From assembly GCA_001604185.1 (NCBI GenBank), contig LVAV01000002.1, forward strand, positions 1 to 64,000: a stretch of 64,000 bases of DNA, read 5' to 3'. The position numbers and the translations under genes are program-made. Source of the stretch: Clostridiales bacterium Firm_16 (GTDB lineage Bacteria; Bacillota; Clostridia; Saccharofermentanales; Saccharofermentanaceae). The stretch's first letter is position 1. Each line of letters starts with the position of its first letter. Shown here piece by piece: positions 1 to 64,000 of this stretch. Below the pieces are notes generated by a model. The model had not been told where the DNA came from and did not search any database. It saw only the letters and a list, made by a program, of their open reading frames with translations.

Positions 1-1
1 T

Positions 2-118
2 ACCGGCGTCTATATAAATGCAGATGTGAATGCGGCTTACCAGATAATCAAGTTTGGCTGCAAACGAGAACTCCGGATCAAGGAAGGAGAGCAGATCTCC
101 AAACTACAAGTAGCCTGA
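2..118 (+). CDS. tnpB: TnpB C-terminus, IS200/IS605 family (partial, 5' end outside window)
   Basis: Only the last 38 codons are present; the gene continues left of the window. The fragment contains INADVNAAYQII, which matches the RuvC-III motif of TnpB/IS605 OrfB proteins (usually ADVNGAxNI), with the Asp that helps form the nuclease active site. A short basic tail follows and the frame stops with TGA. TnpB is an RNA-guided DNA endonuclease that helps IS200/IS605 elements persist at their donor site. Palindromes typical of an element right end follow immediately. Whether the full protein is intact cannot be judged. Confidence 0.8.
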   Translation, partial: TGVYINADVNAAYQIIKFGCKRELRIKEGEQISKLQVA

Positions 119-210
119 ATTAGATCAGGTAGAGGCATCCGGCTAGTGCCATTAAATTTCCGATAGGCCTATGCTTATCGGTGATTTATAAATCTCAACT
201 ACCAAGTTGA
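119..210 (+). mobile_element. Probable IS605-type right end / reRNA (omega RNA) 3' scaffold
   Basis: Three compact dyads follow the tnpB stop codon. CCGATA (160-165) pairs with TATCGG (176-181); GATTTATAAATC (183-194) is a perfect palindrome; TCAACT (195-200) pairs with AGTTGA (205-210). In known IS200/IS605 elements the RNA scaffold overlaps the tnpB 3' end and stops at the right-end cleavage site, often a TCAAC-like motif, with the guide read from flanking DNA. By that analogy the element would end near 199 and the guide would start near 200. The boundary is inferred, and the left end lies outside the window. Confidence 0.5.
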
Positions 211-233
211 AAATAGCCACAACAAGTGTTCTC

Positions 234-893
234 TCATACGCCATACTCCTTCCATTTGGTGACTACACCGTGGTATTTCTCGCCTTTCTTCTTCACGAAG
301 GGTTTGATTCCGAACGAGAAAATGATCCCGTGAAACAGAGTTTGAAAAGGGTAGTTTTGGTGTTTGTTAATTGCCCGGAAAAGCTTTTGCGCGGAAGCTT
401 CAATTTGCTTTTCTTTACTTCTCGAAATACCGCTGTTAAAAGGTGCGTTGATGACAATACTTCTGACCAGATACCCACCTGAATAGAGGACCAGTTTCTT
501 CAGGATTTTGGAGGCGTCTTTGCTACCGTAGTTCTCTCCGGTTGTGACTGTGATACAGTGCTTTTCGGACAGTAATTGTTCAATGACGAAGTGACCTCTG
601 TCGATCAGGAGTTTCATGTAACCCGAGACATTACTCGCATAAGTTGGTGTTCCGAGAATGAGACCGTCTGCGTTTTCAATCGCGTGGGATAGCATCTCAG
701 CATCGTCGTTTATGCTGCATCTGCCTGTTGTATAGCAAGCACAGCAGCCTTGGCACTGGGACATTTTCAGCGTACTTAGGTCATAGAACTCGACATCCGC
801 GCCTTGTTCGGTCAGGTTTTTCTCGAGACGGTGAAGAACACCCGCAGTCAGCCCTTTTACACGAGGACTCCCGTTGATAATGACGATCTTCAT
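234..893 (-). CDS. Flavodoxin-fold NADPH-dependent FMN reductase family protein
   Basis: 219 residues. The N-terminus KIVIINGSPRVKG is the FMN-phosphate loop of the flavodoxin_2/FMN_red fold, and GTPTYASNVSGYMK is the second flavin loop. A Cys-rich stretch (CQGCCACYTTGRC, near residue 46) is common in iron-sulfur flavoprotein-like members. Such enzymes transfer electrons to flavins, quinones or xenobiotics in the cytoplasm. The ATG at 893 is chosen because AAAGGAG sits 8 bases upstream; the ATG two codons earlier is too close to it. Divergent from a TetR-type gene, so it is probably that regulator's target. The exact substrate is unknown. Confidence 0.8.
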   Translation of the reverse strand: MKIVIINGSPRVKGLTAGVLHRLEKNLTEQGADVEFYDLSTLKMSQCQGCCACYTTGRCSINDDAEMLSHAIENADGLILGTPTYASNVSGYMKLLIDRGHFVIEQLLSEKHCITVTTGENYGSKDASKILKKLVLYSGGYLVRSIVINAPFNSGISRSKEKQIEASAQKLFRAINKHQNYPFQTLFHGIIFSFGIKPFVKKKGEKYHGVVTKWKEYGV

Positions 894-916
894 TGGCATT
901 TCTCCTTTGAAAAGGT

Positions 917-926
917 ACACATGTGT
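917..926. promoter_or_regulatory. Palindrome in the divergent promoter region (candidate operator)
   Basis: ACACATGTGT is a perfect 10-bp palindrome lying between the inferred -10 box of the flavodoxin gene and its start codon. Its position suits a repressor site for the neighbouring TetR-family protein. The assignment is inference. Confidence 0.35.
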
Positions 927-939
927 GTATTTTTATGAC

Positions 940-968
940 ATACTATTATCAGAACGAGGCAAAATCAA
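940..968 (-). promoter_or_regulatory. Sigma-A promoter of the flavodoxin-family gene
   Basis: On the minus strand TTGATT (963-968) and TAGTAT (940-945) are separated by 17 bases, giving a 5' leader of roughly 40 bases before the start at 893. Confidence 0.45.
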
Positions 969-985
969 CGGATTTGGAGAAAGAT

Positions 986-1007
986 ACACAAACTCGCACT
1001 TTTGTGT
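986..1007. promoter_or_regulatory. Inverted repeat upstream of the TetR gene (candidate operator)
   Basis: ACACAAA (986-992) and TTTGTGT (1001-1007) form a perfect 7-bp dyad with an 8-base spacer, ending 22 bases before the TetR start. It shares ACACA/TGTGT half-sites with the palindrome at 917-926, consistent with autoregulation of the divergent pair. Confidence 0.4.
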
Positions 1008-1029
1008 CATTTGCGCAAGGGAGAATACC

Positions 1030-1605
1030 ATGAACGATTCAAACAACCCATCTGCAATCAGATCCAGAAAACAGATCACCGATGCGCTTATTCTATTGAT
1101 GGAGAAATACCCGTACAGCGAGATCAGTGTGAAACAGATCGTCCTTGAGACGGACCTTGTCAGAAAGACTTTTTACCGTAATTTCGAATCAAAAGACGAT
1201 GTTCTCCGATCGTATATCAGAACAATCCTTCGAGACTATTTCGATATCGTAAACAATGCCAGAGGCGACGTTCTTACGACGATCTTCGAGTTTGCGAAAA
1301 AGAACAAGAAGCTCCTGAAACTACTCGATAAAAACGACATGATGCACTTCGTCCTCCAAGGCATGAACGAATTCATACTGTCGGTCAAATCCGAACAGAA
1401 TCCGGAGCTCAATCCGTTTTCAAAATTGTTCGCAGGACTGGATTCAGATTACCTCATCACGCTCAATATCGGCGGCATCTGGAATGTCATTTCTCTCTGG
1501 GTCAGGCGCGGCATGATGGACAAGCCCGAAGATGTAAGATCTGCGATTCAGCAGTATCTTTCGAGAATGGGGAGTGCCACTGCAAACGCTCCTCAAATGG
1601 TATGA
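1030..1605 (+). CDS. TetR/AcrR-family transcriptional regulator
   Basis: 191 residues, the usual TetR length. The N-terminal helix-turn-helix (about residues 12-55) reads RSRKQITDALILLMEKYPYSEISVKQI followed by LVRKTFYRNFESKDDVLRSY, the characteristic TetR recognition helix and FYxxFxxKxxL motif. The C-terminal half is all-helical and divergent, as expected for the ligand-binding domain. The ATG at 1030 has an AAGGGAGA site upstream; in-frame codons before it lie in the promoter region. It is divergent from the flavodoxin-family gene, which it probably represses. The inducer is unknown. Confidence 0.88.
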   Translation: MNDSNNPSAIRSRKQITDALILLMEKYPYSEISVKQIVLETDLVRKTFYRNFESKDDVLRSYIRTILRDYFDIVNNARGDVLTTIFEFAKKNKKLLKLLDKNDMMHFVLQGMNEFILSVKSEQNPELNPFSKLFAGLDSDYLITLNIGGIWNVISLWVRRGMMDKPEDVRSAIQQYLSRMGSATANAPQMV

Positions 1606-1606
1606 T
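1598..1606 (+). promoter_or_regulatory. Extended -10 promoter element for the HD-domain gene
   Basis: TGGTATGAT is a TGnTATnnT extended -10 box at the very end of the TetR gene, about 45 bases before the start of the downstream HD gene. No convincing -35 is visible. A near-identical box occurs at 15757. Confidence 0.45.
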
Positions 1607-1651
1607 ATAAGGGTGACCAACAAATAGCTTTTTTCTAAGGACGAGTAAAAA

Positions 1652-2215
1652 ATGGATGCAAGAACCTATCTGGAGATATTACATGTAGCTGAAAAACTGA
1701 AAGATACACCGCGTCACTGTACTACGTCGAAAGGCAAAACGGAAAGCGTCGCGGAACACAGCTGGAGAGTATCGCTGATGGCGCTTTTCCTGAAGAGGGA
1801 GTTTCCGGATGTAGATATCGACAAGGTCGTTTCTATGTGTCTGATTCATGATCTGGGCGAGTGTTTCACGGGAGATATTCCGACGTTTGTAAAGACGGAT
1901 TCAGATCGCCAGGTGGAAGATAGTTTGCTGGATCAGTGGATCGCTTCGCTTCCAGACGATCTTTCTTCTGATCTAAAAGCACTGTATCGGGAAATGGATG
2001 CGCAGGAAACGAAAGAAGCAAAGATCTATAAGGCCCTCGATAAACTGGAGGCGCTGATCCAGCATAACGAATCACCGATCTCTACATGGTCGGAGAATGA
2101 GTACGAATTGAACAAGACCTATGCATTTAATACGGTAGAGTTTTCCGAGTGGCTGACAGATCTTCGGAAAGAGATCCTTCAAGATACACTGGATAAGATC
2201 GAACGTGGGGAATGA
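1652..2215 (+). CDS. HD-domain phosphohydrolase, YfbR/HDDC2-like 5'-nucleotidase
   Basis: 187 residues. The metal ligands of the HD superfamily are all visible: His36 (AEHSW), His66-Asp67 (IHDLGE) and Asp130 (ALDKLEAL). The order and spacing fit the HD_3 group containing E. coli YfbR, a dNMP 5'-nucleotidase, and eukaryotic HDDC2. The likely reaction is dephosphorylation of nucleoside monophosphates in the cytoplasm. AAGGACG stands about 9 bases before the ATG. It heads a run of small enzymes on the same strand; the GNAT gene starts 18 bases downstream. Substrate choice is not readable. Confidence 0.82.
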   Translation: MDARTYLEILHVAEKLKDTPRHCTTSKGKTESVAEHSWRVSLMALFLKREFPDVDIDKVVSMCLIHDLGECFTGDIPTFVKTDSDRQVEDSLLDQWIASLPDDLSSDLKALYREMDAQETKEAKIYKALDKLEALIQHNESPISTWSENEYELNKTYAFNTVEFSEWLTDLRKEILQDTLDKIERGE

Positions 2216-2233
2216 ACAGAGAAAGGGTTTCTT

Positions 2234-2689
2234 ATGCAGATCGAATATAGAAAAGCAGATAAAGCCGATGCAGAGTTATTGATCGATATCTACAACTCTT
2301 CATTTTACAGCGATTTCATCCGATATGGAGAATGCCCTGCATATGGAAAAACGAAGGAAGAGATGGAGCAGTCGATCATCGAGTATTCCAAATTCCTGAT
2401 CATCTGTGACGGTAAGCCGGTCGGCTGCATTTCATGCCAGGAGACGGATCCCGGAGTTTATTATGTCGGATGCTTATGTGTGATTCCGGAGTACCAGGGA
2501 AAAGGTATCGGCACATCTGCGATGAAATTTGCGAAAGAACAGTATTGTAACTGGAATAGATTTACTTTGGTGACACCGATAGATAAAAGTGAGAACGTGA
2601 AGTTCTATACAGAGAGATGCGGCTTTGCTATAGAGTCTATGGAAATGGACGGGAATGTAAAAGTTGCGCGGTTCGTTTTAGAAAGATAA
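2234..2689 (+). CDS. GNAT-family N-acetyltransferase
   Basis: 151 residues. The acetyl-CoA-binding motif A is clear in CVIPEYQGKGIGTSAM (about residues 82-97), preceded by the beta-4 strand YYVGC. The C-terminal FYTERCGF matches the conserved end of the GNAT fold. GNATs acetylate primary amines on small molecules, peptides or proteins; nothing here identifies the acceptor. It follows the HD gene by 18 bases and precedes another GNAT by 10, so they are probably co-transcribed. Confidence 0.88.
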   Translation: MQIEYRKADKADAELLIDIYNSSFYSDFIRYGECPAYGKTKEEMEQSIIEYSKFLIICDGKPVGCISCQETDPGVYYVGCLCVIPEYQGKGIGTSAMKFAKEQYCNWNRFTLVTPIDKSENVKFYTERCGFAIESMEMDGNVKVARFVLER

Positions 2690-2699
2690 AGGGTGTAAT

Positions 2700-3137
2700 A
2701 TGAAAGTTGCATTGTGTACAGACAAAGAATGGCTGTTATCTGAAGAGGCATTCCACATATATGCACCATGCATGTATCAGCCAACATATGCGGACTATAT
2801 GGAGAAGATAGAAAAGTATCTACTAGACCCTTTTGTGGAGTTTTATGTATGCGAAGATGATGGGAAAAAGGCAGGGATCCTGGTTCTGTCTAAAGATCAG
2901 CAAGATGCGGAGATAATCGGTATTTCTGTTTTGGATCCATCACGCAAAAAGGGGATTGGCAGATACATGATTTCGTCTGTTATGAACCAAGAGAATCTGA
3001 ATTGTATCAAGGCACAGACAGATGATGATGCTATCGGATTTTACCGCAAATGTGGTTTTTCCGATGAAATGGTTGTGATCGAATACCCTGACGGGAAGGC
3101 GGTCCGGTATAACTGTGTACTAAGAAAGTACAAGTAG
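2700..3137 (+). CDS. GNAT-family N-acetyltransferase
   Basis: 145 residues, with AAGGGTG upstream of the ATG. Motif A is LDPSRKKGIGRYMI, slightly degenerate (KKGIG in place of QGKGIG but keeping the GxG pyrophosphate loop). DAIGFYRKCGF is the usual C-terminal motif. The first 60 residues (YAPCMYQPTYADYMEKIEKYL) resemble a subgroup of clostridial GNATs with an extra helical pair that forms the acceptor pocket. It is only 10 bases from the previous GNAT but is not a recent duplicate, since identity is low outside motif A. Confidence 0.85.
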   Translation: MKVALCTDKEWLLSEEAFHIYAPCMYQPTYADYMEKIEKYLLDPFVEFYVCEDDGKKAGILVLSKDQQDAEIIGISVLDPSRKKGIGRYMISSVMNQENLNCIKAQTDDDAIGFYRKCGFSDEMVVIEYPDGKAVRYNCVLRKYK

Positions 3138-3207
3138 AGATATTTTATGAGGATCGTTTGTGATGAAATACTATTTTGGATGATGAAGTCATTACAGAAG
3201 CGGTATA

Positions 3208-3237
3208 TTGAACGACCCGACCCCGATGGTGTATCAT
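3208..3237 (+). promoter_or_regulatory. Sigma-A promoter upstream of the esterase-like gene
   Basis: TTGAAC (3208-3213) and TATCAT (3232-3237) with an 18-base spacer, 36 bases before the esterase start. The region 3138-3272 otherwise holds only a 39-codon open frame from 3147 that I do not support as a gene. Confidence 0.45.
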
Positions 3238-3272
3238 GCAACAAAAAAGCAAAGAAAGGGCATAGATGAATT

Positions 3273-4151
3273 ATGGCTACTCCAACTCCACCCTGGATCG
3301 ATGAGATCCCTGAAGGTGCATTTATTACCACAGAACCATCGTATGAAACAGGCAAGTATTTCGACCGCTTCAAGAATGATCAGGCGGAAGGACTGAAGTA
3401 CTATTTCTTCGATCCTTCCGAGCATGGTTTTCCGAAGAAAAAAGACTATCCGCTCCTTATTTTCCTGCACGGAGGATCGAATGCGCTGGTTGGTGAGCTC
3501 TGCATTAACTATACGGGTGCGGAATACTATGCATCGGATGAGTACCAGAAGACTCTTGGCGGTGCGTATATCCTGATCCCGATCGCAAATGAATACAAGA
3601 TAGAGAGTGGCGGCTACGCGGGCAGTTGGGATGAAACCTATATTGAGCCGGTCATGAAATTGATCAGTGCTTTTGAAGCGAAATATACAGAAGGTGTCGG
3701 CGTGAAGTTCCTGCTGGGAAATTCTGCCGGCGCGAGATTCACGTTTGCGCTGGCGACACATGCTCCGGATAAGTTTGATGTGCTGGTTCCCGTTGGGACC
3801 GATGCAATCCCGAATGATGACGTGATGGACGAGCTGGAAAGAAACGGTGTCACACTGTTTTTTGCCGACGGCATGCGCGATGAGATCGTAAGCCACGAGA
3901 AAATCGAGGCAAGGCGCGCACGTATGGAAAGAATGAAGAACAGTTTCATCTATACTCCGGATTGGGTCAGGAATGCGGACAAGGGCATCGCTTCGATCAA
4001 CTTCGGCTTCGAGATGGGTCAGCATTGCCTGATGAACGGTGTGCAGTCGAACCTTATGTTCTTGGACGGGACTCCGATGGATCCGCGGCTCCCGAACGGG
4101 ATGACCGGCTGGATGGCCGAAGAACTGAAAAGACGGAAGACTGCTGGCTGA
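3273..4151 (+). CDS. Alpha/beta-hydrolase, esterase-like
   Basis: 292 residues without a signal peptide. LIFLHGGSN (63-70) is the oxyanion-hole HGG motif, GNSAG (149-153) is the nucleophile elbow with Ser151, Asp199 or Asp203 (ADGMRDEIV) could be the acid and His251 (MGQHC) the base. The layout matches PHB-depolymerase/esterase-D-like hydrolases in the cytoplasm. AAAGGG lies about 12 bases before the ATG, a rather long spacing. A putative promoter precedes it, so it may start a new transcript. The substrate is not identifiable; a small ester is the safest guess. Confidence 0.75.
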   Translation: MATPTPPWIDEIPEGAFITTEPSYETGKYFDRFKNDQAEGLKYYFFDPSEHGFPKKKDYPLLIFLHGGSNALVGELCINYTGAEYYASDEYQKTLGGAYILIPIANEYKIESGGYAGSWDETYIEPVMKLISAFEAKYTEGVGVKFLLGNSAGARFTFALATHAPDKFDVLVPVGTDAIPNDDVMDELERNGVTLFFADGMRDEIVSHEKIEARRARMERMKNSFIYTPDWVRNADKGIASINFGFEMGQHCLMNGVQSNLMFLDGTPMDPRLPNGMTGWMAEELKRRKTAG

Positions 4152-4170
4152 TGGAGTTGGTGCTTTAAGG

Positions 4171-4176
4171 TATAAT
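4171..4176 (+). promoter_or_regulatory. -10 box placed 6 bases before a start codon
   Basis: TATAAT ends 6 bases before the ATG at 4183, so transcription starting at the usual distance would begin at or next to the start codon. No clear -35 is present. Confidence 0.35.
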
Positions 4177-4182
4177 CTTACT

Positions 4183-4881
4183 ATGATACGCGAAGTGAAA
4201 AATGTAGAATTCGAAATGATAGAGACTGCTGATCCGTTCTTCCGATTCCGAGAGGATATTGAGAACGTGTGGAAGAAACATTGCCTGGAAGATCCTTCTG
4301 CCTTCAGTGAAAAGATCTTGCATCTTTTCGATACGGAAGAGACAGAAGAGGGATTGAAACTTCGCATCGGATGGATCAATTACTACGAAGCTTTCTACAG
4401 TAAACACGTCGGAAACATCAAGACAAGAAGTATCTTCTCGGGAGGCTACATTCTCACAAGTGACGGATACTATTGCCTTGCTGTGGACTGGGAAAACCAG
4501 ATCAATCTTATCGGTGGTCTGGCATCCAAGGATGACTTCAAAGATGGTAGATTTGTACCGGAACTTTGTCTCATAAGAGAGAGCAAAGAGGAGATGGGTA
4601 TTGATATTACAGACGAGCATTTCTGCTATGAACTGAAGTATATCAGGATTGACGGTGACGAGTTTTATTTCCCAGTCGGTCTGCTCTACGAAGTGAAAAC
4701 AGATCATACTAAAAAAGCACTGGAAGATATGTTTATGCGTAATGCACACGACAACGAATTGAAGACTATTCAATTCATACGTCTTGATGATCCGGAGGGA
4801 TTTGTCCTGCACACCAGAAGAAAGTATATCATCGAACTATTCGATCAGATCCGTCTTAAGAAGATAGCGCATGGTGAATGA
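4183..4881 (+). CDS. Nudix hydrolase domain protein
   Basis: 232 residues. The Nudix box lies at about 111-140: GG, a spacer, then RESKEEMGI, which matches the REUxEExGU core that binds metal. The N-terminal 80 residues are not typical and may select the substrate. Nudix enzymes hydrolyse nucleoside diphosphates linked to another moiety. The only upstream purine stretch is TAAGG at 12 bases, and a consensus -10 sits 6 bases from the ATG, so the message could be leaderless. It overlaps the upstream extension of the deaminase-like frame by 4 bases, suggesting coupling. Confidence 0.78.
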   Translation: MIREVKNVEFEMIETADPFFRFREDIENVWKKHCLEDPSAFSEKILHLFDTEETEEGLKLRIGWINYYEAFYSKHVGNIKTRSIFSGGYILTSDGYYCLAVDWENQINLIGGLASKDDFKDGRFVPELCLIRESKEEMGIDITDEHFCYELKYIRIDGDEFYFPVGLLYEVKTDHTKKALEDMFMRNAHDNELKTIQFIRLDDPEGFVLHTRRKYIIELFDQIRLKKIAHGE

Positions 4882-4895
4882 GGAGAAGAGAAAAA

Positions 4896-5828
4896 ATGAG
4901 TGATAGCAGTCTGGTATTCGCATTAGAAAATGGTTCTCTTTCTGCTCTTTCGAAAATACCGAAGAGTGATCTTCACAGCCATGCGGGAAGAGGCGGACAT
5001 ATCTCGTATATCGAGAAATATGCAAACGTAAAGATCACACCAAATGAAGTTCCTTTCGAGAGTCTTTATGAGATGAATCAGTGGCTTAAGGAGAATGTGA
5101 AATGTCACCTTCCCGGCGGTGCGGAAGGGTATCTCAAGCAGATCGAAGCTTCTTTTGCGCAGGCAGCAGCAGACAACGTTACTGTACTGGCATTAAGCTT
5201 CTGTGTGGATGAGATCCAACTGCTCGGAGGTATGGAAGCCTTTAAGAATACGATTGACGGTTTGCGCGAGAAATATGCTCCGAATACGAAACTGTATCCG
5301 GATCTGGCTCTCGGTTACTTCCCTGAAGAAGTAAATGCCCTGGACGAGATCTTGGAGCGCAAGTTCTTTTCAGGTGTGGATATTATGAACTACATGGGTA
5401 CATATACGATGGATGAACTGAAGCGTATCTGCAGGAAATTGAAAGAAAACGAGCTGATTCTGAAGGCGCATATCGGGGAATTCGGTGAGGCCGATGATGT
5501 ATGGAGATATGCGGAAGAACTGGGTCTGGATCAGATCCAGCATGGAGTTCTAGCCGCAAAGTCGGACAAGGTCATGAGGTATCTTGCTGACAATCGGATC
5601 CAGCTCAATGTCTGCCCGACAAGCAACGTCATGCTGAAAGTGAGTGCTGACTATGAGACCCACCCGATCCATACACTCTTTGCAAATGGCGTGAAGGTCA
5701 CGATTAATACGGACGATCTGCTGATATTCAACTCCACCTTGTCGGAAGAGTACTTAAAGCTATATAAGGCTGGCATGAAGGCCGCCGATCTGGAAGTGAT
5801 CCGTCAGACGGGATTGCACTACGCATAG
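4896..5828 (+). CDS. Adenosine deaminase-superfamily amidohydrolase
   Basis: 310 residues. Zinc and catalytic motifs of the adenosine/AMP deaminase family appear in order: DLHSH (His27, His29), LKAHIGEFGE with the metal His and catalytic Glu, IQHG, and INTDD near 275 with the paired Asp. It should deaminate a purine nucleoside or a modified base in the cytoplasm. The ATG at 4896 is chosen because AGGAG stands 10 bases upstream; a frame extension to 4878 is possible. The protein ends soon after the TDD motif (RQTGLHYA), somewhat shorter than classical adenosine deaminase. Its neighbours (Nudix, nucleoside phosphorylase) suggest nucleotide salvage. Confidence 0.8.
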   Translation: MSDSSLVFALENGSLSALSKIPKSDLHSHAGRGGHISYIEKYANVKITPNEVPFESLYEMNQWLKENVKCHLPGGAEGYLKQIEASFAQAAADNVTVLALSFCVDEIQLLGGMEAFKNTIDGLREKYAPNTKLYPDLALGYFPEEVNALDEILERKFFSGVDIMNYMGTYTMDELKRICRKLKENELILKAHIGEFGEADDVWRYAEELGLDQIQHGVLAAKSDKVMRYLADNRIQLNVCPTSNVMLKVSADYETHPIHTLFANGVKVTINTDDLLIFNSTLSEEYLKLYKAGMKAADLEVIRQTGLHYA

Positions 5829-5843
5829 AACTGTATACCGATA

Positions 5844-5899
5844 ATCTAAATCCATACAATTCGTAGTACAAGATGATATGATATAGCTGTGATTTAGAT
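5844..5899. repeat. 9-bp inverted repeat flanking the promoter region of the PhzF gene
   Basis: ATCTAAATC (5844-5852) and GATTTAGAT (5891-5899) are perfect reverse complements 38 bases apart and bracket an AT-rich TATGATATAG stretch. It could be a regulator site or chance. The right arm ends 20 bases before the start codon. Confidence 0.3.
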
Positions 5900-5919
5900 A
5901 TGGAGAAGAGGTGGAAAGC

Positions 5920-6699
5920 ATGAAACAGTACATTGTAGATGCATTTACGGATAAGCTATTTGGAGGGAATCAGGCCGCGGTCTGCATCCTTGATAACTGG
6001 ATACCTGATGAATTGATGCAGAGCATTGCGAAAGAGAATAATTTCTCCGAAACAGCTTTTGCAGTGAAAGAAGGCGAAGTGTATCATCTTCGCTGGTTTA
6101 CACCGGCAGCGGAAATCAATTTCTGCGGGCATGCTACGCTCGGGACGGCATATGTTCTCTACAACTTCTACGAGAAGGATGCAACGAGGATCATATTTAA
6201 TACGCAAGTCGGTGAGCTCCTAGTAGAAAAACAAGATGACCTGTTTAAACTGGATTTTCCGGCTTACTCTTGCAAGAAAATCGATGTAACGGAAAAGATG
6301 GAATCCGCGCTCGGTGTAAGGCCTGTAGAAGCATATCTGGATCGGGATCTGCTATTGGTTTTGGAGAATGCGGAACAGGTCAGAACGCTTTGCCCCGATC
6401 AGAATAAACTGAAAGAACTCGATGGATTAGCTATAGCTGTAACAGCGAAGTCCGATGTTCCGGAATATGATTGTATTAGCCGTGTTTTCGTACCGGAATT
6501 GAGTATCTCGGAAGACCCTGTCACCGGAAGCTCGCATTGCATGATCGTTCCGTATTGGTGCGATCGGTTGGGGAAAGAAGAGCTGGTATGTTTTCAGGCA
6601 TCTGAAAGATCCGGGATACTCTATGCGGAAAGAAAGCATAACAGAATTTTACTGTCGGGAAAAGCGGTTTTGTTTTCCGTAGCAGATATCTATTGCTGA
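5920..6699 (+). CDS. PhzF-family isomerase/epimerase-like protein
   Basis: 259 residues. The start MKQYIVDAFTDKLFGGNQAAV, then NFSETAF (catalytic Glu equivalent), FCGHATLGTAYVL and the C-terminal DPVTGSSHC are the signature blocks of the PhzF (PF02567) fold, a duplicated diaminopimelate-epimerase-like domain. PhzF itself isomerises DHHA in phenazine synthesis, but most family members in Firmicutes have unknown substrates and no phenazine genes are nearby. AGAGGTGG 6 bases upstream supports the ATG at 5920 over the GTG at 5911. The HIT gene begins 14 bases after the stop. Confidence 0.85.
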   Translation: MKQYIVDAFTDKLFGGNQAAVCILDNWIPDELMQSIAKENNFSETAFAVKEGEVYHLRWFTPAAEINFCGHATLGTAYVLYNFYEKDATRIIFNTQVGELLVEKQDDLFKLDFPAYSCKKIDVTEKMESALGVRPVEAYLDRDLLLVLENAEQVRTLCPDQNKLKELDGLAIAVTAKSDVPEYDCISRVFVPELSISEDPVTGSSHCMIVPYWCDRLGKEELVCFQASERSGILYAERKHNRILLSGKAVLFSVADIYC

Positions 6700-6713
6700 A
6701 AAGGAGAGAATAT

Positions 6714-7175
6714 ATGTGTTTGATTTGCGACAGAATTGAAATGATCAAGAACGGGACGAATCCGTACTTTGTCAGAGAATTGGAAACAGGTTATGTGGTG
6801 ATCGGAGATCATCAGCATTTCCGAGGTTATACTTTGTTTCTGTACAAAAACCACGATAAAACAGAGCTTTTTCAGATGGAACTGAAGGAACGCGCGAAGT
6901 TTATGGAAGAGATGTCGATTGTCGCAGAAGCTACGGCAAAAGCATTTGGTCCGGTCAAGATGAACTATGAACTTCTTGGCATGGGAGATGCACATCTACA
7001 TTGGCATCTTTTCCCCAGAAGACAAGGGGATATCGGAGAGTATGGAAACAAGGGCGTGGGTCCTGTCTGGAGCTATCCGATGGAGAAGATGTATGATGAT
7101 AGAAATCGCCCGACAGAAGAGGAATTAGAGGACTTGAAAGCGAAGCTTAAAGTAGAACTGGATAAGTTATTGTAA
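6714..7175 (+). CDS. HIT-family nucleotide hydrolase/transferase
   Basis: 153 residues. HLHWHLFPRR contains the HxHxH histidine triad, whose middle His forms a covalent nucleotidyl intermediate. The N-terminal CLIC pair could bind zinc with a downstream residue, as in many HIT proteins. The family cleaves AP4A, AMP-amidates or sugar nucleotides. The ATG at 6714 is preceded by AAGGAG at 7 bases; an in-frame codon at 6693 lies inside the PhzF gene. It is probably co-transcribed with PhzF. The C-terminal tail (about 40 residues, charged) is not distinctive. Confidence 0.87.
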   Translation: MCLICDRIEMIKNGTNPYFVRELETGYVVIGDHQHFRGYTLFLYKNHDKTELFQMELKERAKFMEEMSIVAEATAKAFGPVKMNYELLGMGDAHLHWHLFPRRQGDIGEYGNKGVGPVWSYPMEKMYDDRNRPTEEELEDLKAKLKVELDKLL

Positions 7176-7183
7176 CTTGAAAT

Positions 7184-7239
7184 AGTTTCCCTTAAAACGT
7201 GCAGTTTTCCATTAAACTAGGTGTAGTTTTAAAGGAATT
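7184..7239. repeat. Imperfect inverted repeat downstream of the HIT gene
   Basis: AGTTTCCCTTAAAAC (7184-7198) is nearly complementary to GTTTTAAAGGAATT (7226-7239). No T tract follows, so a rho-independent terminator is unlikely. The rest of 7176-7320 is AT-rich with no other clear signal apart from AGGAG before the next gene. Confidence 0.3.
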
Positions 7240-7320
7240 TCCCTGTAAAGGAGTCGGTAAAAGTACGAGTTATCACCGATTAGTGTAAATGGAAGAAAAA
7301 CATGATAGGAGAAATAGGTC

Positions 7321-7686
7321 ATGAAGAAAACGATAGAAAAGTATTTTCAAGCATGGATCGATGTGGATCCGGATACGGTAAAAGAACTGTTTTCCGAAGA
7401 TGTGATATATAGTGAATGTTACGGCCCGGAATACCATGGTCTTTCTCAAATCATGAGATGGTTTACTGATTGGAATCAGAAAGGCCGCGTGCTTGAATGG
7501 ACGATCAAGCGGACGATCGAACAGGGATCTACGATCGTTGTGGAATGGTACTTTAAATGCGAATACGAAGGCAATGTCGACGGATTTGATGGTGTGACGA
7601 TCGCTGATTTTGATGACACCGGAAAGATAAGAAGACTGAGTGAATTCCAGTCTAAACCAGAACACTATTTTCCTTATGAAGAATAA
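7321..7686 (+). CDS. NTF2/SnoaL-like fold protein
   Basis: 121 residues. The pattern MKKTIEKYFQAWIDVDPDTVKELFSEDVIYSE, a mid-region LSQIMRWFTDW and the strand-rich end (STIVVEWYFKCEY...GVTIADFDDTGKIRRLSEF) matches SnoaL-like/nuclear-transport-factor-2 domains, small alpha+beta barrels that bind or isomerise hydrophobic ligands. No catalytic residues can be assigned. TAGGAG precedes the ATG. The nucleoside phosphorylase begins 27 bases downstream. Confidence 0.75.
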   Translation: MKKTIEKYFQAWIDVDPDTVKELFSEDVIYSECYGPEYHGLSQIMRWFTDWNQKGRVLEWTIKRTIEQGSTIVVEWYFKCEYEGNVDGFDGVTIADFDDTGKIRRLSEFQSKPEHYFPYEE

Positions 7687-7713
7687 ACATACATATACCG
7701 GAGGTGATGTGTC

Positions 7714-8499
7714 ATGATCACAGATTCATTTGATAACAAAACAGAGGAGATCATCAAGGTCTGGAAGAACGAAGATGCGAAGAAAGTAGATGCGTGTATC
7801 CTGACTTTTTCGAATGAGATATTCCAGTATGTGCTGGAAGCATTTGACTGCGAAAAGATCGGAGATCTGTATTCCAGCAACGGCCCGAAACCGATATATG
7901 GTTTTACGTATAAGGGAAAAGAATTCGCCGTGTATATGTCCTTCATCGGAGGTCCCGGATGCGTGGGCGATATGGAAGACACCATGTCTATTATCAGCAC
8001 AGATAAATACATCGTTTTCGGTGGCAGCGGATGTCTGAATAAAGAGATCGCAAGAGGCAAGGTCATGGTTCCGACAGCGGCCTATCGTGACGAAGGAACA
8101 TCGTATCATTTCGCACCGGCATCGGATTATATCGACGTAAAAAACTGCGATGTGGTCGCCGCTTTTATGGAGGACGCAGGACTTCCTTATATCCAGGGAA
8201 AGACCTGGACGACGGATGCGCCGCACCGTGAAACCAGGGGTAATTTCGAAAAAAGAAAAAACGAAGGTTGTATCTCTGTCGAGATGGAGTGCGCTGCAGT
8301 GCAGGCCATGTGTGATTTCAGAGGATTGAACGTTTACTATTTTCTTACCTGTGGAGATCTTCTCGATGCACCCAAGTGGGATGCAAGGATGGAGAAAAAC
8401 CAGAAGAAACATACACAGCACGATCCGGGACATTTTGATATTGCCCTGGAGCTCGCGTGCTATGTAACGGAAAAAAATGAATATGAACAAAGAATATGA
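7714..8499 (+). CDS. Nucleoside phosphorylase (PNP/UDP family)
   Basis: 261 residues. Blocks of the PNP_UDP_1 family are visible: FIGGPGCVGDMEDTM, YIVFGGSGCLN and, most tellingly, ISVEMECAAVQAMC, the ribose-binding EMExxA signature. These cytosolic enzymes split nucleosides with phosphate into base and ribose-1-phosphate; the sequence resembles uridine phosphorylase more than the MTA/SAH type. GGAGGTGATGTGTC precedes the ATG. The next GNAT overlaps it by four bases (ATGA), indicating translational coupling. With the deaminase-like and HD genes it suggests a nucleoside salvage role. Confidence 0.83.
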   Translation: MITDSFDNKTEEIIKVWKNEDAKKVDACILTFSNEIFQYVLEAFDCEKIGDLYSSNGPKPIYGFTYKGKEFAVYMSFIGGPGCVGDMEDTMSIISTDKYIVFGGSGCLNKEIARGKVMVPTAAYRDEGTSYHFAPASDYIDVKNCDVVAAFMEDAGLPYIQGKTWTTDAPHRETRGNFEKRKNEGCISVEMECAAVQAMCDFRGLNVYYFLTCGDLLDAPKWDARMEKNQKKHTQHDPGHFDIALELACYVTEKNEYEQRI

Positions 8500-8945
8500 G
8501 TATTGAATTGAGACCCTTGAGTGATGCGAATAAAGAGGACTGCTTCCGTCTGAAGGTATCGGAAGCACAGGCGGAGAATATCGCTTCAAATGCAAGTTCT
8601 TTTGAAGCAGCGAAAGAGCACCCGGATGTCGCCAGACCTTTTGTGATCTATGCAGACGGGGTAGCTGTCGGGTTCACCATGTTTGCCTTTGACCTGGCAT
8701 GCGAAGATCCCAATGACCGGTACTGGTTATGGAGATTCATGATCGATGAGAAGTATCAGGGGCGTGGATTTGGGAAAGAAGCGCTGAATAACATTGTTAC
8801 TTATTTCAAAGACAATGGGGCTACGAACATCCGGCTCTCCACAAAAGAGAGCAACGTCAATGCGATCCGTTTATACAGATCTGTCGGGTTCGAGGCAACC
8901 GGTGAGGTCATCGATGGCGAGACAGTATTTCAATTGAACTGGTAG
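8496..8945 (+). CDS. GNAT-family N-acetyltransferase, SpeG/RimI-like
   Basis: 149 residues, starting within the stop of the nucleoside phosphorylase (ATGA). MIDEKYQGRGFGKEAL is motif A and NVNAIRLYRSVGF the C-terminal motif. The pattern YWLWRFMIDEKYQGRGFG is close to diamine/spermidine-type acetyltransferases (SpeG/PaiA-like groups), so a polyamine or amino-compound acceptor is possible but unproven. There is no separate ribosome site, so expression likely depends on the upstream gene. Confidence 0.87.
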   Translation: MSIELRPLSDANKEDCFRLKVSEAQAENIASNASSFEAAKEHPDVARPFVIYADGVAVGFTMFAFDLACEDPNDRYWLWRFMIDEKYQGRGFGKEALNNIVTYFKDNGATNIRLSTKESNVNAIRLYRSVGFEATGEVIDGETVFQLNW

Positions 8946-8988
8946 AACCGGGCTGATTTTGAAAGACTTAGAAATAGGGAGAAAGAAA

Positions 8989-9513
8989 ATGAACGAGTTA
9001 TGTAAGATAATCAAGGATATGGTGAAGCCGAATTTCCTTAACATAAGAACTTCTATCCAGGCGTATGACAGAGATGCTCTGTGCTGTGGCGCGCCGTGTT
9101 GGAGATGGGCTTTTCACGCACTTCATTCTGCAGACAAATGGTTTATCAACCCATGCGTTTTTGAAGAACCGGAGTTCTATGAGGAAGGTATGGATAATCC
9201 GGATAACCCGACATCTGTGGTTCTCACAGATGAACAGCTGCTGGAGTATCTGGACAGCATCGAAAAGAAGACTAACGAGTATCTCGATTCGCTGACAGAC
9301 GAGATGCTTTACGAGTGTCCTGAAAACTGTGAGCATACACGACTGGAACTGGTTCTTCGTCAGTTCAGACATATTTCCTTCCACACCGGAATGCTTAACG
9401 GACAGACTGCGCTGGCTACGGGAAAGTTCCCTATGTGGGTCTCCCAGGCGGACAAGTATGTCGACGATGGTATTCTGTTCGGAAGATATCGGAAAGGCAG
9501 AGTGACAAAATAA
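8989..9513 (+). CDS. DinB-like four-helix protein
   Basis: 174 residues. HALHSADKWF in the first half and FRHISFHTGMLN near the end give the spaced His residues of the DinB/YfiT metal-binding four-helix bundle. The family includes thiol-dependent transferases (bacillithiol or mycothiol S-transferases) and uncharacterised stress proteins. AGGGA precedes the ATG at 8989; upstream in-frame codons lack a ribosome site. Its stop overlaps the next start by one base. The function is not assigned; a detoxification role fits the neighbourhood. Confidence 0.68.
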   Translation: MNELCKIIKDMVKPNFLNIRTSIQAYDRDALCCGAPCWRWAFHALHSADKWFINPCVFEEPEFYEEGMDNPDNPTSVVLTDEQLLEYLDSIEKKTNEYLDSLTDEMLYECPENCEHTRLELVLRQFRHISFHTGMLNGQTALATGKFPMWVSQADKYVDDGILFGRYRKGRVTK

Positions 9514-10226
9514 TGGCAACGCAAGATATTTATGAGATCTGGAACAAGGATGGAAGCGGTGTTCTTGCTGAGGAACCGCTGATCCTTACGGCATGTAAAG
9601 AAGGAAAGCTCGGGACAGTATTGTCATATCCGGGTGGCGCGATCTACAAGACGATCTTTACGTATTTGTGCGGCAAACCGGATGAACAGTTTCTCGCGGA
9701 GAATCCGGATGTGATCTATAACACTAGACTGGTCTGCATGAGTTCGGAATGGGAGGAGTATATCCGAAAACTTCCGATCAAGTTTATTCTTCGAAGAGAG
9801 CTGATGGCTCCGTTGTGCTCGGAATCTAAAAAAGTGATGCGTGCACTTCCGAAGGGGTACAGCATCAGTTCTTTTACAGAAGAGATATTCGAATCGCATC
9901 CCTTCGATCACGGACGGGGATATGCGGATTATCAGGATTTTTCAGAAAAAGCAACGGGCGCGGTGGTGCTGTTTGACGGAAAGGTCGTGTCGGCATCGTC
10001 GAGCTTCCTGACCTTCGAAGACCACGTGGAACTGGATGTGTTTACGGATGAGGAACATAGGGGAAAAGGACTGGCGGATCACTGTGTTTACGAGATGATC
10101 CGGCAAAGCCACAGTAAAGGCCTGACCGTGCACTGGGATGCGCAGAATCCGATGTCGGCGAAGATGGCGATCGGCCATGGTTTTGTACCTCAGGCCGAAT
10201 ACGCGGTATACTGGTTAGAGAAGTGA
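9513..10226 (+). CDS. GNAT acetyltransferase, two-domain type
   Basis: 237 residues. The C-terminal half holds a GNAT core: VELDVFTDEEHRGKGLADHCVYEM with motif A (RGKGLA), then NPMSAKMAIGHGF. The N-terminal 120 residues carry SYPGGAIYKTIF and a charged helical region, the arrangement of the GNAT_acetyltran (PF12746) family found in Firmicutes. A related protein lies at 25125-25886. The ATG shares its first base with the previous stop (TAATG), so the two are coupled. The acceptor is unknown. Confidence 0.82.
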   Translation: MATQDIYEIWNKDGSGVLAEEPLILTACKEGKLGTVLSYPGGAIYKTIFTYLCGKPDEQFLAENPDVIYNTRLVCMSSEWEEYIRKLPIKFILRRELMAPLCSESKKVMRALPKGYSISSFTEEIFESHPFDHGRGYADYQDFSEKATGAVVLFDGKVVSASSSFLTFEDHVELDVFTDEEHRGKGLADHCVYEMIRQSHSKGLTVHWDAQNPMSAKMAIGHGFVPQAEYAVYWLEK

Positions 10227-10256
10227 CATAGCACGAGTGCTTTTTGAGGAGAAGAC

Positions 10257-10805
10257 ATGATCATAGAACCCATCACGATAAAGGATAAGCTTGGAAGAAC
10301 CGTGGTTTTAAGAGCAGCTGCGCCGGAAGATGCGGCGGATCTGATACAGTATCTTAAAGTGACGAGCGGGGAGACGCCTTACCTGATCCGCGAACCGGAG
10401 GAGATAACGATTACGATGGAGAGGGAAACGGCATTTATCCGAGAAAAGATCGACGAGGAACGGGAGTTGCTTCTCATCGCTTTGGTTGACGGAAAGCATG
10501 TCGGTAACTGTTCGCTGATGGGACTGGTGCCATACAAGAGATATGCGCATCGTTGCAGCGTGGCCATAGCCTTATATCAGGAATACTGCGGCTGTGGAAT
10601 CGGGAAGGCGATGCTCCAGACTGTTCTGGATATCGCAGCGCGTGTCGGCTACGAGCAGGCGGAACTGGAAGTGGCTTCCGCAAATACAGGTGCGATCGCA
10701 CTGTATGAGAAGCTGGGATTTAAGAAGTACGGTACTTTCCCGGATAATATGAAGTATCCGGATGGAACATACATGGATACATACTGGATGATGAAGAAAC
10801 TGTAA
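10257..10805 (+). CDS. GNAT-family N-acetyltransferase, RimI/PhnO-like
   Basis: 182 residues. Core motifs are SVAIALYQEYCGCGIGKAML and ANTGAIALYEKLGFKKYG, the latter a strong match to the RimI-like pattern. The N-terminal EPITIKDKLGRTVVLRAAAPEDA is the standard first strand and helix. TGAGGAG precedes the ATG. It ends 11 bases before a membrane-protein gene and sits 30 bases after the previous GNAT. Confidence 0.87.
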   Translation: MIIEPITIKDKLGRTVVLRAAAPEDAADLIQYLKVTSGETPYLIREPEEITITMERETAFIREKIDEERELLLIALVDGKHVGNCSLMGLVPYKRYAHRCSVAIALYQEYCGCGIGKAMLQTVLDIAARVGYEQAELEVASANTGAIALYEKLGFKKYGTFPDNMKYPDGTYMDTYWMMKKL

Positions 10806-10816
10806 CGGAAACCGGC

Positions 10817-11968
10817 ATGATCAAGCAACTGAACAAATACTATAGGAACGAGAGATTTACATACTGGTTTTTAAGTCTGCTGCCTTTTATCTTCGTGGCA
10901 GAGATTCTGATATACCGGTATGAGACGACCGGCAGATCCTATAGTTTAGAGTTGTTCTTCCGCCTGCTGACTGCTCTGCTAGTGATCACGGGTTTGGGAC
11001 TGATCCTTTATCAGGTCGTTTCCAACGTAAAATTCTTCAAGAGTCTGAAACTATTGCCCGAAGAGATGCAGGAAGCTGTCAAGAAAGAAATACCCGAAAC
11101 TACAAAGCGTGGACGGTATCTTCTGACCAAAGATGTGCTGGTGTATTTCGGCATGTTCAATAAGAAAGTTTTCAAGCGTAATGAGATATCGAGATGGAAA
11201 AGAAATAAGGGTATCCATACGCAAATCGCGCCGAAAGCCGGACGCATATCTGTTCCGTACGATAACACAGTAATCTATTTCAAGAACGGATACGGTTATA
11301 TGGATAAGATCGAGTACCCGATCGATCCGCTTGAGTCAGAGGAGAGGACGAAAGGAGAGCTGCCCTGTACGTCTGTTCTTGTTTTGTTTGTGTCCGTTGT
11401 CTTTACGTTGTCCCTGATATTCTATCCGAGATTCCTTTCTGCTGCGGCTCCGAAAAACGAGATCGAAAGATACTTGTTCTACTCATCGTATGAAGTAGAT
11501 TATTTCCTGAAAGCACTCATAATTACCGCAATTTCGGCACTTGTGGCGTTTATTGTCCGCTGTTTTATCAAGCCGATACGCTTTAAGGATAAGCTGACAA
11601 GTAGAAACCGGATCACGGTTACGGCTATTTCACTGGTAGCCGCAGCCATGTTGGTTGTAGGATTTGTCGGGACATGGTACCAGGATTCGAACCTGGTCAA
11701 GGAAGACTATAAGTCGTATAAAGCGGGAGAAGTATGTGTAGCCGAAGGAAAATACAAGGAACTTGGAGCATGCGGACGAAACGAAGTCGGCTGGACAGAG
11801 TATGAGTATGCAGAGCGTCATTCTTTCCGTCCGATTCTTCTATCTAGTCCGGGCAGCAGACTGATCCTTTTGAGAAGTGCATTTGAAGAACTGCCGAAAG
11901 AAGGAAAGCAGTACAGGATCGAATATCTGAAAAAGACGAAGATCATAGTATCCTTTACAGAAATCTAG
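10817..11968 (+). CDS. Multi-pass membrane protein of unknown function
   Basis: 383 residues. Hydrophobic segments occur near 15-34, 47-66, 187-207, 231-250 and 268-285, with a soluble loop at 70-180 rich in Lys/Arg and a C-terminal domain of about 95 residues with two Cys. The central loop (LLTKDVLVYFGMFNKKVFKRNEISRW) resembles PH-like membrane-associated modules that follow a TM pair in many clostridial proteins, but I cannot name a family. The ribosome site is weak, so coupling to the GNAT upstream is likely. The role is unknown. Confidence 0.7.
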   Translation: MIKQLNKYYRNERFTYWFLSLLPFIFVAEILIYRYETTGRSYSLELFFRLLTALLVITGLGLILYQVVSNVKFFKSLKLLPEEMQEAVKKEIPETTKRGRYLLTKDVLVYFGMFNKKVFKRNEISRWKRNKGIHTQIAPKAGRISVPYDNTVIYFKNGYGYMDKIEYPIDPLESEERTKGELPCTSVLVLFVSVVFTLSLIFYPRFLSAAAPKNEIERYLFYSSYEVDYFLKALIITAISALVAFIVRCFIKPIRFKDKLTSRNRITVTAISLVAAAMLVVGFVGTWYQDSNLVKEDYKSYKAGEVCVAEGKYKELGACGRNEVGWTEYEYAERHSFRPILLSSPGSRLILLRSAFEELPKEGKQYRIEYLKKTKIIVSFTEI

Positions 11969-12013
11969 GATTTAGAGATATACTATAAAGTATACTCGAT
12001 GATGGAGGAACCT

Positions 12014-12472
12014 ATGGGATTATTTGACGGATTGAAAAAGAAGGACTCCGGTATTTCCGAGAACGAAACAAAAGCGAGAGAATTACTCGATGCGCATGAG
12101 ACGAAGGCATTGAACGATACTGCGTTTCTGAAGGCTTTCGGAAAAATCGAGGTGCTTTATTCGACTCCTTTCGGGGACACGAAAGACGGACAGCATAAGC
12201 TTTTTCTTATCCCGGGACCTGCTCCGACGGGGTATATGCCACTGTTTCTCAATACGACTGAAATGAAGGAGTACTATGAGAGAATCGGCCGCGGACCGTA
12301 TACGATCCTGAAAGGCCCGTTTGTAGACGTTTTGGAGGTCGGTCTTGCACGCAACAAAGAGGGTAAGCTGCCGGTCAAGATCGGTTATCTGATCGATCCT
12401 CTGAAGTATAAAGTTTCCGTGGATGCTCCTATTCTTGAGGCAGTGATCCGCCTGCTCAAGGAGAACAAGTAA
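12014..12472 (+). CDS. SseB-like domain protein
   Basis: 152 residues. Core segments ALNDTAFLKAFGKIEVLYSTPFG, GYMPLFLNTTEMKEYY and FVDVLEVGLARN resemble the SseB N-terminal domain, a small alpha/beta module also found in type VII-linked and suppressor-of-serine-sensitivity proteins. The N-terminus MGLFDGLKKK is a short amphipathic segment. GGAGG lies 5 bases before the ATG at 12014, preferred to the ATG at 11999. A TATACT/AGTATA dyad (11979-11994) just upstream may hold the -10 box. It overlaps the following flavin-reductase gene by one base. Confidence 0.6.
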   Translation: MGLFDGLKKKDSGISENETKARELLDAHETKALNDTAFLKAFGKIEVLYSTPFGDTKDGQHKLFLIPGPAPTGYMPLFLNTTEMKEYYERIGRGPYTILKGPFVDVLEVGLARNKEGKLPVKIGYLIDPLKYKVSVDAPILEAVIRLLKENK

Positions 12473-13032
12473 TGAAAACATTGATCTTCAATGGTTCACC
12501 GCGAAAGTGCGGAGATACGGTTTCCTTGATCGAGAAACTGCTTGAGGAGCTTTCCGGAGAATACCTCATCGTAAATGCATACGATGAAGGTATCTCACCA
12601 TGTGTCGACTGCAGATATTGCTGGGAGCATGATGGTTGTTCGATCAAGGATGGCATGCAGAAGGTGTATGACTATATTCAGGAATGCGATAATATCGTCA
12701 TTGCTTCCCCGATCTATTTCTCGGAGCTGACCGGAAAACTACTTGATGTCAGCAGCAGATTGCAGCGATATTTCTGCGCCAGAACTTTTCGCGGAGAAAC
12801 TCCTGTCGCAAAGCATAAAAAGGGCGCTGTGATCCTGGTCGGAGGCGGCGATGGAAACATGGACAAAGCCTTCGATACTGCGTGTACGTTATTGCACCAC
12901 ATGAACTGCCGGGATATCCATGAACTCATAAGCTGTCACAACACGAATTCCCAGCCGGCGATCGAGGATGAGACGGTACTTCGGGGAATCCGTGATGTAG
13001 CCAGGAATTTTAGCGGACAAGCCATCTTGTAG
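12472..13032 (+). CDS. NADPH-dependent FMN reductase / flavodoxin family protein
   Basis: 186 residues. KTLIFNGSPRKCGDTVSLI is the FMN-phosphate loop and IASPIYFSELTGKLLDVSSR the second flavin loop. CVDCRYCWEHDGCSIKD gives the four-Cys pattern of iron-sulfur flavoprotein-like members. It probably reduces flavins, quinones or small electron acceptors. The start overlaps the previous stop by one base (TAATG). It is a paralogue of 234-893 and 52224-52763, sharing the GSPR and CxGC-type motifs. Confidence 0.82.
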   Translation: MKTLIFNGSPRKCGDTVSLIEKLLEELSGEYLIVNAYDEGISPCVDCRYCWEHDGCSIKDGMQKVYDYIQECDNIVIASPIYFSELTGKLLDVSSRLQRYFCARTFRGETPVAKHKKGAVILVGGGDGNMDKAFDTACTLLHHMNCRDIHELISCHNTNSQPAIEDETVLRGIRDVARNFSGQAIL

Positions 13033-13083
13033 TGTGAGTATAAAAGAGATTAAACTGGTTTTAGAAAGGTTGGTAAAAGGGAT

Positions 13084-13218
13084 ATGGAAGAATTCCGGAG
13101 AATAGGAAAAGAATATCCTTTAGAGATCTGCGCCGACAGGGAGACCGCAGAGGTTTTCAGATCCAAATATGTTGACGGACATACGGTGCTTCTGGAGGCC
13201 TGGAACAGAACATTGTAA
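13084..13218 (+). CDS. Possible 44-residue small protein or gene remnant
   Basis: An ATG-initiated frame of 44 codons fills most of the gap between the flavin-reductase and SUKH genes. AAAGG sits a few bases before the ATG. The product (MEEFRRIGKEY...VLLEAWNRTL) is charged, has no TM segment and matches nothing I know. Codon use resembles its neighbours. A second short frame from the GTG at 13034 ends inside it, so this could equally be the decayed tail of a longer gene. Confidence 0.3.
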   Translation: MEEFRRIGKEYPLEICADRETAEVFRSKYVDGHTVLLEAWNRTL

Positions 13219-13247
13219 TCTTTATACGTGACCGTGAGGAGAGACAG

Positions 13248-14435
13248 ATGAGCTACAAAGACTACGAACAAGTGATTGCAAAAGCAAAAGAACTCGACCT
13301 GCTCTTTCCGGAGCGAAGCGTCAGTCGTGAGGATATCGCCGCCGTGGAGAAAAAACTGGGTGTGAAGTTCTCTGACCAGATGACCGATTTCTACCAGAAT
13401 CATGGAGACATGACCATCGAAGGTAAAGATGTTCTCTGGCTGGATCCGAATGACAGTGAAGACCTCTCCTGCAATCTTCTGGCGGTCACTCTTGAGGCAC
13501 GAAGAGCCGGTCTGGATCGGAATCTTATCCCCTTCTTTAACACCTGTGACAAGGGCGGTAATATTGCCTATTTCGATTATTCCAGAATGAATGGTCTGGA
13601 GCCGCTCATCACTCTTGCTTACTATGGTGAAGATGGGTTTGTGATCACGATGAAGACCGATTATGATTTCGGTGAGTTTCTTCTTCGTTCTCTGGAAGGG
13701 ACGATCGAGGAAGCCCCCCAGAATCTGGATGTAATGTGCGAAGAAGAGGCAAGAGATCTTCTTGGGCAAACTCCAGGGAAAGAGGAAAAACCACATATCC
13801 TTTGGGGCAGATATATTGCCCTGGCACTTATTTATGGTGCGTATGCGGCCATGATCGTGTTTCTGCGTCAGAGATTTCCTTTTAAAGACGCACGCTTTGC
13901 CTTACCGGTGGTTATCGGATTTTGTGTATGTTTTATTTTCACGATGATGATTATCTTCGCACGTATAGATTCGTACAAAGAAAGATATCTGAGAGATGTG
14001 GCAAAGATCGGTCCTGACAGGTTGATCAAGCAAATGACTTCAGACAAATCGAGAAGGTTCTGTCTGAAATATTCTCAGAAAGAGAAAGACACTTTTATCG
14101 TCGGAACCGAGGATTACGGCATATTTGTGTACTGGTGTATTGTCGAATGGAAATCGGTCTACAGCATAACGATCCAGAGAGACACGCACAACGGCAGGAG
14201 AGTTGACCATTCCAACAAAGACAAAGTCGACCGTTTCTACAATGCATTCTGGCTGACGATCGTACTCAACGACAAGAAGAAAAAACACGCGATCGTTCAT
14301 CTTTTCCATGATGATCTTCTAAGCTTCATAACTTACTTGAAAACGAAAGTTCCGAACGTTATGATCCATTCCTACGAGATTACATTATCTGAACAGTCAA
14401 GCGGGGTCAAAGATGACATATACGGGAAGGACTGA
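13248..14435 (+). CDS. SUKH (SMI1/KNR4)-domain membrane protein
   Basis: 395 residues. Residues 1-155 form a SUKH domain: SREDIAAVEKKLGVKFSDQMTDFYQNHGDM, then LIPFFNTCDKGGNIAYFDYS and the closing strand-helix. Two TM segments follow (about 184-205 and 216-238), then a 150-residue cytoplasmic-looking domain resembling short membrane-tethered PH-like modules (DRLIKQMTSDKSRRFCLKYS...). SUKH proteins are often immunity proteins against nuclease toxins, but no toxin gene is adjacent. GTGAGGAG precedes the ATG. The C-terminal half has no clear family. Confidence 0.7.
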   Translation: MSYKDYEQVIAKAKELDLLFPERSVSREDIAAVEKKLGVKFSDQMTDFYQNHGDMTIEGKDVLWLDPNDSEDLSCNLLAVTLEARRAGLDRNLIPFFNTCDKGGNIAYFDYSRMNGLEPLITLAYYGEDGFVITMKTDYDFGEFLLRSLEGTIEEAPQNLDVMCEEEARDLLGQTPGKEEKPHILWGRYIALALIYGAYAAMIVFLRQRFPFKDARFALPVVIGFCVCFIFTMMIIFARIDSYKERYLRDVAKIGPDRLIKQMTSDKSRRFCLKYSQKEKDTFIVGTEDYGIFVYWCIVEWKSVYSITIQRDTHNGRRVDHSNKDKVDRFYNAFWLTIVLNDKKKKHAIVHLFHDDLLSFITYLKTKVPNVMIHSYEITLSEQSSGVKDDIYGKD

Positions 14436-14480
14436 ATCGTTGCCTGAGTTTTCAAAAGAATACATAAGTTGCATAAACTA

Positions 14481-14524
14481 AACCAAGAATGCGCAGAACC
14501 AACTCGAATTTCGAAATCTTGGTT
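14481..14524. promoter_or_regulatory. 8-bp inverted repeat at the promoter of the acidic protein
   Basis: AACCAAGA (14481-14488) and TCTTGGTT (14517-14524) are perfect reverse complements; the right arm overlaps the first two bases of the -35 box at 14523. The position suits an operator. No adjacent regulator is evident. Confidence 0.4.
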
Positions 14525-14551
14525 GAATATGGCACGTGTTTTAAGTATTAT
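14523..14551 (+). promoter_or_regulatory. Sigma-A promoter of the acidic small protein
   Basis: TTGAAT (14523-14528), 17-base spacer, TATTAT (14546-14551). The expected transcript starts near 14558, leaving AGGAG and the ATG at 14584 correctly placed. Confidence 0.6.
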
Positions 14552-14583
14552 CCAGAAGAAATTTGATTCAGGAGAATGGGTTT

Positions 14584-14928
14584 ATGGATGTTCAGCTTAC
14601 TACCGGTGTAATTACCGATTATGATGATTTCTATCTTTGGGTTGAGGATTTTGATGTGAATGCGAAAGCAAGTGTTATTGCTAAGGATGAGGACGGAGAA
14701 GCCGTATCGATCACTGAGGCAGCAATCGTAAAGATCGTAGACCGTTCCGATTTCGGCAGCGAAGAAGAATATGAAGAAGCAGTTGACGACCTGGGCAGCG
14801 AGGAAGATATCGATACCATGGCTGAATTCATGACCGCTGACGGCATATTCTATGTCGGTGTTAAACACATTGGCGAAGAGCAGACGGTGGAGTCCTTCGA
14901 AACAGGCGACGGGGTATATTATTGCTGA
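14584..14928 (+). CDS. Acidic 114-residue protein of unknown function
   Basis: 114 residues, strongly acidic, with a central Asp/Glu run (DFGSEEEYEEAVDDLGSEEDIDTM). No signal peptide, TM segment or Cys cluster; one terminal Cys (VYYC). CAGGAG about 9 bases upstream supports the ATG at 14584. It has its own promoter and terminator, so it is a monocistronic, probably well-expressed cytoplasmic protein. The fold is not recognised; the alternation of strands at both ends suggests a compact alpha/beta domain. Confidence 0.6.
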   Translation: MDVQLTTGVITDYDDFYLWVEDFDVNAKASVIAKDEDGEAVSITEAAIVKIVDRSDFGSEEEYEEAVDDLGSEEDIDTMAEFMTADGIFYVGVKHIGEEQTVESFETGDGVYYC

Positions 14929-14957
14929 CTAATAGTTCAGTGTAGTGTGGAAGAATC

Positions 14958-14996
14958 ATCCCGGAGGTCTGTTAAGGCTTTCGGGATCGTTCTTTT
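14958..14996 (+). terminator. Rho-independent terminator after the acidic protein
   Basis: ATCCCGGAGG (14958-14967) pairs with CTTTCGGGAT (14978-14987) through ten pairs including two G-U, followed by CGTTCTTTTAT. It lies between convergent genes. Confidence 0.6.
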
Positions 14997-15029
14997 ATAG
15001 GGAAAAATCTGGCCACAAAAGCCGAACTA

Positions 15030-15719
15030 TTATTTCCTGTATTCAGCGAAGAAGAACAGGGGCAGATCTGGATTTCTGTCCTCACTTTCGTATGCTTGCG
15101 GTTCCTCTGTTCGGATAAGGGTGAGACCTGCGTCGGAAGCGGCGTTCAGATAGTAGGAAATCGGGCGGTGATAGTGTGTCGTACTTCCCCAGAACGCATT
15201 CTCGGAAGTTTCTTCCGTGAGATAAGAAGAGATGAATTTCCCGGCCTTCCCGGTAGTCTCGTCTTTCGTCCAGTTTCCACCGAAGAACGCGGGATGCACG
15301 ATGGAATAGTAGAAGATGCCACTGACTTTCAGAACTCTTCTGCACTCGTTTAGTACACCATCGATATGCTCGATATCCATCAGGACCTGATTACAGAAAA
15401 CGATGTCGAAGGAGCCGTTTTCTAAAGGAAGAGGTTGCGTAATATCCGATGTCATAAACGTGCAGGCAGGATACTTTTCTTTTGCGATATCTACCATGGC
15501 TTGTGCACCGTCGATGCCGATCACATCACCTCCGATGCTTCGCAGATAATCCGTATAAAAACCATAACCGCAACCGAGATCCAGGACTTTCTCGCCGTGA
15601 AGTTTCGGAAATCTTCTCGTTACGATGGACTTGTTGAGCCGCGCGAAAGAGGAGCGTTCCTGCTCTTCAGAAAACGCTTTGGCGGCTTCGTTCCACTGAT
15701 CGATCACATTTATACTCAT
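15030..15719 (-). CDS. Class I SAM-dependent methyltransferase
   Basis: 229 residues. VLDLGCGYGFYTDYL is motif I (SAM-binding GxGxG), DVIGIDGAQAMV motif II, and FDIVFCNQVLMDI motif IV; this is the Methyltransf_11/25 type. The C-terminal half (HPAFFGGNW...HYHRPISYYL) resembles small-molecule methyltransferases of the UbiE/COQ5-like group. AAGGACG precedes the ATG. It is transcribed against its neighbours, divergent from the cupin gene and convergent with the acidic protein. The substrate is unknown. Confidence 0.86.
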   Translation of the reverse strand: MSINVIDQWNEAAKAFSEEQERSSFARLNKSIVTRRFPKLHGEKVLDLGCGYGFYTDYLRSIGGDVIGIDGAQAMVDIAKEKYPACTFMTSDITQPLPLENGSFDIVFCNQVLMDIEHIDGVLNECRRVLKVSGIFYYSIVHPAFFGGNWTKDETTGKAGKFISSYLTEETSENAFWGSTTHYHRPISYYLNAASDAGLTLIRTEEPQAYESEDRNPDLPLFFFAEYRK

Positions 15720-15756
15720 AGGCTACGTCCTTTTTCGTCTTATAGGCATTTTATCA

Positions 15757-15765
15757 TGGTATGAT
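15757..15765 (+). promoter_or_regulatory. Extended -10 element upstream of the cupin gene
   Basis: TGGTATGAT (TGnTATnnT) in the divergent intergenic region, followed by ATAGAAG; almost identical to the element at 1598. No good -35. Confidence 0.45.
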
Positions 15766-15846
15766 ATAGAAGTGAACGTTATGAAGCAGAAAGTACGGTT
15801 CAGCGGAGGACCTATTTATGCGGATCAAAAAGGAGAATTGAAAAGT

Positions 15847-16182
15847 ATGGACTTTCCGGGATTTATGTTTCGAGCACAGAATAAGATTCCTGCAGCGCAG
15901 CAGAATACACCGGATATCGAAGGGTATTACTATACTGCCAATGATGGAAGCCAGATGGCATTCTGGATCTATAAAGCAGACCGTGTCTCTAAAGAACACA
16001 CGCATGATTACGATGAATACATGCTGTGCGTAGAAGGTGAATATGTGGTGACGATCAACGGCGAAGAACATGTTCTTCATGCCGGAGATGAACTGTTTAT
16101 TCCCAAGGGAAGTATGCAGGGTGGAAGAGTTAAGGCCGGAACGCGTTCGATTCATGCTTTCGGCGGACAAAGGGTAAAGTGA
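15847..16182 (+). CDS. Small cupin-domain protein
   Basis: 111 residues from the ATG at 15847. HTHDYDEYMLCVEGEYVVTING and HAGDELFIPKGSMQGGRVKAGTRSIHAFGG hold the two cupin motifs with metal-binding His/Glu residues. Single-domain cupins bind metal and act as isomerases, dioxygenases or sensors. I prefer this start because similar clostridial proteins begin near MDFPGFM and AAGGAG lies 11 bases upstream; an in-frame extension to 15781 or 15772 would add about 22 to 25 residues. The following GNAT begins 6 bases downstream. Confidence 0.75.
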   Translation: MDFPGFMFRAQNKIPAAQQNTPDIEGYYYTANDGSQMAFWIYKADRVSKEHTHDYDEYMLCVEGEYVVTINGEEHVLHAGDELFIPKGSMQGGRVKAGTRSIHAFGGQRVK

Positions 16183-16188
16183 GTGAAT

Positions 16189-16626
16189 ATGGTGCTGGCA
16201 TACGAGATGGAATATAAACACCCGGTTCAGGAGAGATCTGCTGTTGAGCTGATCCCATATTCTTCTTCGTATCAGGAGCAGTATAAGACACTGTATAACG
16301 AGTGTTATCATGAGATGAGAGAAGCACTGGATATCAAGCCTTATGATTTTATCCAGGATGATTCTTTTTTCGATTCGGGCATGGAGAATGTGTATCTCCT
16401 CGTTGAGAATGGAGAGATAATCGGAAGTGTGGCGTTGAAGAAAGATGAGATCGATGATCTTATCGTGAACCGAAAGTTCCAGGGCCAGGGATATGGAAAG
16501 CAGATTCTTCTTTGGGCGCTGGAACACATGAAAACAGAGCGCGTGATACTTCACGTTGCGGATTGGAATAAGAGAGCGATCGAGCTGTATAAGAAGACCG
16601 GTTTTGAGATTACGGGTAAAGGCTAG
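16189..16626 (+). CDS. GNAT-family N-acetyltransferase
   Basis: 145 residues from the ATG at 16189 (a GTG at 16183 is possible). LIVNRKFQGQGYGKQILLWAL is motif A and NKRAIELYKKTGFEITG the C-terminal motif. The N-terminal VELIPYSSSYQEQYKTLYNECYHEMREAL is typical of clostridial GNATs with a long first helix. The next gene begins 2 bases after the stop. Confidence 0.87.
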   Translation: MVLAYEMEYKHPVQERSAVELIPYSSSYQEQYKTLYNECYHEMREALDIKPYDFIQDDSFFDSGMENVYLLVENGEIIGSVALKKDEIDDLIVNRKFQGQGYGKQILLWALEHMKTERVILHVADWNKRAIELYKKTGFEITGKG

Positions 16627-16628
16627 AG

Positions 16629-17315
16629 ATGGAACAGGATCTGTTTGAACCGATAAAGAGTTATTTTGCGGAACTCGGATATGTCTGCGATGGTGAGGTC
16701 AATGACATCGATCTTTATATGCAGAAAGATGAGGAATCCTGTGCTGTCGAGCTGAAGCAGACTCTGGATTTTAAGTCGATCCGTCAGGCGGCGCTCCGCC
16801 AGAAGATCGTGGATACGGTTTATATCGGGATCTTTACACCGAAGAACCTGTACACAAAGGAATTCAAGGAGAAGATCTATCTTCTTAAACGCCTCGGAAT
16901 CGGCCTGATCGTTGTGTCTAAACGGCAGATGTGCGCGGAGATTGTTTGTAAGCCGGAAGTGGTGGAATTAAAGACTTTCCGGTCACGCAACAAGTGGAAA
17001 AAGGCGGCACTCGAGAAAGAGTTTTCGAAGCGGAAAGTGAAGTCCAATATCGGAGGTGTCACGGGCAGAAAACTGATGACCGGATACAGAGAAGATGCGC
17101 TTCTGGTGCTGGATGCCTTATCTCAGCTCGGAGGAGAATCGTCTCCGAAAAATGTGAAGGCGATCTCGCATGTGGAGAAGACACCCAATATCCTTCGCGA
17201 CAATCACTACGGATGGTTTGTTCACGTAAAGAGCGGAGTATATGGATTAACGGATGACGGAAGATCTGCGCTTACGGAGTTCGCAGATTCGCTGAAAGTA
17301 TTAAAGGGGGAATAA
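16629..17315 (+). CDS. PD-(D/E)XK nuclease-fold protein, DUF2161 type
   Basis: 228 residues. Asp28 (DIDLYMQ) and Glu41-x-Lys43 (VELKQ) form the D...ExK active site of the PD-(D/E)XK phosphodiesterase fold, with RQAALRQKIVDTVYIGIF as the supporting helix and strand. The C-terminal third (REDALLVLDALSQLGGESSPKNVK) looks like a winged-helix region. This matches the DUF2161 proteins, which are predicted phosphodiesterases of unknown target. AAAGG precedes the ATG. It sits between a GNAT and a V4R-like gene with 2-3 base gaps, so is operonic. Confidence 0.72.
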   Translation: MEQDLFEPIKSYFAELGYVCDGEVNDIDLYMQKDEESCAVELKQTLDFKSIRQAALRQKIVDTVYIGIFTPKNLYTKEFKEKIYLLKRLGIGLIVVSKRQMCAEIVCKPEVVELKTFRSRNKWKKAALEKEFSKRKVKSNIGGVTGRKLMTGYREDALLVLDALSQLGGESSPKNVKAISHVEKTPNILRDNHYGWFVHVKSGVYGLTDDGRSALTEFADSLKVLKGE

Positions 17316-17318
17316 CCT

Positions 17319-17864
17319 ATGGCTAAGAATGAAGATCCGAACATGATGCGTCTTTTGGAAAGTATGGAGAAACATGGGCAGAAAGAAGCGGGAGAGAAGT
17401 TTTCTAACGAGAACCCGATCGAAGAGTCTGCGGATGTTAATGGTAAATTCGAATGGGCGAAGAAGACATGTGCTTTTCTTGAAGAAAACTTTGATAACGA
17501 TACCGTAAAAGCGATCCGCATGGACTGCGCTTGCGGACCGCAATACGAGTGGATCCAGAGCGTGAAAGACGCATACGATGCTTCGACGGATCCGGCGGAT
17601 TTTGTGGAGAAAACAAACGCGCTGGAGCTGGGTTACTGGCTCGAATTTGACGGCACTTCTTACTTTCTGATGTATCCGCAGTGCTACTGCGATTTCGTAA
17701 ATCAGGTCGAGGATACACTTACGAAGACATGGTGTTACTGTACACTTGGATATTCGAAGAGAATGTTCGAGTATGTCTTAGGAAAAGAAGTGGAAGTGGA
17801 GCTGATCAAGTCAGTGAAACTGGGCGATAAAGAATGTCGGATCAAGATTACGGAGAAAGCATGA
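17319..17864 (+). CDS. Cys-rich protein with V4R-like C-terminal domain
   Basis: 181 residues. The C-terminal CYCTLGYSKRMFEYVLGKEVEVELIKSVKLGDKECRIKI follows the V4R (4-vinyl reductase-like) pattern: a Cys pair, a helix, then a Glu-x-Glu strand and a final Cys strand. Further Cys occur in MDCACGP (near residue 70) and PQCYCDF. V4R domains bind small ligands or metals. The N-terminal 60 residues are helical and charged. The function is unknown; clustered Cys suggest metal binding. A GNAT overlaps its stop by four bases. Confidence 0.55.
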   Translation: MAKNEDPNMMRLLESMEKHGQKEAGEKFSNENPIEESADVNGKFEWAKKTCAFLEENFDNDTVKAIRMDCACGPQYEWIQSVKDAYDASTDPADFVEKTNALELGYWLEFDGTSYFLMYPQCYCDFVNQVEDTLTKTWCYCTLGYSKRMFEYVLGKEVEVELIKSVKLGDKECRIKITEKA

Positions 17865-18274
17865 AAATCGAGAAGTGTACAATCAAAGATGTGAAAACAT
17901 TGGCGTTCATGAATAAGTGTCTGATCGAGGATGAAAGAAGCAGTAATCCGATGAATCTTTCGGAGCTTGAGGTGCGTATGCAGGGTTTCCTCGAGGGCGA
18001 TTACGATGCGTATTTTTTTATGGACGGAGAGACAATAGTCGGATATGCGCTGGTGGACCGTACTGCAAAACCGCTCTACCTGAGACAGTTCTATATCGAC
18101 CGGGAACAACGTAGAAAACACTATGGAAAGAGTGCTTTTCGTGCATTGCTGGAATATCTGGGAACGGACTGTATTGATATCGACGTGCTTCCGTGGAATG
18201 AGGCAGGCGTTGCGTTCTGGAAGAGTCTGGGATTTGCGGAACGATATGTAGCGATGAGATTTAAGGGGCAGTAG
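17861..18274 (+). CDS. GNAT-family N-acetyltransferase
   Basis: 137 residues starting in the ATGA overlap with the V4R-like gene. FYIDREQRRKHYGKSAFRALLEY is motif A (with H replacing a Gly) and NEAGVAFWKSLGFAERYVAM the C-terminal motif. A leader extension to 17834 is unlikely since the ATG at 17861 is the coupled start. The acceptor is unknown. Confidence 0.85.
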   Translation: MKIEKCTIKDVKTLAFMNKCLIEDERSSNPMNLSELEVRMQGFLEGDYDAYFFMDGETIVGYALVDRTAKPLYLRQFYIDREQRRKHYGKSAFRALLEYLGTDCIDIDVLPWNEAGVAFWKSLGFAERYVAMRFKGQ

Positions 18275-18276
18275 AT

Positions 18277-18642
18277 ATGGATTTGAAAAAAATATCTTAT
18301 AAACTGACCGTGTGCAAAGTGAAGAATGTGTCGGATATTGATATGAATTCGGAATTCTTTTTTATCGGGAAGACGGATGAAGAACTGTCTCTGGTCTGCA
18401 AGACCGAGGACACGCCGAAAGAGACGGTCGAGCGCGATGATGGATGGAGAGGTTTTCGGATTGAGGGAGTCCTGGATTTCTCGTTGATCGGGATCCTGTC
18501 CAAGCTTTCCGGGATCCTGGCAGAGCATAAGATTGGGATATTTGCCGTGTCGACCTATAACACGGACTATATTCTTGTGAAAGAAGAAAACTTCGAGAGA
18601 GCTTTAGAAGTATTGGCTGAAGAGGGATACATGATCGTGTGA
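18277..18642 (+). CDS. ACT-domain (CASTOR-type) protein
   Basis: 121 residues. The C-terminal half GVLDFSLIGILSKLSGILAEHKIGIFAVSTYNTDYILVKEENFERALEVL is an ACT_7/CASTOR-like amino-acid-binding domain, and the N-terminal half is a second, divergent ACT-like unit (EFFFIGKTDEELSLVC). Such short proteins are predicted amino-acid sensors. GGGG precedes the ATG and the gene follows a GNAT by 2 bases, suggesting the ligand may be related to the acetylation substrate, although that is inference. Confidence 0.78.
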   Translation: MDLKKISYKLTVCKVKNVSDIDMNSEFFFIGKTDEELSLVCKTEDTPKETVERDDGWRGFRIEGVLDFSLIGILSKLSGILAEHKIGIFAVSTYNTDYILVKEENFERALEVLAEEGYMIV

Positions 18643-18684
18643 TCCCATCCTTTGCTGATCCTATGAGTTGATGAAGGTGTGAAT

Positions 18685-19125
18685 ATGGATGAAGAGATCA
18701 TAATCAAAGAAGAGCGGATCTCCGCTGAAGAATATATCGAGTTTCTGAAGAGGACGGATCTGGGGTCGCAATATCCGAAAGAGCGTTTTTACGAGAGGAT
18801 CCCGAAACTGGTGAAGAATGTGACGATCAGCCTTCTTGCCAGAAACAGAGAGGGTATCGTTGTAGGCGCGCTCTTCGGTCTGACGGATTATTGCTATTGG
18901 CTGTATATTACTGACCTCGGAGTAGACAGAAACTATGAAAGGCAAGGCATCGCGACCAGACTGATGCGTGAAGCGCACAGACTTGCCGGCGGGGAGAAAG
19001 ATATTGCGGTGTACCTGATCGCAAACGAGGATGCAATTCCTTTCTATGAGAAGCTGGGAATGAAGCATGCCGATGAAGTGATGAAGTATAATCATATCGA
19101 TTGGACCGAATGGACTGTGGAGTGA
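18685..19125 (+). CDS. GNAT-family N-acetyltransferase
   Basis: 146 residues. ITDLGVDRNYERQGIATRLMREAHRL is motif A (RQGIAT) and NEDAIPFYEKLGMKH the C-terminal motif. The ATG at 18685 follows AAGGTG; a GTG at 18679 is a possible start. It precedes the methyltransferase by 5 bases. Confidence 0.88.
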   Translation: MDEEIIIKEERISAEEYIEFLKRTDLGSQYPKERFYERIPKLVKNVTISLLARNREGIVVGALFGLTDYCYWLYITDLGVDRNYERQGIATRLMREAHRLAGGEKDIAVYLIANEDAIPFYEKLGMKHADEVMKYNHIDWTEWTVE

Positions 19126-19130
19126 ATGCT

Positions 19131-19928
19131 ATGAAAGAAGATAACAGAAAAGAACTTGGCGAGACTTTTGATACCACCGTGTCTTTGTACGAGAAGATGC
19201 GTCCGGGCTATGTGGATGACCTGTATAAGGCGATCTTTGAGTATGTGAAGATCGATGGCAGCAGCCGTGTCATTGAGGTAGGAAGCGGAAGCGGGCAGGC
19301 GACGCTGCCGGTGCTTCGGACAGGATGCGAACTTACCGCTGTTGAATACGGCGAGAACTTCTCCAAGCTTCTGAAAGAGAAGTTCAAAGACTATCGGTTC
19401 AACGTGATCACAGGTAAGTTCGAAGACGTTGAGCTGGAGGAGAACACGTACGATCTGGTCTTTTCTGCAACGGCATTCCACTGGGTTCCGGAGGAGATCG
19501 GGTATCCGAAAGTACTCTCTATCCTGAAGGAGGGCGGGGCTTTTGCAAGATTTGCCAATCGCCCGTGTATCAGTCAGGATATGCCGGATCTGGCCAACGA
19601 GATAAATGAAATTTACGATGAATACTATAACAAGCACTATAATATCCGGCCCGGCACGAAGAAGTGGTTCTCGGAAGAGGATGCGGTGAACATTTCCAAG
19701 ATCCCGGAAAAGTATGGTTTCAAAGATATCTGCTACCATCTTTTCTATCGGGAAAGAGTGTTCACGGCGAAAGAATATACACAGCTGCTGGGCACGTATT
19801 CCGACCATATCGCCATCGAGGAAGGGACCAGAAAGATTTTCTTTAAGAAGATCGAAGAAGCAATCGACCGCCATGGCGGAAAAATCACGATAAAAGACAC
19901 GCTGGATCTGGAACTGGCAAGGAAATAA
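19131..19928 (+). CDS. Class I SAM-dependent methyltransferase
   Basis: 265 residues. VIEVGSGSGQATLPVL is motif I, YDLVFSATAFHWVPEEIGYPKVLSILKEGGAFARF covers motifs IV-VI; the HWV element is typical of the trans-aconitate/juvenile-hormone-like Methyltransf_11 subgroup. The N-terminal GETFDTTVSLYEKMRPGYVDDL fits the same group. It is cytoplasmic with an unknown substrate. GGAG 8 bases upstream supports the ATG at 19131. It is the last gene before a regulated MerR promoter. Confidence 0.85.
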   Translation: MKEDNRKELGETFDTTVSLYEKMRPGYVDDLYKAIFEYVKIDGSSRVIEVGSGSGQATLPVLRTGCELTAVEYGENFSKLLKEKFKDYRFNVITGKFEDVELEENTYDLVFSATAFHWVPEEIGYPKVLSILKEGGAFARFANRPCISQDMPDLANEINEIYDEYYNKHYNIRPGTKKWFSEEDAVNISKIPEKYGFKDICYHLFYRERVFTAKEYTQLLGTYSDHIAIEEGTRKIFFKKIEEAIDRHGGKITIKDTLDLELARK

Positions 19929-19947
19929 AAAGTTTTCGGAATGGGTA

Positions 19948-19978
19948 TTGACTCTCACATAGTGTGAGGGATTATCGT
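19948..19978 (+). promoter_or_regulatory. MerR-type promoter with 19-bp spacer and internal dyad
   Basis: TTGACT (19948-19953) and TATCGT (19973-19978) are separated by 19 bases, and CTCACA (19954-19959) with TGTGAG (19963-19968) forms a perfect dyad inside the spacer. Overlong spacing with the operator between -35 and -10 is the hallmark of promoters activated by MerR-family proteins through DNA distortion. The gene downstream is itself a MerR regulator. Confidence 0.8.
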
Positions 19979-20020
19979 AGGCATGAGCTCAAGAAAAACC
20001 ATCCATGGAGGGAGAAACAA

Positions 20021-20824
20021 ATGCTAAAAATCGGAGATTTTTCAAAACTATCCAGAGTAAGCATCAGGATGCTCCGTCACTACGACGAGATCGGATTACT
20101 GAGTCCTGCCCAGATCGATGAATTTACGGGATACAGATACTATCAGGAAGAGCAGTTATTCGTCATCGGAAGGATCACCGCCTTAAAAGATATGGGTTTT
20201 GCCTTGGCGGATATTGCGCAGATCCTTGAGGTCTATGACGATAAAGAGCAGCTCGACGCCTTCCTGGTCGCCAGACAGAAGGAACTGGAGGATCAGGCGA
20301 AGGACACGGCATACAAACTGATGCTTCTGGATTCAGCCCGAGAGAGGCTGAGAAAGGAGCAAAACATGAACTACGATGTAACAGTAAAGACGATTCCGGA
20401 AAGATATGCAGCTACGGTCCATACGATCATTCCGAAGTACGAAGATGAGGGAATGGCATGGGCCCTGATGGGCGAATGCAGAGATCAGCTGATCCCGGCG
20501 GATCCTTGCTTTGCAACCGCAGAATTCCTGGACAACGAGTATAAGGAAGAGAATGTTGAAGTGGTTGTATCCATGGCGGTAAAAGGCAAATACGAGGATA
20601 CGGAACACGTTAAGTTCAAGACACTTCCTGAGGTCAAGGTTGCCAGCTGTATCGTGAAGGGTTGTTACCATCAGATGAGCGATGTCTATGGCGCCGTGAT
20701 CACGTGGATCAACGCAAACGGATACAAGATCGCAGCCCCGATGTTCAACATCTATCACGTGAGCCCGGCACAGACGAATAATCCGGACGAATATGTCACG
20801 GAAGTATGCATTCCTGTCGAATAA
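20021..20824 (+). CDS. MerR-family regulator with GyrI-like effector domain
   Basis: 267 residues. KIGDFSKLSRVSIRMLRHYDEIGLL is the MerR helix-turn-helix and TGYRYY the wing; a coiled-coil dimerisation helix covers about 75-115, and residues 123-267 form a GyrI/SOUL-like ligand-binding domain ending in EVCIPVE. This is the BmrR-type layout, which senses hydrophobic cations or drugs. GGAGGGAG precedes the ATG. The promoter just upstream carries a MerR-style operator, so it should activate its own transcription, probably with downstream genes. Confidence 0.9.
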   Translation: MLKIGDFSKLSRVSIRMLRHYDEIGLLSPAQIDEFTGYRYYQEEQLFVIGRITALKDMGFALADIAQILEVYDDKEQLDAFLVARQKELEDQAKDTAYKLMLLDSARERLRKEQNMNYDVTVKTIPERYAATVHTIIPKYEDEGMAWALMGECRDQLIPADPCFATAEFLDNEYKEENVEVVVSMAVKGKYEDTEHVKFKTLPEVKVASCIVKGCYHQMSDVYGAVITWINANGYKIAAPMFNIYHVSPAQTNNPDEYVTEVCIPVE

Positions 20825-20860
20825 GAAATTGTGGACTTCCAAGATCGCCCGAAAAAGCGT

Positions 20861-20882
20861 AAAGTATGAATAACAATACTTT
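20861..20882. repeat. 7-bp inverted repeat upstream of the zinc-ribbon gene
   Basis: AAAGTAT (20861-20867) and ATACTTT (20876-20882) are perfect reverse complements with an 8-base spacer, 18 bases before the start of the next gene. It could be a regulatory site; no T tract follows on the + strand. Confidence 0.3.
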
Positions 20883-20900
20883 GCATAACGGGAGAGAACA

Positions 20901-22139
20901 ATGGCAACACTTTGCAGAAATTGTGCAACACCGCTGATTTTTGACCCGGCCACACAGAAAGTCGTGTGCCGGTCTTGCGGCGCCTCCTGGGATGCCGAAG
21001 AAGTGGAATCTTCTGACAAGCAGTACCAGGAGAAGCCTTCTCTGGTAGAAGGTGTCGACGAGGGACTGAAAGAAGAGTTCATCGAATGCTATGTTTATTC
21101 TTGCAATTCTTGCGGCGGAGAGATCAATATCAACGGAACGGAAGCATCAACGAGATGCATCTACTGCGGAAGTTCCAGTGTGGTCTTCAGTCGTGTTTCG
21201 AAGGAAAAAGCACCGGAGTTCATCATACCTTTTTCCATTACCAAGGAGGACGCACTGGACAGGATCAAGAAGCGTTTCCGCCGAGGCGCCTTCATTCCGA
21301 AAGAGTTGAAAAACCTCAAGGTCGATGTCATGCGTGGAATCTATATTCCATGCTGGCTGGCAAATGCGTACCATCTTGAGTCGACGATCATCTCCTCAAC
21401 GGAGTCCAAGGATAGTAAGTCTGTCACCAGATACTCTAACCGCTCCGGCAGAATGATCATCCGAAACCTTCCGGTCGATGCGTCCCTGATCCTCTCTGAC
21501 GAGAGCGCTCAGAGACTCGAGCCCTATGATTTCTCAGAAGTGAAACTGTTCGATGAGGACTATCTTCTGGGATTTTATTCCAACATTTCCGATATCCGTG
21601 TCGGAGACCTGCGGGACTCCGTCTGTAAGAGGGCACAGGAGGCTTTCGAAGAGCAGGCTATCGAAGCGATCGACGGCGGTAACAGGAAAGTCGTTCTGGC
21701 CGAGACTGAGACCCTGATCGATCAGGATCTGCGTTATGTGCTTCTTCCGGTATGGTTTGTTTCTTTCTTCTATAACGGAAAACATACTACTATCATGGTC
21801 AACGGCCAGACCGGCAAGGTGGTCGGCGGCGTACCGTGGAACGAGAAACTTTTTAAGGGCATCGTGGCGGCCGGGTCTGTGATCCTGGCTACCCTTCTCG
21901 TACTTCTTTTCCGGTTCGTTCTGCTGCCCGTTATTTTTCAGACTCCGGTCGAAAGTGCGGCCGCCGGAATTTCCAATAACAATCTGGACGATAACATCAT
22001 GATGTTCTACATGGCCTTCATTACGATGGGGATCCTTGTTTTTACCTTCGGTTTCGAGTATTACCGGAAAGCGAAAAAGCAGCTCGAACGGTCCCAGGAT
22101 GAGTCGATCTTCAATTTCAATAAGAAGAGACAGGGGTGA
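20901..22139 (+). CDS. Membrane protein with two N-terminal zinc ribbons
   Basis: 412 residues. Two CxxC pairs (Cys5/8 with 23/26, and CNSC with CIYC near 68-91) form rubredoxin/TFIIB-like zinc ribbons. A soluble domain (about 100-300) includes FIIPFSITKEDALDRIKKRFRRGAFIP and a strand-rich region ending in VWFVSFFYNGKHTTIMVNGQTGKVVG. Two TM helices follow (about 322-345 and 365-385). Many Firmicute genomes carry this architecture, sometimes mislabelled as a PriA-like helicase; the function is unknown. The small TM protein downstream is 4 bases away and likely a partner. Confidence 0.72.
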   Translation: MATLCRNCATPLIFDPATQKVVCRSCGASWDAEEVESSDKQYQEKPSLVEGVDEGLKEEFIECYVYSCNSCGGEININGTEASTRCIYCGSSSVVFSRVSKEKAPEFIIPFSITKEDALDRIKKRFRRGAFIPKELKNLKVDVMRGIYIPCWLANAYHLESTIISSTESKDSKSVTRYSNRSGRMIIRNLPVDASLILSDESAQRLEPYDFSEVKLFDEDYLLGFYSNISDIRVGDLRDSVCKRAQEAFEEQAIEAIDGGNRKVVLAETETLIDQDLRYVLLPVWFVSFFYNGKHTTIMVNGQTGKVVGGVPWNEKLFKGIVAAGSVILATLLVLLFRFVLLPVIFQTPVESAAAGISNNNLDDNIMMFYMAFITMGILVFTFGFEYYRKAKKQLERSQDESIFNFNKKRQG

Positions 22140-22143
22140 TGGT

Positions 22144-22461
22144 ATGGAGTGGTTTGTTGCATTACTATTCGGTATACCGCTGGGGATCGGAATCACTTTC
22201 GCGTTTGCTGCCGCGTACCTGAACCGTTCCAACAACCTGGGAGATGAGACCCGCAAGGCCAGGGAATTCAGTTCCAGTGTGACTTTCCTCGATAACCGCG
22301 GAAACACGACTCAATACAATCTCGGCGCTTTCCAGCAAGTCGTGAAGGACGACATGGAAACTTTGCGCCAAAGCCCGGAGTATATCGAGCGTGTGGATAA
22401 GACGATCTCCACGGATCTGCAGGCCCCGGTGGAGCGGTATTTCCCGTCTGAAGAGGAGTGA
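22144..22461 (+). CDS. Small membrane-anchored protein
   Basis: 105 residues. The N-terminus (WFVALLFGIPLGIGITFAFAAAYL) is a single TM helix or uncleaved signal anchor, followed by a soluble tail with TLRQSPEYIERVDKTISTDLQAPVERYF. AGGGGTG precedes the ATG at 22144. It follows the zinc-ribbon membrane protein by 4 bases and is probably its partner. No family recognised. Confidence 0.65.
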   Translation: MEWFVALLFGIPLGIGITFAFAAAYLNRSNNLGDETRKAREFSSSVTFLDNRGNTTQYNLGAFQQVVKDDMETLRQSPEYIERVDKTISTDLQAPVERYFPSEEE

Positions 22462-22555
22462 GCGAAGAGGAGATTCACACTACGATGTGTGGTCATTCTT
22501 ACACATCAAAATACTGAAAAAACGTGAAAACATAATTATTTTGTTTTCGGGGATT

Positions 22556-22590
22556 ATACACTATCCTAATACTATGGATAGTGTATTTTT
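22556..22590 (+). terminator. Hairpin with T tract after the zinc-ribbon operon
   Basis: ATACACTATCC (22556-22566) and GGATAGTGTAT (22576-22586) form an 11-bp stem with a 9-base loop followed by TTTT. The stem is AT-rich and ends 20 bases before the esterase start, so it could instead be an operator for that gene. Confidence 0.55.
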
Positions 22591-22610
22591 CGTACTCACG
22601 GGAGGAGAAT

Positions 22611-23357
22611 ATGGAAGAATTTTATATCAATAGTGACGGGACCCGCCTGCATGCGAAGCTGGATAAGGCTGAGGGTGTGGAGAGAGGACCGCTTTGTATA
22701 CTGATCCATGGTTTCACGGGTCATATGGAAGAGGATCACATTATCGCGGCCCAGAAAGCCATGAACGAAGCCGGTGTGGCGGTCCTTCGTGTAGAGATGT
22801 ACGGTCATGGCGGAAGTGACGGTGAATTCAAGGATCACACACTCTATAAGTGGGTGACCAATGCCCTTTCGGCAGTGAAATATGCCCGATCCCTCGATTT
22901 TGTGACGGACCTTTACCTTAGCGGACACTCCCAGGGCGGTCTTCTGACCATGCTCATCGGCGGTATGTGCCCGGATACATTCAAAGCGATCCTTCCGCTT
23001 TCCCCGGCCTGGATGATCCCGGACGGAGCAAGAGAAGGTAATCTTCTGGGCATTACTTTCGATCCGCAGCATATTCCGGATATCCTTGAAAACGGGAATG
23101 TGGTGCTGTCCGGAGACTATGTCCGTGTAGCCCAGACGATCCATCCGGAGGATGAGATCGCCAGATACGAAGGCCCGGTCCTGATCGTTCACGGCGATGC
23201 AGATGAGACCGTTCCCTTTTTCTTCGCGGAAAAAGCACTGCAGCTTTACAAGAATGCGAAACTTGTCCCGATCCACGGCGACGACCACTGTTTCACGAAA
23301 CATCTGGATGAGATGGCTTCCGCCGTCAGAGCTTTTTTCGAGGCGGAAAAGGCCTGA
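22611..23357 (+). CDS. Cinnamoyl/feruloyl esterase, Est1E-like
   Basis: 248 residues, no signal peptide. LIHGFTGHMEEDHI, MYGHGGSDGEFKDHTLYKW and GHSQGG line up closely with Butyrivibrio proteoclasticus Est1E as I recall it. Triad candidates are Ser107 (GHSQG), Asp198 (HGDADE) and His226 (GDDHCF), the same spacing as in Est1E. The cap insert (SPAWMIPDGAREGNLLGITF) that closes over the phenolic group is present. It would release ferulic or p-coumaric acid from arabinoxylan fragments inside the cell. GGAGGAG precedes the ATG. An ABC exporter follows 26 bases later. Confidence 0.85.
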   Translation: MEEFYINSDGTRLHAKLDKAEGVERGPLCILIHGFTGHMEEDHIIAAQKAMNEAGVAVLRVEMYGHGGSDGEFKDHTLYKWVTNALSAVKYARSLDFVTDLYLSGHSQGGLLTMLIGGMCPDTFKAILPLSPAWMIPDGAREGNLLGITFDPQHIPDILENGNVVLSGDYVRVAQTIHPEDEIARYEGPVLIVHGDADETVPFFFAEKALQLYKNAKLVPIHGDDHCFTKHLDEMASAVRAFFEAEKA

Positions 23358-23383
23358 AAGACCGGACATAAGGATAGAACGCT

Positions 23384-25111
23384 ATGAAAATGTTATTACG
23401 ACTGAGCCGCGAAGCGCTGAAATACAGATCTCTTTACGTCATTGCCATCCTGGCGACGCTGTTGCTTACCCTGGTGAACCTGACGGCGCCGAAAGTCTTA
23501 TCCGAGATGACAGGCATCGTCAACTCCGGCATGAGCGAGGCGGGGATGTCGCGGATCTATGTGCTTACCGCTATTCTGGTAGGGCTCTTTCTTTCGCGAG
23601 TTCTTTTCCGGTTTCTCAGTAACTATCTGGCCCATAAGGCGGCATGGTATCTGGTAGGCGATCTGCGTACGAGGACCTACGATAAACTCGAGCGGATGCA
23701 CATCGGGTATTTTCATGACAAGCAGACCGGTGACCTCATGAGCCGGATTGTGAATGACACGCGAGATTTCGAACTTTTATACGCCCACATGATCCCGGAA
23801 ACCATAACGAACATTGTTACATTCGTTGGAGTTCTGGTGGTTTTGCTCATTATCAACTGGAAACTGGCCCTGATCACCTGCGCGCCGCTTCCGCTCATTT
23901 TCATATCCGGAATCATCTTCTCCAAGAAGGTCAGACCTTACTTCAAAGTCTCCCAGAAGAAGATGGGTGAGCTGAACGGCAAGCTCCAGGATAACCTGTC
24001 GGGCATTCAGGAGATCCAGTCCTTCGGTCGGGAAGAGTACGAGACGGACAGCGTCGATAAGAAGAACTTCGAGCACATCCGTGCGATGCTGAAAGCCCTG
24101 AAGATCAGTGCGATCTTCCATCCGACGGTGGAGTTCATCTCCTCTCTGGGAACGATCCTCATCGTGGCTTTTGGCGGGTTTCTGGCCCTGCACGAGGGCC
24201 TCAAGGTGGAAGACATCGTCGCATTTCTCCTGTATCTGAGCCTTTTCTACGCGCCGGTGACGGGACTTGCGAATCTTCTGGAGAACATGCAGCAGTCTCT
24301 GGCCGGTGCAGAGCGCGTGCTTTCTGTACTGGATGCGCCCTGTGAGATCAAAGATAAGAGCGATGCCGCCCCCCTCGAAGAGGCGAAGGGAGCCATCGAA
24401 TTCGAGCATGTAAGCTTCTCCTATGAGACCGGAGGTAAGATCCTGGATGACGTGTCTTTCAAGTGTGAACCGGGAAAAATGCTGGCTATCGTCGGTCCGA
24501 CGGGTGTCGGTAAGACTACCCTCACACGCTTGATCTCCCGCTTCTACGAGCCTTCTGAAGGACGGATCCTGATCGATGGCCGTGACCTCAACGATATCAC
24601 TATCGACAGTTTAAGACTGAATATCTCTCCTGTGCTTCAGGATACGTTCCTGTTCAACGGAACGATCGCCGAGAATATCGGGTATGCGGTTCCGGATGCC
24701 AGCCGGGAGGAGATCATGGAGGCGGCCAAAGCTGCCAATATCCACAACGACATCATGGAGATGCCGGACCAGTATGATACACTGGTAGGCGAGCGCGGAC
24801 TCCGCCTTTCCGGCGGACAGAAGCAGAGAGTGGCCATCTCACGTGCGATCCTTAGAAAGTCACCAATCATCATCCTCGATGAGGCGACGGCATCGGTAGA
24901 TGTGGAGACCGAGCGTCAGATCCAGAAAGCCATCTCCGGCATTTCGGGAAAAAGAACGATCATCGCCATAGCGCACCGTCTTTCCACGATCAGAAACGCC
25001 GATCAGATCATCGTTATCGAGAACGGACGCATTACGGAAAGAGGCACCCACGAGGAGCTGATGGCCTTGAACGGAAGCTACACGCGCATGAACAGTGTGT
25101 CGGAAGAATAG
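23384..25111 (+). CDS. Fused ABC exporter (TM domain + ATPase)
   Basis: 575 residues. An N-terminal six-helix exporter domain (about 15-310) is followed by a complete nucleotide-binding domain: Walker A GPTGVGKTT near 370, Q-loop SPVLQDTFLF, signature LSGGQKQR near 475, Walker B IIILDEAT near 495 and the H-loop AIAHRLSTI. This is the MsbA/LmrA-type half transporter, working as a homodimer or with a partner not present here. Substrate unknown: lipid, peptide or drug. It follows the esterase and precedes a GNAT by 13 bases. Confidence 0.92.
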   Translation: MKMLLRLSREALKYRSLYVIAILATLLLTLVNLTAPKVLSEMTGIVNSGMSEAGMSRIYVLTAILVGLFLSRVLFRFLSNYLAHKAAWYLVGDLRTRTYDKLERMHIGYFHDKQTGDLMSRIVNDTRDFELLYAHMIPETITNIVTFVGVLVVLLIINWKLALITCAPLPLIFISGIIFSKKVRPYFKVSQKKMGELNGKLQDNLSGIQEIQSFGREEYETDSVDKKNFEHIRAMLKALKISAIFHPTVEFISSLGTILIVAFGGFLALHEGLKVEDIVAFLLYLSLFYAPVTGLANLLENMQQSLAGAERVLSVLDAPCEIKDKSDAAPLEEAKGAIEFEHVSFSYETGGKILDDVSFKCEPGKMLAIVGPTGVGKTTLTRLISRFYEPSEGRILIDGRDLNDITIDSLRLNISPVLQDTFLFNGTIAENIGYAVPDASREEIMEAAKAANIHNDIMEMPDQYDTLVGERGLRLSGGQKQRVAISRAILRKSPIIILDEATASVDVETERQIQKAISGISGKRTIIAIAHRLSTIRNADQIIVIENGRITERGTHEELMALNGSYTRMNSVSEE

Positions 25112-25124
25112 AAAGGAAATTCTT

Positions 25125-25886
25125 ATGTTTAAGGAATACTATGAAAAAATGCTGAAGCAGTTGTCGATCGATTTCAACTGCACGCCGGAAGACCTTCTGG
25201 CGAAGGAAAACAAGATCACGGTTTCAGCGGATAATGCAGGAAGAAGGATGTACGATCCGAATAAGACATTCCTGGATATGGTCACACTGGGCGGAAATGC
25301 GCTTGTTACTGCAGACGAGTGCCTGCACGAATTCCTTCGTGGATTTATCAAGGACGCAGAAGGACACAGACTTTTCGAAGTCGGGAAACTTTCCATACTC
25401 GATCAGGAGGTCAGAAAGTACGGCTATAAGATGGCCGGGAGTCACCATATGTTTCTTCCGTGCCGCAAGGTCGAGGTGGAAGAACGCTATCCGGTGAAGT
25501 GGTTCTTCGACGAAGAAATCAATGGCTTCTACGGCGATTCGAGATTTCCGAATTCAATCTGTTATCCGAAGCCGTCCCCGACGATCCGTGACCGAATGGT
25601 CGTGGCGGCCTATGACGGGGACACGATCATGGGCATGTCCGGGTGTTCTGAAGATGCCCCGAACTGGATGCAGGTGGGTGTCGATGTATTGCCCGAATAT
25701 CGTTCCAGAGGAGTAGGAACCTATCTGGTGACCCTGATGAAGAACAAGATCATCGAGCAGGGAGCTGTACCTTTCTACGGTACTGCCTCGTCGAATATCC
25801 ACTCGCAGAAGATTGCGCTGAGCGCGGGCTTCTGTCCTGCATGGGTCGAAGTTGAATCGTATAGAATCGAGAAAGAGAAGAAATAA
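25125..25886 (+). CDS. GNAT acetyltransferase, two-domain type
   Basis: 253 residues. VGVDVLPEYRSRGVGTYLVTLMKN is motif A, ASSNIHSQKIALSAGFCPAWVEVES the C-terminal motif. A 130-residue N-terminal domain precedes it, the same two-part layout as the protein at 9513-10226 (GNAT_acetyltran, PF12746), though the N-terminal sequences differ considerably. AAAGGA before the ATG at 25125 decides the start. It ends one base before the next GNAT start codon, so the pair is coupled. Confidence 0.85.
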   Translation: MFKEYYEKMLKQLSIDFNCTPEDLLAKENKITVSADNAGRRMYDPNKTFLDMVTLGGNALVTADECLHEFLRGFIKDAEGHRLFEVGKLSILDQEVRKYGYKMAGSHHMFLPCRKVEVEERYPVKWFFDEEINGFYGDSRFPNSICYPKPSPTIRDRMVVAAYDGDTIMGMSGCSEDAPNWMQVGVDVLPEYRSRGVGTYLVTLMKNKIIEQGAVPFYGTASSNIHSQKIALSAGFCPAWVEVESYRIEKEKK

Positions 25887-25887
25887 G

Positions 25888-26415
25888 ATGGAGAACATTT
25901 TTGAGACGGAGCATCTGCTGGTCCGGATTTTTGATCCTGCCGATGCAAAAGCACTGTACAAGAATCATCTGGAAGATGAGGTAAAGCAGTGGATCCCTAA
26001 CGAGAGCTATGCTGATTTAGAAGAAGCACAAGGTGCGATCGAGTTCTTTTCGGACTGCGTGAAACAAGCACATCTTCCATATGTTCTGGCAGTAGAACTA
26101 AAAGAAACACAAGAACTGATCGGCGACACCGGAATCAACGAAGTCGAAGGTCAGGAAGGGGAAGTGGAGATCGGATACACGATCTGTAAGAAGCATAGTG
26201 GAAAAGGATATGCGACGGAATTGGTGAAAGCGATGACGGATTTTGCGTTCTCGAATTTCGATGTTGCCGTGATTTACGGCCGCGTCATGCATGGTAACGA
26301 TGCTTCCGTCCGAGTCCTGGAAAAGAACAACTACGTGTATGAGACAGAAGAGTTCGGTGCGGAGGATGATCCGTATAACAAGGGCATGCTGATCTATAAG
26401 AAAGAACGGGCATAA
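25888..26415 (+). CDS. GNAT acetyltransferase, RimJ/RimL-like
   Basis: 175 residues. The opening IFETEHLLVRIFDPADAKALYKNHLEDEVKQWIPN and the core VEIGYTICKKHSGKGYATELVKAMTDFAF, then NDASVRVLEKNNYVY, are the hallmarks of the Acetyltransf_3 (RimJ/RimL) group, which acetylates protein N-termini or aminoglycoside-like amines. It converges on the diguanylate cyclase gene with only 10 bases between stops and no obvious terminator. Confidence 0.88.
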   Translation: MENIFETEHLLVRIFDPADAKALYKNHLEDEVKQWIPNESYADLEEAQGAIEFFSDCVKQAHLPYVLAVELKETQELIGDTGINEVEGQEGEVEIGYTICKKHSGKGYATELVKAMTDFAFSNFDVAVIYGRVMHGNDASVRVLEKNNYVYETEEFGAEDDPYNKGMLIYKKERA

Positions 26416-26425
26416 GCTCGTACAC

Positions 26426-27064
26426 TTATTCGCCCTTCTTCATCTCTTTCTTCATCTCGTACATCTTCACATCGGCGTGTTCCATGACTTCCTTGAATGA
26501 CATAGAAGAAGATACGGTTTTGAAGTAGATGCCGTAACTGAGGTTGCAGATGAAATCATCGTTGAATTCTTCGTTAAGTACTGTTAATGTGGAATACCAC
26601 TCATGCACGATGGAGTCCAGTCTGGTTTCCGGCATGTTGGTTACTACCACAATAAATTCATCTCCGCCGATCCGGTAAAGATACCCGTATTTGTGCCAGA
26701 AACGCAGCTGGTTCGAAGCTGCGATGAGGATCTTATCACCGGCATGATGACCGTGAATGTCGTTGATCTTCTTGAGATTGTTTACGTCGAAGAATATGAT
26801 GGCGTAATCGCTGTACCGCTCGTATTCCGGAATCTTCGATTCCAGCTTGATCCGGTTATATACACCGGTGAGCTTGTCGTGGGTGCTGAGGTGCTCGATG
26901 GGTTTCATCAGCATGGTCCGGGCGTTGATGACATTGCCGAGGCCCAGGATCACATACAGGATCACGGCGCTGACAGGAGAGAAGATCCCTAATGCCCACA
27001 GAAGTGCAACGAATCCCGCAAATAAGAGACAGCCTATGATTTGTAGGATCAAAAGACGTTTCAA
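26426..27064 (-). CDS. Membrane-anchored diguanylate cyclase (GGDEF)
   Basis: 212 residues. Two N-terminal TM helices (about 5-25 and 30-48) are followed by a GGDEF domain: DKLTGVYNR, DVNNLKKINDIHGHHAGD, and YRIGGDEFIVV with the intact signature. It should make c-di-GMP from GTP at the membrane. The best start is a TTG at 27064 with AAGGGGGG 7 bases upstream. No allosteric I-site RxxD is evident just before GGDEF. It is the first of two cyclases in the window; no EAL or HD-GYP phosphodiesterase is present. Confidence 0.88.
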   Translation of the reverse strand: MKRLLILQIIGCLLFAGFVALLWALGIFSPVSAVILYVILGLGNVINARTMLMKPIEHLSTHDKLTGVYNRIKLESKIPEYERYSDYAIIFFDVNNLKKINDIHGHHAGDKILIAASNQLRFWHKYGYLYRIGGDEFIVVVTNMPETRLDSIVHEWYSTLTVLNEEFNDDFICNLSYGIYFKTVSSSMSFKEVMEHADVKMYEMKKEMKKGE

Positions 27065-27134
27065 CCGTGCACCCCCCCTTGGAACTTTCTTCGGTAAATA
27101 ATGGCTTTATAATCTTTGCGTTTGTAATGATTTT

Positions 27135-27162
27135 ATTATACCGTATTTCACTTTCATAACAA
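27135..27162 (-). promoter_or_regulatory. Sigma-A promoter of the diguanylate cyclase gene
   Basis: On the minus strand TTGTTA (27157-27162), 16-base spacer, TATAAT (27135-27140), giving a leader of about 65 bases. Confidence 0.55.
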
Positions 27163-27217
27163 ATCCACGATCACGTGAGGTTTGTGACAGTGCTTTCACT
27201 TTAGGAAAAACCGGATG

Positions 27218-27226
27218 TGCTATTAT
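27218..27226 (+). promoter_or_regulatory. Extended -10 promoter of the lipoprotein gene
   Basis: TGCTATTAT (TGnTATnAT) 45 bases before the ATG at 27271; no strong -35. Confidence 0.45.
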
Positions 27227-27270
27227 GCCTGCGGTAAACAAAAAAAGAGAGACATGAAAGAGGGTTAACT

Positions 27271-28461
27271 ATGAAAAACAAGGGCAACAACAATTCGAGC
27301 AAATTGATCATTGCACTGATCGCAGTCTGCTGTCTGAGTACAGCCTGCCAGAAGTCGGATGACAAGAAGAACAGTGAGACAACCAAGGCTTCTGAAACAA
27401 CCGCCACAACGGTACAGAGCAGCGAAGACACAACAGTTACGACAGAAGATACTTCTGCCACGACCGAGGACACTTCCGCGACAACAGAAGAGACATCTGC
27501 ATCTACAGAGGATACAAAAGCAACAACAGAAGAAACCTCTGCTACTTCTGATGAAACTCCGGCGAAGGACGTGACACTTGGATTCGGCAACATTACGAAT
27601 GACGGTTTAGCGACCGGAAACAGCAAGTATACATTCTACACTTACCATCCGACTGCTAATACGGTGACACTGGTCCAGGAGGATAATGCTTCCGGCGAGA
27701 AGAAGGATCTTTATACCACTTCATCGATCGACAGCATGAATCTTCTGGGTGATGCACTGTATTTCCGTGAAGAAAGCAGTGCGGTCACGAAGCTGAGTCT
27801 TGCCGACGGAGCTACCAAGAAGATCTATAACGGACAGGTAACCAACCTGACCGCATATGGCGACCACCTGTATTTCAGTGAGAACAGCTGCCTCGTAAGA
27901 TGTGGTCTGGACGGCAGCAACAAGGAAGAGCTCTTCAAGGCAGAGCATTCTTCTATGCCGGCGGATGTAGCCTTCAGCATCGTAAACGATACGATCTACT
28001 TCGTGAACCCGACGGATTTCGCAACCGGTGGCTCCTTCTTCGGTAAAGTATTCTCCATGGATCTGGATGGCAAGAACCAGAAGGATTTCCCCTCGGGAGT
28101 ATCCGCAAGTAATGGCGAGCTGTTTTTCACAGACGGAGAGTGGCTGTTCTTCTATGGAAGTTCTGAGGATCAGAGTGTCTTCGGTTATCTTGGCTGCAAG
28201 CTGGACGGAAGTGATTTCAGACACATCAACCGTTATTCTCCGAGTTCTATCAACTCCGCCAACGGCAAGCTTTTCCTTTCCACGTCCGATGGTCTGAATG
28301 TTCTGGATAAAGATATGAATCCGACACAGATCTTCGATGAGAAGATCGGAAATTCCGCCCGTTTCTCTATCGTCGGTGAAAACATCTATTTCATGGATGA
28401 GACCAATACCGCGACTCTCCGAGTATCTCTGGATGGAAAGAATAAAACAGTTCTGCATTAA
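27271..28461 (+). CDS. Beta-propeller lipoprotein, DUF5050-like
   Basis: 396 residues. Signal peptide with lipobox LSTAC (about 22-26), so Cys26 should be lipidated and the protein surface-anchored. Residues 30-98 are a low-complexity linker rich in Thr, Glu and Ser with TTEDTSA-like repeats. The rest is a series of about 40-residue repeats (GDALYFREE..., GDHLYFSEN..., NDTIYFVNP..., GEWLFFYGS..., GENIYFMDE...) that match DUF5050-type beta-propellers. Such propellers bind ligands or partners rather than catalyse. It is monocistronic, with its own promoter. Confidence 0.82.
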   Translation: MKNKGNNNSSKLIIALIAVCCLSTACQKSDDKKNSETTKASETTATTVQSSEDTTVTTEDTSATTEDTSATTEETSASTEDTKATTEETSATSDETPAKDVTLGFGNITNDGLATGNSKYTFYTYHPTANTVTLVQEDNASGEKKDLYTTSSIDSMNLLGDALYFREESSAVTKLSLADGATKKIYNGQVTNLTAYGDHLYFSENSCLVRCGLDGSNKEELFKAEHSSMPADVAFSIVNDTIYFVNPTDFATGGSFFGKVFSMDLDGKNQKDFPSGVSASNGELFFTDGEWLFFYGSSEDQSVFGYLGCKLDGSDFRHINRYSPSSINSANGKLFLSTSDGLNVLDKDMNPTQIFDEKIGNSARFSIVGENIYFMDETNTATLRVSLDGKNKTVLH

Positions 28462-28510
28462 TCTCTGATAAAAACAGACAAATACAAGAAAGAATCGTCT
28501 CATAGCTGGG

Positions 28511-28519
28511 TGATATAAT
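28511..28519 (+). promoter_or_regulatory. Extended -10 promoter of the GH43 gene
   Basis: TGATATAAT fits TGnTATAAT exactly, 43 bases before the ATG at 28562; the -35 region is weak. Confidence 0.5.
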
Positions 28520-28561
28520 AGGATCGTGACTTGCTCATAATACCTCTTAGGAGTGATGACT

Positions 28562-29974
28562 ATGAAAAAACAAGTGTTCAATCCATATCTTCCCAGCTAT
28601 GAGTATATTCCGGACGGTGAACCCCGTGTCTTTGACGGGCGTCTATACATCTACGGAAGCCATGACCGGTTTAACGGCGAGGTCTACTGTGCCAACGACT
28701 ATGTATGCTGGTCCGCTCCGGAGGACGATCTCTCCGACTGGCGTTATGAGGGCGTCATCTTTAAGAAGACCCAGGACCCCAGAAATCCGGATGGATCCCA
28801 TGCTTTGTGGGCACCGGATGTATGCCGGGGAAATGACGGCAAGTACTATCTCTATTACTGCCTCGATTTCCTGAAAGAAATCGGTGTAGCGGTCGCAGAT
28901 ACCCCGACAGGACCTTTCGAATTCCTGGATTTTGTGAGATATAAGAACGGAGATATTCTCGGATCAAGACCGGATGAGATCCGTCAGTTCGATCCGGGTA
29001 TCTTCATCGACGACGATAAGCGTATCTATCTTTTCTCCGGTAACAGTCCGCGCTATAAGCAGACACCAGTCGACAAGGACAGCCTGAAGATGGAACTGGA
29101 GCAGGACATGATCACGGTCAAGGACGGTCCTTTCCACAACCTGCCGATCATCAACGATGCAGACGGCACGGAGTACGAGGCCCATCCTTTCTTCGAGGCA
29201 AGTTCTGTAAGAAAAATCAACGGTAAGTATTACTTCATCTATTCGTCCTGCTGGATGCATGAACTCTGCTGGGCGGTAGCCGATTCCCCGCTGGGTGAAT
29301 ACCATTACGGCGGTGTGCTGGTCTCGAATGCAGACATCGGTGCTAACGGTAATACCGAAGCCCTCAACTATCGTGGCAATACCCACGGAAGCGTAGCTTT
29401 CGTAAACGGAAAATGGTATGTGTTCTACCATCGCCAGACCAACCGTCATTTCTTCTCCCGTCAGGCTTGTGCCGAGGAGATCTATTTCGACGGCGAAGCC
29501 TTCCATCAGGCGGAGATCACATCCTGCGGTCTTAACGGCGGCCCCCTCAAGGATGAGGGCAGCTACGAAGCAAGAATTGCCTGCCATCTCTACAGTAAGA
29601 ACGGCACGACTGAAAGCCTTGCCGAGCAGCAGGACAGCAACCACCCTGCATTCACCCAGGAGGGCGAAGACAGGGAAGATAACCCGAACCAGTACATCAA
29701 TAACATGGTAGACGGTGCGACTGCCGGATACCGTTATTTCAACTTTGAAACGGCAAAGACGATCTCGGTGGAGGTCAGAGGTACGGCAGATGGGGAATTC
29801 GTTGTGAGAGACGGAAGAAACGGTCCTGTTGTTTCCCGTATCCCGATTAAACCATCAGTAGACTGGACAAGCTTTTCTGCTCCGCTTACCATAGAATCCG
29901 GCAGGCACGCCATCTATTTCACGTACGAAGGAGCAGGATCCGCGGATTTTATGTCATTCCGCTTCGATGCCTGA
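28562..29974 (+). CDS. Glycoside hydrolase family 43 with C-terminal beta-sandwich
   Basis: 470 residues, no signal peptide. The five-bladed propeller of GH43 starts with the conserved region around PRVFDGRLYIYGSHDR (general base Asp candidate) and continues with LWAPDV, FDPGIFIDDDKR and FFEASSVRKINGKYYFIYSS, where the Glu is the likely acid. A C-terminal domain of about 120 residues (GYRYFNFETAKTISVEVRG...SADFMSFRF) resembles a CBM6-like sandwich. It would remove arabinose or xylose from imported oligosaccharides. TTAGGAG 8 bases before the ATG at 28562 fixes the start. A GNAT follows 29 bases later. Confidence 0.88.
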   Translation: MKKQVFNPYLPSYEYIPDGEPRVFDGRLYIYGSHDRFNGEVYCANDYVCWSAPEDDLSDWRYEGVIFKKTQDPRNPDGSHALWAPDVCRGNDGKYYLYYCLDFLKEIGVAVADTPTGPFEFLDFVRYKNGDILGSRPDEIRQFDPGIFIDDDKRIYLFSGNSPRYKQTPVDKDSLKMELEQDMITVKDGPFHNLPIINDADGTEYEAHPFFEASSVRKINGKYYFIYSSCWMHELCWAVADSPLGEYHYGGVLVSNADIGANGNTEALNYRGNTHGSVAFVNGKWYVFYHRQTNRHFFSRQACAEEIYFDGEAFHQAEITSCGLNGGPLKDEGSYEARIACHLYSKNGTTESLAEQQDSNHPAFTQEGEDREDNPNQYINNMVDGATAGYRYFNFETAKTISVEVRGTADGEFVVRDGRNGPVVSRIPIKPSVDWTSFSAPLTIESGRHAIYFTYEGAGSADFMSFRFDA

Positions 29975-30003
29975 TTCCGAAAGGGTAGAATTCTGGATTG
30001 GAT

Positions 30004-30471
30004 ATGGTAATACGGGAACTAAGAGACAATGAAAAAGATCTGCTTCGTGATTTCCTTTATGAGGCGATCTTTATTCCAGAAGGCATGGAACCGCCACCGA
30101 GAGACATTATCGAGCGACCGGAGTTAAAGTTGTATTACGAAGACTTCGGATCAGGTAATGCAGACTATTGTTTTGTGGCCGAGGATGACGGCAAAGTCGT
30201 GGGTGCAGTCTGGACCCGCATCATGGACGATTACGGGCATGTGGATATGGAGACTCCGTCCTTTGCCATCTCCCTGATCAAGGAATACCGCGGCAAAGGA
30301 ATCGGTACCGAGCTGATGAGAAAGATGCTGGAGCATCTGAAGGATCAGGGTTTCAAACAAGCATCTCTGGCTGTGCAGAAGAGTAATTACGCGGTCAGGA
30401 TGTATGAGAAAGTCGGTTTCCGGACGGTGGATGAGAATAGTGAAGAATACATTATGGTGTGTATGCTTTGA
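30004..30471 (+). CDS. GNAT-family N-acetyltransferase
   Basis: 155 residues. SLIKEYRGKGIGTELMRKMLEHL is motif A and KSNYAVRMYEKVGFRTV the C-terminal motif. The N-terminal RELRDNEKDLLRDFLYEAIFIPEGMEPPPRDII is shared by a common clostridial GNAT subgroup. The ATG at 30004 is chosen; a TTG at 29998 is possible, and no strong ribosome site precedes either. Confidence 0.87.
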   Translation: MVIRELRDNEKDLLRDFLYEAIFIPEGMEPPPRDIIERPELKLYYEDFGSGNADYCFVAEDDGKVVGAVWTRIMDDYGHVDMETPSFAISLIKEYRGKGIGTELMRKMLEHLKDQGFKQASLAVQKSNYAVRMYEKVGFRTVDENSEEYIMVCML

Positions 30472-30492
30472 AGAAATGAGAGGTAATGGAGA

Positions 30493-30723
30493 ATGAGTAT
30501 TCTGATCAAAGATACGACAAGAGAAGAGCGCAAGAAGATCGTTGCCGAGTCACTGGGAAATCTGGAAGGAGCGTGCGATGGATGCATGGCCGGTCTTGCC
30601 GAGATGTATCAGGACTACATCGATGGTAAGAAAGAGATCCGTGAGATCAACATGGAGTATAACGCACGTTATGTATCCGGAAATGACGGTCCATCCAGAT
30701 CCGGATGCGGCTATGCTGACTGA
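30493..30723 (+). CDS. Small conserved-looking protein, 76 residues
   Basis: 76 residues with a good ribosome site. The N-terminal SILIKDTTREERKKIVAESLGN and the spaced Cys (EGACDGCMAG) followed by MYQDYIDGKKEIREINMEYNARYV resemble small proteins seen in many Clostridia and sometimes labelled as purine-biosynthesis related without evidence. The end (RSGCGYAD) has one more Cys, so metal binding is possible. It lies between a GNAT and a P-loop protein in a tight cluster. Function unknown. Confidence 0.62.
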   Translation: MSILIKDTTREERKKIVAESLGNLEGACDGCMAGLAEMYQDYIDGKKEIREINMEYNARYVSGNDGPSRSGCGYAD

Positions 30724-30754
30724 TACATGAGGTCAGGGTCTTCGAGGAGAACAG

Positions 30755-31384
30755 ATGAGTAAGAATATTATCATTGTGGGACCGAGCCGGTCCGGCAAGT
30801 CGACATTAGCCCGAAGGATTCACGATGAACTGAATTACTACGTGATCAGCATCGATAAACTTGTGGGCGTCTTCCAAAGTGCGTATCCGCAACTGGATAT
30901 CCGTCTGAACTGGGACAGAGAGAAAACGACGGAGAATATCGCTCCGTTTCTGGGTCACTACCTGGGTATGTTTTCTTCCTCTGACGGCCGGGGACTCCTG
31001 GGATATAGTCACGGCGCTGTGGAGAATAACCTCTTCGTTCTGGAAGGTGCGTACTATGATTTTGGTGCCATCGAATCTGTTCTACAGAACTATGGTGTGA
31101 ACGACATGAAGGAGAGTTTTCACCTTATCGGTCTGGTGCAAAGAAAGAAGACGGCCGAGGACTTTTTCCGGGATTTCAGAAAATTCGATACGGAAAAAGA
31201 CTGGACATTCAGTCTGAGTGATGACGAACTCAAGGGTGTCGCAGAAGATGCCGTTTCCTATAACGAAGAGATGTATACGCTTCTTAAGAAACACGGCTTC
31301 GACATCTACGACACTTCAGAGAACAGAGATGCGGTTCTGGATGAGATCATCGAGAGAATTGCACGTGATATCGGAAAGGAATAA
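30755..31384 (+). CDS. P-loop NTPase, small-molecule kinase-like
   Basis: 209 residues. GPSRSGKST (residues 9-17) is the Walker A loop, and YVISIDKLVGVFQ a possible catalytic Asp region. Its size and lack of other domains suggest an adenylate-kinase-fold phosphotransferase or an AAA_17-type protein. The substrate is unknown. AGGAG precedes the ATG; the Nudix gene starts 2 bases after the stop. Similar P-loop proteins occur at 35654 and 52775. Confidence 0.75.
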   Translation: MSKNIIIVGPSRSGKSTLARRIHDELNYYVISIDKLVGVFQSAYPQLDIRLNWDREKTTENIAPFLGHYLGMFSSSDGRGLLGYSHGAVENNLFVLEGAYYDFGAIESVLQNYGVNDMKESFHLIGLVQRKKTAEDFFRDFRKFDTEKDWTFSLSDDELKGVAEDAVSYNEEMYTLLKKHGFDIYDTSENRDAVLDEIIERIARDIGKE

Positions 31385-31386
31385 AC

Positions 31387-31860
31387 ATGGCTACAGTAGA
31401 TCTTGGAAAAACAAATTGGAGTCAGTCTGTCGGCGGAGTGTGCATCAAGGACGGGAAGGTCCTGTTGGCACGTCATACATACGGAGCAGGAAAGGGAATG
31501 CTGATCATCCCGGGCGGATATGTGGATTTCGGAGAGACACCGGAGGAGACCTTGGTGAGAGAATTCCAGGAAGAGACCGGTGTGACCGTGAAGGCCGGCA
31601 AGCTCTACGGAATGCGATTCAGCGCGAAGGACTGGTATGCTGTTTTCGAAGCGGAGTATGTCGAGGGCGAAGCACGGTCGGACGGAGATGAAAACGATAA
31701 GGTCGTGTGGATGGATATAGAGGAAGCACTTACCGATGAAACCGTTCCGGATCTGACAAAGAAGATGATCCGCTGTGCCGTCACAGGAGAAGGTTTCGGA
31801 CTGATCCCGTATGAATCGAAGACACCGGGAAGAAACTTGTATGCCTTCCTCAAGGATTGA
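31387..31860 (+). CDS. Nudix hydrolase
   Basis: 157 residues. The Nudix box spans about 43-65: GGYVDFGETPEETLVREF then QEETGV, a full GX5EX7REUXEEXGU match. The flanks resemble ADP-ribose/NDP-sugar type Nudix proteins (WSQSVGGVCIKDGKVLLARHTYG). It hydrolyses a nucleoside diphosphate derivative. AAAGGA upstream; translationally close to the P-loop gene before it and the GNAT 3 bases after. Confidence 0.9.
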   Translation: MATVDLGKTNWSQSVGGVCIKDGKVLLARHTYGAGKGMLIIPGGYVDFGETPEETLVREFQEETGVTVKAGKLYGMRFSAKDWYAVFEAEYVEGEARSDGDENDKVVWMDIEEALTDETVPDLTKKMIRCAVTGEGFGLIPYESKTPGRNLYAFLKD

Positions 31861-31863
31861 GAA

Positions 31864-32733
31864 ATGAAACAGATAAGTAATTACATGAGGGATGAGAAAT
31901 CCCGACATATGCTGAATGAACTGACACAGAAAACTTTCGGGTTTGATTTCGAAGGCTGGGTCACAAACGGGTATTTCGAAGGCGATTATATTCCGTATTC
32001 CATCGAGCACGAAGGAAAGATCATCTCCAATGTATCTGCCAATCGGATGCAGTTTATGCAGAATGGAGTGCTGAAAAACTACATCCAGATCGGCACGGTT
32101 ATGACGGATGAAATTTTCCGGAAGCAGGGCCTTGCGGCTGACCTGATCAAGCGTGTGATCGAGGAATATAAGGATGTATGCGACGGGATCTATCTGTTTG
32201 GAAATATGGACGCTCTGGGATTCTATCAGAAGATGGGATTTGCGATGGCAAACCAGTACCAATACTTAGTGAAAGAAGAGTTCTGTAAATCTGAGAAGGC
32301 GGCCTCGAGATTTAAGCCGGTCGCTGATTTTGGTGATGAGAAAAAGAAACAGTATCTGGATCTTGTCCGTGAAAGTGCGCCGCATTCATCTTTCGAACAG
32401 GTGAATAAATACGGACTTCAGATGTTCTATACATCCGGCTTCGACAATGTTTTCTATGCAGAAGATATCGATTGTTTCATCGTGATTGAACAGGGTGAGT
32501 GTCCGGTCTTGCAGTCTGTATTGAGTACGGAAAAAGTTGCGCTCACAGAAGTTCTGCGAAGACTGGATATTGATCACTGCAGGTTAGGCTTTACGCCCCT
32601 TGATGAGGATGAAGAGAAATGCCTCTCCGAAGTATACGACGGCGGAGACGATTACAGGCTTTTCTATATGGGTGAAGCACTGAGGTCTATTGAACAGGAG
32701 AAACTCTATTTCCCGGATCTTTCACATGCATGA
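31864..32733 (+). CDS. GNAT-family protein, Eis-like two-domain type
   Basis: 289 residues. GTVMTDEIFRKQGLAADLIKRVIEEYKD is motif A, followed by NMDALGFYQKMGFAMANQYQY. The second half (about 150-289) has no classic motif but resembles the regulatory or sterol-carrier-like half of Eis-type acetyltransferases; a partner GNAT domain here appears degenerate. The Eis group acetylates aminoglycosides and other amines, though that substrate is not established here. It directly precedes the operator of the WYL regulator. Confidence 0.8.
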   Translation: MKQISNYMRDEKSRHMLNELTQKTFGFDFEGWVTNGYFEGDYIPYSIEHEGKIISNVSANRMQFMQNGVLKNYIQIGTVMTDEIFRKQGLAADLIKRVIEEYKDVCDGIYLFGNMDALGFYQKMGFAMANQYQYLVKEEFCKSEKAASRFKPVADFGDEKKKQYLDLVRESAPHSSFEQVNKYGLQMFYTSGFDNVFYAEDIDCFIVIEQGECPVLQSVLSTEKVALTEVLRRLDIDHCRLGFTPLDEDEEKCLSEVYDGGDDYRLFYMGEALRSIEQEKLYFPDLSHA

Positions 32734-32743
32734 TATGTTACAA

Positions 32744-32771
32744 TAAACATGACATAGAGATGTCATGTTTA
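32744..32771. promoter_or_regulatory. 12-bp-arm palindromic operator before the WYL gene
   Basis: TAAACATGACAT (32744-32755) and its exact reverse complement ATGTCATGTTTA (32760-32771) are separated by AGAG. The dyad starts right after a TACAAT -10-like box (32739-32744) and ends 31 bases before the regulator start. A 24-bp perfect dyad is very unlikely by chance and fits an autoregulatory site. Confidence 0.75.
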
Positions 32772-32802
32772 AGATGTTAGCATGTAGTTGGAGTGTGATC
32801 AG

Positions 32803-33711
32803 ATGAAGATTGACCGGCTTATCGGAATACTGTCTATACTGCTGCAGAAGGAGACGGTTACTGCACCGGAACTTGCCGAGCATTTCGAGGTGTCGAGGCG
32901 GACGATCAACAGAGACATCGATACTCTTTGCTATGCCGGAATACCGATCGAGACACGCCAGGGAACGGGCGGTGGTATCCGTATTGTAAGTGGGTACCGT
33001 GTGGATCGGACGATCCTGACTTCAAAGGATATGCAGATGATCCTTGCTGGTCTTCGAGGCCTCGACAGTGTTAGCGGAAGCAGTTACTACGGTCAGCTGA
33101 TGGAGAAATTGAAGATAGGATCTTCGGATCTGGTCAGCGGAAATGACTCGATGCTGATCGATCTGTCGTCCTGGTATAAGGACTCGCTGACGCCGAAGAT
33201 CAGTACGATCCAGGAAGCAATCGAAGAGAGACACCTGCTGACATTCGATTACTATTCGTCTTCAGGAGAAGGGACACGTACGATCGAACCATACTATATC
33301 GTGTTCAAATGGGCGAGCTGGTATGTATGGGGATGGTGTCGGACAAGAAAGGATTTCCGGCTTTTCAAACTGAACCGCATGGATAAAGTGGGAAAGTCGG
33401 AAAAGACGTTTGAAACCAGGGAAGTTCCGCTGCCGAATCTGTCGGAAGAAAAAGTCTTCCCCAAGAAGATCAAGGCGGTAGTGCTTTTCGAGCCGGATGT
33501 GAAGTGGCGGGTGATCGAGGAATTCGGGCTGAAGTGCTTCACGGAGACGGAGGACGGAAAACTGTTGTTTACCGCGGACTACACGGATGTGGACTATCTG
33601 ATCACATGGATATTGGGCTTTGGTGAGAAAGCGGAGATCCTCGAGCCGAAAGAAGCCAGAGAAAAAGTTCGAAGCATTGTCAAAGCACTGCAGAAAACGT
33701 ACGGGAGGTAA
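32803..33711 (+). CDS. HTH-WYL transcriptional regulator (YafY-like)
   Basis: 302 residues. The N-terminal HTH_11 winged helix (LQKETVTAPELAEHFEVSRRTINRDIDTL) is followed by the WYL core (about 135-215: HLLTFDYYSSSGEGTRTIEPYYIVFKWASWYVWGWC...FRLFKLNRM) and a C-terminal WCX extension. WYL domains bind nucleic-acid-like or small ligands, and many such proteins control stress, phage or resistance genes. GGAGTGTG precedes the ATG at 32803. The DinB gene follows in 3 bases, so it is the likely regulated partner. Confidence 0.9.
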   Translation: MKIDRLIGILSILLQKETVTAPELAEHFEVSRRTINRDIDTLCYAGIPIETRQGTGGGIRIVSGYRVDRTILTSKDMQMILAGLRGLDSVSGSSYYGQLMEKLKIGSSDLVSGNDSMLIDLSSWYKDSLTPKISTIQEAIEERHLLTFDYYSSSGEGTRTIEPYYIVFKWASWYVWGWCRTRKDFRLFKLNRMDKVGKSEKTFETREVPLPNLSEEKVFPKKIKAVVLFEPDVKWRVIEEFGLKCFTETEDGKLLFTADYTDVDYLITWILGFGEKAEILEPKEAREKVRSIVKALQKTYGR

Positions 33712-33714
33712 CAC

Positions 33715-34383
33715 ATGAATAAAGACTGGTCAGAAAAGAACAAGAAGATGCAGACCTTGATTGGAAAAGAAGCGACGTTTTCAGAAGGCATCGATGTGCT
33801 CATCGATCATAGAAACGACCTCTTCGAAAAGATCACATCGATCGTAAAGGAGTATCCGGAAGAGGCGTTCTCATTGATGCCGTATGCCGGGGCGGAAGGC
33901 TACCATAGTAAGACGCTCGTCTACTCGATGTGGCATATCTTCCGTATCGAGGATATCGTGGCACATGAATTGATCGCAAAAGATAAGCAAGTGCTTTTTA
34001 CGAAGAACTGGCTCAAGAAAACGAAGAGTCCGGTCATTACTACCGGCAATGAATTTCATGATGAGGGCATCGCGGAGTTTTCGAAGAAACTGGATGTGAA
34101 GGCAGTGTATGAATACTGCAGGGCCGTTATGGAATCTTCGAACGAGATCCTTCGCAATCTGACGTATAAGGATATGAAGCGGAAGTTCGCGGAAGACGAT
34201 AAGAAACGGATCCTGGACAGTGGCAGCGTGAGTACCGATGAGAGCGCGATCTGGCTGATCGATTACTGGTGTGGGAAGGATCTACGTGGTCTTGTGAAGA
34301 TGCCGTTCAGCCGGCACTGGATCATGCATATCGAGGCGATGTGCAGAATCACAAGTAAACTGGATCAGAAAGGGAAAAAGTGA
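33715..34383 (+). CDS. DinB-family protein
   Basis: 222 residues. HRNDLFEKI, MWHIFRIEDIVAHELI and RHWIMHIEAM supply the His residues of the DinB/DfsB four-helix metalloprotein fold. The family contains thiol S-transferases and damage-inducible proteins. GGGAGG precedes the ATG. It is sandwiched between the WYL regulator (3 bases) and the VOC gene, and the three probably form one unit under the palindromic operator. Confidence 0.75.
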   Translation: MNKDWSEKNKKMQTLIGKEATFSEGIDVLIDHRNDLFEKITSIVKEYPEEAFSLMPYAGAEGYHSKTLVYSMWHIFRIEDIVAHELIAKDKQVLFTKNWLKKTKSPVITTGNEFHDEGIAEFSKKLDVKAVYEYCRAVMESSNEILRNLTYKDMKRKFAEDDKKRILDSGSVSTDESAIWLIDYWCGKDLRGLVKMPFSRHWIMHIEAMCRITSKLDQKGKK

Positions 34384-34385
34384 AA

Positions 34386-34805
34386 ATGAGATTAGATGGT
34401 TTTGGTTTGTTAGTTGAAGATATGGGAACGATGATACGCTTCTACAGGGATGTCCTCGGATTTGAGATCAAAGAAGCGGAGGATACATCGAATGTATATC
34501 TCGTGAAGGACGGAACGCTTTTCCTTCTTTATGGAAGAAAAGATTTTGAGAAGATGACGAGTTGCAGGTATGAGTACATCAAGGGTCTGAACGGACACTT
34601 CGAAATCGCCCTCTATGTGGATACTTTTGACGATGTGGATGCGGCATTTAAAAATGCGGTCGAAAATGGCGCAACTGCTGTACTTGAACCTGAGCTGGAA
34701 CCCTGGGGACAGAGAACATGCTACATCGCGGATCCGGAAGGTAACCTGATCGAGATTGGTTCTTGGAATAAGCCGTACGAGGAGAAAGATCTGAAAGAAG
34801 CGTAA
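34386..34805 (+). CDS. VOC/glyoxalase-fold protein
   Basis: 139 residues. MRLDGFGLLVEDMGTMIRFYRDVLGFEI is the first beta-alpha-beta-beta-beta unit and GQRTCYIADPEGNLIEIGSW the second, with the ending typical of glyoxalase/bleomycin-resistance proteins. Metal ligands would include the Glu near the C-terminus (NLIEI) and His at NGHFEIALY. Likely function: binding or conversion of a small toxic compound. The ATG at 34386 is used; a GTG at 34380 overlaps the previous stop. Confidence 0.86.
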   Translation: MRLDGFGLLVEDMGTMIRFYRDVLGFEIKEAEDTSNVYLVKDGTLFLLYGRKDFEKMTSCRYEYIKGLNGHFEIALYVDTFDDVDAAFKNAVENGATAVLEPELEPWGQRTCYIADPEGNLIEIGSWNKPYEEKDLKEA

Positions 34806-34831
34806 TTTTCTTGCAGAATGACTTAGAGATT

Positions 34832-34878
34832 ATTTAGGGAACTTTTTCAGGTAAAAGGAACGTAAAAGTTCCCTAAAT
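34832..34878. repeat. Perfect 15-bp inverted repeat between VOC and TfoX-N genes
   Basis: ATTTAGGGAACTTTT (34832-34846) and AAAAGTTCCCTAAAT (34864-34878) are exact reverse complements with a 17-base loop. No T tract follows and the right arm lies 18 bases before the next ATG, so it could be a terminator variant, an operator or an RNA switch. It partly resembles the weaker repeat at 7184-7239. Confidence 0.6.
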
Positions 34879-34896
34879 GAAAAGAGAGAATGAAAA

Positions 34897-35211
34897 ATGG
34901 CATCGAGTAAAGAGTATCTGGACTTTGTTTTAGAGCAGCTTTCCGGACTGGAAGACATCACATACAGGGGCATGATGGGTGAATACATCCTCTACTACTG
35001 TGGTAAAATCGTCGGTGGGATCTATGACGACAGGTTTCTTGTAAAGGACGTGAAAGCGGCGCGGGATCTGATGCCGGATGCGGATCTCGAACTTCCATAT
35101 GAAGGGGCAAAGGAAATGCTCCTGGTAGACAATGTGGAGAACAGGGAGTTCCTGGAAGAACTTCTGGAAAGTATGTATCCGGAACTGCCGGCACCGAAGA
35201 AGAAAAAGTGA
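34897..35211 (+). CDS. TfoX N-terminal domain protein
   Basis: 104 residues. DFVLEQLSGLEDITYRGMMGEYILYYCGKIVGGIYDDRFLVKDV is the TfoX_N fold (PF04993), as in stand-alone clostridial proteins; the C-terminus is Lys-rich (PAPKKKK). TfoX in Proteobacteria activates competence genes, but isolated TfoX_N proteins have no known role. It lies downstream of the perfect inverted repeat. Confidence 0.85.
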   Translation: MASSKEYLDFVLEQLSGLEDITYRGMMGEYILYYCGKIVGGIYDDRFLVKDVKAARDLMPDADLELPYEGAKEMLLVDNVENREFLEELLESMYPELPAPKKKK

Positions 35212-35219
35212 GGATATAA

Positions 35220-35657
35220 ATGAAAAAGATTTACGCATGGGAGCCATGGTTCTTTATGTTTTTCGGAATCTTCCATATGCACCGGATCTGGGCTTTGATT
35301 GACCGTGCTTCCTATGCTTCTTTCTGGATGGGAACCATGGAGGAGAAAGGTGCATTCTATTTCATCCTGATGGGGATCCTGGCACTTCTTTGTGTTCTCG
35401 GAATCATCACTTTTATACGTGAAAGGAAGAACAATTACTGGTGGCGATGGATTTATCTTTGTGGCGGTGGTTATGTGCTTTTTGACCTGTTTGCAATTGC
35501 GACCGGGATGGAGGTCTGGCAGAAGATCCTGGATAAGATGTTTGATACAAAATCCGCATACTGGAATCTGATTTGGGGATTCTTCATTCTTCTTGGTACG
35601 GCAGTGTTTATCCTGGGAATCAAGTTATTGAAAGAAAGAAAAGGAGCGAAACAATGA
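35220..35657 (+). CDS. Small four-helix membrane protein
   Basis: 145 residues. Hydrophobic stretches near 8-27, 44-66, 76-95 and 115-136 suggest four TM helices. Aromatic-rich N-terminus (YAWEPWFFMFFGIFHMHRIW). Family not recognised. A GAGGATATAA site precedes the ATG. It overlaps the next P-loop gene by four bases (ATGA), which argues for a functional link, and follows the TfoX-N gene by 8 bases. Confidence 0.68.
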   Translation: MKKIYAWEPWFFMFFGIFHMHRIWALIDRASYASFWMGTMEEKGAFYFILMGILALLCVLGIITFIRERKNNYWWRWIYLCGGGYVLFDLFAIATGMEVWQKILDKMFDTKSAYWNLIWGFFILLGTAVFILGIKLLKERKGAKQ

Positions 35658-36193
35658 AAAACGTGATCCATATTTTCGGGGCATCCGGTTCCGGTACGTC
35701 TACACTTGGAAGGAAGATCTGTGACGAACTGGGATATTTCTTCATGGATACAGATGACTATTTCTGGATGCCGACTGAACCCAAGTATACGACGAAAAGA
35801 AGTGTGGAGGAGCGTCTTGCTCTAATGAAAAAGGATATTGCCGAGCATGAGAATGTGGTGGTCTCCGGATCCCTTGTCAACTGGGGCGATGAGCTTATAC
35901 CGTACTTTACGCTGACGATTCGCCTTGTTACGGATACAGAAGTCCGAATCGAGAGAATTAAGATCCGAGAGCGGAATAAATTCGGAGACCGTATCCTGCC
36001 CGGAGGTGACAGGTATGATGAGCATCAGGCGTTTCTTCAGTGGGCAGGACAATATGATACCGGAAGTGCCAATATGCGAAGCAAAGCCATGCACGATGAG
36101 TGGCAGAAACTTCTTAAGTGTAAGCAGATCGTCCTGGATGGTGCAGGAGATCTTCAGGAGAATTATCTTAAAGTACTGGCGGAGATTCAATAG
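35654..36193 (+). CDS. P-loop kinase-like NTPase
   Basis: 179 residues. HIFGASGSGTSTLGRKICDEL holds a Walker A loop with Thr in place of Lys (GASGSGTST); YFFMDTDDYFWMP is the DxD catalytic region; RIKIRERNKFGDRI the lid Arg cluster. The arrangement is that of AAA_17/adenylate-kinase-fold phosphotransferases. The missing Walker Lys means activity should be tested rather than assumed. The start overlaps the membrane-protein stop. Confidence 0.7.
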   Translation: MKNVIHIFGASGSGTSTLGRKICDELGYFFMDTDDYFWMPTEPKYTTKRSVEERLALMKKDIAEHENVVVSGSLVNWGDELIPYFTLTIRLVTDTEVRIERIKIRERNKFGDRILPGGDRYDEHQAFLQWAGQYDTGSANMRSKAMHDEWQKLLKCKQIVLDGAGDLQENYLKVLAEIQ

Positions 36194-36261
36194 ACTCATC
36201 TACGGTTGTCCGATCACACTACGGACACAGTTTCCTATACTATGAATTTTCGCCTGACATC

Positions 36262-36290
36262 TTGACGAAGGACCCCTTACGCAATACAAT
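36262..36290 (+). promoter_or_regulatory. Sigma-A promoter of the sdpRI-like operon
   Basis: TTGACG (36262-36267), 17-base spacer, TACAAT (36285-36290). A strong promoter whose -10 abuts the operator. Confidence 0.75.
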
Positions 36291-36305
36291 TAACCAAAAG
36301 GTTAA
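36290..36305. promoter_or_regulatory. SdpR-type operator
   Basis: TTAACC (36290-36295), AAAA, GGTTAA (36300-36305): a perfect dyad beginning on the last base of the -10 box and covering the expected transcription start. ArsR/SdpR-type repressors bind such TTAACC-like repeats, so this should be the autoregulatory site. Confidence 0.7.
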
Positions 36306-36325
36306 ATGAGAAGGACGGGAATGTT

Positions 36326-36595
36326 GTGGGTATCCAATCGACATTAAAAGCTATAGCTGATCCCACCCGCAGAACCATCTTGAACCTTTTAAAGAAGAAT
36401 CGATTATCAGCGGGGGAGATAGCCGAACATTTTAACATGAGTCTGCCTGCTGTTTCGAAGCATCTGAATGTTTTGAAGGAAGCAGACTTAATCCGAGACC
36501 AGAGAGAAGGCAAGTACATTTTCTATGAACTGAATGCCTCCGTTCTGGACGAAGCTTTGCTATGGCTTCAAGACTTGCGAGGTGAGTCAAAATGA
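36326..36595 (+). CDS. sdpR: ArsR-family repressor, SdpR-like
   Basis: 89 residues. MGIQSTLKAIADPTRRTILNLLKKNRLSAGEIAEHFNMSLPAVSKHLNVLKEADLI is the ArsR winged helix; no metal-binding Cys motif (ELCVCDL) is present, as in SdpR. It starts with GTG at 36326; GAAGGACGG lies upstream. The SdpI-like gene overlaps its stop by four bases. By analogy with Bacillus, SdpR represses the sdpRI operon and SdpI at the membrane relieves this when the SDP toxin binds. The gene name rests on context and family. Confidence 0.82.
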   Translation: MGIQSTLKAIADPTRRTILNLLKKNRLSAGEIAEHFNMSLPAVSKHLNVLKEADLIRDQREGKYIFYELNASVLDEALLWLQDLRGESK

Positions 36596-37263
36596 GAAAA
36601 CTTCATTCGATCCTGTTAATTACTTTACTGGTCTGCGTTGTCGGTGTGGTCGTTTTTCTGATCCTTTCTCCGGATCAGATTCCGGTACATTTCAATTTCT
36701 CCGGAGAGATGGATCGTATCGGGAGCAAATATGAATTTCTGGTGTTTCCTGCCATTGAAATCGGAATTGGTCTGTTTTTCCTTCTTATGTCGAAGATCGA
36801 GCAGAAGAAGGGCGAAAACTCAAATGAACGAGTGGTCATGCTTGTCGGAATCGGTGTAACCATTCTGCTTATGCTGGTCGGATTCTACTTTATGGTAAAA
36901 GCGATCCACTACGATCCCGAAAACCCGGTGAAACTAGGTTACGATGATACGAACAAGCTGATCGGCGTGGGAATCGGTGCATTACTCGTTGTACTGGGAA
37001 ATATCATGCCCAAGGCCAGAAGAAATTCTATGTTCGGCATCCGGACCTCCTGGAGCATGTACAACGATTCTGTCTGGCAGAAGAGCCAGCGCATCGGAGG
37101 CATCGCTTCTGTGATCGGCGGATTCGTATTGATCATCCTGTCCTTGCTTCTGCCGGGAAGCTGGAATACTGTTGTGATGCTTGTGGTCATCACGATCCTC
37201 GTGATCTTCTGCGCCGGCGCCTCCTATCACTTCTATTCAGCGGAGAGGGCGAGTGGTCTATGA
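36592..37263 (+). CDS. sdpI: SdpI-family immunity/sensor membrane protein
   Basis: 223 residues with about six TM helices: DUF1648 at the start (ILLITLLVCVVGVVVFLILSPDQIPVHFNFSGEMDRIGSK) and the SdpI signature (NIMPKARRNSMFGIRTSWSMYNDSVWQKSQRIGG) in the second half. In Bacillus, SdpI confers immunity to the SDP peptide toxin and sequesters SdpR. No sdpC-like toxin gene is nearby, so this could respond to toxins of competitors. It is coupled to the U32-like gene by another ATGA overlap. Confidence 0.85.
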   Translation: MRKLHSILLITLLVCVVGVVVFLILSPDQIPVHFNFSGEMDRIGSKYEFLVFPAIEIGIGLFFLLMSKIEQKKGENSNERVVMLVGIGVTILLMLVGFYFMVKAIHYDPENPVKLGYDDTNKLIGVGIGALLVVLGNIMPKARRNSMFGIRTSWSMYNDSVWQKSQRIGGIASVIGGFVLIILSLLLPGSWNTVVMLVVITILVIFCAGASYHFYSAERASGL

Positions 37264-38159
37264 GCGATAAGGCATACTATCATCTTCCGGGGCTGTTCGA
37301 ATTCTACGATCTGTACCGCGCCTTTTTGCCTTTATTCCGCGAGCATCGGGAATACTTTTACGATTGGTGCGAGATCGGTTCGATCTATGGTGCGCCGCAG
37401 GATTGTCTGTGGGGCGGAGGCAGAGTCGGATTCGGAGAAGAACCGCCGGAGAATGTGGTCGATCTGATCAAGGAGTACGGAGTATCGGCTCGTCTTACAT
37501 TCAGCAATTCCCTGCTGACAGAGGCACATCTATCTGACAAGAAATGCAATGCACTCTGTTCCATGTTCGAGAAAACGGGGCCGGTGGAGAACGGAATCAT
37601 CCTCTGCTCCGATCTTCTTATGGATTACATCAAGGCGAAGTATCCGGGTTTCTATTTCGTATCTTCGACGACAAAAGTACTTACAGACTTTGTGCAGCTT
37701 GAGAGCGAGCTGACACGGGAGGAGTTTCGATTTGTCGTGCCGGATTTCAGATTGAACAAGGATCTGGCGAACTTGAAGGCACTTCCGGAAGCACAGAAAA
37801 AGAAAGTGGAATTTCTGTGTAATGAGTGTTGCTGGTTCGATTGTTATGACAGGAAAAACTGTTATGAGAATGTCAGTCGGAAGAGCCTGGGAGAAGAGTG
37901 CGAAGATCACATCTGTGTATCTCCGGATGCAGCAAAAGGTTACCGGTTCTCCGATGCCAAGAAGAATCCCGGCTTTATCGGGATCGAGGATATAAAAAAC
38001 GTATATCTGCCATATGGGTTTTCCCATTTCAAGATCGAGGGGCGCAGCCTAGGCAGTGCCGTGATATTGGAGTTCCTACTTTACTATATGACGAAACCCG
38101 AGTACCAGCTTCAGGTGAGGGAAGAGATCTATCTGGACAGTATGCTGGATCTGTTCTGA
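37260..38159 (+). CDS. U32-peptidase-like TIM-barrel protein with Cys cluster
   Basis: 299 residues. The C-terminal block GFIGIEDIKNVYLPYGFSHFKIEGRS and the following helix match the conserved KIEGR region of U32 peptidase-like proteins (PrtC/RlhA/UbiU/TrhP relatives), and LCNECCWFDCYDRKNC with two more Cys in ECEDHIC supplies possible Fe-S ligands at about 190-220. U32 relatives modify RNA or quinones rather than cleave peptides. The ATGA overlap with the SdpI gene is unusual for this family. It lacks the large N-terminal barrel part of full-length members. Confidence 0.55.
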   Translation: MSDKAYYHLPGLFEFYDLYRAFLPLFREHREYFYDWCEIGSIYGAPQDCLWGGGRVGFGEEPPENVVDLIKEYGVSARLTFSNSLLTEAHLSDKKCNALCSMFEKTGPVENGIILCSDLLMDYIKAKYPGFYFVSSTTKVLTDFVQLESELTREEFRFVVPDFRLNKDLANLKALPEAQKKKVEFLCNECCWFDCYDRKNCYENVSRKSLGEECEDHICVSPDAAKGYRFSDAKKNPGFIGIEDIKNVYLPYGFSHFKIEGRSLGSAVILEFLLYYMTKPEYQLQVREEIYLDSMLDLF

Positions 38160-38206
38160 TGCCGATGAATCCGCCTTCTTGACGCCCGAAGAAATGCCTT
38201 CTTTTG

Positions 38207-38219
38207 AAGTTTCAAACTT
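38207..38219. promoter_or_regulatory. AAGTTT/AAACTT dyad upstream of the ABC module
   Basis: AAGTTTCAAACTT is a perfect 13-base odd palindrome 69 bases before the permease start. TTGACG at 38179 could be its -35. Candidate site for the response regulator encoded downstream. Confidence 0.35.
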
Positions 38220-38287
38220 TTAAGGACTTTTTAATCGCAAGTCAGACATACTATTGGCATAATACGGAAAAACCGGAGAGAATGTTT

Positions 38288-40669
38288 ATGTTTTTCAGAA
38301 TGCTAAGAAATGATCTGAAGGCGAAGAAGGGTCTGAATGTGATCCTTTTTATCTTCTTGATCGCATCGGCGGCACTGGTATTTGCAGGAGCGGTCCAGAT
38401 CTATTCGGCCTTGAACGGCAAAGAGTATACCGCTGATATGTGCAAGATGTCCGATATCTATCTTTATGTATCGGAAGGCAATCACGATAAGGCGAAATCG
38501 ATCCTGGATGCAAGCGAGAATGTCCTTGACTATTATGAATCAGATGCCAGGATGCTGATCTCTTCGCAATTGGATTTTGAATGTTTCGAAGAAACGGAAG
38601 ATGACCATTTCGATGCGAGCGGACACTATCTGGTTCGTCAACCCAGAAAGACAGATCTGGTATATGACGAATTCGGTCACCCGTTCTATGTGAAAAGCGG
38701 GACGATGTATGTTCCTCTTCGGATGAAGGATCTTGCGGGAGCTTGTATCGGCGATACCGTCAAGCTGACCACGCATATGGGAAATACTTATTCCTTTACC
38801 ATCGCAGGTTTCTATAAAGAGGGCTTTGACTATCGAAACCGATACATCATTTCCGACAGTGACTATGAAATTCTGAATAAGGAATATCCCATCGGCCTTT
38901 CCGTCTTCGAACTGAATCTGAAGAACAAAGATGAACTTAGCCGGAATAAGCTTTACAGCGACCTTCGGAGCGAAGGGGTCGGTCTGACCGCATTCCGTCG
39001 TTTGGATATGACTACCGATGCGACATTGACCTTCATTCTTGCAGCCTTCATCGCGGTGGTAAGTATCTTCATGATACTGATCATCTTCATGACGATCCGT
39101 TTCACGATGATCTCCGCGATTCGGGATGAGGAGAAGGAGATCGGAACCATGCGGGCCATCGGTACCGACAGCATCTCTTTCCGTTGGCTCTTCGCCGCCA
39201 AGTATATCGCTTTTGCCGTGCTGGGCGGAATCCTCGGTGTGATCGTCGGTTTCATATTGTCGAATCAATTCCTGAATATCTTCTCGGCGAATCTTCTTTT
39301 CCCGCCTGTAGGCGTCCAGCTGGTCATCGGTACGATCGCGGTCCTCGTGATGGTATGTCTGATCATACTGTTCTGCTTCTTTGTGATGCGGAAGATCAAG
39401 AAGATTTCTGTCATCGATGCCATCCGTGGTGGAGAAGGCGGCGAAAGATTCGGAAACATTTCCCTTCTTTTCCTTCATAAAAGAAAGGCTATGCGGGTTC
39501 CGTGGTACCTGGCGATCTCGGATATCCTGAAGAACTTTAAGCGGTACATTTTCCTTGTTGCCGGATATATGCTGGGCTGCATGATCATTCTTCTGGTCTT
39601 CTATGTGGCGAGTTCCGTTGTCAGCAAGGAGTTCATGAGATATTACGGGTTGAACCAGATCGATTTCTATCCGGATTTTCACTCGGAACTGATGTACGAA
39701 TACGGTGAGCGATGCTATACGGAAGGAAAGGAATTCTATGATCTGATCAATGAAGATTTTCAGCAGAACGATATCCCGGCCCACATCGTTACCTTTGATG
39801 AAATGACCGGATATATGCTCTACGGCAACGAGCAGGTGGAATACACGGTCTGGTTCGAATGCGGGGAGCCGGATAAATATCTGTACTGCGAGGGAAGCCG
39901 CGTCCCTGTACTTGCAAATGAGGTCGCTCTTTCTGAGTATAGTGCGAAGCTGTACGGGATCAAGATCGGAGATATCATCACCATGGAACTCCCCGAGACA
40001 GATGACGGCGGAATCACGGTGACCCGGAATCAAAGGGAACTGGTCGTTACCGGTTTTCTGAACTATTCGGAGTTTTCATATCGTGCGGCGCTCATGGGTT
40101 CGGAATATCATGCCGGTGCCCGCGATTTTCATGGTTTCTCGTCGATCATCATCGATGAAGGCGGGCAGGATACTTTCAAGCGGATCGAGGATCTTTACGG
40201 TGAAACGAACGTCATGTCTGCGCAGGAATATCTCGAGCATTCGCTGATGGACTATATCGGACTTTTCAATATGCTGAAGATCGTCATGACGGCAACCGTC
40301 ATCTTCATCACGGTTCTGATGACCGTGCTCTACGTCAACATCTTCCGATATGAAGACAGATCAGAGATCGCACTTCTGAACACACTCGGATTCGGTAACG
40401 GATCGGTGGCAGCCTGGCAGATACTTCGTATGCTGATCCTTGTGCTGATATCGATCGTACTGGGCACGATACTGGTCAATACATTAGGACAGCTACTGGT
40501 AGGAGTGCTTTTCAATTACGTTAAGCTCAAAGGCTTCCGGTTTATCGTGAACTGGTTCACGACGCTGGTCATCATGCCGGCTATCATCATCGGGTCCGCG
40601 CTTATACCGACAGTACTGAAACTGAAAGATCTCAGGAAGACCAAGCTCGCTGACATCGCGGAAGAATAA
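38288..40669 (+). CDS. FtsX-type ABC transporter permease
   Basis: 793 residues from the ATG at 38288 (GGAG 9 bases upstream). Eight to ten TM helices in two FtsX clusters: a first TM near residue 17, three near 250-370, one near 415, then three near 660-780. EEKEIGTMRAIGTDSISFRWLF and RSEIALLNTLGFGNGSVAAWQI are the coupling-helix motifs that touch the ATPase. Extracytoplasmic loops are large (about 200 residues each). This is the layout of BceB/MacB-like mechanotransmission permeases used in peptide-antibiotic resistance or lipoprotein handling. Confidence 0.87.
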   Translation: MFFRMLRNDLKAKKGLNVILFIFLIASAALVFAGAVQIYSALNGKEYTADMCKMSDIYLYVSEGNHDKAKSILDASENVLDYYESDARMLISSQLDFECFEETEDDHFDASGHYLVRQPRKTDLVYDEFGHPFYVKSGTMYVPLRMKDLAGACIGDTVKLTTHMGNTYSFTIAGFYKEGFDYRNRYIISDSDYEILNKEYPIGLSVFELNLKNKDELSRNKLYSDLRSEGVGLTAFRRLDMTTDATLTFILAAFIAVVSIFMILIIFMTIRFTMISAIRDEEKEIGTMRAIGTDSISFRWLFAAKYIAFAVLGGILGVIVGFILSNQFLNIFSANLLFPPVGVQLVIGTIAVLVMVCLIILFCFFVMRKIKKISVIDAIRGGEGGERFGNISLLFLHKRKAMRVPWYLAISDILKNFKRYIFLVAGYMLGCMIILLVFYVASSVVSKEFMRYYGLNQIDFYPDFHSELMYEYGERCYTEGKEFYDLINEDFQQNDIPAHIVTFDEMTGYMLYGNEQVEYTVWFECGEPDKYLYCEGSRVPVLANEVALSEYSAKLYGIKIGDIITMELPETDDGGITVTRNQRELVVTGFLNYSEFSYRAALMGSEYHAGARDFHGFSSIIIDEGGQDTFKRIEDLYGETNVMSAQEYLEHSLMDYIGLFNMLKIVMTATVIFITVLMTVLYVNIFRYEDRSEIALLNTLGFGNGSVAAWQILRMLILVLISIVLGTILVNTLGQLLVGVLFNYVKLKGFRFIVNWFTTLVIMPAIIIGSALIPTVLKLKDLRKTKLADIAEE

Positions 40670-40679
40670 GGAGGAAATC

Positions 40680-41438
40680 ATGGAAAACGTAATCAAGGTC
40701 AAGGACCTCTGCAAAACATACATCATCAAATCCAACAGCAACAATGTACTTCGGAATGTGAATTTCGAGATGAAGAAAGGCGAATTCGTCAGTGTCATGG
40801 GCCCTTCGGGAAGTGGCAAATCGACACTGCTCTACACCGTCAGCGGTATGGATAACGTCACCAACGGCGAAGTAGAATTCTGTGGCAAAAAGCTGACTTC
40901 ACTGGGCAGAAAAGAGATGATGCAGCTGCGTCTCCGCAAGATGGGATTTATTTTCCAGCACATGTACATGATGAAGAAGCTCTGCATCCTGGACAATATC
41001 GTTCTTCCCGGATTCCAGGCGGGAGGTACCCGCTCGGCGGTAAAGGAGCGGGCCGAGGATCTGATGAGAAGACTGGGCATTATCGACATCGCCGAGAAGG
41101 AGATCACGGAGGTCTCCGGAGGCGAACTGCAGAGAGCCTGCCTGTGCCGGGCCCTGATCAATGATCCGGAGGTAGTCTTCGCGGATGAGCCCACAGGTGC
41201 GCTGAATTCCAAGGCGGCCGGCGGTGTCATGCACGAACTCTTGGAAGCTAACCGGAGAGGCACCGGCATTCTTATGGTCACGCACTCGGTAAAAGTCGCC
41301 GCAAGAAGCGAACGAGTCATTTATCTCATGGACGGCGGCATTGAGGGTGAGCTGATCCTGGGCAAGATGAAAGACGAGAACGATCTTCGTGAGCGTGAGA
41401 AAACGCTGAATAACTGGCTGATCGAAAGGGGATGGTAA
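40680..41438 (+). CDS. ABC transporter ATPase, LolD/BceA-like
   Basis: 252 residues. Walker A GPSGSGKST near 42, Q-loop FIFQHMYMMKKLCI, signature VSGGELQRACLCRAL, Walker B VVFADEPTGALNSKAAG and H-loop MVTHSV are all intact. The MGFIFQ and GALNSK motifs belong to the MacB/LolD/BceA subfamily that pairs with FtsX permeases such as the one upstream. AAGGAGG precedes the ATG, 10 bases after the permease stop. Confidence 0.94.
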   Translation: MENVIKVKDLCKTYIIKSNSNNVLRNVNFEMKKGEFVSVMGPSGSGKSTLLYTVSGMDNVTNGEVEFCGKKLTSLGRKEMMQLRLRKMGFIFQHMYMMKKLCILDNIVLPGFQAGGTRSAVKERAEDLMRRLGIIDIAEKEITEVSGGELQRACLCRALINDPEVVFADEPTGALNSKAAGGVMHELLEANRRGTGILMVTHSVKVAARSERVIYLMDGGIEGELILGKMKDENDLREREKTLNNWLIERGW

Positions 41439-41439
41439 G

Positions 41440-42828
41440 ATGAAGAAGCATACGCGCCTGACCTGTGCGGTAGCCATGACTCTTGCAGGTTCCCTTCTTA
41501 CATCCTGTGCCTCGAACTCCTATGAGAACTTCACTTTCCCGGAGAACGAGGACAGTGTGCTCGTGAAGGTAGCGGACTATTCGAGAAAGACAGATTATGA
41601 CAACGAGGCCCCCGTGGACAAGAGTGTAACGGTCGTCCGTTCTCAGGACGGGCTCTGCGTGATGGATGTCAAGGAACACTATTTCGATATTACCCTGGAC
41701 CTGGAGAAAGGGGATCACTATTCAGTCGGCAAAGCCTATGGTGAAGTGGTCAAGATGGTAGCCGGCGATCGTTTCGGCGGAATGGAATCCTATTTATATG
41801 AGAACGCCCGGTATTTCTTCACCGATGTAGATGCTTCCACCTACGAAGAATTAGGCAAAAGATCTGCCTCGTTATATTCTTCCCTGCCGAAGGAGTACCA
41901 GGACGAGATCCGCGGACTGGCTGAGGCGGTCACGGATGCGAAAGGTTTTGTAGAGGACGGCGTGCTGTCCTACGAAGAGATGATCCTGGCACAGTTCATC
42001 CCGGATGCGCTGCGCGGTTCCGCGTGCAGTGCAGTATCCCTGGACGGTGAAAGGACCGAATCCGGCAAGCGGATCACGTCGAGACTTCTTGAGTGGCCTA
42101 CCGGGACCAAGTCGCAGGTAGCGAACATGCACGCGGTGGTCCACTATAACCAAGGCGAGAGTTCTTTTGTCAGCGTGGGTGTCCTTGGTGTGCTGACACC
42201 CTTCTCTCTCATGAGCAGTCATGGAGTCTTCATCGGCATGCTGGATGTCGGATCGAATAATACGGCTTTTACCTGCGAAAACAAATCCAGTTATACCTTC
42301 GGCATGCGTTATTCCATCGAGAACCTGACGACAGCCAAAGAGGCGGCCGAGTATATGGCGGAGCATGCGTACGACTACACTTATTGTGCGAATATCCTTG
42401 TTACCGATGAGAAAGATGCATTCTGTGTGGAAATGTCGGTGACTCCGGATGAAGGAGAACCGATCATCCGAAACGAGGAGACGCCCATATTTCCCACGTT
42501 GCCGAATACGGCAGAGAACTGCATTTTCGTCGTCAACGGTTTCGTCTGTGAAGGACACAAAGATATCGTCTCATACAAACTGGGCAACCGGATCCGGTGG
42601 GATCGGTTCGATTCGTGGTTTACGGGCAATAAGAAATTCTCCCTGGAAACTTTCAAGGAGATCATGACATGCGAGAACACAGAACGGTCGATCCAGCTGG
42701 TGGGAAATAACGATTCCGCGTTCCACTGGGTCATTGCCGATTACGATACAAGAACGATCCAGGCCTCATTTGTCGTAGCCGATCCGAAGGGTGATGCGCC
42801 TGTGCTCTATACGGTGGCACAATTTTGA
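41440..42828 (+). CDS. Ntn-hydrolase lipoprotein, C45/linear-amide hydrolase type
   Basis: 462 residues. Signal peptide with lipobox LLTSC, so surface-anchored. The middle holds RGSACSAVSLDGE, where Cys196 would be the nucleophile exposed by autocatalytic cleavage, followed by strands (HAVVHYNQGESSFVSVGVLGVL) of an Ntn fold similar to C45 acyltransferases and phospholipase-B-like proteins. These cleave amides of penicillins, bile acids, lipids or peptides. Its place between the ABC ATPase and a two-component system (1-base gap upstream) suggests it acts on the compound the module senses or exports. Confidence 0.72.
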   Translation: MKKHTRLTCAVAMTLAGSLLTSCASNSYENFTFPENEDSVLVKVADYSRKTDYDNEAPVDKSVTVVRSQDGLCVMDVKEHYFDITLDLEKGDHYSVGKAYGEVVKMVAGDRFGGMESYLYENARYFFTDVDASTYEELGKRSASLYSSLPKEYQDEIRGLAEAVTDAKGFVEDGVLSYEEMILAQFIPDALRGSACSAVSLDGERTESGKRITSRLLEWPTGTKSQVANMHAVVHYNQGESSFVSVGVLGVLTPFSLMSSHGVFIGMLDVGSNNTAFTCENKSSYTFGMRYSIENLTTAKEAAEYMAEHAYDYTYCANILVTDEKDAFCVEMSVTPDEGEPIIRNEETPIFPTLPNTAENCIFVVNGFVCEGHKDIVSYKLGNRIRWDRFDSWFTGNKKFSLETFKEIMTCENTERSIQLVGNNDSAFHWVIADYDTRTIQASFVVADPKGDAPVLYTVAQF

Positions 42829-42836
42829 CAGCGAGG

Positions 42837-42866
42837 TTGCCAAACCGCTCCCGATATCATTACAAT
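42837..42866 (+). promoter_or_regulatory. Internal promoter for the two-component system
   Basis: TTGCCA (42837-42842), 18-base spacer, TACAAT (42861-42866), 31 bases before the regulator start. It would allow basal expression of the sensor independently of the transport genes. Confidence 0.55.
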
Positions 42867-42896
42867 GGTCTTATTCTACACAGGGGAGGACCCAGA

Positions 42897-43583
42897 ATGA
42901 CGGATATCCTGATAGTCGAAGACGATGTCGAACTTGGTACGCTTCTTCGCAGTTTCATTACTGCGGCGGGCTACAGCGTACTCCTTTCTGCGGATGCGGA
43001 GAAGGCATCAGAGATGCTCGCGACGGAGAGCGTGCGTCTGGCGATCGTGGACATCATGCTCCCGGGCAAAAGCGGCTATGATCTCTGCCGTGAGATCCGT
43101 GGGAAAGGGGATATCCCGATCCTCCTGATGAGTGCACGGGCGGACGAAGGAAGTATGCTTCTGGGCTATGAGACCGGCGCCGATGACTTCATTGAGAAAC
43201 CGTTTTCTACTGCTGTTCTGATCGCGAAGGTGAAGGCCATGCTCAAGCGTGGCGGCGAGGTAAAAGAAGAAGCCAAAGCGGTACTCGTATCGCATGGCAT
43301 CGAACTGGATCCGGTCTCCAGGACTGTTACCCAGAACGGTGCTCCCGTGAAGTTGAACATCAAGGAGTTCGACCTTCTGAAGTATCTCATGGAACACGAA
43401 GGAGAAGCCCTCGACAAGAACCGGCTTTTCAGCGAAGTGTGGGGCACAGATTGTTTCACGGAACCCAGTACAGTTACTGTCCATATCCGATGGCTCCGGG
43501 AGAAACTGGAAGAGGATCCGAAGAATCCCAGGATCATTAACACAGTCTTTAAGCTCGGCTACAGGTTTGGTGATGCAGAATGA
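42897..43583 (+). CDS. OmpR/PhoB-family response regulator
   Basis: 228 residues. Receiver domain with acidic pocket EDD near the N-terminus (ILIVEDD), phospho-acceptor Asp near 51 (VDIMLPGKSG) and conserved Lys in DFIEKPF; then a winged-helix DNA-binding domain with KEFDLLKYLMEHEGEALDKNRLFSEVWG and TVTVHIRWLREKLEEDPKNPRIINTVFKLGYRF. GGGGAGGA precedes the ATG. It overlaps the kinase gene by four bases. It probably controls the upstream ABC genes. Confidence 0.94.
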   Translation: MTDILIVEDDVELGTLLRSFITAAGYSVLLSADAEKASEMLATESVRLAIVDIMLPGKSGYDLCREIRGKGDIPILLMSARADEGSMLLGYETGADDFIEKPFSTAVLIAKVKAMLKRGGEVKEEAKAVLVSHGIELDPVSRTVTQNGAPVKLNIKEFDLLKYLMEHEGEALDKNRLFSEVWGTDCFTEPSTVTVHIRWLREKLEEDPKNPRIINTVFKLGYRFGDAE

Positions 43584-44884
43584 AGAGATCCTACTTGCCG
43601 GCCCTCATCCTGACCTTTCTTTTCGTGCTCATTTTCGCGGGTTTTAATTTCGGTTATTCCAGGATTCTTTCTTCCAGAAGTGAAAGCCGGAATGTGACGA
43701 TCAACCGCATCAACGATGTGATCGCGAAATCGAAAGAAGATCCGGAGACGGTAATCACTAAGCAATACGATTCCTGGAAAGATTCCTTCGGCGAGGATAC
43801 ACCGGAAAGCATCACGTTCTATGGAATGGGGAGGCAGGGGTCCGGACAGGTCTTTGTGGAAGCGGAAACAGATGGCACCGTGCTCTGTGCATTATATCGC
43901 GATTCGGAACTGAAAGGATTTGTGAAATACAGCTTTTCCAACGGGATTCACGGAAAGGTCCGACTGGCAGTGAATATTGCCATCGCAGCCTGCGCGATTA
44001 TTGCAGTTGCTCTGGCCCTGTTCATCAGAAAAAAGATCCTGACCCCATTTAACCGATTGTCGGAATACCCTGAGCGGATCGCAAAGATGCCGGATGTCGC
44101 ACAGCTTCCGGAGGACAGAAACCGGTGGTTCGGTAAATACATCTGGAGCATGAACATGCTGAGGGATGTGCTTGGAAAGGAAAGAAAGAGAGCCGAGAAA
44201 CTGGAGTGTGAAAGACAGACTCTTGTTGCCTCTATTGCCCACAGTGTTAAGACCCCGGTCATGAATATCCGCCTTTATGCGGAGGCTCTCAAAGGCGGAT
44301 TGACGCTGGAGAACGGACAGAAGGCCGATATCAACGAGATCGCCGATAAGATCGACAGTAATGCGGAGAGGATCCAGAAACTGACGGCAGAAGTGATCGG
44401 CGCATCTTCCACGGCAGTCAGTGCGTATGAACCGGAGATGGAAGAGTTCTATCTCAAGGATCTGGCGACGATGGTTGAAGAGGAATACTCCCAGCGGATG
44501 CAGCTGACAAGGATCCCTTTCCGTGTGGATTGCGATGACAATCCACTGGTACGAAGTGACCGCTACGGGATCTTAAGGATCATCTCGCTTCTTATGGATA
44601 ATGCAGTTAAATACGGAAACGGTAAGGGCATCGTTGTCTCCATGATGAGTGAGGACGAAGGGATCACAGTCTCTGTGAGAAACAAAGGCGAACTGCTTCC
44701 GGAGGAAGAACTGTCCTTCATATTCACAAGTTTCCGAAGAGGCTCTAATGCATCCGGGAAAGAAGGCAGCGGAATCGGTCTTTACACAGCCAAATCCGTG
44801 GCCACCGCACTGGGCGGGAATATTTTTGCCAGAAGACTCGAGGAATCCGGCGAGATGGAATTTATCGTGTATATTCCGCTGTGA
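43580..44884 (+). CDS. Sensor histidine kinase
   Basis: 434 residues. Two TM helices (about 7-27 and 132-152) flank a 100-residue extracytoplasmic sensor; a HAMP-like linker follows. The H-box SIAHSVKTPVMNIRLYAEAL puts the phospho-His near 220 (HSVKTP, the HPK subtype with Ser/Val after His). N-box LLMDNAVKYGNG, G1/F region FTSFRRGSNASGKEGSGIGLYTAK. The kinase pairs with the regulator upstream. The sensor domain is too large for the intramembrane BceS type, so it likely senses an external ligand. Confidence 0.92.
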   Translation: MKRSYLPALILTFLFVLIFAGFNFGYSRILSSRSESRNVTINRINDVIAKSKEDPETVITKQYDSWKDSFGEDTPESITFYGMGRQGSGQVFVEAETDGTVLCALYRDSELKGFVKYSFSNGIHGKVRLAVNIAIAACAIIAVALALFIRKKILTPFNRLSEYPERIAKMPDVAQLPEDRNRWFGKYIWSMNMLRDVLGKERKRAEKLECERQTLVASIAHSVKTPVMNIRLYAEALKGGLTLENGQKADINEIADKIDSNAERIQKLTAEVIGASSTAVSAYEPEMEEFYLKDLATMVEEEYSQRMQLTRIPFRVDCDDNPLVRSDRYGILRIISLLMDNAVKYGNGKGIVVSMMSEDEGITVSVRNKGELLPEEELSFIFTSFRRGSNASGKEGSGIGLYTAKSVATALGGNIFARRLEESGEMEFIVYIPL

Positions 44885-44947
44885 CGAAGGATCTTCAAAA
44901 CGCGGAAAAGGCATAAAGCCACATATCGTATATAAATGAGCATGATC

Positions 44948-44976
44948 TTGATATAAGTTCAAATTCTCCGTGATAC
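44948..44976 (+). promoter_or_regulatory. Promoter of the AKR-MATE unit
   Basis: TTGATA (44948-44953), 17-base spacer, TGATAC (44971-44976), overlapping a second possible -10 (TACTAT). Confidence 0.4.
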
Positions 44977-45017
44977 TATGAATATGTAACATGAAAAAGC
45001 AGATCGGAGGAGTAAAC

Positions 45018-45872
45018 ATGATCGACCAGAACAGTACGTATAAACTTGCAAACGGTGTAGAGATCCCTTGTATCGGATTTGGAATGTGGCAGACCCCTGA
45101 TGATGTAGTGGGTGTGAATTCAGTAAAGAGTGCCATCGCGGCGGGTTACCGTCATATTGATACGGCACAGGCATATAGAAACGAAGGTTGTGTCGGACAG
45201 GCATTGCTTGAGACCGGAGCGAAGAGAGAAGACCTCTTCATTACAACGAAGATCTGGAACAATAATCACAGCTACGATCTGGTGATGAGTTCGATGGAAG
45301 AATCCCTGAAGAAACTGGAGACATCCTATGTGGACCTTCTTCTGATCCACTGGCCGAATCCGCTGCCGTTCCGTTCCCGCTGGGAGGAAGCCAATGCAGA
45401 AACATGGAAAGCCATGGAAGAGCTCTATAAGGCCGGCAAAGTCCGCGCGATCGGTATCAGTAATTTCCGTCAGCATCACATCGAAGCACTTCTGAAGACG
45501 GCCGAGATTGCACCGATGGTCAACCAGATCAGACTGTGCCCGGGTGAGACACAGGACGAAGTCGTGGATTACTGCAGATCTCTGGGTATGGTCCTTGAGG
45601 CATACAGCCCGCTGGGCACAGGTAAGATCTTCAGCGTTCCGCAGATGCAGGAACTGGCTGATAAATACGGCCGCAGTATCGCACAGATCTGTATCCGTTG
45701 GAGTCTGCAGCGTGGATATCTCCCGCTGCCTAAGTCGGTTACTCCGTCCAGGATCGAGGAGAACCTCAAAGTATTCGATTTCGAACTGGATGACAGCGAT
45801 GTGAAGATGATCGCAGAGGAACTTCAGGGCTGCGTAGGTCTGTCCGGAGATCCGGATAATATGCCTTTCTAA
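45018..45872 (+). CDS. Aldo/keto reductase
   Basis: 284 residues. Catalytic tetrad of the AKR TIM barrel: HIDTAQAYRNE (Asp and Tyr), TTKIW (Lys), DLLLIHWP (His). NADPH-binding end around LPKSVTPSRIEENLKVFDFEL. It resembles 2,5-diketo-gluconate/prostaglandin-F-type reductases of Firmicutes. It would reduce aldehydes or ketones in the cytoplasm. GGAGG precedes the ATG at 45018, chosen over 44991. The MATE gene begins 1 base after its stop. Confidence 0.93.
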   Translation: MIDQNSTYKLANGVEIPCIGFGMWQTPDDVVGVNSVKSAIAAGYRHIDTAQAYRNEGCVGQALLETGAKREDLFITTKIWNNNHSYDLVMSSMEESLKKLETSYVDLLLIHWPNPLPFRSRWEEANAETWKAMEELYKAGKVRAIGISNFRQHHIEALLKTAEIAPMVNQIRLCPGETQDEVVDYCRSLGMVLEAYSPLGTGKIFSVPQMQELADKYGRSIAQICIRWSLQRGYLPLPKSVTPSRIEENLKVFDFELDDSDVKMIAEELQGCVGLSGDPDNMPF

Positions 45873-45873
45873 G

Positions 45874-47262
45874 ATGAGCGAGCATAGATCATCCGTATTG
45901 AATATGACGGAAGGAGATCCGGTGTCTCTGATCATCCGGTTCTCCATTCCGATGTTGATCGGCAACCTGTTTCAACAGCTTTATAATCTCGTAGATTCCG
46001 TGGTCGTAGGACACTTTGTCGGTGCCGATGCCCTGGCTTCGATCGGTGCCACCAACTCCGTGACGTTCCTGTTCTTCGCTTTATGTAACGGGTTCGGTAA
46101 CGGAGGCGGTATCATCACGTCCCAGTTTTTCGGCAAGGGAGACGATTCTTCTGTCAAGAAATGCATCACCAATACCGGCTACATCATGGTCATCTTTCCG
46201 ATCATTGTCGGTATCGTATCTTATTTTCTGACGGTACCGGTGCTGACGTTACTGGACACGCCGGAGGGACTTCTTGCTGACTCTGTATCCTACATGAGGA
46301 TCATGTGCCTGGGAATGGTTTTTGTGTCCTTATACAACTATGCATCGGCAATGCTCCGTGCATTGGGAGATTCGAAAACACCACTTTATTTCCTGATCTT
46401 CTCCTGCATACTGAACACGGGACTGGACGTGCTTTTCGTATATGGGTTGAATATGAGTGTCGAGGGTGCCGGAATTGCTACCGTGATCGCGCAGATCATC
46501 TCGGCTTTTTCCTGCCTGGGCTATGCGATCAAGAAGAATCCGTATTTCAAGATGACCCGGGAAGACATGAAGTTCGACAAGACGATCTCACTTAAGGTGA
46601 TCAAGCTCGGTGGACCTCTGTCACTACAGTTCTCCCTGATTGCCATCTCCTGTATGGCACTTCAGAAAGTCGTAAATGCTTACGAGAATGTTGCCATTGC
46701 CGCTTTTACGGCCACGAGCCGGATTGAGCAGATCATCCATCAGCCGTACCAGACTTTGAGCGCGGCACTGGCCACCTACACCGGTCAGAATTACGGTGCA
46801 CGGAAGATGGACCGGGTCAAGGTGGGCTTCAAAAAGAGCTTCATGATCATGCTGGTCTTCACGCTGCTCATGGTGCCGGTCATGCAGCTTTGCGGAGAGA
46901 GTATCATCCGGATCTTCGTCAAAGAAGAGGACGTGATCGCGATGGGTGCAAGAGCCCTGAGTATCACCAGTATCTTCTATATCATGCTGGGTATCATCTA
47001 TGTTGTACGAGGCGTCCTGAACGGTCTGGGAGATTCTTTCTTTGCCCTGTTTAACGGTATCGTGGAAGTCATCGGAAGATTCATTGTTCCGGTTGCCCTG
47101 ACCGGTATTGCTACCATCGGCCTCTGGGGGATCTGGTGGTCCGTGGGTATTGTCTGGGCAATGAGTGGTCTGACGGCATGGATGCGGTATATGGGTTTCC
47201 GAAGGAGGATCAATCCCGATTCCGTTCGTTTGAAAGGAAGACGTCTGACGAAGCAAAGTTAG
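45874..47262 (+). CDS. MATE-family multidrug/Na+ antiporter
   Basis: 462 residues, twelve TM helices in two homologous halves. The start (GDPVSLIIRFSIPMLIGNLFQQLYNLVDSVVVGHFVG) and the repeat at LSLQFSLIAISCMALQKVV fit the DinF/NorM MATE fold, clostridial subgroup with the VGHFVGADALASIGAT element. It exports drugs or small organics in exchange for Na+ or H+. Translation is probably coupled to the reductase, since only one base separates the genes. A 34-residue frame and a strong terminator follow. Confidence 0.93.
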   Translation: MSEHRSSVLNMTEGDPVSLIIRFSIPMLIGNLFQQLYNLVDSVVVGHFVGADALASIGATNSVTFLFFALCNGFGNGGGIITSQFFGKGDDSSVKKCITNTGYIMVIFPIIVGIVSYFLTVPVLTLLDTPEGLLADSVSYMRIMCLGMVFVSLYNYASAMLRALGDSKTPLYFLIFSCILNTGLDVLFVYGLNMSVEGAGIATVIAQIISAFSCLGYAIKKNPYFKMTREDMKFDKTISLKVIKLGGPLSLQFSLIAISCMALQKVVNAYENVAIAAFTATSRIEQIIHQPYQTLSAALATYTGQNYGARKMDRVKVGFKKSFMIMLVFTLLMVPVMQLCGESIIRIFVKEEDVIAMGARALSITSIFYIMLGIIYVVRGVLNGLGDSFFALFNGIVEVIGRFIVPVALTGIATIGLWGIWWSVGIVWAMSGLTAWMRYMGFRRRINPDSVRLKGRRLTKQS

Positions 47263-47275
47263 AGGAGGTAGACAT

Positions 47276-47380
47276 ATGACAAGCGAAGAACTGCGCGCAG
47301 GTATCATTACCGCGCTCTCCGAAGAGGACCTGGAAGTAGCTAAACACGGCATAAACGTAATGAAGGGGTTATTGAAATAA
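47276..47380 (+). CDS. 34-residue small protein ending inside a terminator
   Basis: An ATG with an excellent AGGAGG site 6 bases upstream opens a 34-codon frame: MTSEELRAGIITALSEEDL followed by EVAKHGINVMKGLLK. It is helical and amphipathic by eye. Its last codons and TAA lie inside the left arm and loop of the terminator at 47363. It follows the MATE gene by 13 bases, so it could be a small regulator or partner of the exporter. No family recognised. Confidence 0.6.
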   Translation: MTSEELRAGIITALSEEDLEVAKHGINVMKGLLK

Positions 47381-47394
47381 CCCCTTCTTTTTTT
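47363..47394. terminator. Strong rho-independent terminator
   Basis: AAGGGGTTAT (47363-47372), TGAA tetraloop, ATAACCCCTT (47377-47386), then CTTTTTTT. Symmetric enough to serve also the convergent GH10 gene on the other strand, though the upstream A-run for that direction is short. Confidence 0.88.
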
Positions 47395-47426
47395 CACTCG
47401 ATTGTTTCCGGATGTGTGTTTCCTGA

Positions 47427-49385
47427 TCAGAAACGAGGTGTGTTTTTCTCATCCCATTCATAAACACGTCCGTCTTTCTGAACCTGCTTGATGAATCTGT
47501 CGGCTTCGCCGCCCAGTTCTTCGACGAGATCTGTATCGATGTTGTGTCCGCAGTTGGAGTACATTACCAGTTTGCAGTGCGGAAGTGCCTGCGCCGTGCG
47601 GAGCATGAGTTCCGGCGTGCTGATGGGATCATCGATGGCACCCAGGATCAGGGTCGGGGTTGAAATGGTGTGTAACATCTCTACCAGTTTCTCTTCTGTC
47701 TTATACTTCAGAAGCGGTCTGCCGTAATCGATGGCCTTCTCCCGCGGATCCGGTTCCGGATTCATGGCGATATGCATCGCACGGAGAGCACGTCTCTGCT
47801 CTCTTCTCGGGTCGTTGTCGATCGGCGGATCCATCGGCGGTGGTTCCTTGATGATCCCCGAAAGGACCATCTGACGGATAGACATGGCGCCTTCCTTGAG
47901 ACTGTGCGGTCCCGGTACACAGGCGATGAAGCCGGTAACACGTTCAGGTGAATTGAGCATGAGATGCCAGCCTACACCTGCTCCGTGGGACGCACCCATG
48001 TAGATGAACTTGTCGATGTGAAGCTTGTCTGCCACCTTGATGACGTCGCTTGCGAAAATATCGTACCAGGCTTCACCGTAATCTTCTTCAACGTATGAGG
48101 AAGGATAGAATCCGCGCAGCGTGATGCAGATGACGTGGTAGCCTTTTCCGGCGAGATACTGCTGCAATCCGAGGGGATAGAAGCCCATCTGAGCAGAGAG
48201 GATATAGTTGTCACCGGATCCGAATTCTTCGTAGCAGAGATCAATACCCGGCTCGATGTTGATCTGGTGGTACCAAAGCCGGCTCATCTTACGGAAATAA
48301 TCCGGTGCGAGATGGCTCTTATATTCTTCTTCCGTGTAGGTCGGATTCCAAGGTTCGATCTGGTCCTTCTCCAGCACGGTCTCCAGGACACTGTAGTAGG
48401 CTTTCTTGGCCTGGCAGCGGCCTTCGAAGAGGAGTGGATGACTGACTTCTTTTCTGAAATTGGTGAGCCAGGAATTCTCGTCCAGAAGATTCCAGAACGT
48501 GACCGAGGTGACATTGGCTTTGCCCTCATCCTTAGCCTTCACCAGTATCGTGAAAAGCTCTTTATACTTTTCTGCCAGGGCATTCATGGATTCTTCGGAG
48601 GCATCGGCATTGTGGATATCCAGCTCCGTGATCTGGATCTCCAGACCAGTCGCACCGAAAGCATAAAGTGTGTCTGCATAGTCAGAAAGACTGGTGTCCA
48701 TCAGGAGATGGGTCTGCATTCCGGCACCGTCGATCAGGTTCTTCTCCATAAGAGGCTTAAGGATCAGGTTGAGAATGCAGTCTCTCTTCCATGGCTCGAA
48801 AGTGTTGTAGTCGTTGTAGAACAGCTTCACACCCGGAGCGGCGTATTTTCTTGCGAATTCGAAGGCCTTGATGACGAAGTCTTCGCCGATGGTCTCGGTC
48901 CACAGGGACTTTCTCATGGCGCCTTCGTCAATGGCTTCGTTGACCACATCCCAGGCATAGATCTGATTCGGGTAATTCTCCTGTACGAAGGTCAGGACGC
49001 CCTTGATATAGTTCTCCAGTCTTGCGAGCATCTTGTCCCGATCTGCAAGACCTGCTGTTTCGTCATAGTTCTTGCAGAAGAACCACTTCGGTGTCTGGTT
49101 ATGCCAGACCAGTGTGTGGCCTCTCATGGGGATGCGGGTCTCTTTGGCAAAATCGAGATAGGGAGTAGCGAAATCGAAGCGAAGCTTCGGCTCCAGATCG
49201 TACTTGGCCGGGTCCTTGCAGTTGGCTTCGTTGTCGAGGGAAAACATAGGCTTCATGTCGTTCTCCACGGTGAAACTGTTGAACTGGTCAAGCAGGAAAT
49301 GCGTGTTGGCCGGTGTATCGAGGTTCATGCGCGAGATGGCCGCGCCGATCTTAAATCTGGATTCAAATGCGTTTTTTAGGTTCAT
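47427..49385 (-). CDS. GH10 xylanase fused to an alpha/beta-hydrolase (esterase) domain
   Basis: 652 residues, no signal peptide. Residues 1-345 form a GH10 barrel: WHNQTPKWF, acid/base Glu150 (WDVVNEA) and nucleophile Glu254 (ITELDIHN) in the usual order. A linker leads to an alpha/beta-hydrolase domain (about 370-640) with GASHG (Ser466), Asp585/586 and His614 (NCGHN). The product would cut xylo-oligosaccharides and remove an ester group within the cytoplasm. GGGAGG 9 bases upstream fixes the start. The esterase half is not similar to the Est1E-like enzyme at 22611. Confidence 0.9.
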   Translation of the reverse strand: MNLKNAFESRFKIGAAISRMNLDTPANTHFLLDQFNSFTVENDMKPMFSLDNEANCKDPAKYDLEPKLRFDFATPYLDFAKETRIPMRGHTLVWHNQTPKWFFCKNYDETAGLADRDKMLARLENYIKGVLTFVQENYPNQIYAWDVVNEAIDEGAMRKSLWTETIGEDFVIKAFEFARKYAAPGVKLFYNDYNTFEPWKRDCILNLILKPLMEKNLIDGAGMQTHLLMDTSLSDYADTLYAFGATGLEIQITELDIHNADASEESMNALAEKYKELFTILVKAKDEGKANVTSVTFWNLLDENSWLTNFRKEVSHPLLFEGRCQAKKAYYSVLETVLEKDQIEPWNPTYTEEEYKSHLAPDYFRKMSRLWYHQINIEPGIDLCYEEFGSGDNYILSAQMGFYPLGLQQYLAGKGYHVICITLRGFYPSSYVEEDYGEAWYDIFASDVIKVADKLHIDKFIYMGASHGAGVGWHLMLNSPERVTGFIACVPGPHSLKEGAMSIRQMVLSGIIKEPPPMDPPIDNDPRREQRRALRAMHIAMNPEPDPREKAIDYGRPLLKYKTEEKLVEMLHTISTPTLILGAIDDPISTPELMLRTAQALPHCKLVMYSNCGHNIDTDLVEELGGEADRFIKQVQKDGRVYEWDEKNTPRF

Positions 49386-49511
49386 GATGATGTCCTCCCG
49401 TTTGTGTCAGTAAAGATTGTAATCGAAAACAGGTGAAGAGGCAACGAACTGACAGTGTGGATCGGGTCTTCAAAATGTATACCAGCCGTGTAAATGCAGC
49501 GGGGGAACTTT

Positions 49512-49520
49512 TGCTATAAT
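49512..49520 (+). promoter_or_regulatory. Extended -10 promoter of the GNAT at 49557
   Basis: TGCTATAAT (TGnTATAAT) 37 bases before the ATG. The remaining 49386-49511 is the divergent leader of the GH10 gene with no clear dyad. Confidence 0.5.
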
Positions 49521-49556
49521 GTAAATCAATCGATATGGAAATGAGGGATGCACCTT

Positions 49557-49997
49557 ATGAATTCGAACTTTGTGATGACAGATACCATCTCCCCGGAGGA
49601 ATATATGGAAATGAGGAAGATCGTCGGCTGGCATGATTTTCCGGTCGAGCAGGCCGCGGAAGGACTGAAGAATTCATATAAATGGTGTATCCGAGAACAC
49701 GACCGGCCCATCGGTATGGCCAGAGTGGTCTGGGATCACGGATATGTGGTATATATCGCCGATGTCATCGTTCTTCCCGAGTACCAGGGACAGGGTCTGG
49801 GACGAGAACTGATGGAGACGATCCTGGCGTTCCTGCGCTCGCAGCTCAAGCCCGGATATCGGTTTATGGTGACTCTTATGTCTGCCAAAGGAAAGAATGA
49901 ATTCTATAAGAAGTTCGGATTTGTCGACCGGCCCAGCGAGCAGTTTGGTCCGGGCATGCACCAGTGGATGGAAAACGTGGAAACCGCTCAGCAGTGA
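49557..49997 (+). CDS. GNAT-family N-acetyltransferase
   Basis: 146 residues. ADVIVLPEYQGQGLGRELMETIL is a near-perfect motif A and GKNEFYKKFGFVDRPSEQFGPGMHQWM the conserved tail of a large Firmicute subgroup. The start at 49557 is preceded by AGGG at 9 bases; the ATG at 49548 is too close to it. Confidence 0.9.
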   Translation: MNSNFVMTDTISPEEYMEMRKIVGWHDFPVEQAAEGLKNSYKWCIREHDRPIGMARVVWDHGYVVYIADVIVLPEYQGQGLGRELMETILAFLRSQLKPGYRFMVTLMSAKGKNEFYKKFGFVDRPSEQFGPGMHQWMENVETAQQ

Positions 49998-50021
49998 TTT
50001 TGGTTGAGAAGGAGGCGCAGG

Positions 50022-51380
50022 ATGCAATTCTCCGTAACCGGCGAAGGTATTGTAGTAAAAAAAGGATTCAAGTCGAAACTGATTCCCTTCGACGCGATCC
50101 GGAGCATGGAGATCGATCTGGATAATGAATCTTCTTTCCGAACGCAGGACCGCGAAGAATTCACGGATAAACTGCTTGGATATAAACTGAGTCGTCCCGA
50201 AGTATATACGGCGATCGGGAAATATAACATCGCCTTCGTCGACCGTTGCCTGCAACAGTTCCACAAAAGATTCTACAAAGAAGAAGAGCTGGCGCCGCTT
50301 CTGGAGGAAGCGAGAAAGAATGCGCAGAAATATGCCGATGAGTATATCAAGGAGAACCTCGGCCGGGTGTACTCGGTGGAGGTCCTTCTGGATAAAGATT
50401 ACGAACATCACCTTCTATATTTCACCCTCCTGAAGGACGGGGAGATCTTGAACCTTTCCAAAGAGCTGAAAGTGCTTGGAGGAGCCAAAGTGCCCACGTC
50501 TTTCGACAGCCTGGAGATCACGGAACTGATCAAGTGGAATACAACCGCGAATGCCGGTCTCTACGGTGTCACAGATGAAGTGACCGATCCGGATGAATGC
50601 CAATATGAAATAGAGACGTCGATGAAGTCTTTCTGCGACCGGTTCAAGATCGAAGAGAAGAAAAGAAATATTCTGGAACAACCCACAGCACAGGTCGCGC
50701 CCAGACCGAAACCTGTACCGAAAGATCACCTCGTCCGGCGCTATTCAATATTCCTTCTCGGGCTTTTTATCGCATCGATGGGTGTTGCTTTTTCTACGGT
50801 GGCAGAACTCGGTACTTCCCCCGTTGCGTCGGTCCCCTACTCGGTTTCCCGGGTAAGCGATCTTCTGACCTTCGGCGGCTGGCTGAATCTTCTGAGTGTG
50901 ATCCAGATCACGGTGCAGATCATTCTTCTAAAGTCCAGATGCAACTGGCTGGAGATCACGGTCCAGACGATCCTGGCATTCGTATACGGCTATCTTACGA
51001 ACTTCTCCTGCTGGCTCCTGGAGGATATCCTTCTGGTGACCTACGGTGCGAAGCTTCTGTTTATGCTTCTGGGATGCATCATTCTCGCACTGGGCATCTG
51101 GGTGCAGTTCAAAGGCGGTGTGGCCATGCTTCCGGGGGAAGCCATGAACCGTGCCATCTCGCAGGTGACAGGGAAGAAATATGAGAACGTGAAGATTTTC
51201 TTCGACATCTTCTACATCACACTGGCCGCGATCATCTGTCTTGCGTTCCTCGGAAAGCTGGAGGGTGTCCGTGAAGGAAGTATCTTTGCCGCCGTACTGG
51301 TGGGCTTACTGATCAAGCTATATAACAAGATCTTCAACAAGCTGAAAGATAAAGTTACTGCTAAGGAAAAGAAGGAGTAA
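50022..51380 (+). CDS. Two-part membrane protein: unknown N-domain + YitT/YczE-like five-helix domain
   Basis: 452 residues. The first 235 residues are soluble (MQFSVTGEGIVVKKGFKSKLIPFDAIRSMEI looks PH-like; then helical and charged), ending in a Pro-rich hinge. From about 245 five TM helices follow with GLFIASMGVAFSTVAELGTSPVASVPYSVSR, the signature of YczE/DUF6198 membrane proteins, which have no known biochemical role. AAGGAGG precedes the ATG at 50022. The HAD gene begins 6 bases after the stop. Confidence 0.72.
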   Translation: MQFSVTGEGIVVKKGFKSKLIPFDAIRSMEIDLDNESSFRTQDREEFTDKLLGYKLSRPEVYTAIGKYNIAFVDRCLQQFHKRFYKEEELAPLLEEARKNAQKYADEYIKENLGRVYSVEVLLDKDYEHHLLYFTLLKDGEILNLSKELKVLGGAKVPTSFDSLEITELIKWNTTANAGLYGVTDEVTDPDECQYEIETSMKSFCDRFKIEEKKRNILEQPTAQVAPRPKPVPKDHLVRRYSIFLLGLFIASMGVAFSTVAELGTSPVASVPYSVSRVSDLLTFGGWLNLLSVIQITVQIILLKSRCNWLEITVQTILAFVYGYLTNFSCWLLEDILLVTYGAKLLFMLLGCIILALGIWVQFKGGVAMLPGEAMNRAISQVTGKKYENVKIFFDIFYITLAAIICLAFLGKLEGVREGSIFAAVLVGLLIKLYNKIFNKLKDKVTAKEKKE

Positions 51381-51386
51381 ACCGAC

Positions 51387-52208
51387 ATGGGTGAAAAAAC
51401 ACTTTATGTTTCTGATCTGGACGGGACGCTGATGCGTAACGATGAGACGCTTTCCGAGAACACAGTCCGGATCATTAATGAACTGGTGGAGAAAGGATTG
51501 TGTTTCACTTACGCGACGGCCCGGTCGGTGGAGAGTGCAAGACCCATTACCAGCGGACTGAAACTTCATCTCCCTGTGGTCACAAGAAACGGGGCGGTCC
51601 TGGCAGACAATGCCACGGGAAAACACATCAAGAAAGCCGTCTTTTCCGAAAGCGAAGTGGCGCTTCTGAAATCCCTTCTCACAGACATTCCGTACTGCGG
51701 ATATGTCTCCTGTTTTATCGGAAAGGAGATGATCCGAACCACGCTTCCGGGAAAGCACAGTGTGGGTCTTCAGGGTTATCTGGATTACTATAAAGACGAT
51801 CCCACCATGAAGCATGTCGGTTCCTACGACGAGATGTTCTGCGGTTTACCCGGCTACGTGACGTGCATCGGCGAGAAGGATGAGATCGAACCGATCTACG
51901 AGAGAGTCCGTGCCTACGATTGCTGGGAAAGCATGTTCCAGAGAGACACCTATCGGGACGAATACTGGCTGGAGATCTGCCCGAAGAACTGCACCAAAGC
52001 CAAGTCCCTTCTGAAACTGAAAGAAGACTATGGCTTTGACCGTCTCGTGGTTTTTGGAGATTCTCTGAATGACGTGTCGATGTTTAAGATCGCCGATGAA
52101 GCCTATGCGGTCGCCAATGCCCGTGATGAGTTAAAAGCACTGGCCACAGAAGTAATCGGTTATAATGAGGAAGACGCGGTAGCGCACTTCCTGAAAGATT
52201 TGATGTAA
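51387..52208 (+). CDS. HAD-family phosphatase, Cof type
   Basis: 273 residues. Motif I DLDGTLMRND (nucleophile Asp), motif II in TYATARS, motif III Lys near PKNCTKAKSL and motif IV VFGDSLNDVSMF. The C2B cap lies in the middle, as in Cof/YbiV sugar-phosphate phosphatases. Acts on phosphorylated sugars or flavin precursors in the cytoplasm; substrate unknown. GAAGGAG precedes the ATG. Confidence 0.92.
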   Translation: MGEKTLYVSDLDGTLMRNDETLSENTVRIINELVEKGLCFTYATARSVESARPITSGLKLHLPVVTRNGAVLADNATGKHIKKAVFSESEVALLKSLLTDIPYCGYVSCFIGKEMIRTTLPGKHSVGLQGYLDYYKDDPTMKHVGSYDEMFCGLPGYVTCIGEKDEIEPIYERVRAYDCWESMFQRDTYRDEYWLEICPKNCTKAKSLLKLKEDYGFDRLVVFGDSLNDVSMFKIADEAYAVANARDELKALATEVIGYNEEDAVAHFLKDLM

Positions 52209-52223
52209 GAAGGAGAGATGTAC

Positions 52224-52763
52224 ATGAAAGCACTTGTCATTAACTGTAGTCCTGTCCGTAACGGCGCCACCGCGGAGATCGTAAACATCGTTTCCGAGGA
52301 ATTGTCTTCCCGATATGAAGTGAGATCCGTCTGTATCGACGATTACAAATTTGAATATTGTAAGGGCTGCCGAAGCTGCCATAAAACAGCAGAATGTGTA
52401 CAGAGTGATGACGTGGATCTTCTCATGAATGAGTTTGAAACCGCAGATGTGATCGTATCTGTAGCGCCTTCCTACTGGGCAGATATCCCGGGCCAGTTTA
52501 AGGCTTTCATCGACAGATGCACACCCTGGTGCAATACCCACGAACCCCATAAGACGATTCCTTCCGGAAAGAAAGGCTACGCCATCGCACTTCGTACAGG
52601 ACCGAACATGAAGGAATGCGAAAGACTGATCTCGAGTATCGAACATTTCTACGGACACCTGGAGATCGAGTGCAGCGGTCATCTGGGACTTTGCTCAGTG
52701 GAGTGGAAAGAAGACGTGGCGCCGAGAAAAGACGAGATCCTGCAATTTGCTAAGAATATCTGA
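52224..52763 (+). CDS. NADPH-dependent FMN reductase / flavodoxin family protein
   Basis: 179 residues. KALVINCSPVRNGATAEI (FMN loop with Cys before Ser), CKGCRSCHKTAECVQSDD (Cys cluster) and VAPSYWADIPGQFKAFIDR (second loop). Third paralogue of this family in the window. GAAGGAG lies 8 bases before the ATG at 52224, better placed than the ATG at 52218. Between the HAD and P-loop genes, with short gaps. Confidence 0.82.
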   Translation: MKALVINCSPVRNGATAEIVNIVSEELSSRYEVRSVCIDDYKFEYCKGCRSCHKTAECVQSDDVDLLMNEFETADVIVSVAPSYWADIPGQFKAFIDRCTPWCNTHEPHKTIPSGKKGYAIALRTGPNMKECERLISSIEHFYGHLEIECSGHLGLCSVEWKEDVAPRKDEILQFAKNI

Positions 52764-52774
52764 AGGAGAAACAT

Positions 52775-53299
52775 ATGGTTATATTGATTACCGGTGCATC
52801 CCATACCGGGAAAACGGTTCTTGCGCAGAGAATGCTGGAGAAATATAAGTATCCCTATCTTTCGGTGGATCATCTTAAGATGGGTCTGATCCGAAGCGGA
52901 AACACAGAGCTGACTCCGATGGATGACGATAAACTGACAGACTATCTCTGGCCGATCGAGAGGGAGATGATCAAGACCGCGATCGAGAATAAGCAGAACA
53001 TGGTCGTCGAAGGATGCTATATTCCATTTGACTGGCGGAAGGAGCTCAGTGAGGAGTATCTTTCCGAGATTCGTTTTATCTGCCTGGCATTGAGCGATAC
53101 ATATATCGATTCGCATTTCGATGCCATCACTTCTCATGCCTCTGATGTCGAGAATCGGATGGATGATTCCGACTGCACGAAGGAATGGCTGATGAAGTGC
53201 AATCGGGAGTTTATCAAGGGCTTTTCAAATGCGGGTGAAAAGGTCACGCTGATCGAAGATGACTATGAGAAGACGATCGAATCATTGATCACGGAATGA
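52775..53299 (+). CDS. P-loop NTPase, kinase-like
   Basis: 174 residues. LITGASHTGKTVLAQRMLEKY is a Walker A (GASHTGKT), YLSVDHLKMGLIR the substrate-site Asp region, and MVVEGCYIPFDW a core strand typical of shikimate/gluconate-kinase-like folds (AAA_33 type). It phosphorylates a small molecule or acts as a nucleotide-dependent switch. AAGGAG precedes the ATG. The strong hairpin at 53339 ends the transcript. Confidence 0.77.
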   Translation: MVILITGASHTGKTVLAQRMLEKYKYPYLSVDHLKMGLIRSGNTELTPMDDDKLTDYLWPIEREMIKTAIENKQNMVVEGCYIPFDWRKELSEEYLSEIRFICLALSDTYIDSHFDAITSHASDVENRMDDSDCTKEWLMKCNREFIKGFSNAGEKVTLIEDDYEKTIESLITE

Positions 53300-53338
53300 G
53301 GGTACTGGAAAACCTCGGAACAACGTTGTAGAATAAAG

Positions 53339-53382
53339 AAAAGGCAAAGGCGCCGGATTTGGAGCTTTTGCCTTTTTGTTTT
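53339..53382 (+). terminator. Rho-independent terminator
   Basis: AAAAGGCAAAG (53339-53349) pairs with CTTTTGCCTTTT (53365-53376) and is followed by TGTTTT. It separates the P-loop gene from the PPDK-like gene. Confidence 0.82.
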
Positions 53383-53417
53383 GCGCAAAAGCGGGATCCG
53401 GCAGGGAGGAGTTCTTC

Positions 53418-55994
53418 ATGGCAGCTTTTGATCGAGTACTATCGGGAATCCCGCAGATGGACACACACTTTGACAACATACGTCTGGGCGACAACGTCGT
53501 GTGGCGTGTGGATAACCTGGAGCAGTTCAAGCTCTTCATGAAGCCTTACGTAAAGCAGGCGATCGCGGATGGCAGAAACCTGATCTACTTCCGCTTCGCG
53601 ACACACGAGCCACTCCTCGAGGAGCAGGAAGGGCTGAAGATCATTAACGTCGAACTGAACCACAGATTTGAGAACTTCACGGTAGAGATCCGAAAGCACA
53701 TCACACGTGAAGGACGCGACGCGTTCTATGTGTTCGACTGCCTGTCCGAGCTTCAGACAGCTTGGGCCACCGACCTCATGATGGGCAACTTTTTCCAGGT
53801 GACCTGCCCGTATCTTTTTATCCTCGACACCGTCGCTTTCTTCCCGCTGATCCGCGGAAAGCACTCGTTCCAGGCTATCGCGAAGATCCGTGATACCACC
53901 CAGCTTTTCCTGGATGTCTATGCTGACAATGAGAACGTCTATGTCAGACCGGATAAGGTTTGGAACCGTTATTCCGAGACCATGTTCCTGCCGCATCTTT
54001 ATGTTCCGAAAACCGGTGAATTCAAACCAATCCTAGACGGTGTTCTGGCCAGTCATTTCTACCAGGTACTGGGAAACAATGCTTCGTCTGCAGACCGTGG
54101 AAACATGGACAGCTGGGACCGTTTCTTCAACATGACTGAGATGATGTACGAGAACGGCATGGACGTGACCGAGCAGTGCCATCGTATGTGCAACATCATG
54201 CTGTCCAGAGATGAACGTATCCGCGAGATGATCAAGGTAAACTTTACACCGAAGGATTATTTAGCCGTGAAAAAGAGAATGATCGGTACCGGCATGATCG
54301 GCGGTAAAGCAACCGGTATGCTCCTTGCGCGTAAGATCGTCGAGAACAAGTGCCCGGAGATCTATTCGAAATTCGAGCCGCATGACTCCTTCTATATCGG
54401 TTCGGACGTGTTTTATTCCTTTATCGTGGAAAACAAATTCTGGGATCTTCGTATCCGTCAGAGAAGTGAAGACGAATACTTCTCCCTTGCCGATGAATTC
54501 GCCGAAAGACTCCATACCGGTAAGTTCAGCAGAGAGATGGAAGAGCAGCTGGTGAAACTTCTGGAATACTACGGACAGGATCCGATCATTGTGCGTTCCA
54601 GTTCCATTCTGGAAGATGGCTTCGGTAATGCTTTTGCCGGGAAATACGAGTCCGTATTCTGTTCCAATTCAGGAGACATGGATCAGCGCCTCGAAGAACT
54701 GGAGAATGCGATCCGAACAGTGTATGCCAGTACCATGAGTAAATCTGCACTGGATTATCGAAGCAGACGTGGCCTGCAGAAACGAGATGAGCAGATGGCG
54801 CTTCTGGTAATGCGTGTGTCCGGTTCGTACTATGGAGAATTCTATATGCCTTGTGTGGCGGGTGTCGGCTATTCATACAGTCCGTATCGTTTCATGGTTG
54901 ATCTGGATCCGAATGCAGGTATGCTGCGTCTTGTCATGGGCCTCGGTACTTCTGCCGTAGACCGTACTGAAGGCTCGTATCCGAGACTTGTAAGCCTGGA
55001 TAAACCGAAAGCCCAGCCCATGAAGGATTCGGTGGAGAAACACCAGCATTCTCAGAGAAAAATGGAACTCATGAACCGTACTTCGAGGCAGCTCGAACAG
55101 GTCGATCCGGATAAGGTGAAACCCTTCCTGCCGGAATTTATGAAGAGACTTCTTTTCGAACACGATACCATCACGGAAAGGATGTTCCGGGAGAGAGGAC
55201 AGGCAAGAGATATCGAGTTTGTTTCCTGCAAGGGCATCGTGGATAAAGAGGAGCTCATGAAGCAGATGCAGCAGATCCTCCATGCGATCCAGACGGAGTA
55301 CAACTATCCTGTTGATACGGAATTCACGATCAACCTTTCTGAGGATGGGGATTACGTGATCAACCTTCTGCAGTGCCGGCCGCTTCAGGTCTATCAGGAT
55401 GCAGAAGAACTGGCGCTTCCGGAGGATGTGGAGAAGGAGAAGATCCTCTTTGAATGCCATGGTTCTTCCATGGGGCTGTCCCGTATGGAGAAACTGGACA
55501 TGGTCGTGTCCATCGATCCGGTGAAGTACTATAACATGCCGTATAAGGATAAATACCGAGTGGGAAATGCATTGGGATCGGTCAACTGGGCCATGCGAGG
55601 GAAGAATAAGAAGATGCTTCTTCTGACACCGGGGCGCATCGGCACCTCATCCCCGGAGCTCGGAGTACCAGCGCTTTTCTCGGATATAAGTGAATTCGAA
55701 TGCATCTGCGAAATCGCGGATTCAAGAGCCGGTTATAACCCTGAGCTTTCGTACGGCAGCCACTTCTTCCAGGATCTGGTGGAAGCGGGCATCCTCTATA
55801 ACGCACTTTTCGAGAATGAGAAGACCCGTGTTTTCAATCCGGAGATCATAGACGGACTGCCGAATCTTCTTACAGATTTTGATCCGAAGGCGGAGGAACT
55901 TTCGGACATCATCCGGGTCTACGATGTATCGGAGAAGAATCTTCGTCTGTGCAATGACATGAAGAAGGAAAGGATCCTCTGTTTTATGAAATGA
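53418..55994 (+). CDS. PEP/pyruvate-binding domain protein lacking a recognisable phosphohistidine domain
   Basis: 858 residues. The middle (about 290-420) is a PPDK_N/PpsA ATP-grasp: GGKATGMLLARK near 296 and IIVRSSSILEDGFGNAFAGKY near 391, with YGEFYMPCVAGVGYSYSPYRF and the closing LLQCRPLQVY. The N-terminal 220 residues have a degenerate RecA/KaiC-like look (FYVFDCLSEL, LFILDTVAF, then HSFQAIAKIRDTTQLF) without a Walker A. The C-terminus has RIGTSSPELGVPALF where the swivelling domain normally has GGRTSH, so the catalytic His is absent. GGGAGGAG precedes the ATG at 53418. Role unknown; perhaps ATP-dependent but not making PEP. Confidence 0.78.
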   Translation: MAAFDRVLSGIPQMDTHFDNIRLGDNVVWRVDNLEQFKLFMKPYVKQAIADGRNLIYFRFATHEPLLEEQEGLKIINVELNHRFENFTVEIRKHITREGRDAFYVFDCLSELQTAWATDLMMGNFFQVTCPYLFILDTVAFFPLIRGKHSFQAIAKIRDTTQLFLDVYADNENVYVRPDKVWNRYSETMFLPHLYVPKTGEFKPILDGVLASHFYQVLGNNASSADRGNMDSWDRFFNMTEMMYENGMDVTEQCHRMCNIMLSRDERIREMIKVNFTPKDYLAVKKRMIGTGMIGGKATGMLLARKIVENKCPEIYSKFEPHDSFYIGSDVFYSFIVENKFWDLRIRQRSEDEYFSLADEFAERLHTGKFSREMEEQLVKLLEYYGQDPIIVRSSSILEDGFGNAFAGKYESVFCSNSGDMDQRLEELENAIRTVYASTMSKSALDYRSRRGLQKRDEQMALLVMRVSGSYYGEFYMPCVAGVGYSYSPYRFMVDLDPNAGMLRLVMGLGTSAVDRTEGSYPRLVSLDKPKAQPMKDSVEKHQHSQRKMELMNRTSRQLEQVDPDKVKPFLPEFMKRLLFEHDTITERMFRERGQARDIEFVSCKGIVDKEELMKQMQQILHAIQTEYNYPVDTEFTINLSEDGDYVINLLQCRPLQVYQDAEELALPEDVEKEKILFECHGSSMGLSRMEKLDMVVSIDPVKYYNMPYKDKYRVGNALGSVNWAMRGKNKKMLLLTPGRIGTSSPELGVPALFSDISEFECICEIADSRAGYNPELSYGSHFFQDLVEAGILYNALFENEKTRVFNPEIIDGLPNLLTDFDPKAEELSDIIRVYDVSEKNLRLCNDMKKERILCFMK

Positions 55995-56054
55995 TCCTGT
56001 GACGAAGGCTGAACTGTTGGCGAATTAAAATGGCTATTCTTCGAAATACGCAGG

Positions 56055-56084
56055 TTGAAAGCGACATGTTTATAGTGCTAAAGT
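56055..56084 (+). promoter_or_regulatory. Sigma-A promoter of the 56117 gene
   Basis: TTGAAA (56055-56060), 18-base spacer, TAAAGT (56079-56084). Confidence 0.45.
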
Positions 56085-56116
56085 AGTGTTGCATGTTTTT
56101 TAGGAGGTATTTGAGA

Positions 56117-56614
56117 ATGGGGTTTTTGGATAATTTCAAATCAGCGATGGCAGCGGCGAAGGACGCAGCGAATGCCAATATCGAGAGACAGCGTGCCGAA
56201 CAGCAGAAGCAACAGCCGATGGCCAGAACGGCAGCAGGACGTCCGGTCCATGCGAGACCGCAGAGCCGTCTTCCGGAAGGCGTGGTTGCCGTGAAGATGA
56301 ATCCGGAAGAACCCTTCGATCTGGGCACCAACGCACAAGGCCAGAATGTGAAGGTCGTAGCTAATGGTCTGATCCATGCGAAGCCGATGGGTATGAGTTC
56401 CCTGGATGCAGAGGGGCAGAAGCAGGAGATCAGAACGATTGCCCGTGAGGTTCTCCAGAGAGAGATGGTTCCGCAGATCAATTCTATGGGAGATCTCAAG
56501 TTCCTGATGCTCTTCGCTAACCGGATGAATCAGGTGATCGTTGCGGAATTGAATGCGCATGGTTACCAGGCAATCTTCAAACTGCCGTTGATGATCCGAC
56601 CGGTCCAGCAGTAA
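56117..56614 (+). CDS. Hypothetical protein, 165 residues
   Basis: 165 residues. Starts with an amphipathic MGFLDNFKSAMAAAKDAANANIERQRAEQQKQQ helix (coiled-coil-like, Ala/Gln-rich), a Pro/Arg linker, then a compact domain (VVAVKMNPEEPFDLGTNAQGQNVKVVANG) and a Met-rich C-terminus. The MGFLDxFK start is common in membrane- or shell-associated clostridial proteins. TAGGAGG precedes the ATG. No family identified. The racemase-like gene follows in 17 bases. Confidence 0.65.
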   Translation: MGFLDNFKSAMAAAKDAANANIERQRAEQQKQQPMARTAAGRPVHARPQSRLPEGVVAVKMNPEEPFDLGTNAQGQNVKVVANGLIHAKPMGMSSLDAEGQKQEIRTIAREVLQREMVPQINSMGDLKFLMLFANRMNQVIVAELNAHGYQAIFKLPLMIRPVQQ

Positions 56615-56631
56615 TCGAGTAAAGGAAAGCT

Positions 56632-57324
56632 ATGAGAAAAATCGGATTGGTAGGCGGGACAGGTCCCGAGTCTACCGTGATGTACTATAAGAAACTTAAC
56701 GAGGAGATCGACCGGCTGACGGCGGAGAAGGCCATGCCGGATATTGCTATCGAAAGTGTCGATTTCCGCCGGGCATGGAACTATGTTACACAAGACGACA
56801 GAGCCGCTCTGACCGACTATTTCGTGGAGAAGATCCAGGCGCTGGCCGCAGGCCGTGCCGAAGTTATCTCCCTGACGGCGGTGACGATGCATCTGGTTTT
56901 CGATGATCTGGTGCAGCGGACGAATCTTCCGCTGGTCAGTATTCCGAAGGTAGTCTGCGATGAAGTGGTTTCGAAGGGGATCCGCAAGATCGGTCTTCTG
57001 GGTACGGTATTCACCATGGAGCAGGATTACATGAAGAAAGATTTCCTTTCTGCCGGCGTGGAGGTGATCGTTCCGAAGGAAGAGGAGCGGTCCTTGATCG
57101 GTCAAAGGATCTACGAGGAGCTGGAGAAGGGAATCGTTAAGGAGTCCACTTTGCAGGAACTTCAGGCCATCATCGAGCGCATGAAGAGAGAAGACGGCAT
57201 CGAAGGCGTGATCCTTGGATGCACGGAGTTACCGCTGATACTCAATTCAGGAAACTGTCCCGTAAGTTGTTTTGACGCGGTAGAGATCCATATCAGAAAA
57301 CTCATTGAACTTTCCATGGAGTGA
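56632..57324 (+). CDS. Aspartate/glutamate racemase-family protein
   Basis: 230 residues. GLVGGTGPESTVMYYKKLNEEI is the RacX/YgeA-type start, and GVILGCTELPLI holds the second catalytic Cys. The first active-site Cys, usually in a CNTxH motif, is replaced: here the block reads SLTAVTMH with Ala or Thr. E. coli EcL-DER (YgeA) also has Thr in place of that Cys and is specific for L-isomers, so activity may be one-directional. AAAGGA upstream. Confidence 0.86.
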   Translation: MRKIGLVGGTGPESTVMYYKKLNEEIDRLTAEKAMPDIAIESVDFRRAWNYVTQDDRAALTDYFVEKIQALAAGRAEVISLTAVTMHLVFDDLVQRTNLPLVSIPKVVCDEVVSKGIRKIGLLGTVFTMEQDYMKKDFLSAGVEVIVPKEEERSLIGQRIYEELEKGIVKESTLQELQAIIERMKREDGIEGVILGCTELPLILNSGNCPVSCFDAVEIHIRKLIELSME

Positions 57325-57331
57325 AGACAGT

Positions 57332-57832
57332 ATGGCGGATAAAGCTTTATATATCCTTGCAGGATACGATGACGACACGGAGGCCCGGCTGGCGGGGATC
57401 CAGAATAAGCTCTACGAGAAGGGCTTCTCCGGCGTGCATACCAAGAATATTCCTCAACACACGACGCTGGGTTCTTTTCCGACGGAGAAGGAGCAGGAAC
57501 TGGTCGATATGCTCCGGGACCTGGCCGCGAAGACGGAAGCCTTCGATGTTACATTCAGTCATGTTGGAATTTTCGGCGGTTCGAAGGTCTTGTTCGTAGC
57601 GCCGGATGCGACGCAAAAACTCCTGGAACTGAAGGAGTGCTTCGGGGACAGCTTCGGCTGGGCACCTCATACCACGATGCTGATCGATGAGCCGGAGACG
57701 ATCCTGCAGGCCTTGCCGACTGTGCTGGAGAACTTCACTTCTTTCGGTGGCAAGGTTGCTTATCTACATTTATACGAGTTCTGGCCGACCCGGCATATCC
57801 TGACTGTGAAGCTTGGTGAGAGCGGGAAATGA
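57332..57832 (+). CDS. 2H phosphoesterase-like protein
   Basis: 166 residues. Two HxT motifs, QHTTLGSF (about 42-49) and PHTTMLID (about 111-118), are the paired catalytic sites of the 2H (LigT/CPDase) superfamily that opens 2',3'-cyclic phosphates. Substrate may be RNA ends or a cyclic nucleotide. It lies 7 bases after the racemase gene and is the last gene before the signalling operon, so a link with cyclic nucleotides is possible but unproven. Confidence 0.78.
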   Translation: MADKALYILAGYDDDTEARLAGIQNKLYEKGFSGVHTKNIPQHTTLGSFPTEKEQELVDMLRDLAAKTEAFDVTFSHVGIFGGSKVLFVAPDATQKLLELKECFGDSFGWAPHTTMLIDEPETILQALPTVLENFTSFGGKVAYLHLYEFWPTRHILTVKLGESGK

Positions 57833-57852
57833 GCCCTCTTCGATGATTTCGA

Positions 57853-57872
57853 AGTCTCCTTCAGCGGAGGCT
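57853..57872 (+). terminator. Weak hairpin downstream of the 2H phosphoesterase
   Basis: AGTCTCC (57853-57859) pairs with GGAGGCT (57866-57872) with one G-U; two outer pairs extend it. No T tract follows, so termination efficiency is doubtful. Confidence 0.3.
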
Positions 57873-57912
57873 TTCGGAATCCGCTATTTATAAAATCGCT
57901 CAAATATTATAC

Positions 57913-57927
57913 AATGACAGTGTCATT
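57913..57927. promoter_or_regulatory. Palindrome over the start of the FecR operon
   Basis: AATGACA-G-TGTCATT is a perfect 15-base odd palindrome that overlaps a TACAAT -10 box (57910-57915), 28 bases before the FecR-domain start. It carries the same ATGACA and TGTCAT half-sites as the WYL operator at 32744, at closer spacing. Confidence 0.55.
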
Positions 57928-57954
57928 TCTGGGGCGAGGGAAAAGTGTGCGCAT

Positions 57955-59628
57955 ATGGTGCTGTTAGATAAATTCAAGGGTTTGACCACGAAGAGTAAGA
58001 TCATTCTTTCGAGTGCGGTCTTGATCGTTATTGCGGCCATAATTGTGCTCTGTTACCTGTTTTTCGGTGGCGGTTACTATGCCACGACCATGAGACTTCT
58101 CCGAGTAGAAGGTACTGTTAATATCGAAGATTCCAAGGGCAATGCGAAGCCTGTAGTCAATAATACCCGTTTCCAGACAGGCGATGCGCTGAACACCGGT
58201 TCCGACGGACTGGCTTCGGTGGGACTGGATGATACCAAGATCGTCACTTTGCAGAATGACAGCCGTGCGGAATTCATCAAGAAGAGAAAGAAACTGGAAC
58301 TTAAGCTCACCAAGGGTGCGCTGTTCTTCGAAGTAATGGAGCACCTGAAGGACGACGAGACTTTCGAGATCAAGACGTCCACCATGACTGCCGGCATCCG
58401 TGGAACTTCCGGATATATTTTCTACGATGATGACGGAAGAGTCGCGCTGGTGGTTACCGATGGCGTGGTCCATGTTGTTGCGAATAACCCGGAAACGAAA
58501 GAAATCAAAGAGACGGACGTGTACGCGGGCCAGAAGGTCAAGGTCTATCTGTATTCGGACAGAGAGACCGATACCGTAGATTTCTTCCTGGAGAGCCTGA
58601 AGGAAGACGAGATCCCGGCATTCTCGCTGAAGATGCTGGCGGATAACAGTGCGCTTCTGGATAAGGTCTGCGCGGATACGGGCTGGAGCAAGGAGAAGAT
58701 CCTTGGACTGGTTTCCGATCTGCTGGATCCGAATCACGGTGGCGAGACCGAACTGACACCTACACCTACGCTTACACCGACGCCGTCGCTTTCTCCGACA
58801 CCTACGGTAACGCCGGAACCGACTCCGACGTTGACGCCTGAGCCTACGACCGAGCCGACGCCTTCGACGACGCCGACTCCGACTTCGAAGAAGGATCCGA
58901 CCCCTACGTCGCAGACGACACCTACACCAACTCCGGAGACAACATCGACACCTACGCCGACCTTGACTCCGACACCTACACCTGCGTCTACTCTGACGCC
59001 AACGCCAACGTTGACCCCGACGCCTACACTGACGTCGACTCCAACACCTACACCGACGTCCACTCCGACACCTACACCGACGTCCACTCCGACGCCTACC
59101 CCGACGTCCACCCCGACGCCTACGCCGACGTCCACCCCGACGCCTACGCCGACGTCCACCCCGACGCCGACACCGACGTCCACTCCAACGCCGACACCGA
59201 CGTCCACACCAACGCCGACACCGACGTCCACACCGACGCCGACACCGACGTCCACTCCGACGCCTACGCCAACGTCGACACCAACGCCTACACCGACGTC
59301 GACCCCGACACCTACACCAACGTCGACACCTACACCAACGTCGACACCTACACCGACATCGACACCTACACCATCAACGTCTCCGACACCGACACCGAAT
59401 CCGATCCCGAACGAGGAGGAGATCCCGGAAGGCTTCGGAGAAAGGATCGAGTGGAACGAAGAGGAACTGGTCTTCATCCTGTGGGGAATGACTGAGGATG
59501 AGGAAGAGATGTACATCGGCTATGTTGACGGAGAGTGGATCGAACTCACCTGTACTGTCGACGAAGACTATACGGAGACATTTACTTATGTCAAGGATGG
59601 GAAGACTATCGTTTATTATGTAAGATAG
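57955..59628 (+). CDS. FecR-domain membrane protein with long Pro/Thr repeat linker
   Basis: 557 residues. One TM helix (about 17-38) then an extracytoplasmic FecR domain (about 48-190: [33 protein letters not shown]... and [21 protein letters not shown]). From about 262 to 480 a Thr/Pro-rich linker contains roughly twelve STPTPTPT octapeptides, and an acidic C-terminal domain of 75 residues ends it ([26 protein letters not shown]). FecR domains usually signal to sigma factors; no sigma gene is here. The cyclase starts 14 bases downstream. GAGGGAAAAG precedes the ATG. Confidence 0.85.
58740..59400 (+). repeat. 24-bp minisatellite within the FecR-domain gene
   Basis: The core 59034-59330 holds about twelve tandem 24-base units coding STPTPTPT, with shorter variants at both ends. 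Units differ mainly at third positions (ACG/ACA/ACC/ACT), so the array is old or under selection for protein. Slippage could change linker length between strains. Confidence 0.85.
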
Positions 59629-59642
59629 CGGGATGAAGGCGG

Positions 59643-61439
59643 ATGAATGAGAGAAACAAGAACCTGTTATTTTCACTGGTGGGCGCCCTGATCGTCACGT
59701 TATTGTGCGGGAAAGGTATGTTCCAGAGCCTGGATATGGGATTTCAGGACTATCTTTTTCAATCCGCGATCTATGTTCCCGGAGATATTTACATTATAGG
59801 TATCACTGACGATGACCTGCGGGAACTGGGCCCGTATAACAGCTGGGACCGGAACGTCATGGCCTCTGCGCTGGAAATGCTGGCTGTAGATCCGCACAGA
59901 CTCCCGGCCGTGGTGGCTGTGGACGGTGTATATTCAGGCAATACCGATCCGGAGTCGGATGCCAGACTGGTCGCCGCTGCAGATAAACTCGGTAATGTGA
60001 TCGCCGCGACCAGTGCCAAGATCGATATCCAGAGAACTTTTGGCAAGAACTCAGTCCTGGTGGACCATTACGCGATACTCAATTACGAAGAACCCTACGA
60101 TGCGTTGAAGGCAGTCACGACCCAGGGACATATCAATGTCATGTACGATGACGACGGTGTACTGCGGCACGGCATACTGTATGTGGAACCTTCGGGACAG
60201 CGCGTATATTCCATCGCTTACGAAGCTGCGAAGATGTATGCCGAGAAGAACGGTATGACGATCACTGAACCACCGGTGAATTCCCGAGGTCAGTACTTCG
60301 TTTCTTTCTCCGCCAGACCGGACGGTTTCTATGACGGTGCTTCGCTTAATCAGTTGATCAAGGGGGAGATCGACCCTTCCTGCTATGCCGGGAAACTGGT
60401 TCTCATCGGGCCTTATGCAGTAGGATTGGCAGATGCCTATACCACGGCCATCGCTCACTCGGTCATGATGCAGGGCGTCGAATTCCACGCTAATGTGATC
60501 CAGCAGATCCTCGACGGAAACTACAAGCGGGAAGTGCCGGATTTCGTGCAGCTCCTGGTCACGGGTCTGGTTTCTTTCGCCTTTTTCTTTTTCTGCAATA
60601 ACCGGCGTCTTCTGATCTCGGTACCACTGCTGGTGGTCTTTGAAGGACTGAGCATCGTCGGATCCCTGATGCTTTATTCTTCCGGATGGATCACCCATGC
60701 GCTGTGGATCCCGGCGAGTGTTTTCCTGCTGTTTATCGTTGCGGTAGCTACGAATTATATCCGCGCATCTATTGCAAGACAGAATGTCACGAAGACTTTC
60801 GAGAGATATGTAGCGCCGAATATCGTCGGCGAGATCCTGAAGGAAGGAACAGACAGCCTGAAACTGGGAGGCAAACTCTGTGATATCGCTGTGCTCTTCG
60901 TGGATATCCGCGGATTCACCACGATGTCTGAGCGATTGTCTCCGGAGGAAGTCGTGCATATCCTGAATCAGTACCTTTCCATGACCAGTACCTGTATCGA
61001 GAATAATAAGGGTACACTGGATAAATTCGTAGGAGACGCGACCATGGCATTCTGGGGCGCACCGCTTCCGGAGGAAGACTCGGTGTACCTGGCGGCCAAG
61101 ACGGCTCTGGATATCGTCGAAGGCGCGAAGGCCCTGTCGGCGAAACTGAAAGAAGAGATCAACGAGGAACTTAACGTCGGTGTCGGAATCCACTATGGTC
61201 CGGCGGTTGTCGGCAACATGGGATCCCTGAAACATATGGACTACACGGCCATCGGAGATACGGTCAACACCGCGGCAAGACTGGAGTCCAACGCTCCCGG
61301 CGGCACGGTCTATATCAGCCGCGCCGTGGCTGAAGAGCTGAAGGGACGTATGCGATTCACCTCTCTCGGTGACTCCATCAAGCTGAAGGGCAAGGCCGAC
61401 GGATTTGAAGTGCTCAAGCTGGAAGGCAAGGAGGAATAA
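59643..61439 (+). CDS. CHASE2-domain adenylate cyclase (class III)
   Basis: 598 residues. First TM (about 8-25), then an extracytoplasmic CHASE2 sensor (about 35-300), three TM helices (302-380) and a class III cyclase domain. Catalytic residues are present: metal Asp in VLFVDIRGFTT (about 419) and KFVGDATMAF (about 463), and AIGDTVNTAARLE with Asn/Arg. The adenine-selecting pair is Lys (LDKFVGD) and Asp (IGDTVN), so ATP is the likely substrate. cAMP synthesis is unusual in Clostridia. It is coupled to the MBL-GAF-GGDEF gene by a 3-base gap. Confidence 0.9.
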   Translation: MNERNKNLLFSLVGALIVTLLCGKGMFQSLDMGFQDYLFQSAIYVPGDIYIIGITDDDLRELGPYNSWDRNVMASALEMLAVDPHRLPAVVAVDGVYSGNTDPESDARLVAAADKLGNVIAATSAKIDIQRTFGKNSVLVDHYAILNYEEPYDALKAVTTQGHINVMYDDDGVLRHGILYVEPSGQRVYSIAYEAAKMYAEKNGMTITEPPVNSRGQYFVSFSARPDGFYDGASLNQLIKGEIDPSCYAGKLVLIGPYAVGLADAYTTAIAHSVMMQGVEFHANVIQQILDGNYKREVPDFVQLLVTGLVSFAFFFFCNNRRLLISVPLLVVFEGLSIVGSLMLYSSGWITHALWIPASVFLLFIVAVATNYIRASIARQNVTKTFERYVAPNIVGEILKEGTDSLKLGGKLCDIAVLFVDIRGFTTMSERLSPEEVVHILNQYLSMTSTCIENNKGTLDKFVGDATMAFWGAPLPEEDSVYLAAKTALDIVEGAKALSAKLKEEINEELNVGVGIHYGPAVVGNMGSLKHMDYTAIGDTVNTAARLESNAPGGTVYISRAVAEELKGRMRFTSLGDSIKLKGKADGFEVLKLEGKEE

Positions 61440-61442
61440 AAC

Positions 61443-63149
61443 ATGCTTCGTTTTCTGGGAAGAGGTTCTGCTTTCGCCCAAGAACATAACAGTGCATATT
61501 TTGAAGCGGACAACGAGTTGGTCCTGATCGACTGCCCCATGAGTTCTTTTGCCAAGTTAAAGGCAAAAGCTCTCGCCTCATTTAGTCATGTCTATGTTCT
61601 GATCACCCACACCCATGGGGATCACAGTGGCGGCATCGGGATGCTCATCGATTATATCTTCTTCGTCGTTAAGGTCCGGGTCACCATTGTGGCGCCGTCC
61701 AAAGAAGTCTGCGACGATCTTCGGTATTTTCTGAAGAATATAGAAGGATGCAACGATGCCTGGTATGAACTGGTCGAAGCAAAGGATCTGGACAAGCCGT
61801 GGCTCTCGGAGGTGATCCCGACCACGCATACCGAAGAACTGGCCGGCAAATGCTTCGGATATTCCTTGCAGATCGAGGACCGGAAGGTGATCTACACCGG
61901 TGATACCAACACCATGGAGCCTTTCGAGAAACATCTCACGGAGGGGACGGCCCTCTATATGGAGATCGCATCCATGAAGACCGACGTGCATCTCTTCTGC
62001 GAAGAGGTGCGGGAGAAAGTCATAGATTACGTGGCAAAGGGCGTGCAGGTTTTCCTCATGCATATGGATAACGAAGAGAAGATAGAAGCAATCATGAAAG
62101 GAACCGGAGCCGTGAAGGCGCCGCTGGATGAGGTGGATATGGAAGACAATGGAAAAATGCTGAACGACATTTTCGGAATCACGGACAGTCTTTATAAGGA
62201 TATGTGCATGAGCGACCACAAGGACCATGCACTGCTTTTCTCCTATCTGACCGAGCTTGCCAAGATCATCGTCAACGCGGACCGGGCCAGCTTCTGGAAG
62301 TGGGATAAGAGAAAGGGCGAACTCTGGACGATGTCCGCCACAGGAGTGGATAAGATCGTCATCCCGGACAGCACCGGTCTGGTGGGCAAGTCCTTGAGAA
62401 ACCGAAAGACCGTGATCACCAACGATCCCTATTCCGATCCGGACTTTAACCGTGAGGTCGATAAGAAGACCGGTTATGTGACCAAATCGGTCCTGGTGCT
62501 GCCGGTAGCAGATATTAACGGAAGTTTTATCGGAGCCCTGCAGCTGGTGAACAAGAACGATGATAAGGGTTTCGATGAAGTGGAAGATACCCGTAAGCTG
62601 TCCCTGGCCGCGCTGGTATGCGGTATTGCGCTGGAGTCGGAGACTTTCCTGGAAGAATCGCATCACGATAAGCTCACGGGACTGAAGAACAGAATGGGTT
62701 TCTATTTCGACTTCGGAGGCAAGTTCAAGGAATATCTTATTCCGGATTCCGGAAAAACCATGTCGGTCTTCATCTGCGATATCGATAAGTTTAAGCGCGT
62801 CAACGATACCTACGGCCATAACGCAGGAGACGACGTTCTGGCGTTCGCATCCCATCTCATTGAGTCAGCCTGTGGCGAGAAGGACAGCGTCTACAGATGG
62901 GGCGGAGAGGAGTTCGTTATGGTCATGCGGGATACAGATCTGGCCGGTGCCGCGGAGAAGGCGGAAGCCGTTCGGGTCAAGCTTATGGAATCCGATATCG
63001 ATGCAGACGGCACCATTATCCGCTGTACGATGAGCTTCGGCTGTGCACTCTTCGATCCGGAGAAGACCATCGAGGAGAATATCAGTATCGCGGACGGCCG
63101 GCTCTATACAGCCAAGGAGACAGGAAGAAACCGAGTCTGCTTCTCGTAA
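61443..63149 (+). CDS. Metallo-beta-lactamase fold - GAF - GGDEF fusion protein
   Basis: 568 residues. The N-terminal 225 residues are an RNase Z-like MBL domain: HTHGDHSGG (56-64), THTEE, YTGDTNT and LMHMD supply the metal ligands. A GAF domain (about 255-405) follows, and a GGDEF domain ends it: HHDKLTGLKNR, CDIDKFKRVNDTYGHNAGDD and GGEEF near 488 (an active variant). It should make c-di-GMP and hydrolyse a phosphoester or ester; MBL phosphodiesterases include cAMP-degrading types, which would suit the neighbouring cyclase. GGAGGAATAAAAC precedes the ATG. Confidence 0.9.
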   Translation: MLRFLGRGSAFAQEHNSAYFEADNELVLIDCPMSSFAKLKAKALASFSHVYVLITHTHGDHSGGIGMLIDYIFFVVKVRVTIVAPSKEVCDDLRYFLKNIEGCNDAWYELVEAKDLDKPWLSEVIPTTHTEELAGKCFGYSLQIEDRKVIYTGDTNTMEPFEKHLTEGTALYMEIASMKTDVHLFCEEVREKVIDYVAKGVQVFLMHMDNEEKIEAIMKGTGAVKAPLDEVDMEDNGKMLNDIFGITDSLYKDMCMSDHKDHALLFSYLTELAKIIVNADRASFWKWDKRKGELWTMSATGVDKIVIPDSTGLVGKSLRNRKTVITNDPYSDPDFNREVDKKTGYVTKSVLVLPVADINGSFIGALQLVNKNDDKGFDEVEDTRKLSLAALVCGIALESETFLEESHHDKLTGLKNRMGFYFDFGGKFKEYLIPDSGKTMSVFICDIDKFKRVNDTYGHNAGDDVLAFASHLIESACGEKDSVYRWGGEEFVMVMRDTDLAGAAEKAEAVRVKLMESDIDADGTIIRCTMSFGCALFDPEKTIEENISIADGRLYTAKETGRNRVCFS

Positions 63150-63263
63150 CGGGTGAAGATGAACTCAACCGGAAGTTGAATCCAGGTCTGCAACTCCCTT
63201 CCGCGGTTATTGTTGCCCCATGGGCACGGAAGGTAAGATAAAAGAAAAACGGAGGTTTTTCCT
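63150..63263 (+). other. Structured leader before the HTH-PurM gene
   Basis: CCTTCCG and CGGAAGG (near 63200 and 63230) enclose a TGCCC-CAT-GGGCA hairpin, and further upstream GTTGAA and CTGCAAC-like complementarity is visible. CGGAGG at 63250 is the ribosome site. The region could be an RNA switch or a terminator-antiterminator; I cannot match it to a known riboswitch class. Confidence 0.35.
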
Positions 63264-64000
63264 ATGCTTGACAGTGCGAAGATCGGACGCTTTATCGTGG
63301 AGAAGAGAAAGAGGCTCGGCCTGACCCAGCAGCAGCTTGCCGACAGACTGAATGTGTCTTTTCAGGCGGTGTCGAAGTGGGAGAACGGCACAACGTTTCC
63401 GAATATCGAGATCCTGAAGGATCTGGCCACCGTGCTGGATGTGTCGGTGGATGAGATACTGGCAGGCAGCGAGAAAGAGGCAGACGGCCTTTCTTACAGC
63501 AAGGCCGGAATCGATATTACCTATACAGATACCATCAAGAAGGAAATGGCGAAGAGCCTGGAGACGAAGGACCGTCGTGTGCTGAACGGTCTGGGACCTT
63601 TTGCTTCCTTATACGATATTAAATTCCCGGAGATCCAGGATCCGGTCCTGGTCCTGAAATCAGAAGAACCTGGTTCCAAGCAGAAACTGGCTATGGAGTA
63701 CGGTTACACGGAATCCATCTGCCATGACATGATCAACCACCTGGTGAACGATATTGTAGTCATGGGTGCAAAACCTCTGGCGGTGCTTGATACTATCGTC
63801 TGCGGTAACGCGGAGAAAGATACCATCAAGACGCTGGTAAAGGGAGTATCGGATGCCTGCCGTGAGAATGAGTGCTCTCTGGTAGGCGGCGAGACCTCCA
63901 TCCAGCCGCTGGTGGTGGATTCCGGTGTCTATGTCCTGACATCCAGTATTGCCGGTATCGTGGAAAGATCGAAGGTCATCGATGGATCCGCGATCCGGGA
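63264..64000 (+). CDS. XRE helix-turn-helix fused to AIR-synthase (PurM)-like domain (partial)
   Basis: The frame runs to the window edge (245 codons seen). Residues 1-70 are a Cro/C1-type HTH: KIGRFIVEKRKRLGLTQQQLADRLNVSFQAVSKWENG. From about 75 on it aligns with AIR synthase/PurM N-domains: SYSKAGIDITYTDTIKKEM, NHLVNDIVVMGAKPLAVLDTI, VKGVSDACRENECSLVGGETS. The ATP-loop DGVGTK is replaced by EEPGSK, so enzyme activity may be lost, and it may act as a ligand-sensing regulator. CGGAGG precedes the ATG. Confidence 0.85.
   Translation, partial: MLDSAKIGRFIVEKRKRLGLTQQQLADRLNVSFQAVSKWENGTTFPNIEILKDLATVLDVSVDEILAGSEKEADGLSYSKAGIDITYTDTIKKEMAKSLETKDRRVLNGLGPFASLYDIKFPEIQDPVLVLKSEEPGSKQKLAMEYGYTESICHDMINHLVNDIVVMGAKPLAVLDTIVCGNAEKDTIKTLVKGVSDACRENECSLVGGETSIQPLVVDSGVYVLTSSIAGIVERSKVIDGSAIR

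Follow-up and report, generated by a model that had tools for sequence, protein, structure and literature searches.

The window analysed is a stretch of 64,000 nucleotides in which three open reading frames on the + strand lie in a row, and from their coordinates the intergenic gaps are 14 and 3 nt (Table 1). The initial annotation had described these genes as encoding a FecR-domain membrane protein, a CHASE2 adenylate cyclase and an MBL-GAF-GGDEF fusion separated by gaps of that size, and the open reading frames together with the Pfam matches bear this out.

Table 1. Features of the three-gene unit (positions are those of the window)
Feature	Position	Strand	Basis or remark
FecR-domain membrane protein, 557 aa	57955..59628	+	ORF, Pfam, hydropathy
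FecR domain	58186-58470	+	inside the 557-aa protein, between the N-terminal TM and the Thr/Pro repeat tail
24-bp tandem repeat, about 16 copies	58946..59324	+	codes for the Thr/Pro-rich tail of the 557-aa protein
CHASE2 class III adenylate cyclase, 598 aa	59643..61439	+	PF05226 125 bits, PF00211 97.9 bits
CHASE2 extracytoplasmic sensor domain, residues 16-305	59688..60557	+	Pfam
Class III cyclase catalytic domain	60882..61397	+	Pfam, residue conservation
Ribosome-binding site AAGGAGG for the third gene	61428..61434	+	sequence; lies shortly before the cyclase stop
MBL-GAF-GGDEF fusion protein, 568 aa	61443..63149	+	ORF, Pfam, relatives
MBL-fold metallohydrolase domain, possible cyclic-nucleotide phosphodiesterase	61443..62132	+	Pfam, fold matches, metal ligands
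GAF domain, cyclic-nucleotide-binding type	62193..62642	+	PDB profile search, residue conservation
GGDEF diguanylate cyclase domain, RWGGEEF motif, without RxxD I-site	62658..63134	+	Pfam, alignment

In the first protein the FecR domain scored 48.6 bits against a Pfam cut-off of 24, and a single transmembrane segment was predicted from hydropathy at residues 16-34. In the second protein both the CHASE2 and the Guanylate_cyc (PF00211) domains were above their Pfam cut-offs, and hydropathy placed one transmembrane segment at the N-terminus and about three more ahead of the catalytic domain. This cyclase is the only PF00211 match in its own genome. For alignments and locus counts we used the best 80 of 217 relatives of the fusion protein found in genome contigs, and a class III cyclase was present inside the fetched stretch in 72 of these 80. 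Residues D421, K461, D465, T535, N542 and R546 of the cyclase were kept at every locus that has a letter at that position (71 or 72 of 72). These residues are presumably the two metal-binding Asp, the Lys and Thr that specify adenine, for which we take K461 and T535 to be the pair, and the transition-state Asn and Arg. When 22 cyclases were aligned, 21 of the unit and a second one of genome G005, 15% of the columns in the CHASE2 domain were invariant.

The third protein matched Lactamase_B_2 with 42.1 bits, GGDEF with 126.9 bits and GAF_2 with 27.9 bits, the last being slightly below the cut-off of 28.6. The GGDEF motif, which reads GGEEF in the window, was retained in the relatives with letters there (G487, G488 and E489 in 78/78; E490 and F491 in 76/78), and the MBL metal ligands, the HxHxDH motif and those beyond it (H56, H58, D60, H61, H129, D154 and H207), were kept in 80/80. 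Thus, the earlier claim that the catalytic motifs of both cyclases and the MBL ligands are intact holds not only in the window but across relatives. The GGDEF domain lacks the canonical RxxD inhibitory site (I-site), a point absent from the initial annotation, and the R position of this site is R in only 3 of the 80 aligned relatives.

The matches of the GAF domain place it in the cyclic-nucleotide type. When its profile was compared to the PDB, all 20 matches were to PmGH, CyaB2, PDE2/5/6/10 and 5w10, and with the single sequence as query 20 of 22 matches fell in the same group, whereas the one control GAF domain that was run matched GAF domains of the methionine-sulfoxide-reductase type instead. 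The top match was PmGH, for which we know of no cNMP ligand. The match to 5w10, which the excerpted text of PMC11800159 gives as the structure of the Lcd1 GAF domain, had an E value of 2.3e-10. In CyaB2 the residues that contact cAMP are, from an excerpt of PMC4411481, R291, T293, D356 and N359, and in the alignment their counterparts are R281, S283, D340 and T343, which were kept in 79/79, 79/79, 80/80 and 78/80, respectively, among the best 80 of 217 relatives. The N, K and D of the NKFDE motif were found in 80/80 and the F in 77/80; the last E is not kept and the spacing from F to D is one residue longer. The position of CyaB2 I308 is occupied by S, A, T or L in the fusion relatives. Among 22 fusion proteins the invariant columns amounted to 49% in the GAF domain, 46% in the GGDEF domain and 20% in the MBL domain, and so the GAF domain is conserved as strongly as catalytic domains. 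Furthermore, of 13 genomes searched 7 carry the fusion, and in each of these no GAF_2 match was found outside it.

The least conserved domain of the fusion is the MBL domain, and what it acts on is where the readings divide. Its closest folds were MBLBt2, Apyc1 and YhfI, with Apyc1 and YhfI coming after 7fct among the top fold matches, and Apyc1 and YhfI cleave cNMPs as described in the excerpt of PMC9117128. A possible role of the domain is therefore that of a brake on cAMP, as judged from these resemblances. It scored 20.9 bits with the Apyc1 model PF23023, below the curated cut-off of 50, and the 232-aa MBL query gave no match at E 0.01 to the NCBIfam cyclic-nucleotide phosphodiesterase model NF041851. 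An alternative that we hold to be a real possibility, if a little short of even, is that the GAF domain serves the GGDEF domain as a receptor of cAMP (or cGMP) and the MBL domain has another substrate, e.g., a breakdown product of c-di-GMP, a different cyclic nucleotide or the end of an RNA. The low conservation would agree with this, as would RNase Z also being near the domain in the fold and model matches, and stand-alone MBL relatives occur in three genomes that have no PF00211 match (G107, G231 and G432), the one in G107 matching the NCBIfam phosphodiesterase model with 24.4 bits against a cut-off of 400. However, cNMP phosphodiesterases are among the top folds, and MBL proteins of a different kind lie near CHASE2 cyclases in G225, G409 and G322, the nearest PDB match of that in G225 being YhfI.

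Conserved co-occurrence in relatives, which the initial annotation had named as a check and its lack as a refutation, was found. Of 59 genomes, 22 had both the CHASE2 cyclase and the MBL-GAF-GGDEF protein and the other 37 had neither, which is more than chance. Within the family both were present in 83 of 115 genomes, the cyclase only in 4, the MBL-GAF protein only in 2 and neither in 26; these are raw counts that ignore kinship, and one partner stood alone in 6 of the 115. In 66 of the 72 loci the end of the cyclase gene lay -38 to +87 nt from where the MBL gene starts. All three genes lie side by side in Ruminococcaceae bacterium AB4001 and YAD3003, among others. FecR varied most among the three: in 20 of the 22 unit-carrying genomes a homologue ended no more than 60 nt from the start of the cyclase, and one was present at 58 of the 80 loci of the best relatives. 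A GAF-GGDEF gene that lacks the MBL domain adjoins a CHASE2 cyclase in G431. Tandem cNMP-binding proteins are present in the same genomes, which suggests that there are further cAMP receptors.

It could be argued that such co-occurrence merely reflects the inheritance of an ancient operon whose members are not functionally coupled, given that kinship is ignored in the counts and that all carriers in the family fall in two genera. We think this quite improbable: the five window genes flanking the unit that were tested had no match in any of the other 25 stretches. Moreover, both partners are retained where the arrangement has changed. The cyclase is convergent to the fusion in L192 and L193 and downstream in L182, and the genomes of the 8 of 80 relatives that had no cyclase in the fetched stretch have a PF00211 match at another place. 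The same kind of pairing is also seen outside the family, where a c-di-GMP enzyme was found within about 5 kb of 8 of the 11 CHASE2 cyclases examined, six of these enzymes being GAF-HD-GYP proteins (CHASE2-cyclase loci with a GAF-HD-GYP include L240 and L242), and for 7 of the 11 the stretch included an HD-GYP enzyme, compared to 0.35 expected. The co-occurrence, the unshared flanks, the rearranged loci that keep both partners and the pairing in other families together support a functional link of cAMP to c-di-GMP.

To our knowledge, no role has been firmly assigned to cAMP in Clostridia. The earlier statement that cAMP signalling is rare in this class is roughly right, since of 391 genomes sampled throughout it 36 have a PF00211 match (33 above the curated cut-off), but in the unit's own family 87 of 115 genomes have one.

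A fairly probable explanation is that the three genes form one relay from cAMP to c-di-GMP, with the GAF domain as the receptor and the MBL domain as a brake on cAMP. Outside the cell, the CHASE2 domain together with the FecR protein would sense a signal from the surface or the cell wall, and this signal would determine how much cAMP the class III cyclase makes. The third protein would bind this cAMP through its GAF domain and its GGDEF domain would thereby be switched, so that c-di-GMP tracks cAMP; by analogy with Lcd1 the effect may be activation. The MBL domain would hydrolyse cAMP and limit the signal in time and space. From its domains, the third protein probably reads and removes cAMP while it makes c-di-GMP. 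The initial annotation had proposed that one signal sets both messengers. The link between the messengers stands, whereas the parallel mode does not fit so well, as the domain anatomy favours a series: no extracytoplasmic sensor domain was found in the GGDEF fusion protein, which has a GAF domain of the cNMP type and a phosphodiesterase-like MBL domain, and hence cAMP is the likelier input. In the parallel case one outside signal would drive both syntheses through contact of the three proteins, with the GAF domain binding something else or only dimerising. The constant gene order, the tight spacing and the extracytoplasmic nature of FecR and CHASE2 would suit this, but the nearly invariant pocket residues of the GAF domain and the eight relatives whose cyclase is encoded elsewhere argue against it and we regard it as unlikely. 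A wider proposal, which we put forward tentatively as something that may well prove wrong, is that the third protein works as a transducer that resets itself, with GAF reading cAMP, MBL destroying it and GGDEF writing c-di-GMP, and that CHASE2 adenylate cyclases in Clostridia are usually paired with c-di-GMP enzymes whose GAF domain is of the cAMP type and which, depending on the lineage, make (GGDEF) or break down (HD-GYP) c-di-GMP, i.e., a convergent cAMP-to-c-di-GMP circuit and not cAMP-CRP.

If the relay is real, a single operon of bacteria recorded from the rumen and gut would join two global messengers. The unit offers a source of cAMP together with a likely receptor, what may be a brake, and an output, so that the role of cAMP in Clostridia becomes testable with three proteins. 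Both cAMP-gated diguanylate cyclases and clusters of FecR, CHASE2 and phosphodiesterase genes are already known elsewhere; a fused hydrolase-receptor-cyclase protein was not found described in the open-licence papers searched. As far as the excerpts of the cited papers go, the unit resembles Lcd1 of Leptospira interrogans (a cAMP-dependent GAF-GGDEF protein) and Tlr0485 of Thermosynechococcus (a cAMP-activated GAF-HD-GYP protein), both cAMP-responsive GAF c-di-GMP enzymes (PMC8846402), in having a cNMP-type GAF domain on such an enzyme, and differs in the fused MBL hydrolase and in the CHASE2 cyclase and FecR protein of the same operon. Clusters in Campylobacterota consist of FecR, CHASE2-cyclase, cAMP-phosphodiesterase and TPR genes (PMC9239204, in excerpt) and likewise have a FecR-domain protein and a CHASE2 cyclase beside a putative cAMP phosphodiesterase, the fold of which is not stated in that excerpt, whereas in the unit a GAF-GGDEF part is joined to the phosphodiesterase-like domain, and this brings in c-di-GMP; no TPR match was found in the eight proteins scanned, the three of the unit and five neighbours. 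The MBL domain shares the fold and the HxHxDH and further ligands with Apyc1 and YhfI, class II MBL phosphodiesterases, but these are free enzymes while that of the unit is fused and a putative phosphodiesterase below the Apyc1 cut-off. In its type and adenine-contact positions the GAF domain is like the cAMP-binding GAF domains of Anabaena CyaB2, which, however, regulate an adenylyl cyclase, while that of the unit sits on a diguanylate cyclase and has a small residue at the I308 position. Finally, the CHASE2 cyclases CyaD1, CyaD2 and CyaK of S. meliloti also respond through a surface partner; they act with NsrA, an outer-membrane barrel, and their output is the CRP-family regulator Clr (PMC13001267, in excerpt), and in both the barrel partner and the output they differ from the unit.

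The genes for the FecR-domain membrane protein, the CHASE2 class III adenylate cyclase and the MBL-GAF-GGDEF fusion protein were found as ORFs with the corresponding Pfam matches, with gaps of 14 nt (FecR/cyclase) and 3 nt (cyclase/fusion), which is the layout that the initial annotation had claimed. The GAF_2 score of the fusion protein is slightly below the model cut-off of 28.6. The sequence AAGGAGG lies upstream of the fusion gene start and immediately 5' of the cyclase stop codon. One TM segment is predicted in the FecR protein, and a 24-bp repeat, present in about 16 copies, encodes its Thr/Pro tail. The ORF just 3' of the unit encodes an odd fusion of an XRE-type HTH and a PurM/AIR-synthase-like domain.

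Coordinates of the unit, of the ORF that follows it and of related genes elsewhere (L, stretch around a locus)
Feature	Position	Strand	Evidence or remark
FecR-domain protein gene	57955-59628	+	ORF; Pfam FecR 48.6 bits
CHASE2 class III cyclase gene	59643-61439	+	ORF; Pfam CHASE2 125, Guanylate_cyc 97.9
MBL-GAF-GGDEF gene	61443-63149	+	ORF; Pfam Lactamase_B_2 42.1, GGDEF 126.9, GAF_2 27.9
ORF 3' of unit	63264-64000 (in window); L056:13265-14515 (whole)		416 aa
Tandem cNMP-binding protein	L106:871-1779 (G000:C22, own genome)		302 aa, two cNMP-binding domains
Split MBL / GAF-GGDEF	L062:3338-5050; L078:44-1758		two genomes of the genus; stop, then new start a few bases later
Stand-alone MBL relatives	L235:5664-6356; L236:5585-6226; L237:5744-6406		

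Conservation extends to the unit as a whole. When 59 whole genomes (own genome and relatives) were compared, full-length relatives of the MBL-GAF-GGDEF protein were present in 22, with the two halves matched separately in G012 and a stop between the halves in G001. CHASE2 and PF00211 (Guanylate_cyc) cyclases were found in the same 22 genomes, and the remaining 37 had no match to either; the adenylate cyclase and the fusion protein thus co-occur in relatives, and co-occurrence of the three genes was a check that the initial annotation had suggested. The cyclase and fusion genes are adjacent in 21 of the 22; in G016 they are split over two contigs, the cyclase piece reaching the end of C194 and the fusion piece on C134 ending after 402 residues. 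A FecR homologue ends at most 60 nt from the cyclase start in 20 of the 22, being two ORFs in G011 and the last in a run of three in G027, and none was found at the G005 locus or at that of G001, for which 1.5 kb of upstream sequence was covered. Five window genes flanking the unit had no match in the other 25 stretches examined, covering a few kb on either side. Among 115 genomes of the family Saccharofermentanaceae, an MBL-GAF match at the threshold of E 1e-30 was present in 85 and a PF00211 match in 87: 83 had both, four the cyclase only (G453, G459, G487, G522), two only MBL-GAF (in G503 as a fragment at the end of a contig, in G524 as the MBL part alone) and 26 neither (Fisher P 2e-19, computed ignoring relatedness). 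In 391 genomes sampled over Clostridia, PF00211 was matched in 36 (33 over the cut-off) and the full MBL-GAF (E 1e-40) in six, all in Saccharofermentanaceae.

A profile search of genome contigs with the MBL-GAF alignment gave 217 relatives, of which the best 80 were examined; by record title most of these are MAGs, with a few isolates; many come from rumen or gut, and the names given are Clostridiales, Saccharofermentans, Ruminococcaceae or Lachnospiraceae. A class III cyclase is present in 72 of these 80 stretches and a FecR homologue in 58, some stretches ending at contig ends, and in 66 the cyclase ends -38 to +87 nt from the MBL start. One gene separates the two at L140 and L146, the cyclase is on the opposite strand at L192, L193 and L195, and at L182 a 950-aa HAMP cyclase lies directly 3' of the MBL-GAF genes. 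FecR is retained in two (L125, L161) of the eight stretches without a cyclase; all eight genomes, and four further genomes tested, have a PF00211 cyclase elsewhere (12/12). MBL and GAF are separate neighbouring ORFs in 7/80 (L127, which is the G001 locus, L181, L182, L188, L189, L190, L192) and also in G012, G500 and G508.

The intact catalytic motifs and MBL ligands reported in the initial annotation hold up. In the cyclase, K461, T535, the metal positions and those of the Asn and Arg are conserved throughout the 72 loci wherever the column holds a letter; K461 and T535 are the cAMP-type residues of a class III cyclase. The GGDEF motif in the window is RWGGEEF and the RxxD I-site is absent from this domain, R being at that position in 3 of the best 80 relatives. 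All seven MBL metal ligands are conserved in 80/80 of the same set.

A profile of 20 GAF domains matched 20 distinct PDB sequences (E up to 1), with PmGH (4mcw, 1.9e-32), CyaB2 (1ykd, 5.5e-29) and PDE10A GAF-B (2zmf, 3.9e-19) at the top and PDE5, PDE2, PDE6 and the Lcd1 GAF (5w10, 2.3e-10) also matched. The window GAF alone gave the same 20 and two Nlh1 GAFs at E 0.3, and a control GAF from a relative (n=1) matched methionine-sulfoxide-reductase-type GAFs instead. The contact residues of CyaB2 given in PMC4411481 include R291, T293, I308, T309, D356 and N359, which in the profile alignment fall on R281, S283, S298, A299, D340 and T343 of the window GAF. Among the best 80 relatives, R281 and S283 are conserved in 79/79 with letters, A299 in 78/79, D340 in 80/80 and T343 in 78/80 (S in the other two), and position 298 varies among S, A, T and L. 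In the NKFDE motif N, K and D are conserved in 80/80 and F in 77/80 of these, the final E is not conserved, and the F-to-D spacing is one residue longer in the unit's GAF. Among 22 unit proteins (two joined from two ORFs each) 49% of GAF columns are invariant, 46% of GGDEF and 20% of MBL; among 22 cyclases (the unit cyclases of 21 genomes, without G016, plus the second cyclase of G005) invariant columns make up 47% of the catalytic domain and 15% of CHASE2. Conservation of the GAF at the level of the enzymatic domains, next to drift in the external sensor, fits a fixed internal ligand for the GAF. In 13 genomes searched with the GAF_2 model alone, the fusion was the sole match in each of seven carriers, and none was found in the two non-carriers of the genus.

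The MBL profile matched 7fct (MBLBt2) at 4.4e-30 and then Apyc1 (7t28, 7u2s, 7u2r), and in fold the predicted model (pLDDT 91.6) comes closest to 7fct, Apyc1, 1zkp (an ELAC homologue from Bacillus anthracis), YhfI and RNase Z, with query TM-scores between about 0.65 and 0.77. According to PMC9117128, Apyc1 cleaves a wide range of cNMPs, and cAMP and cGMP are the preferred substrates of YhfI. The domain scored 20.9 vs 50 bits, below the Apyc1 model cut-off, and two stand-alone MBL relatives scored higher, at 23.4 and 25.1 bits. Such relatives occur in G107, G231 and G432, in which PF00211 had no match, and therefore the MBL family is used outside class III cyclase circuits and cAMP as the substrate of the unit's domain is a proposal.

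We propose a relay in which FecR and CHASE2 would lie outside the cell, cAMP would be produced inside and be read by the GAF of the fusion protein, its GGDEF domain would synthesise c-di-GMP free of product inhibition via the I-site, and its MBL domain would remove cAMP; the parts list and their conservation are what is shown here, and the working steps are the proposal. At least one further cAMP receptor is likely, the tandem cNMP-binding protein, in which no other Pfam match was found. By eye, among the matches listed, such proteins occur in at least 19 of the 22 unit-carrying genomes and in 0/37 non-carriers; weaker ones may be missed in either group. In G001, G008, G016 and G027 the tandem protein is near a second class III cyclase.

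Outside the family, 11 CHASE2 cyclase loci from 11 genomes were examined, and seven of them have an HD-GYP enzyme in the surrounding stretch, at a distance of up to about 5 kb, as against 0.35 expected from per-genome HD-GYP counts (P 6e-9; by family 5/6, P 1.5e-6). Six of these are GAF-HD-GYP (G225, G409, G266, G127 and G244 by Pfam; G094 from 28 bits against the GAF profile and an HD_5 match) and G373 has no GAF. A GAF-GGDEF gene without MBL is divergent from the cyclase in G431, and neither enzyme is within the stretch in G328, G154 and G322; that of G328 holds what looks like a cNMP-binding protein from its first residues. In G225, G409 and G322 an MBL gene is found at most about 4 kb from the cyclase; the unit's MBL profile does not match these at E 1e-4, and the nearest PDB entry to that of G225 is YhfI. 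The three GAFs tested, from L248 and L242 (GAF-HD-GYP) and L257 (GAF histidine kinase adjoining a cyclase of another type), all gave CyaB2 and PDE matches. In other Clostridia, class III cyclases roughly 800-1180 aa long adjoin GAF-HisKA_3 histidine kinases (L244, L250, L253 and L257; L251, L252 and L258 are included by likeness, the last being cut by a contig end), and the one GAF tested among these matches CyaB2 and PDE5.

In the open-licence literature searched, no description was found of MBL-GAF-GGDEF proteins or of a FecR/CHASE2-cyclase/MBL-GAF-GGDEF operon. The cAMP-gated c-di-GMP enzymes Lcd1, Tlr0485 and Bd1971 are already known (PMC8846402), and FecR-CHASE2-phosphodiesterase-TPR clusters are already known in Campylobacterota (PMC9239204) and resemble the unit in having FecR and CHASE2 genes together.
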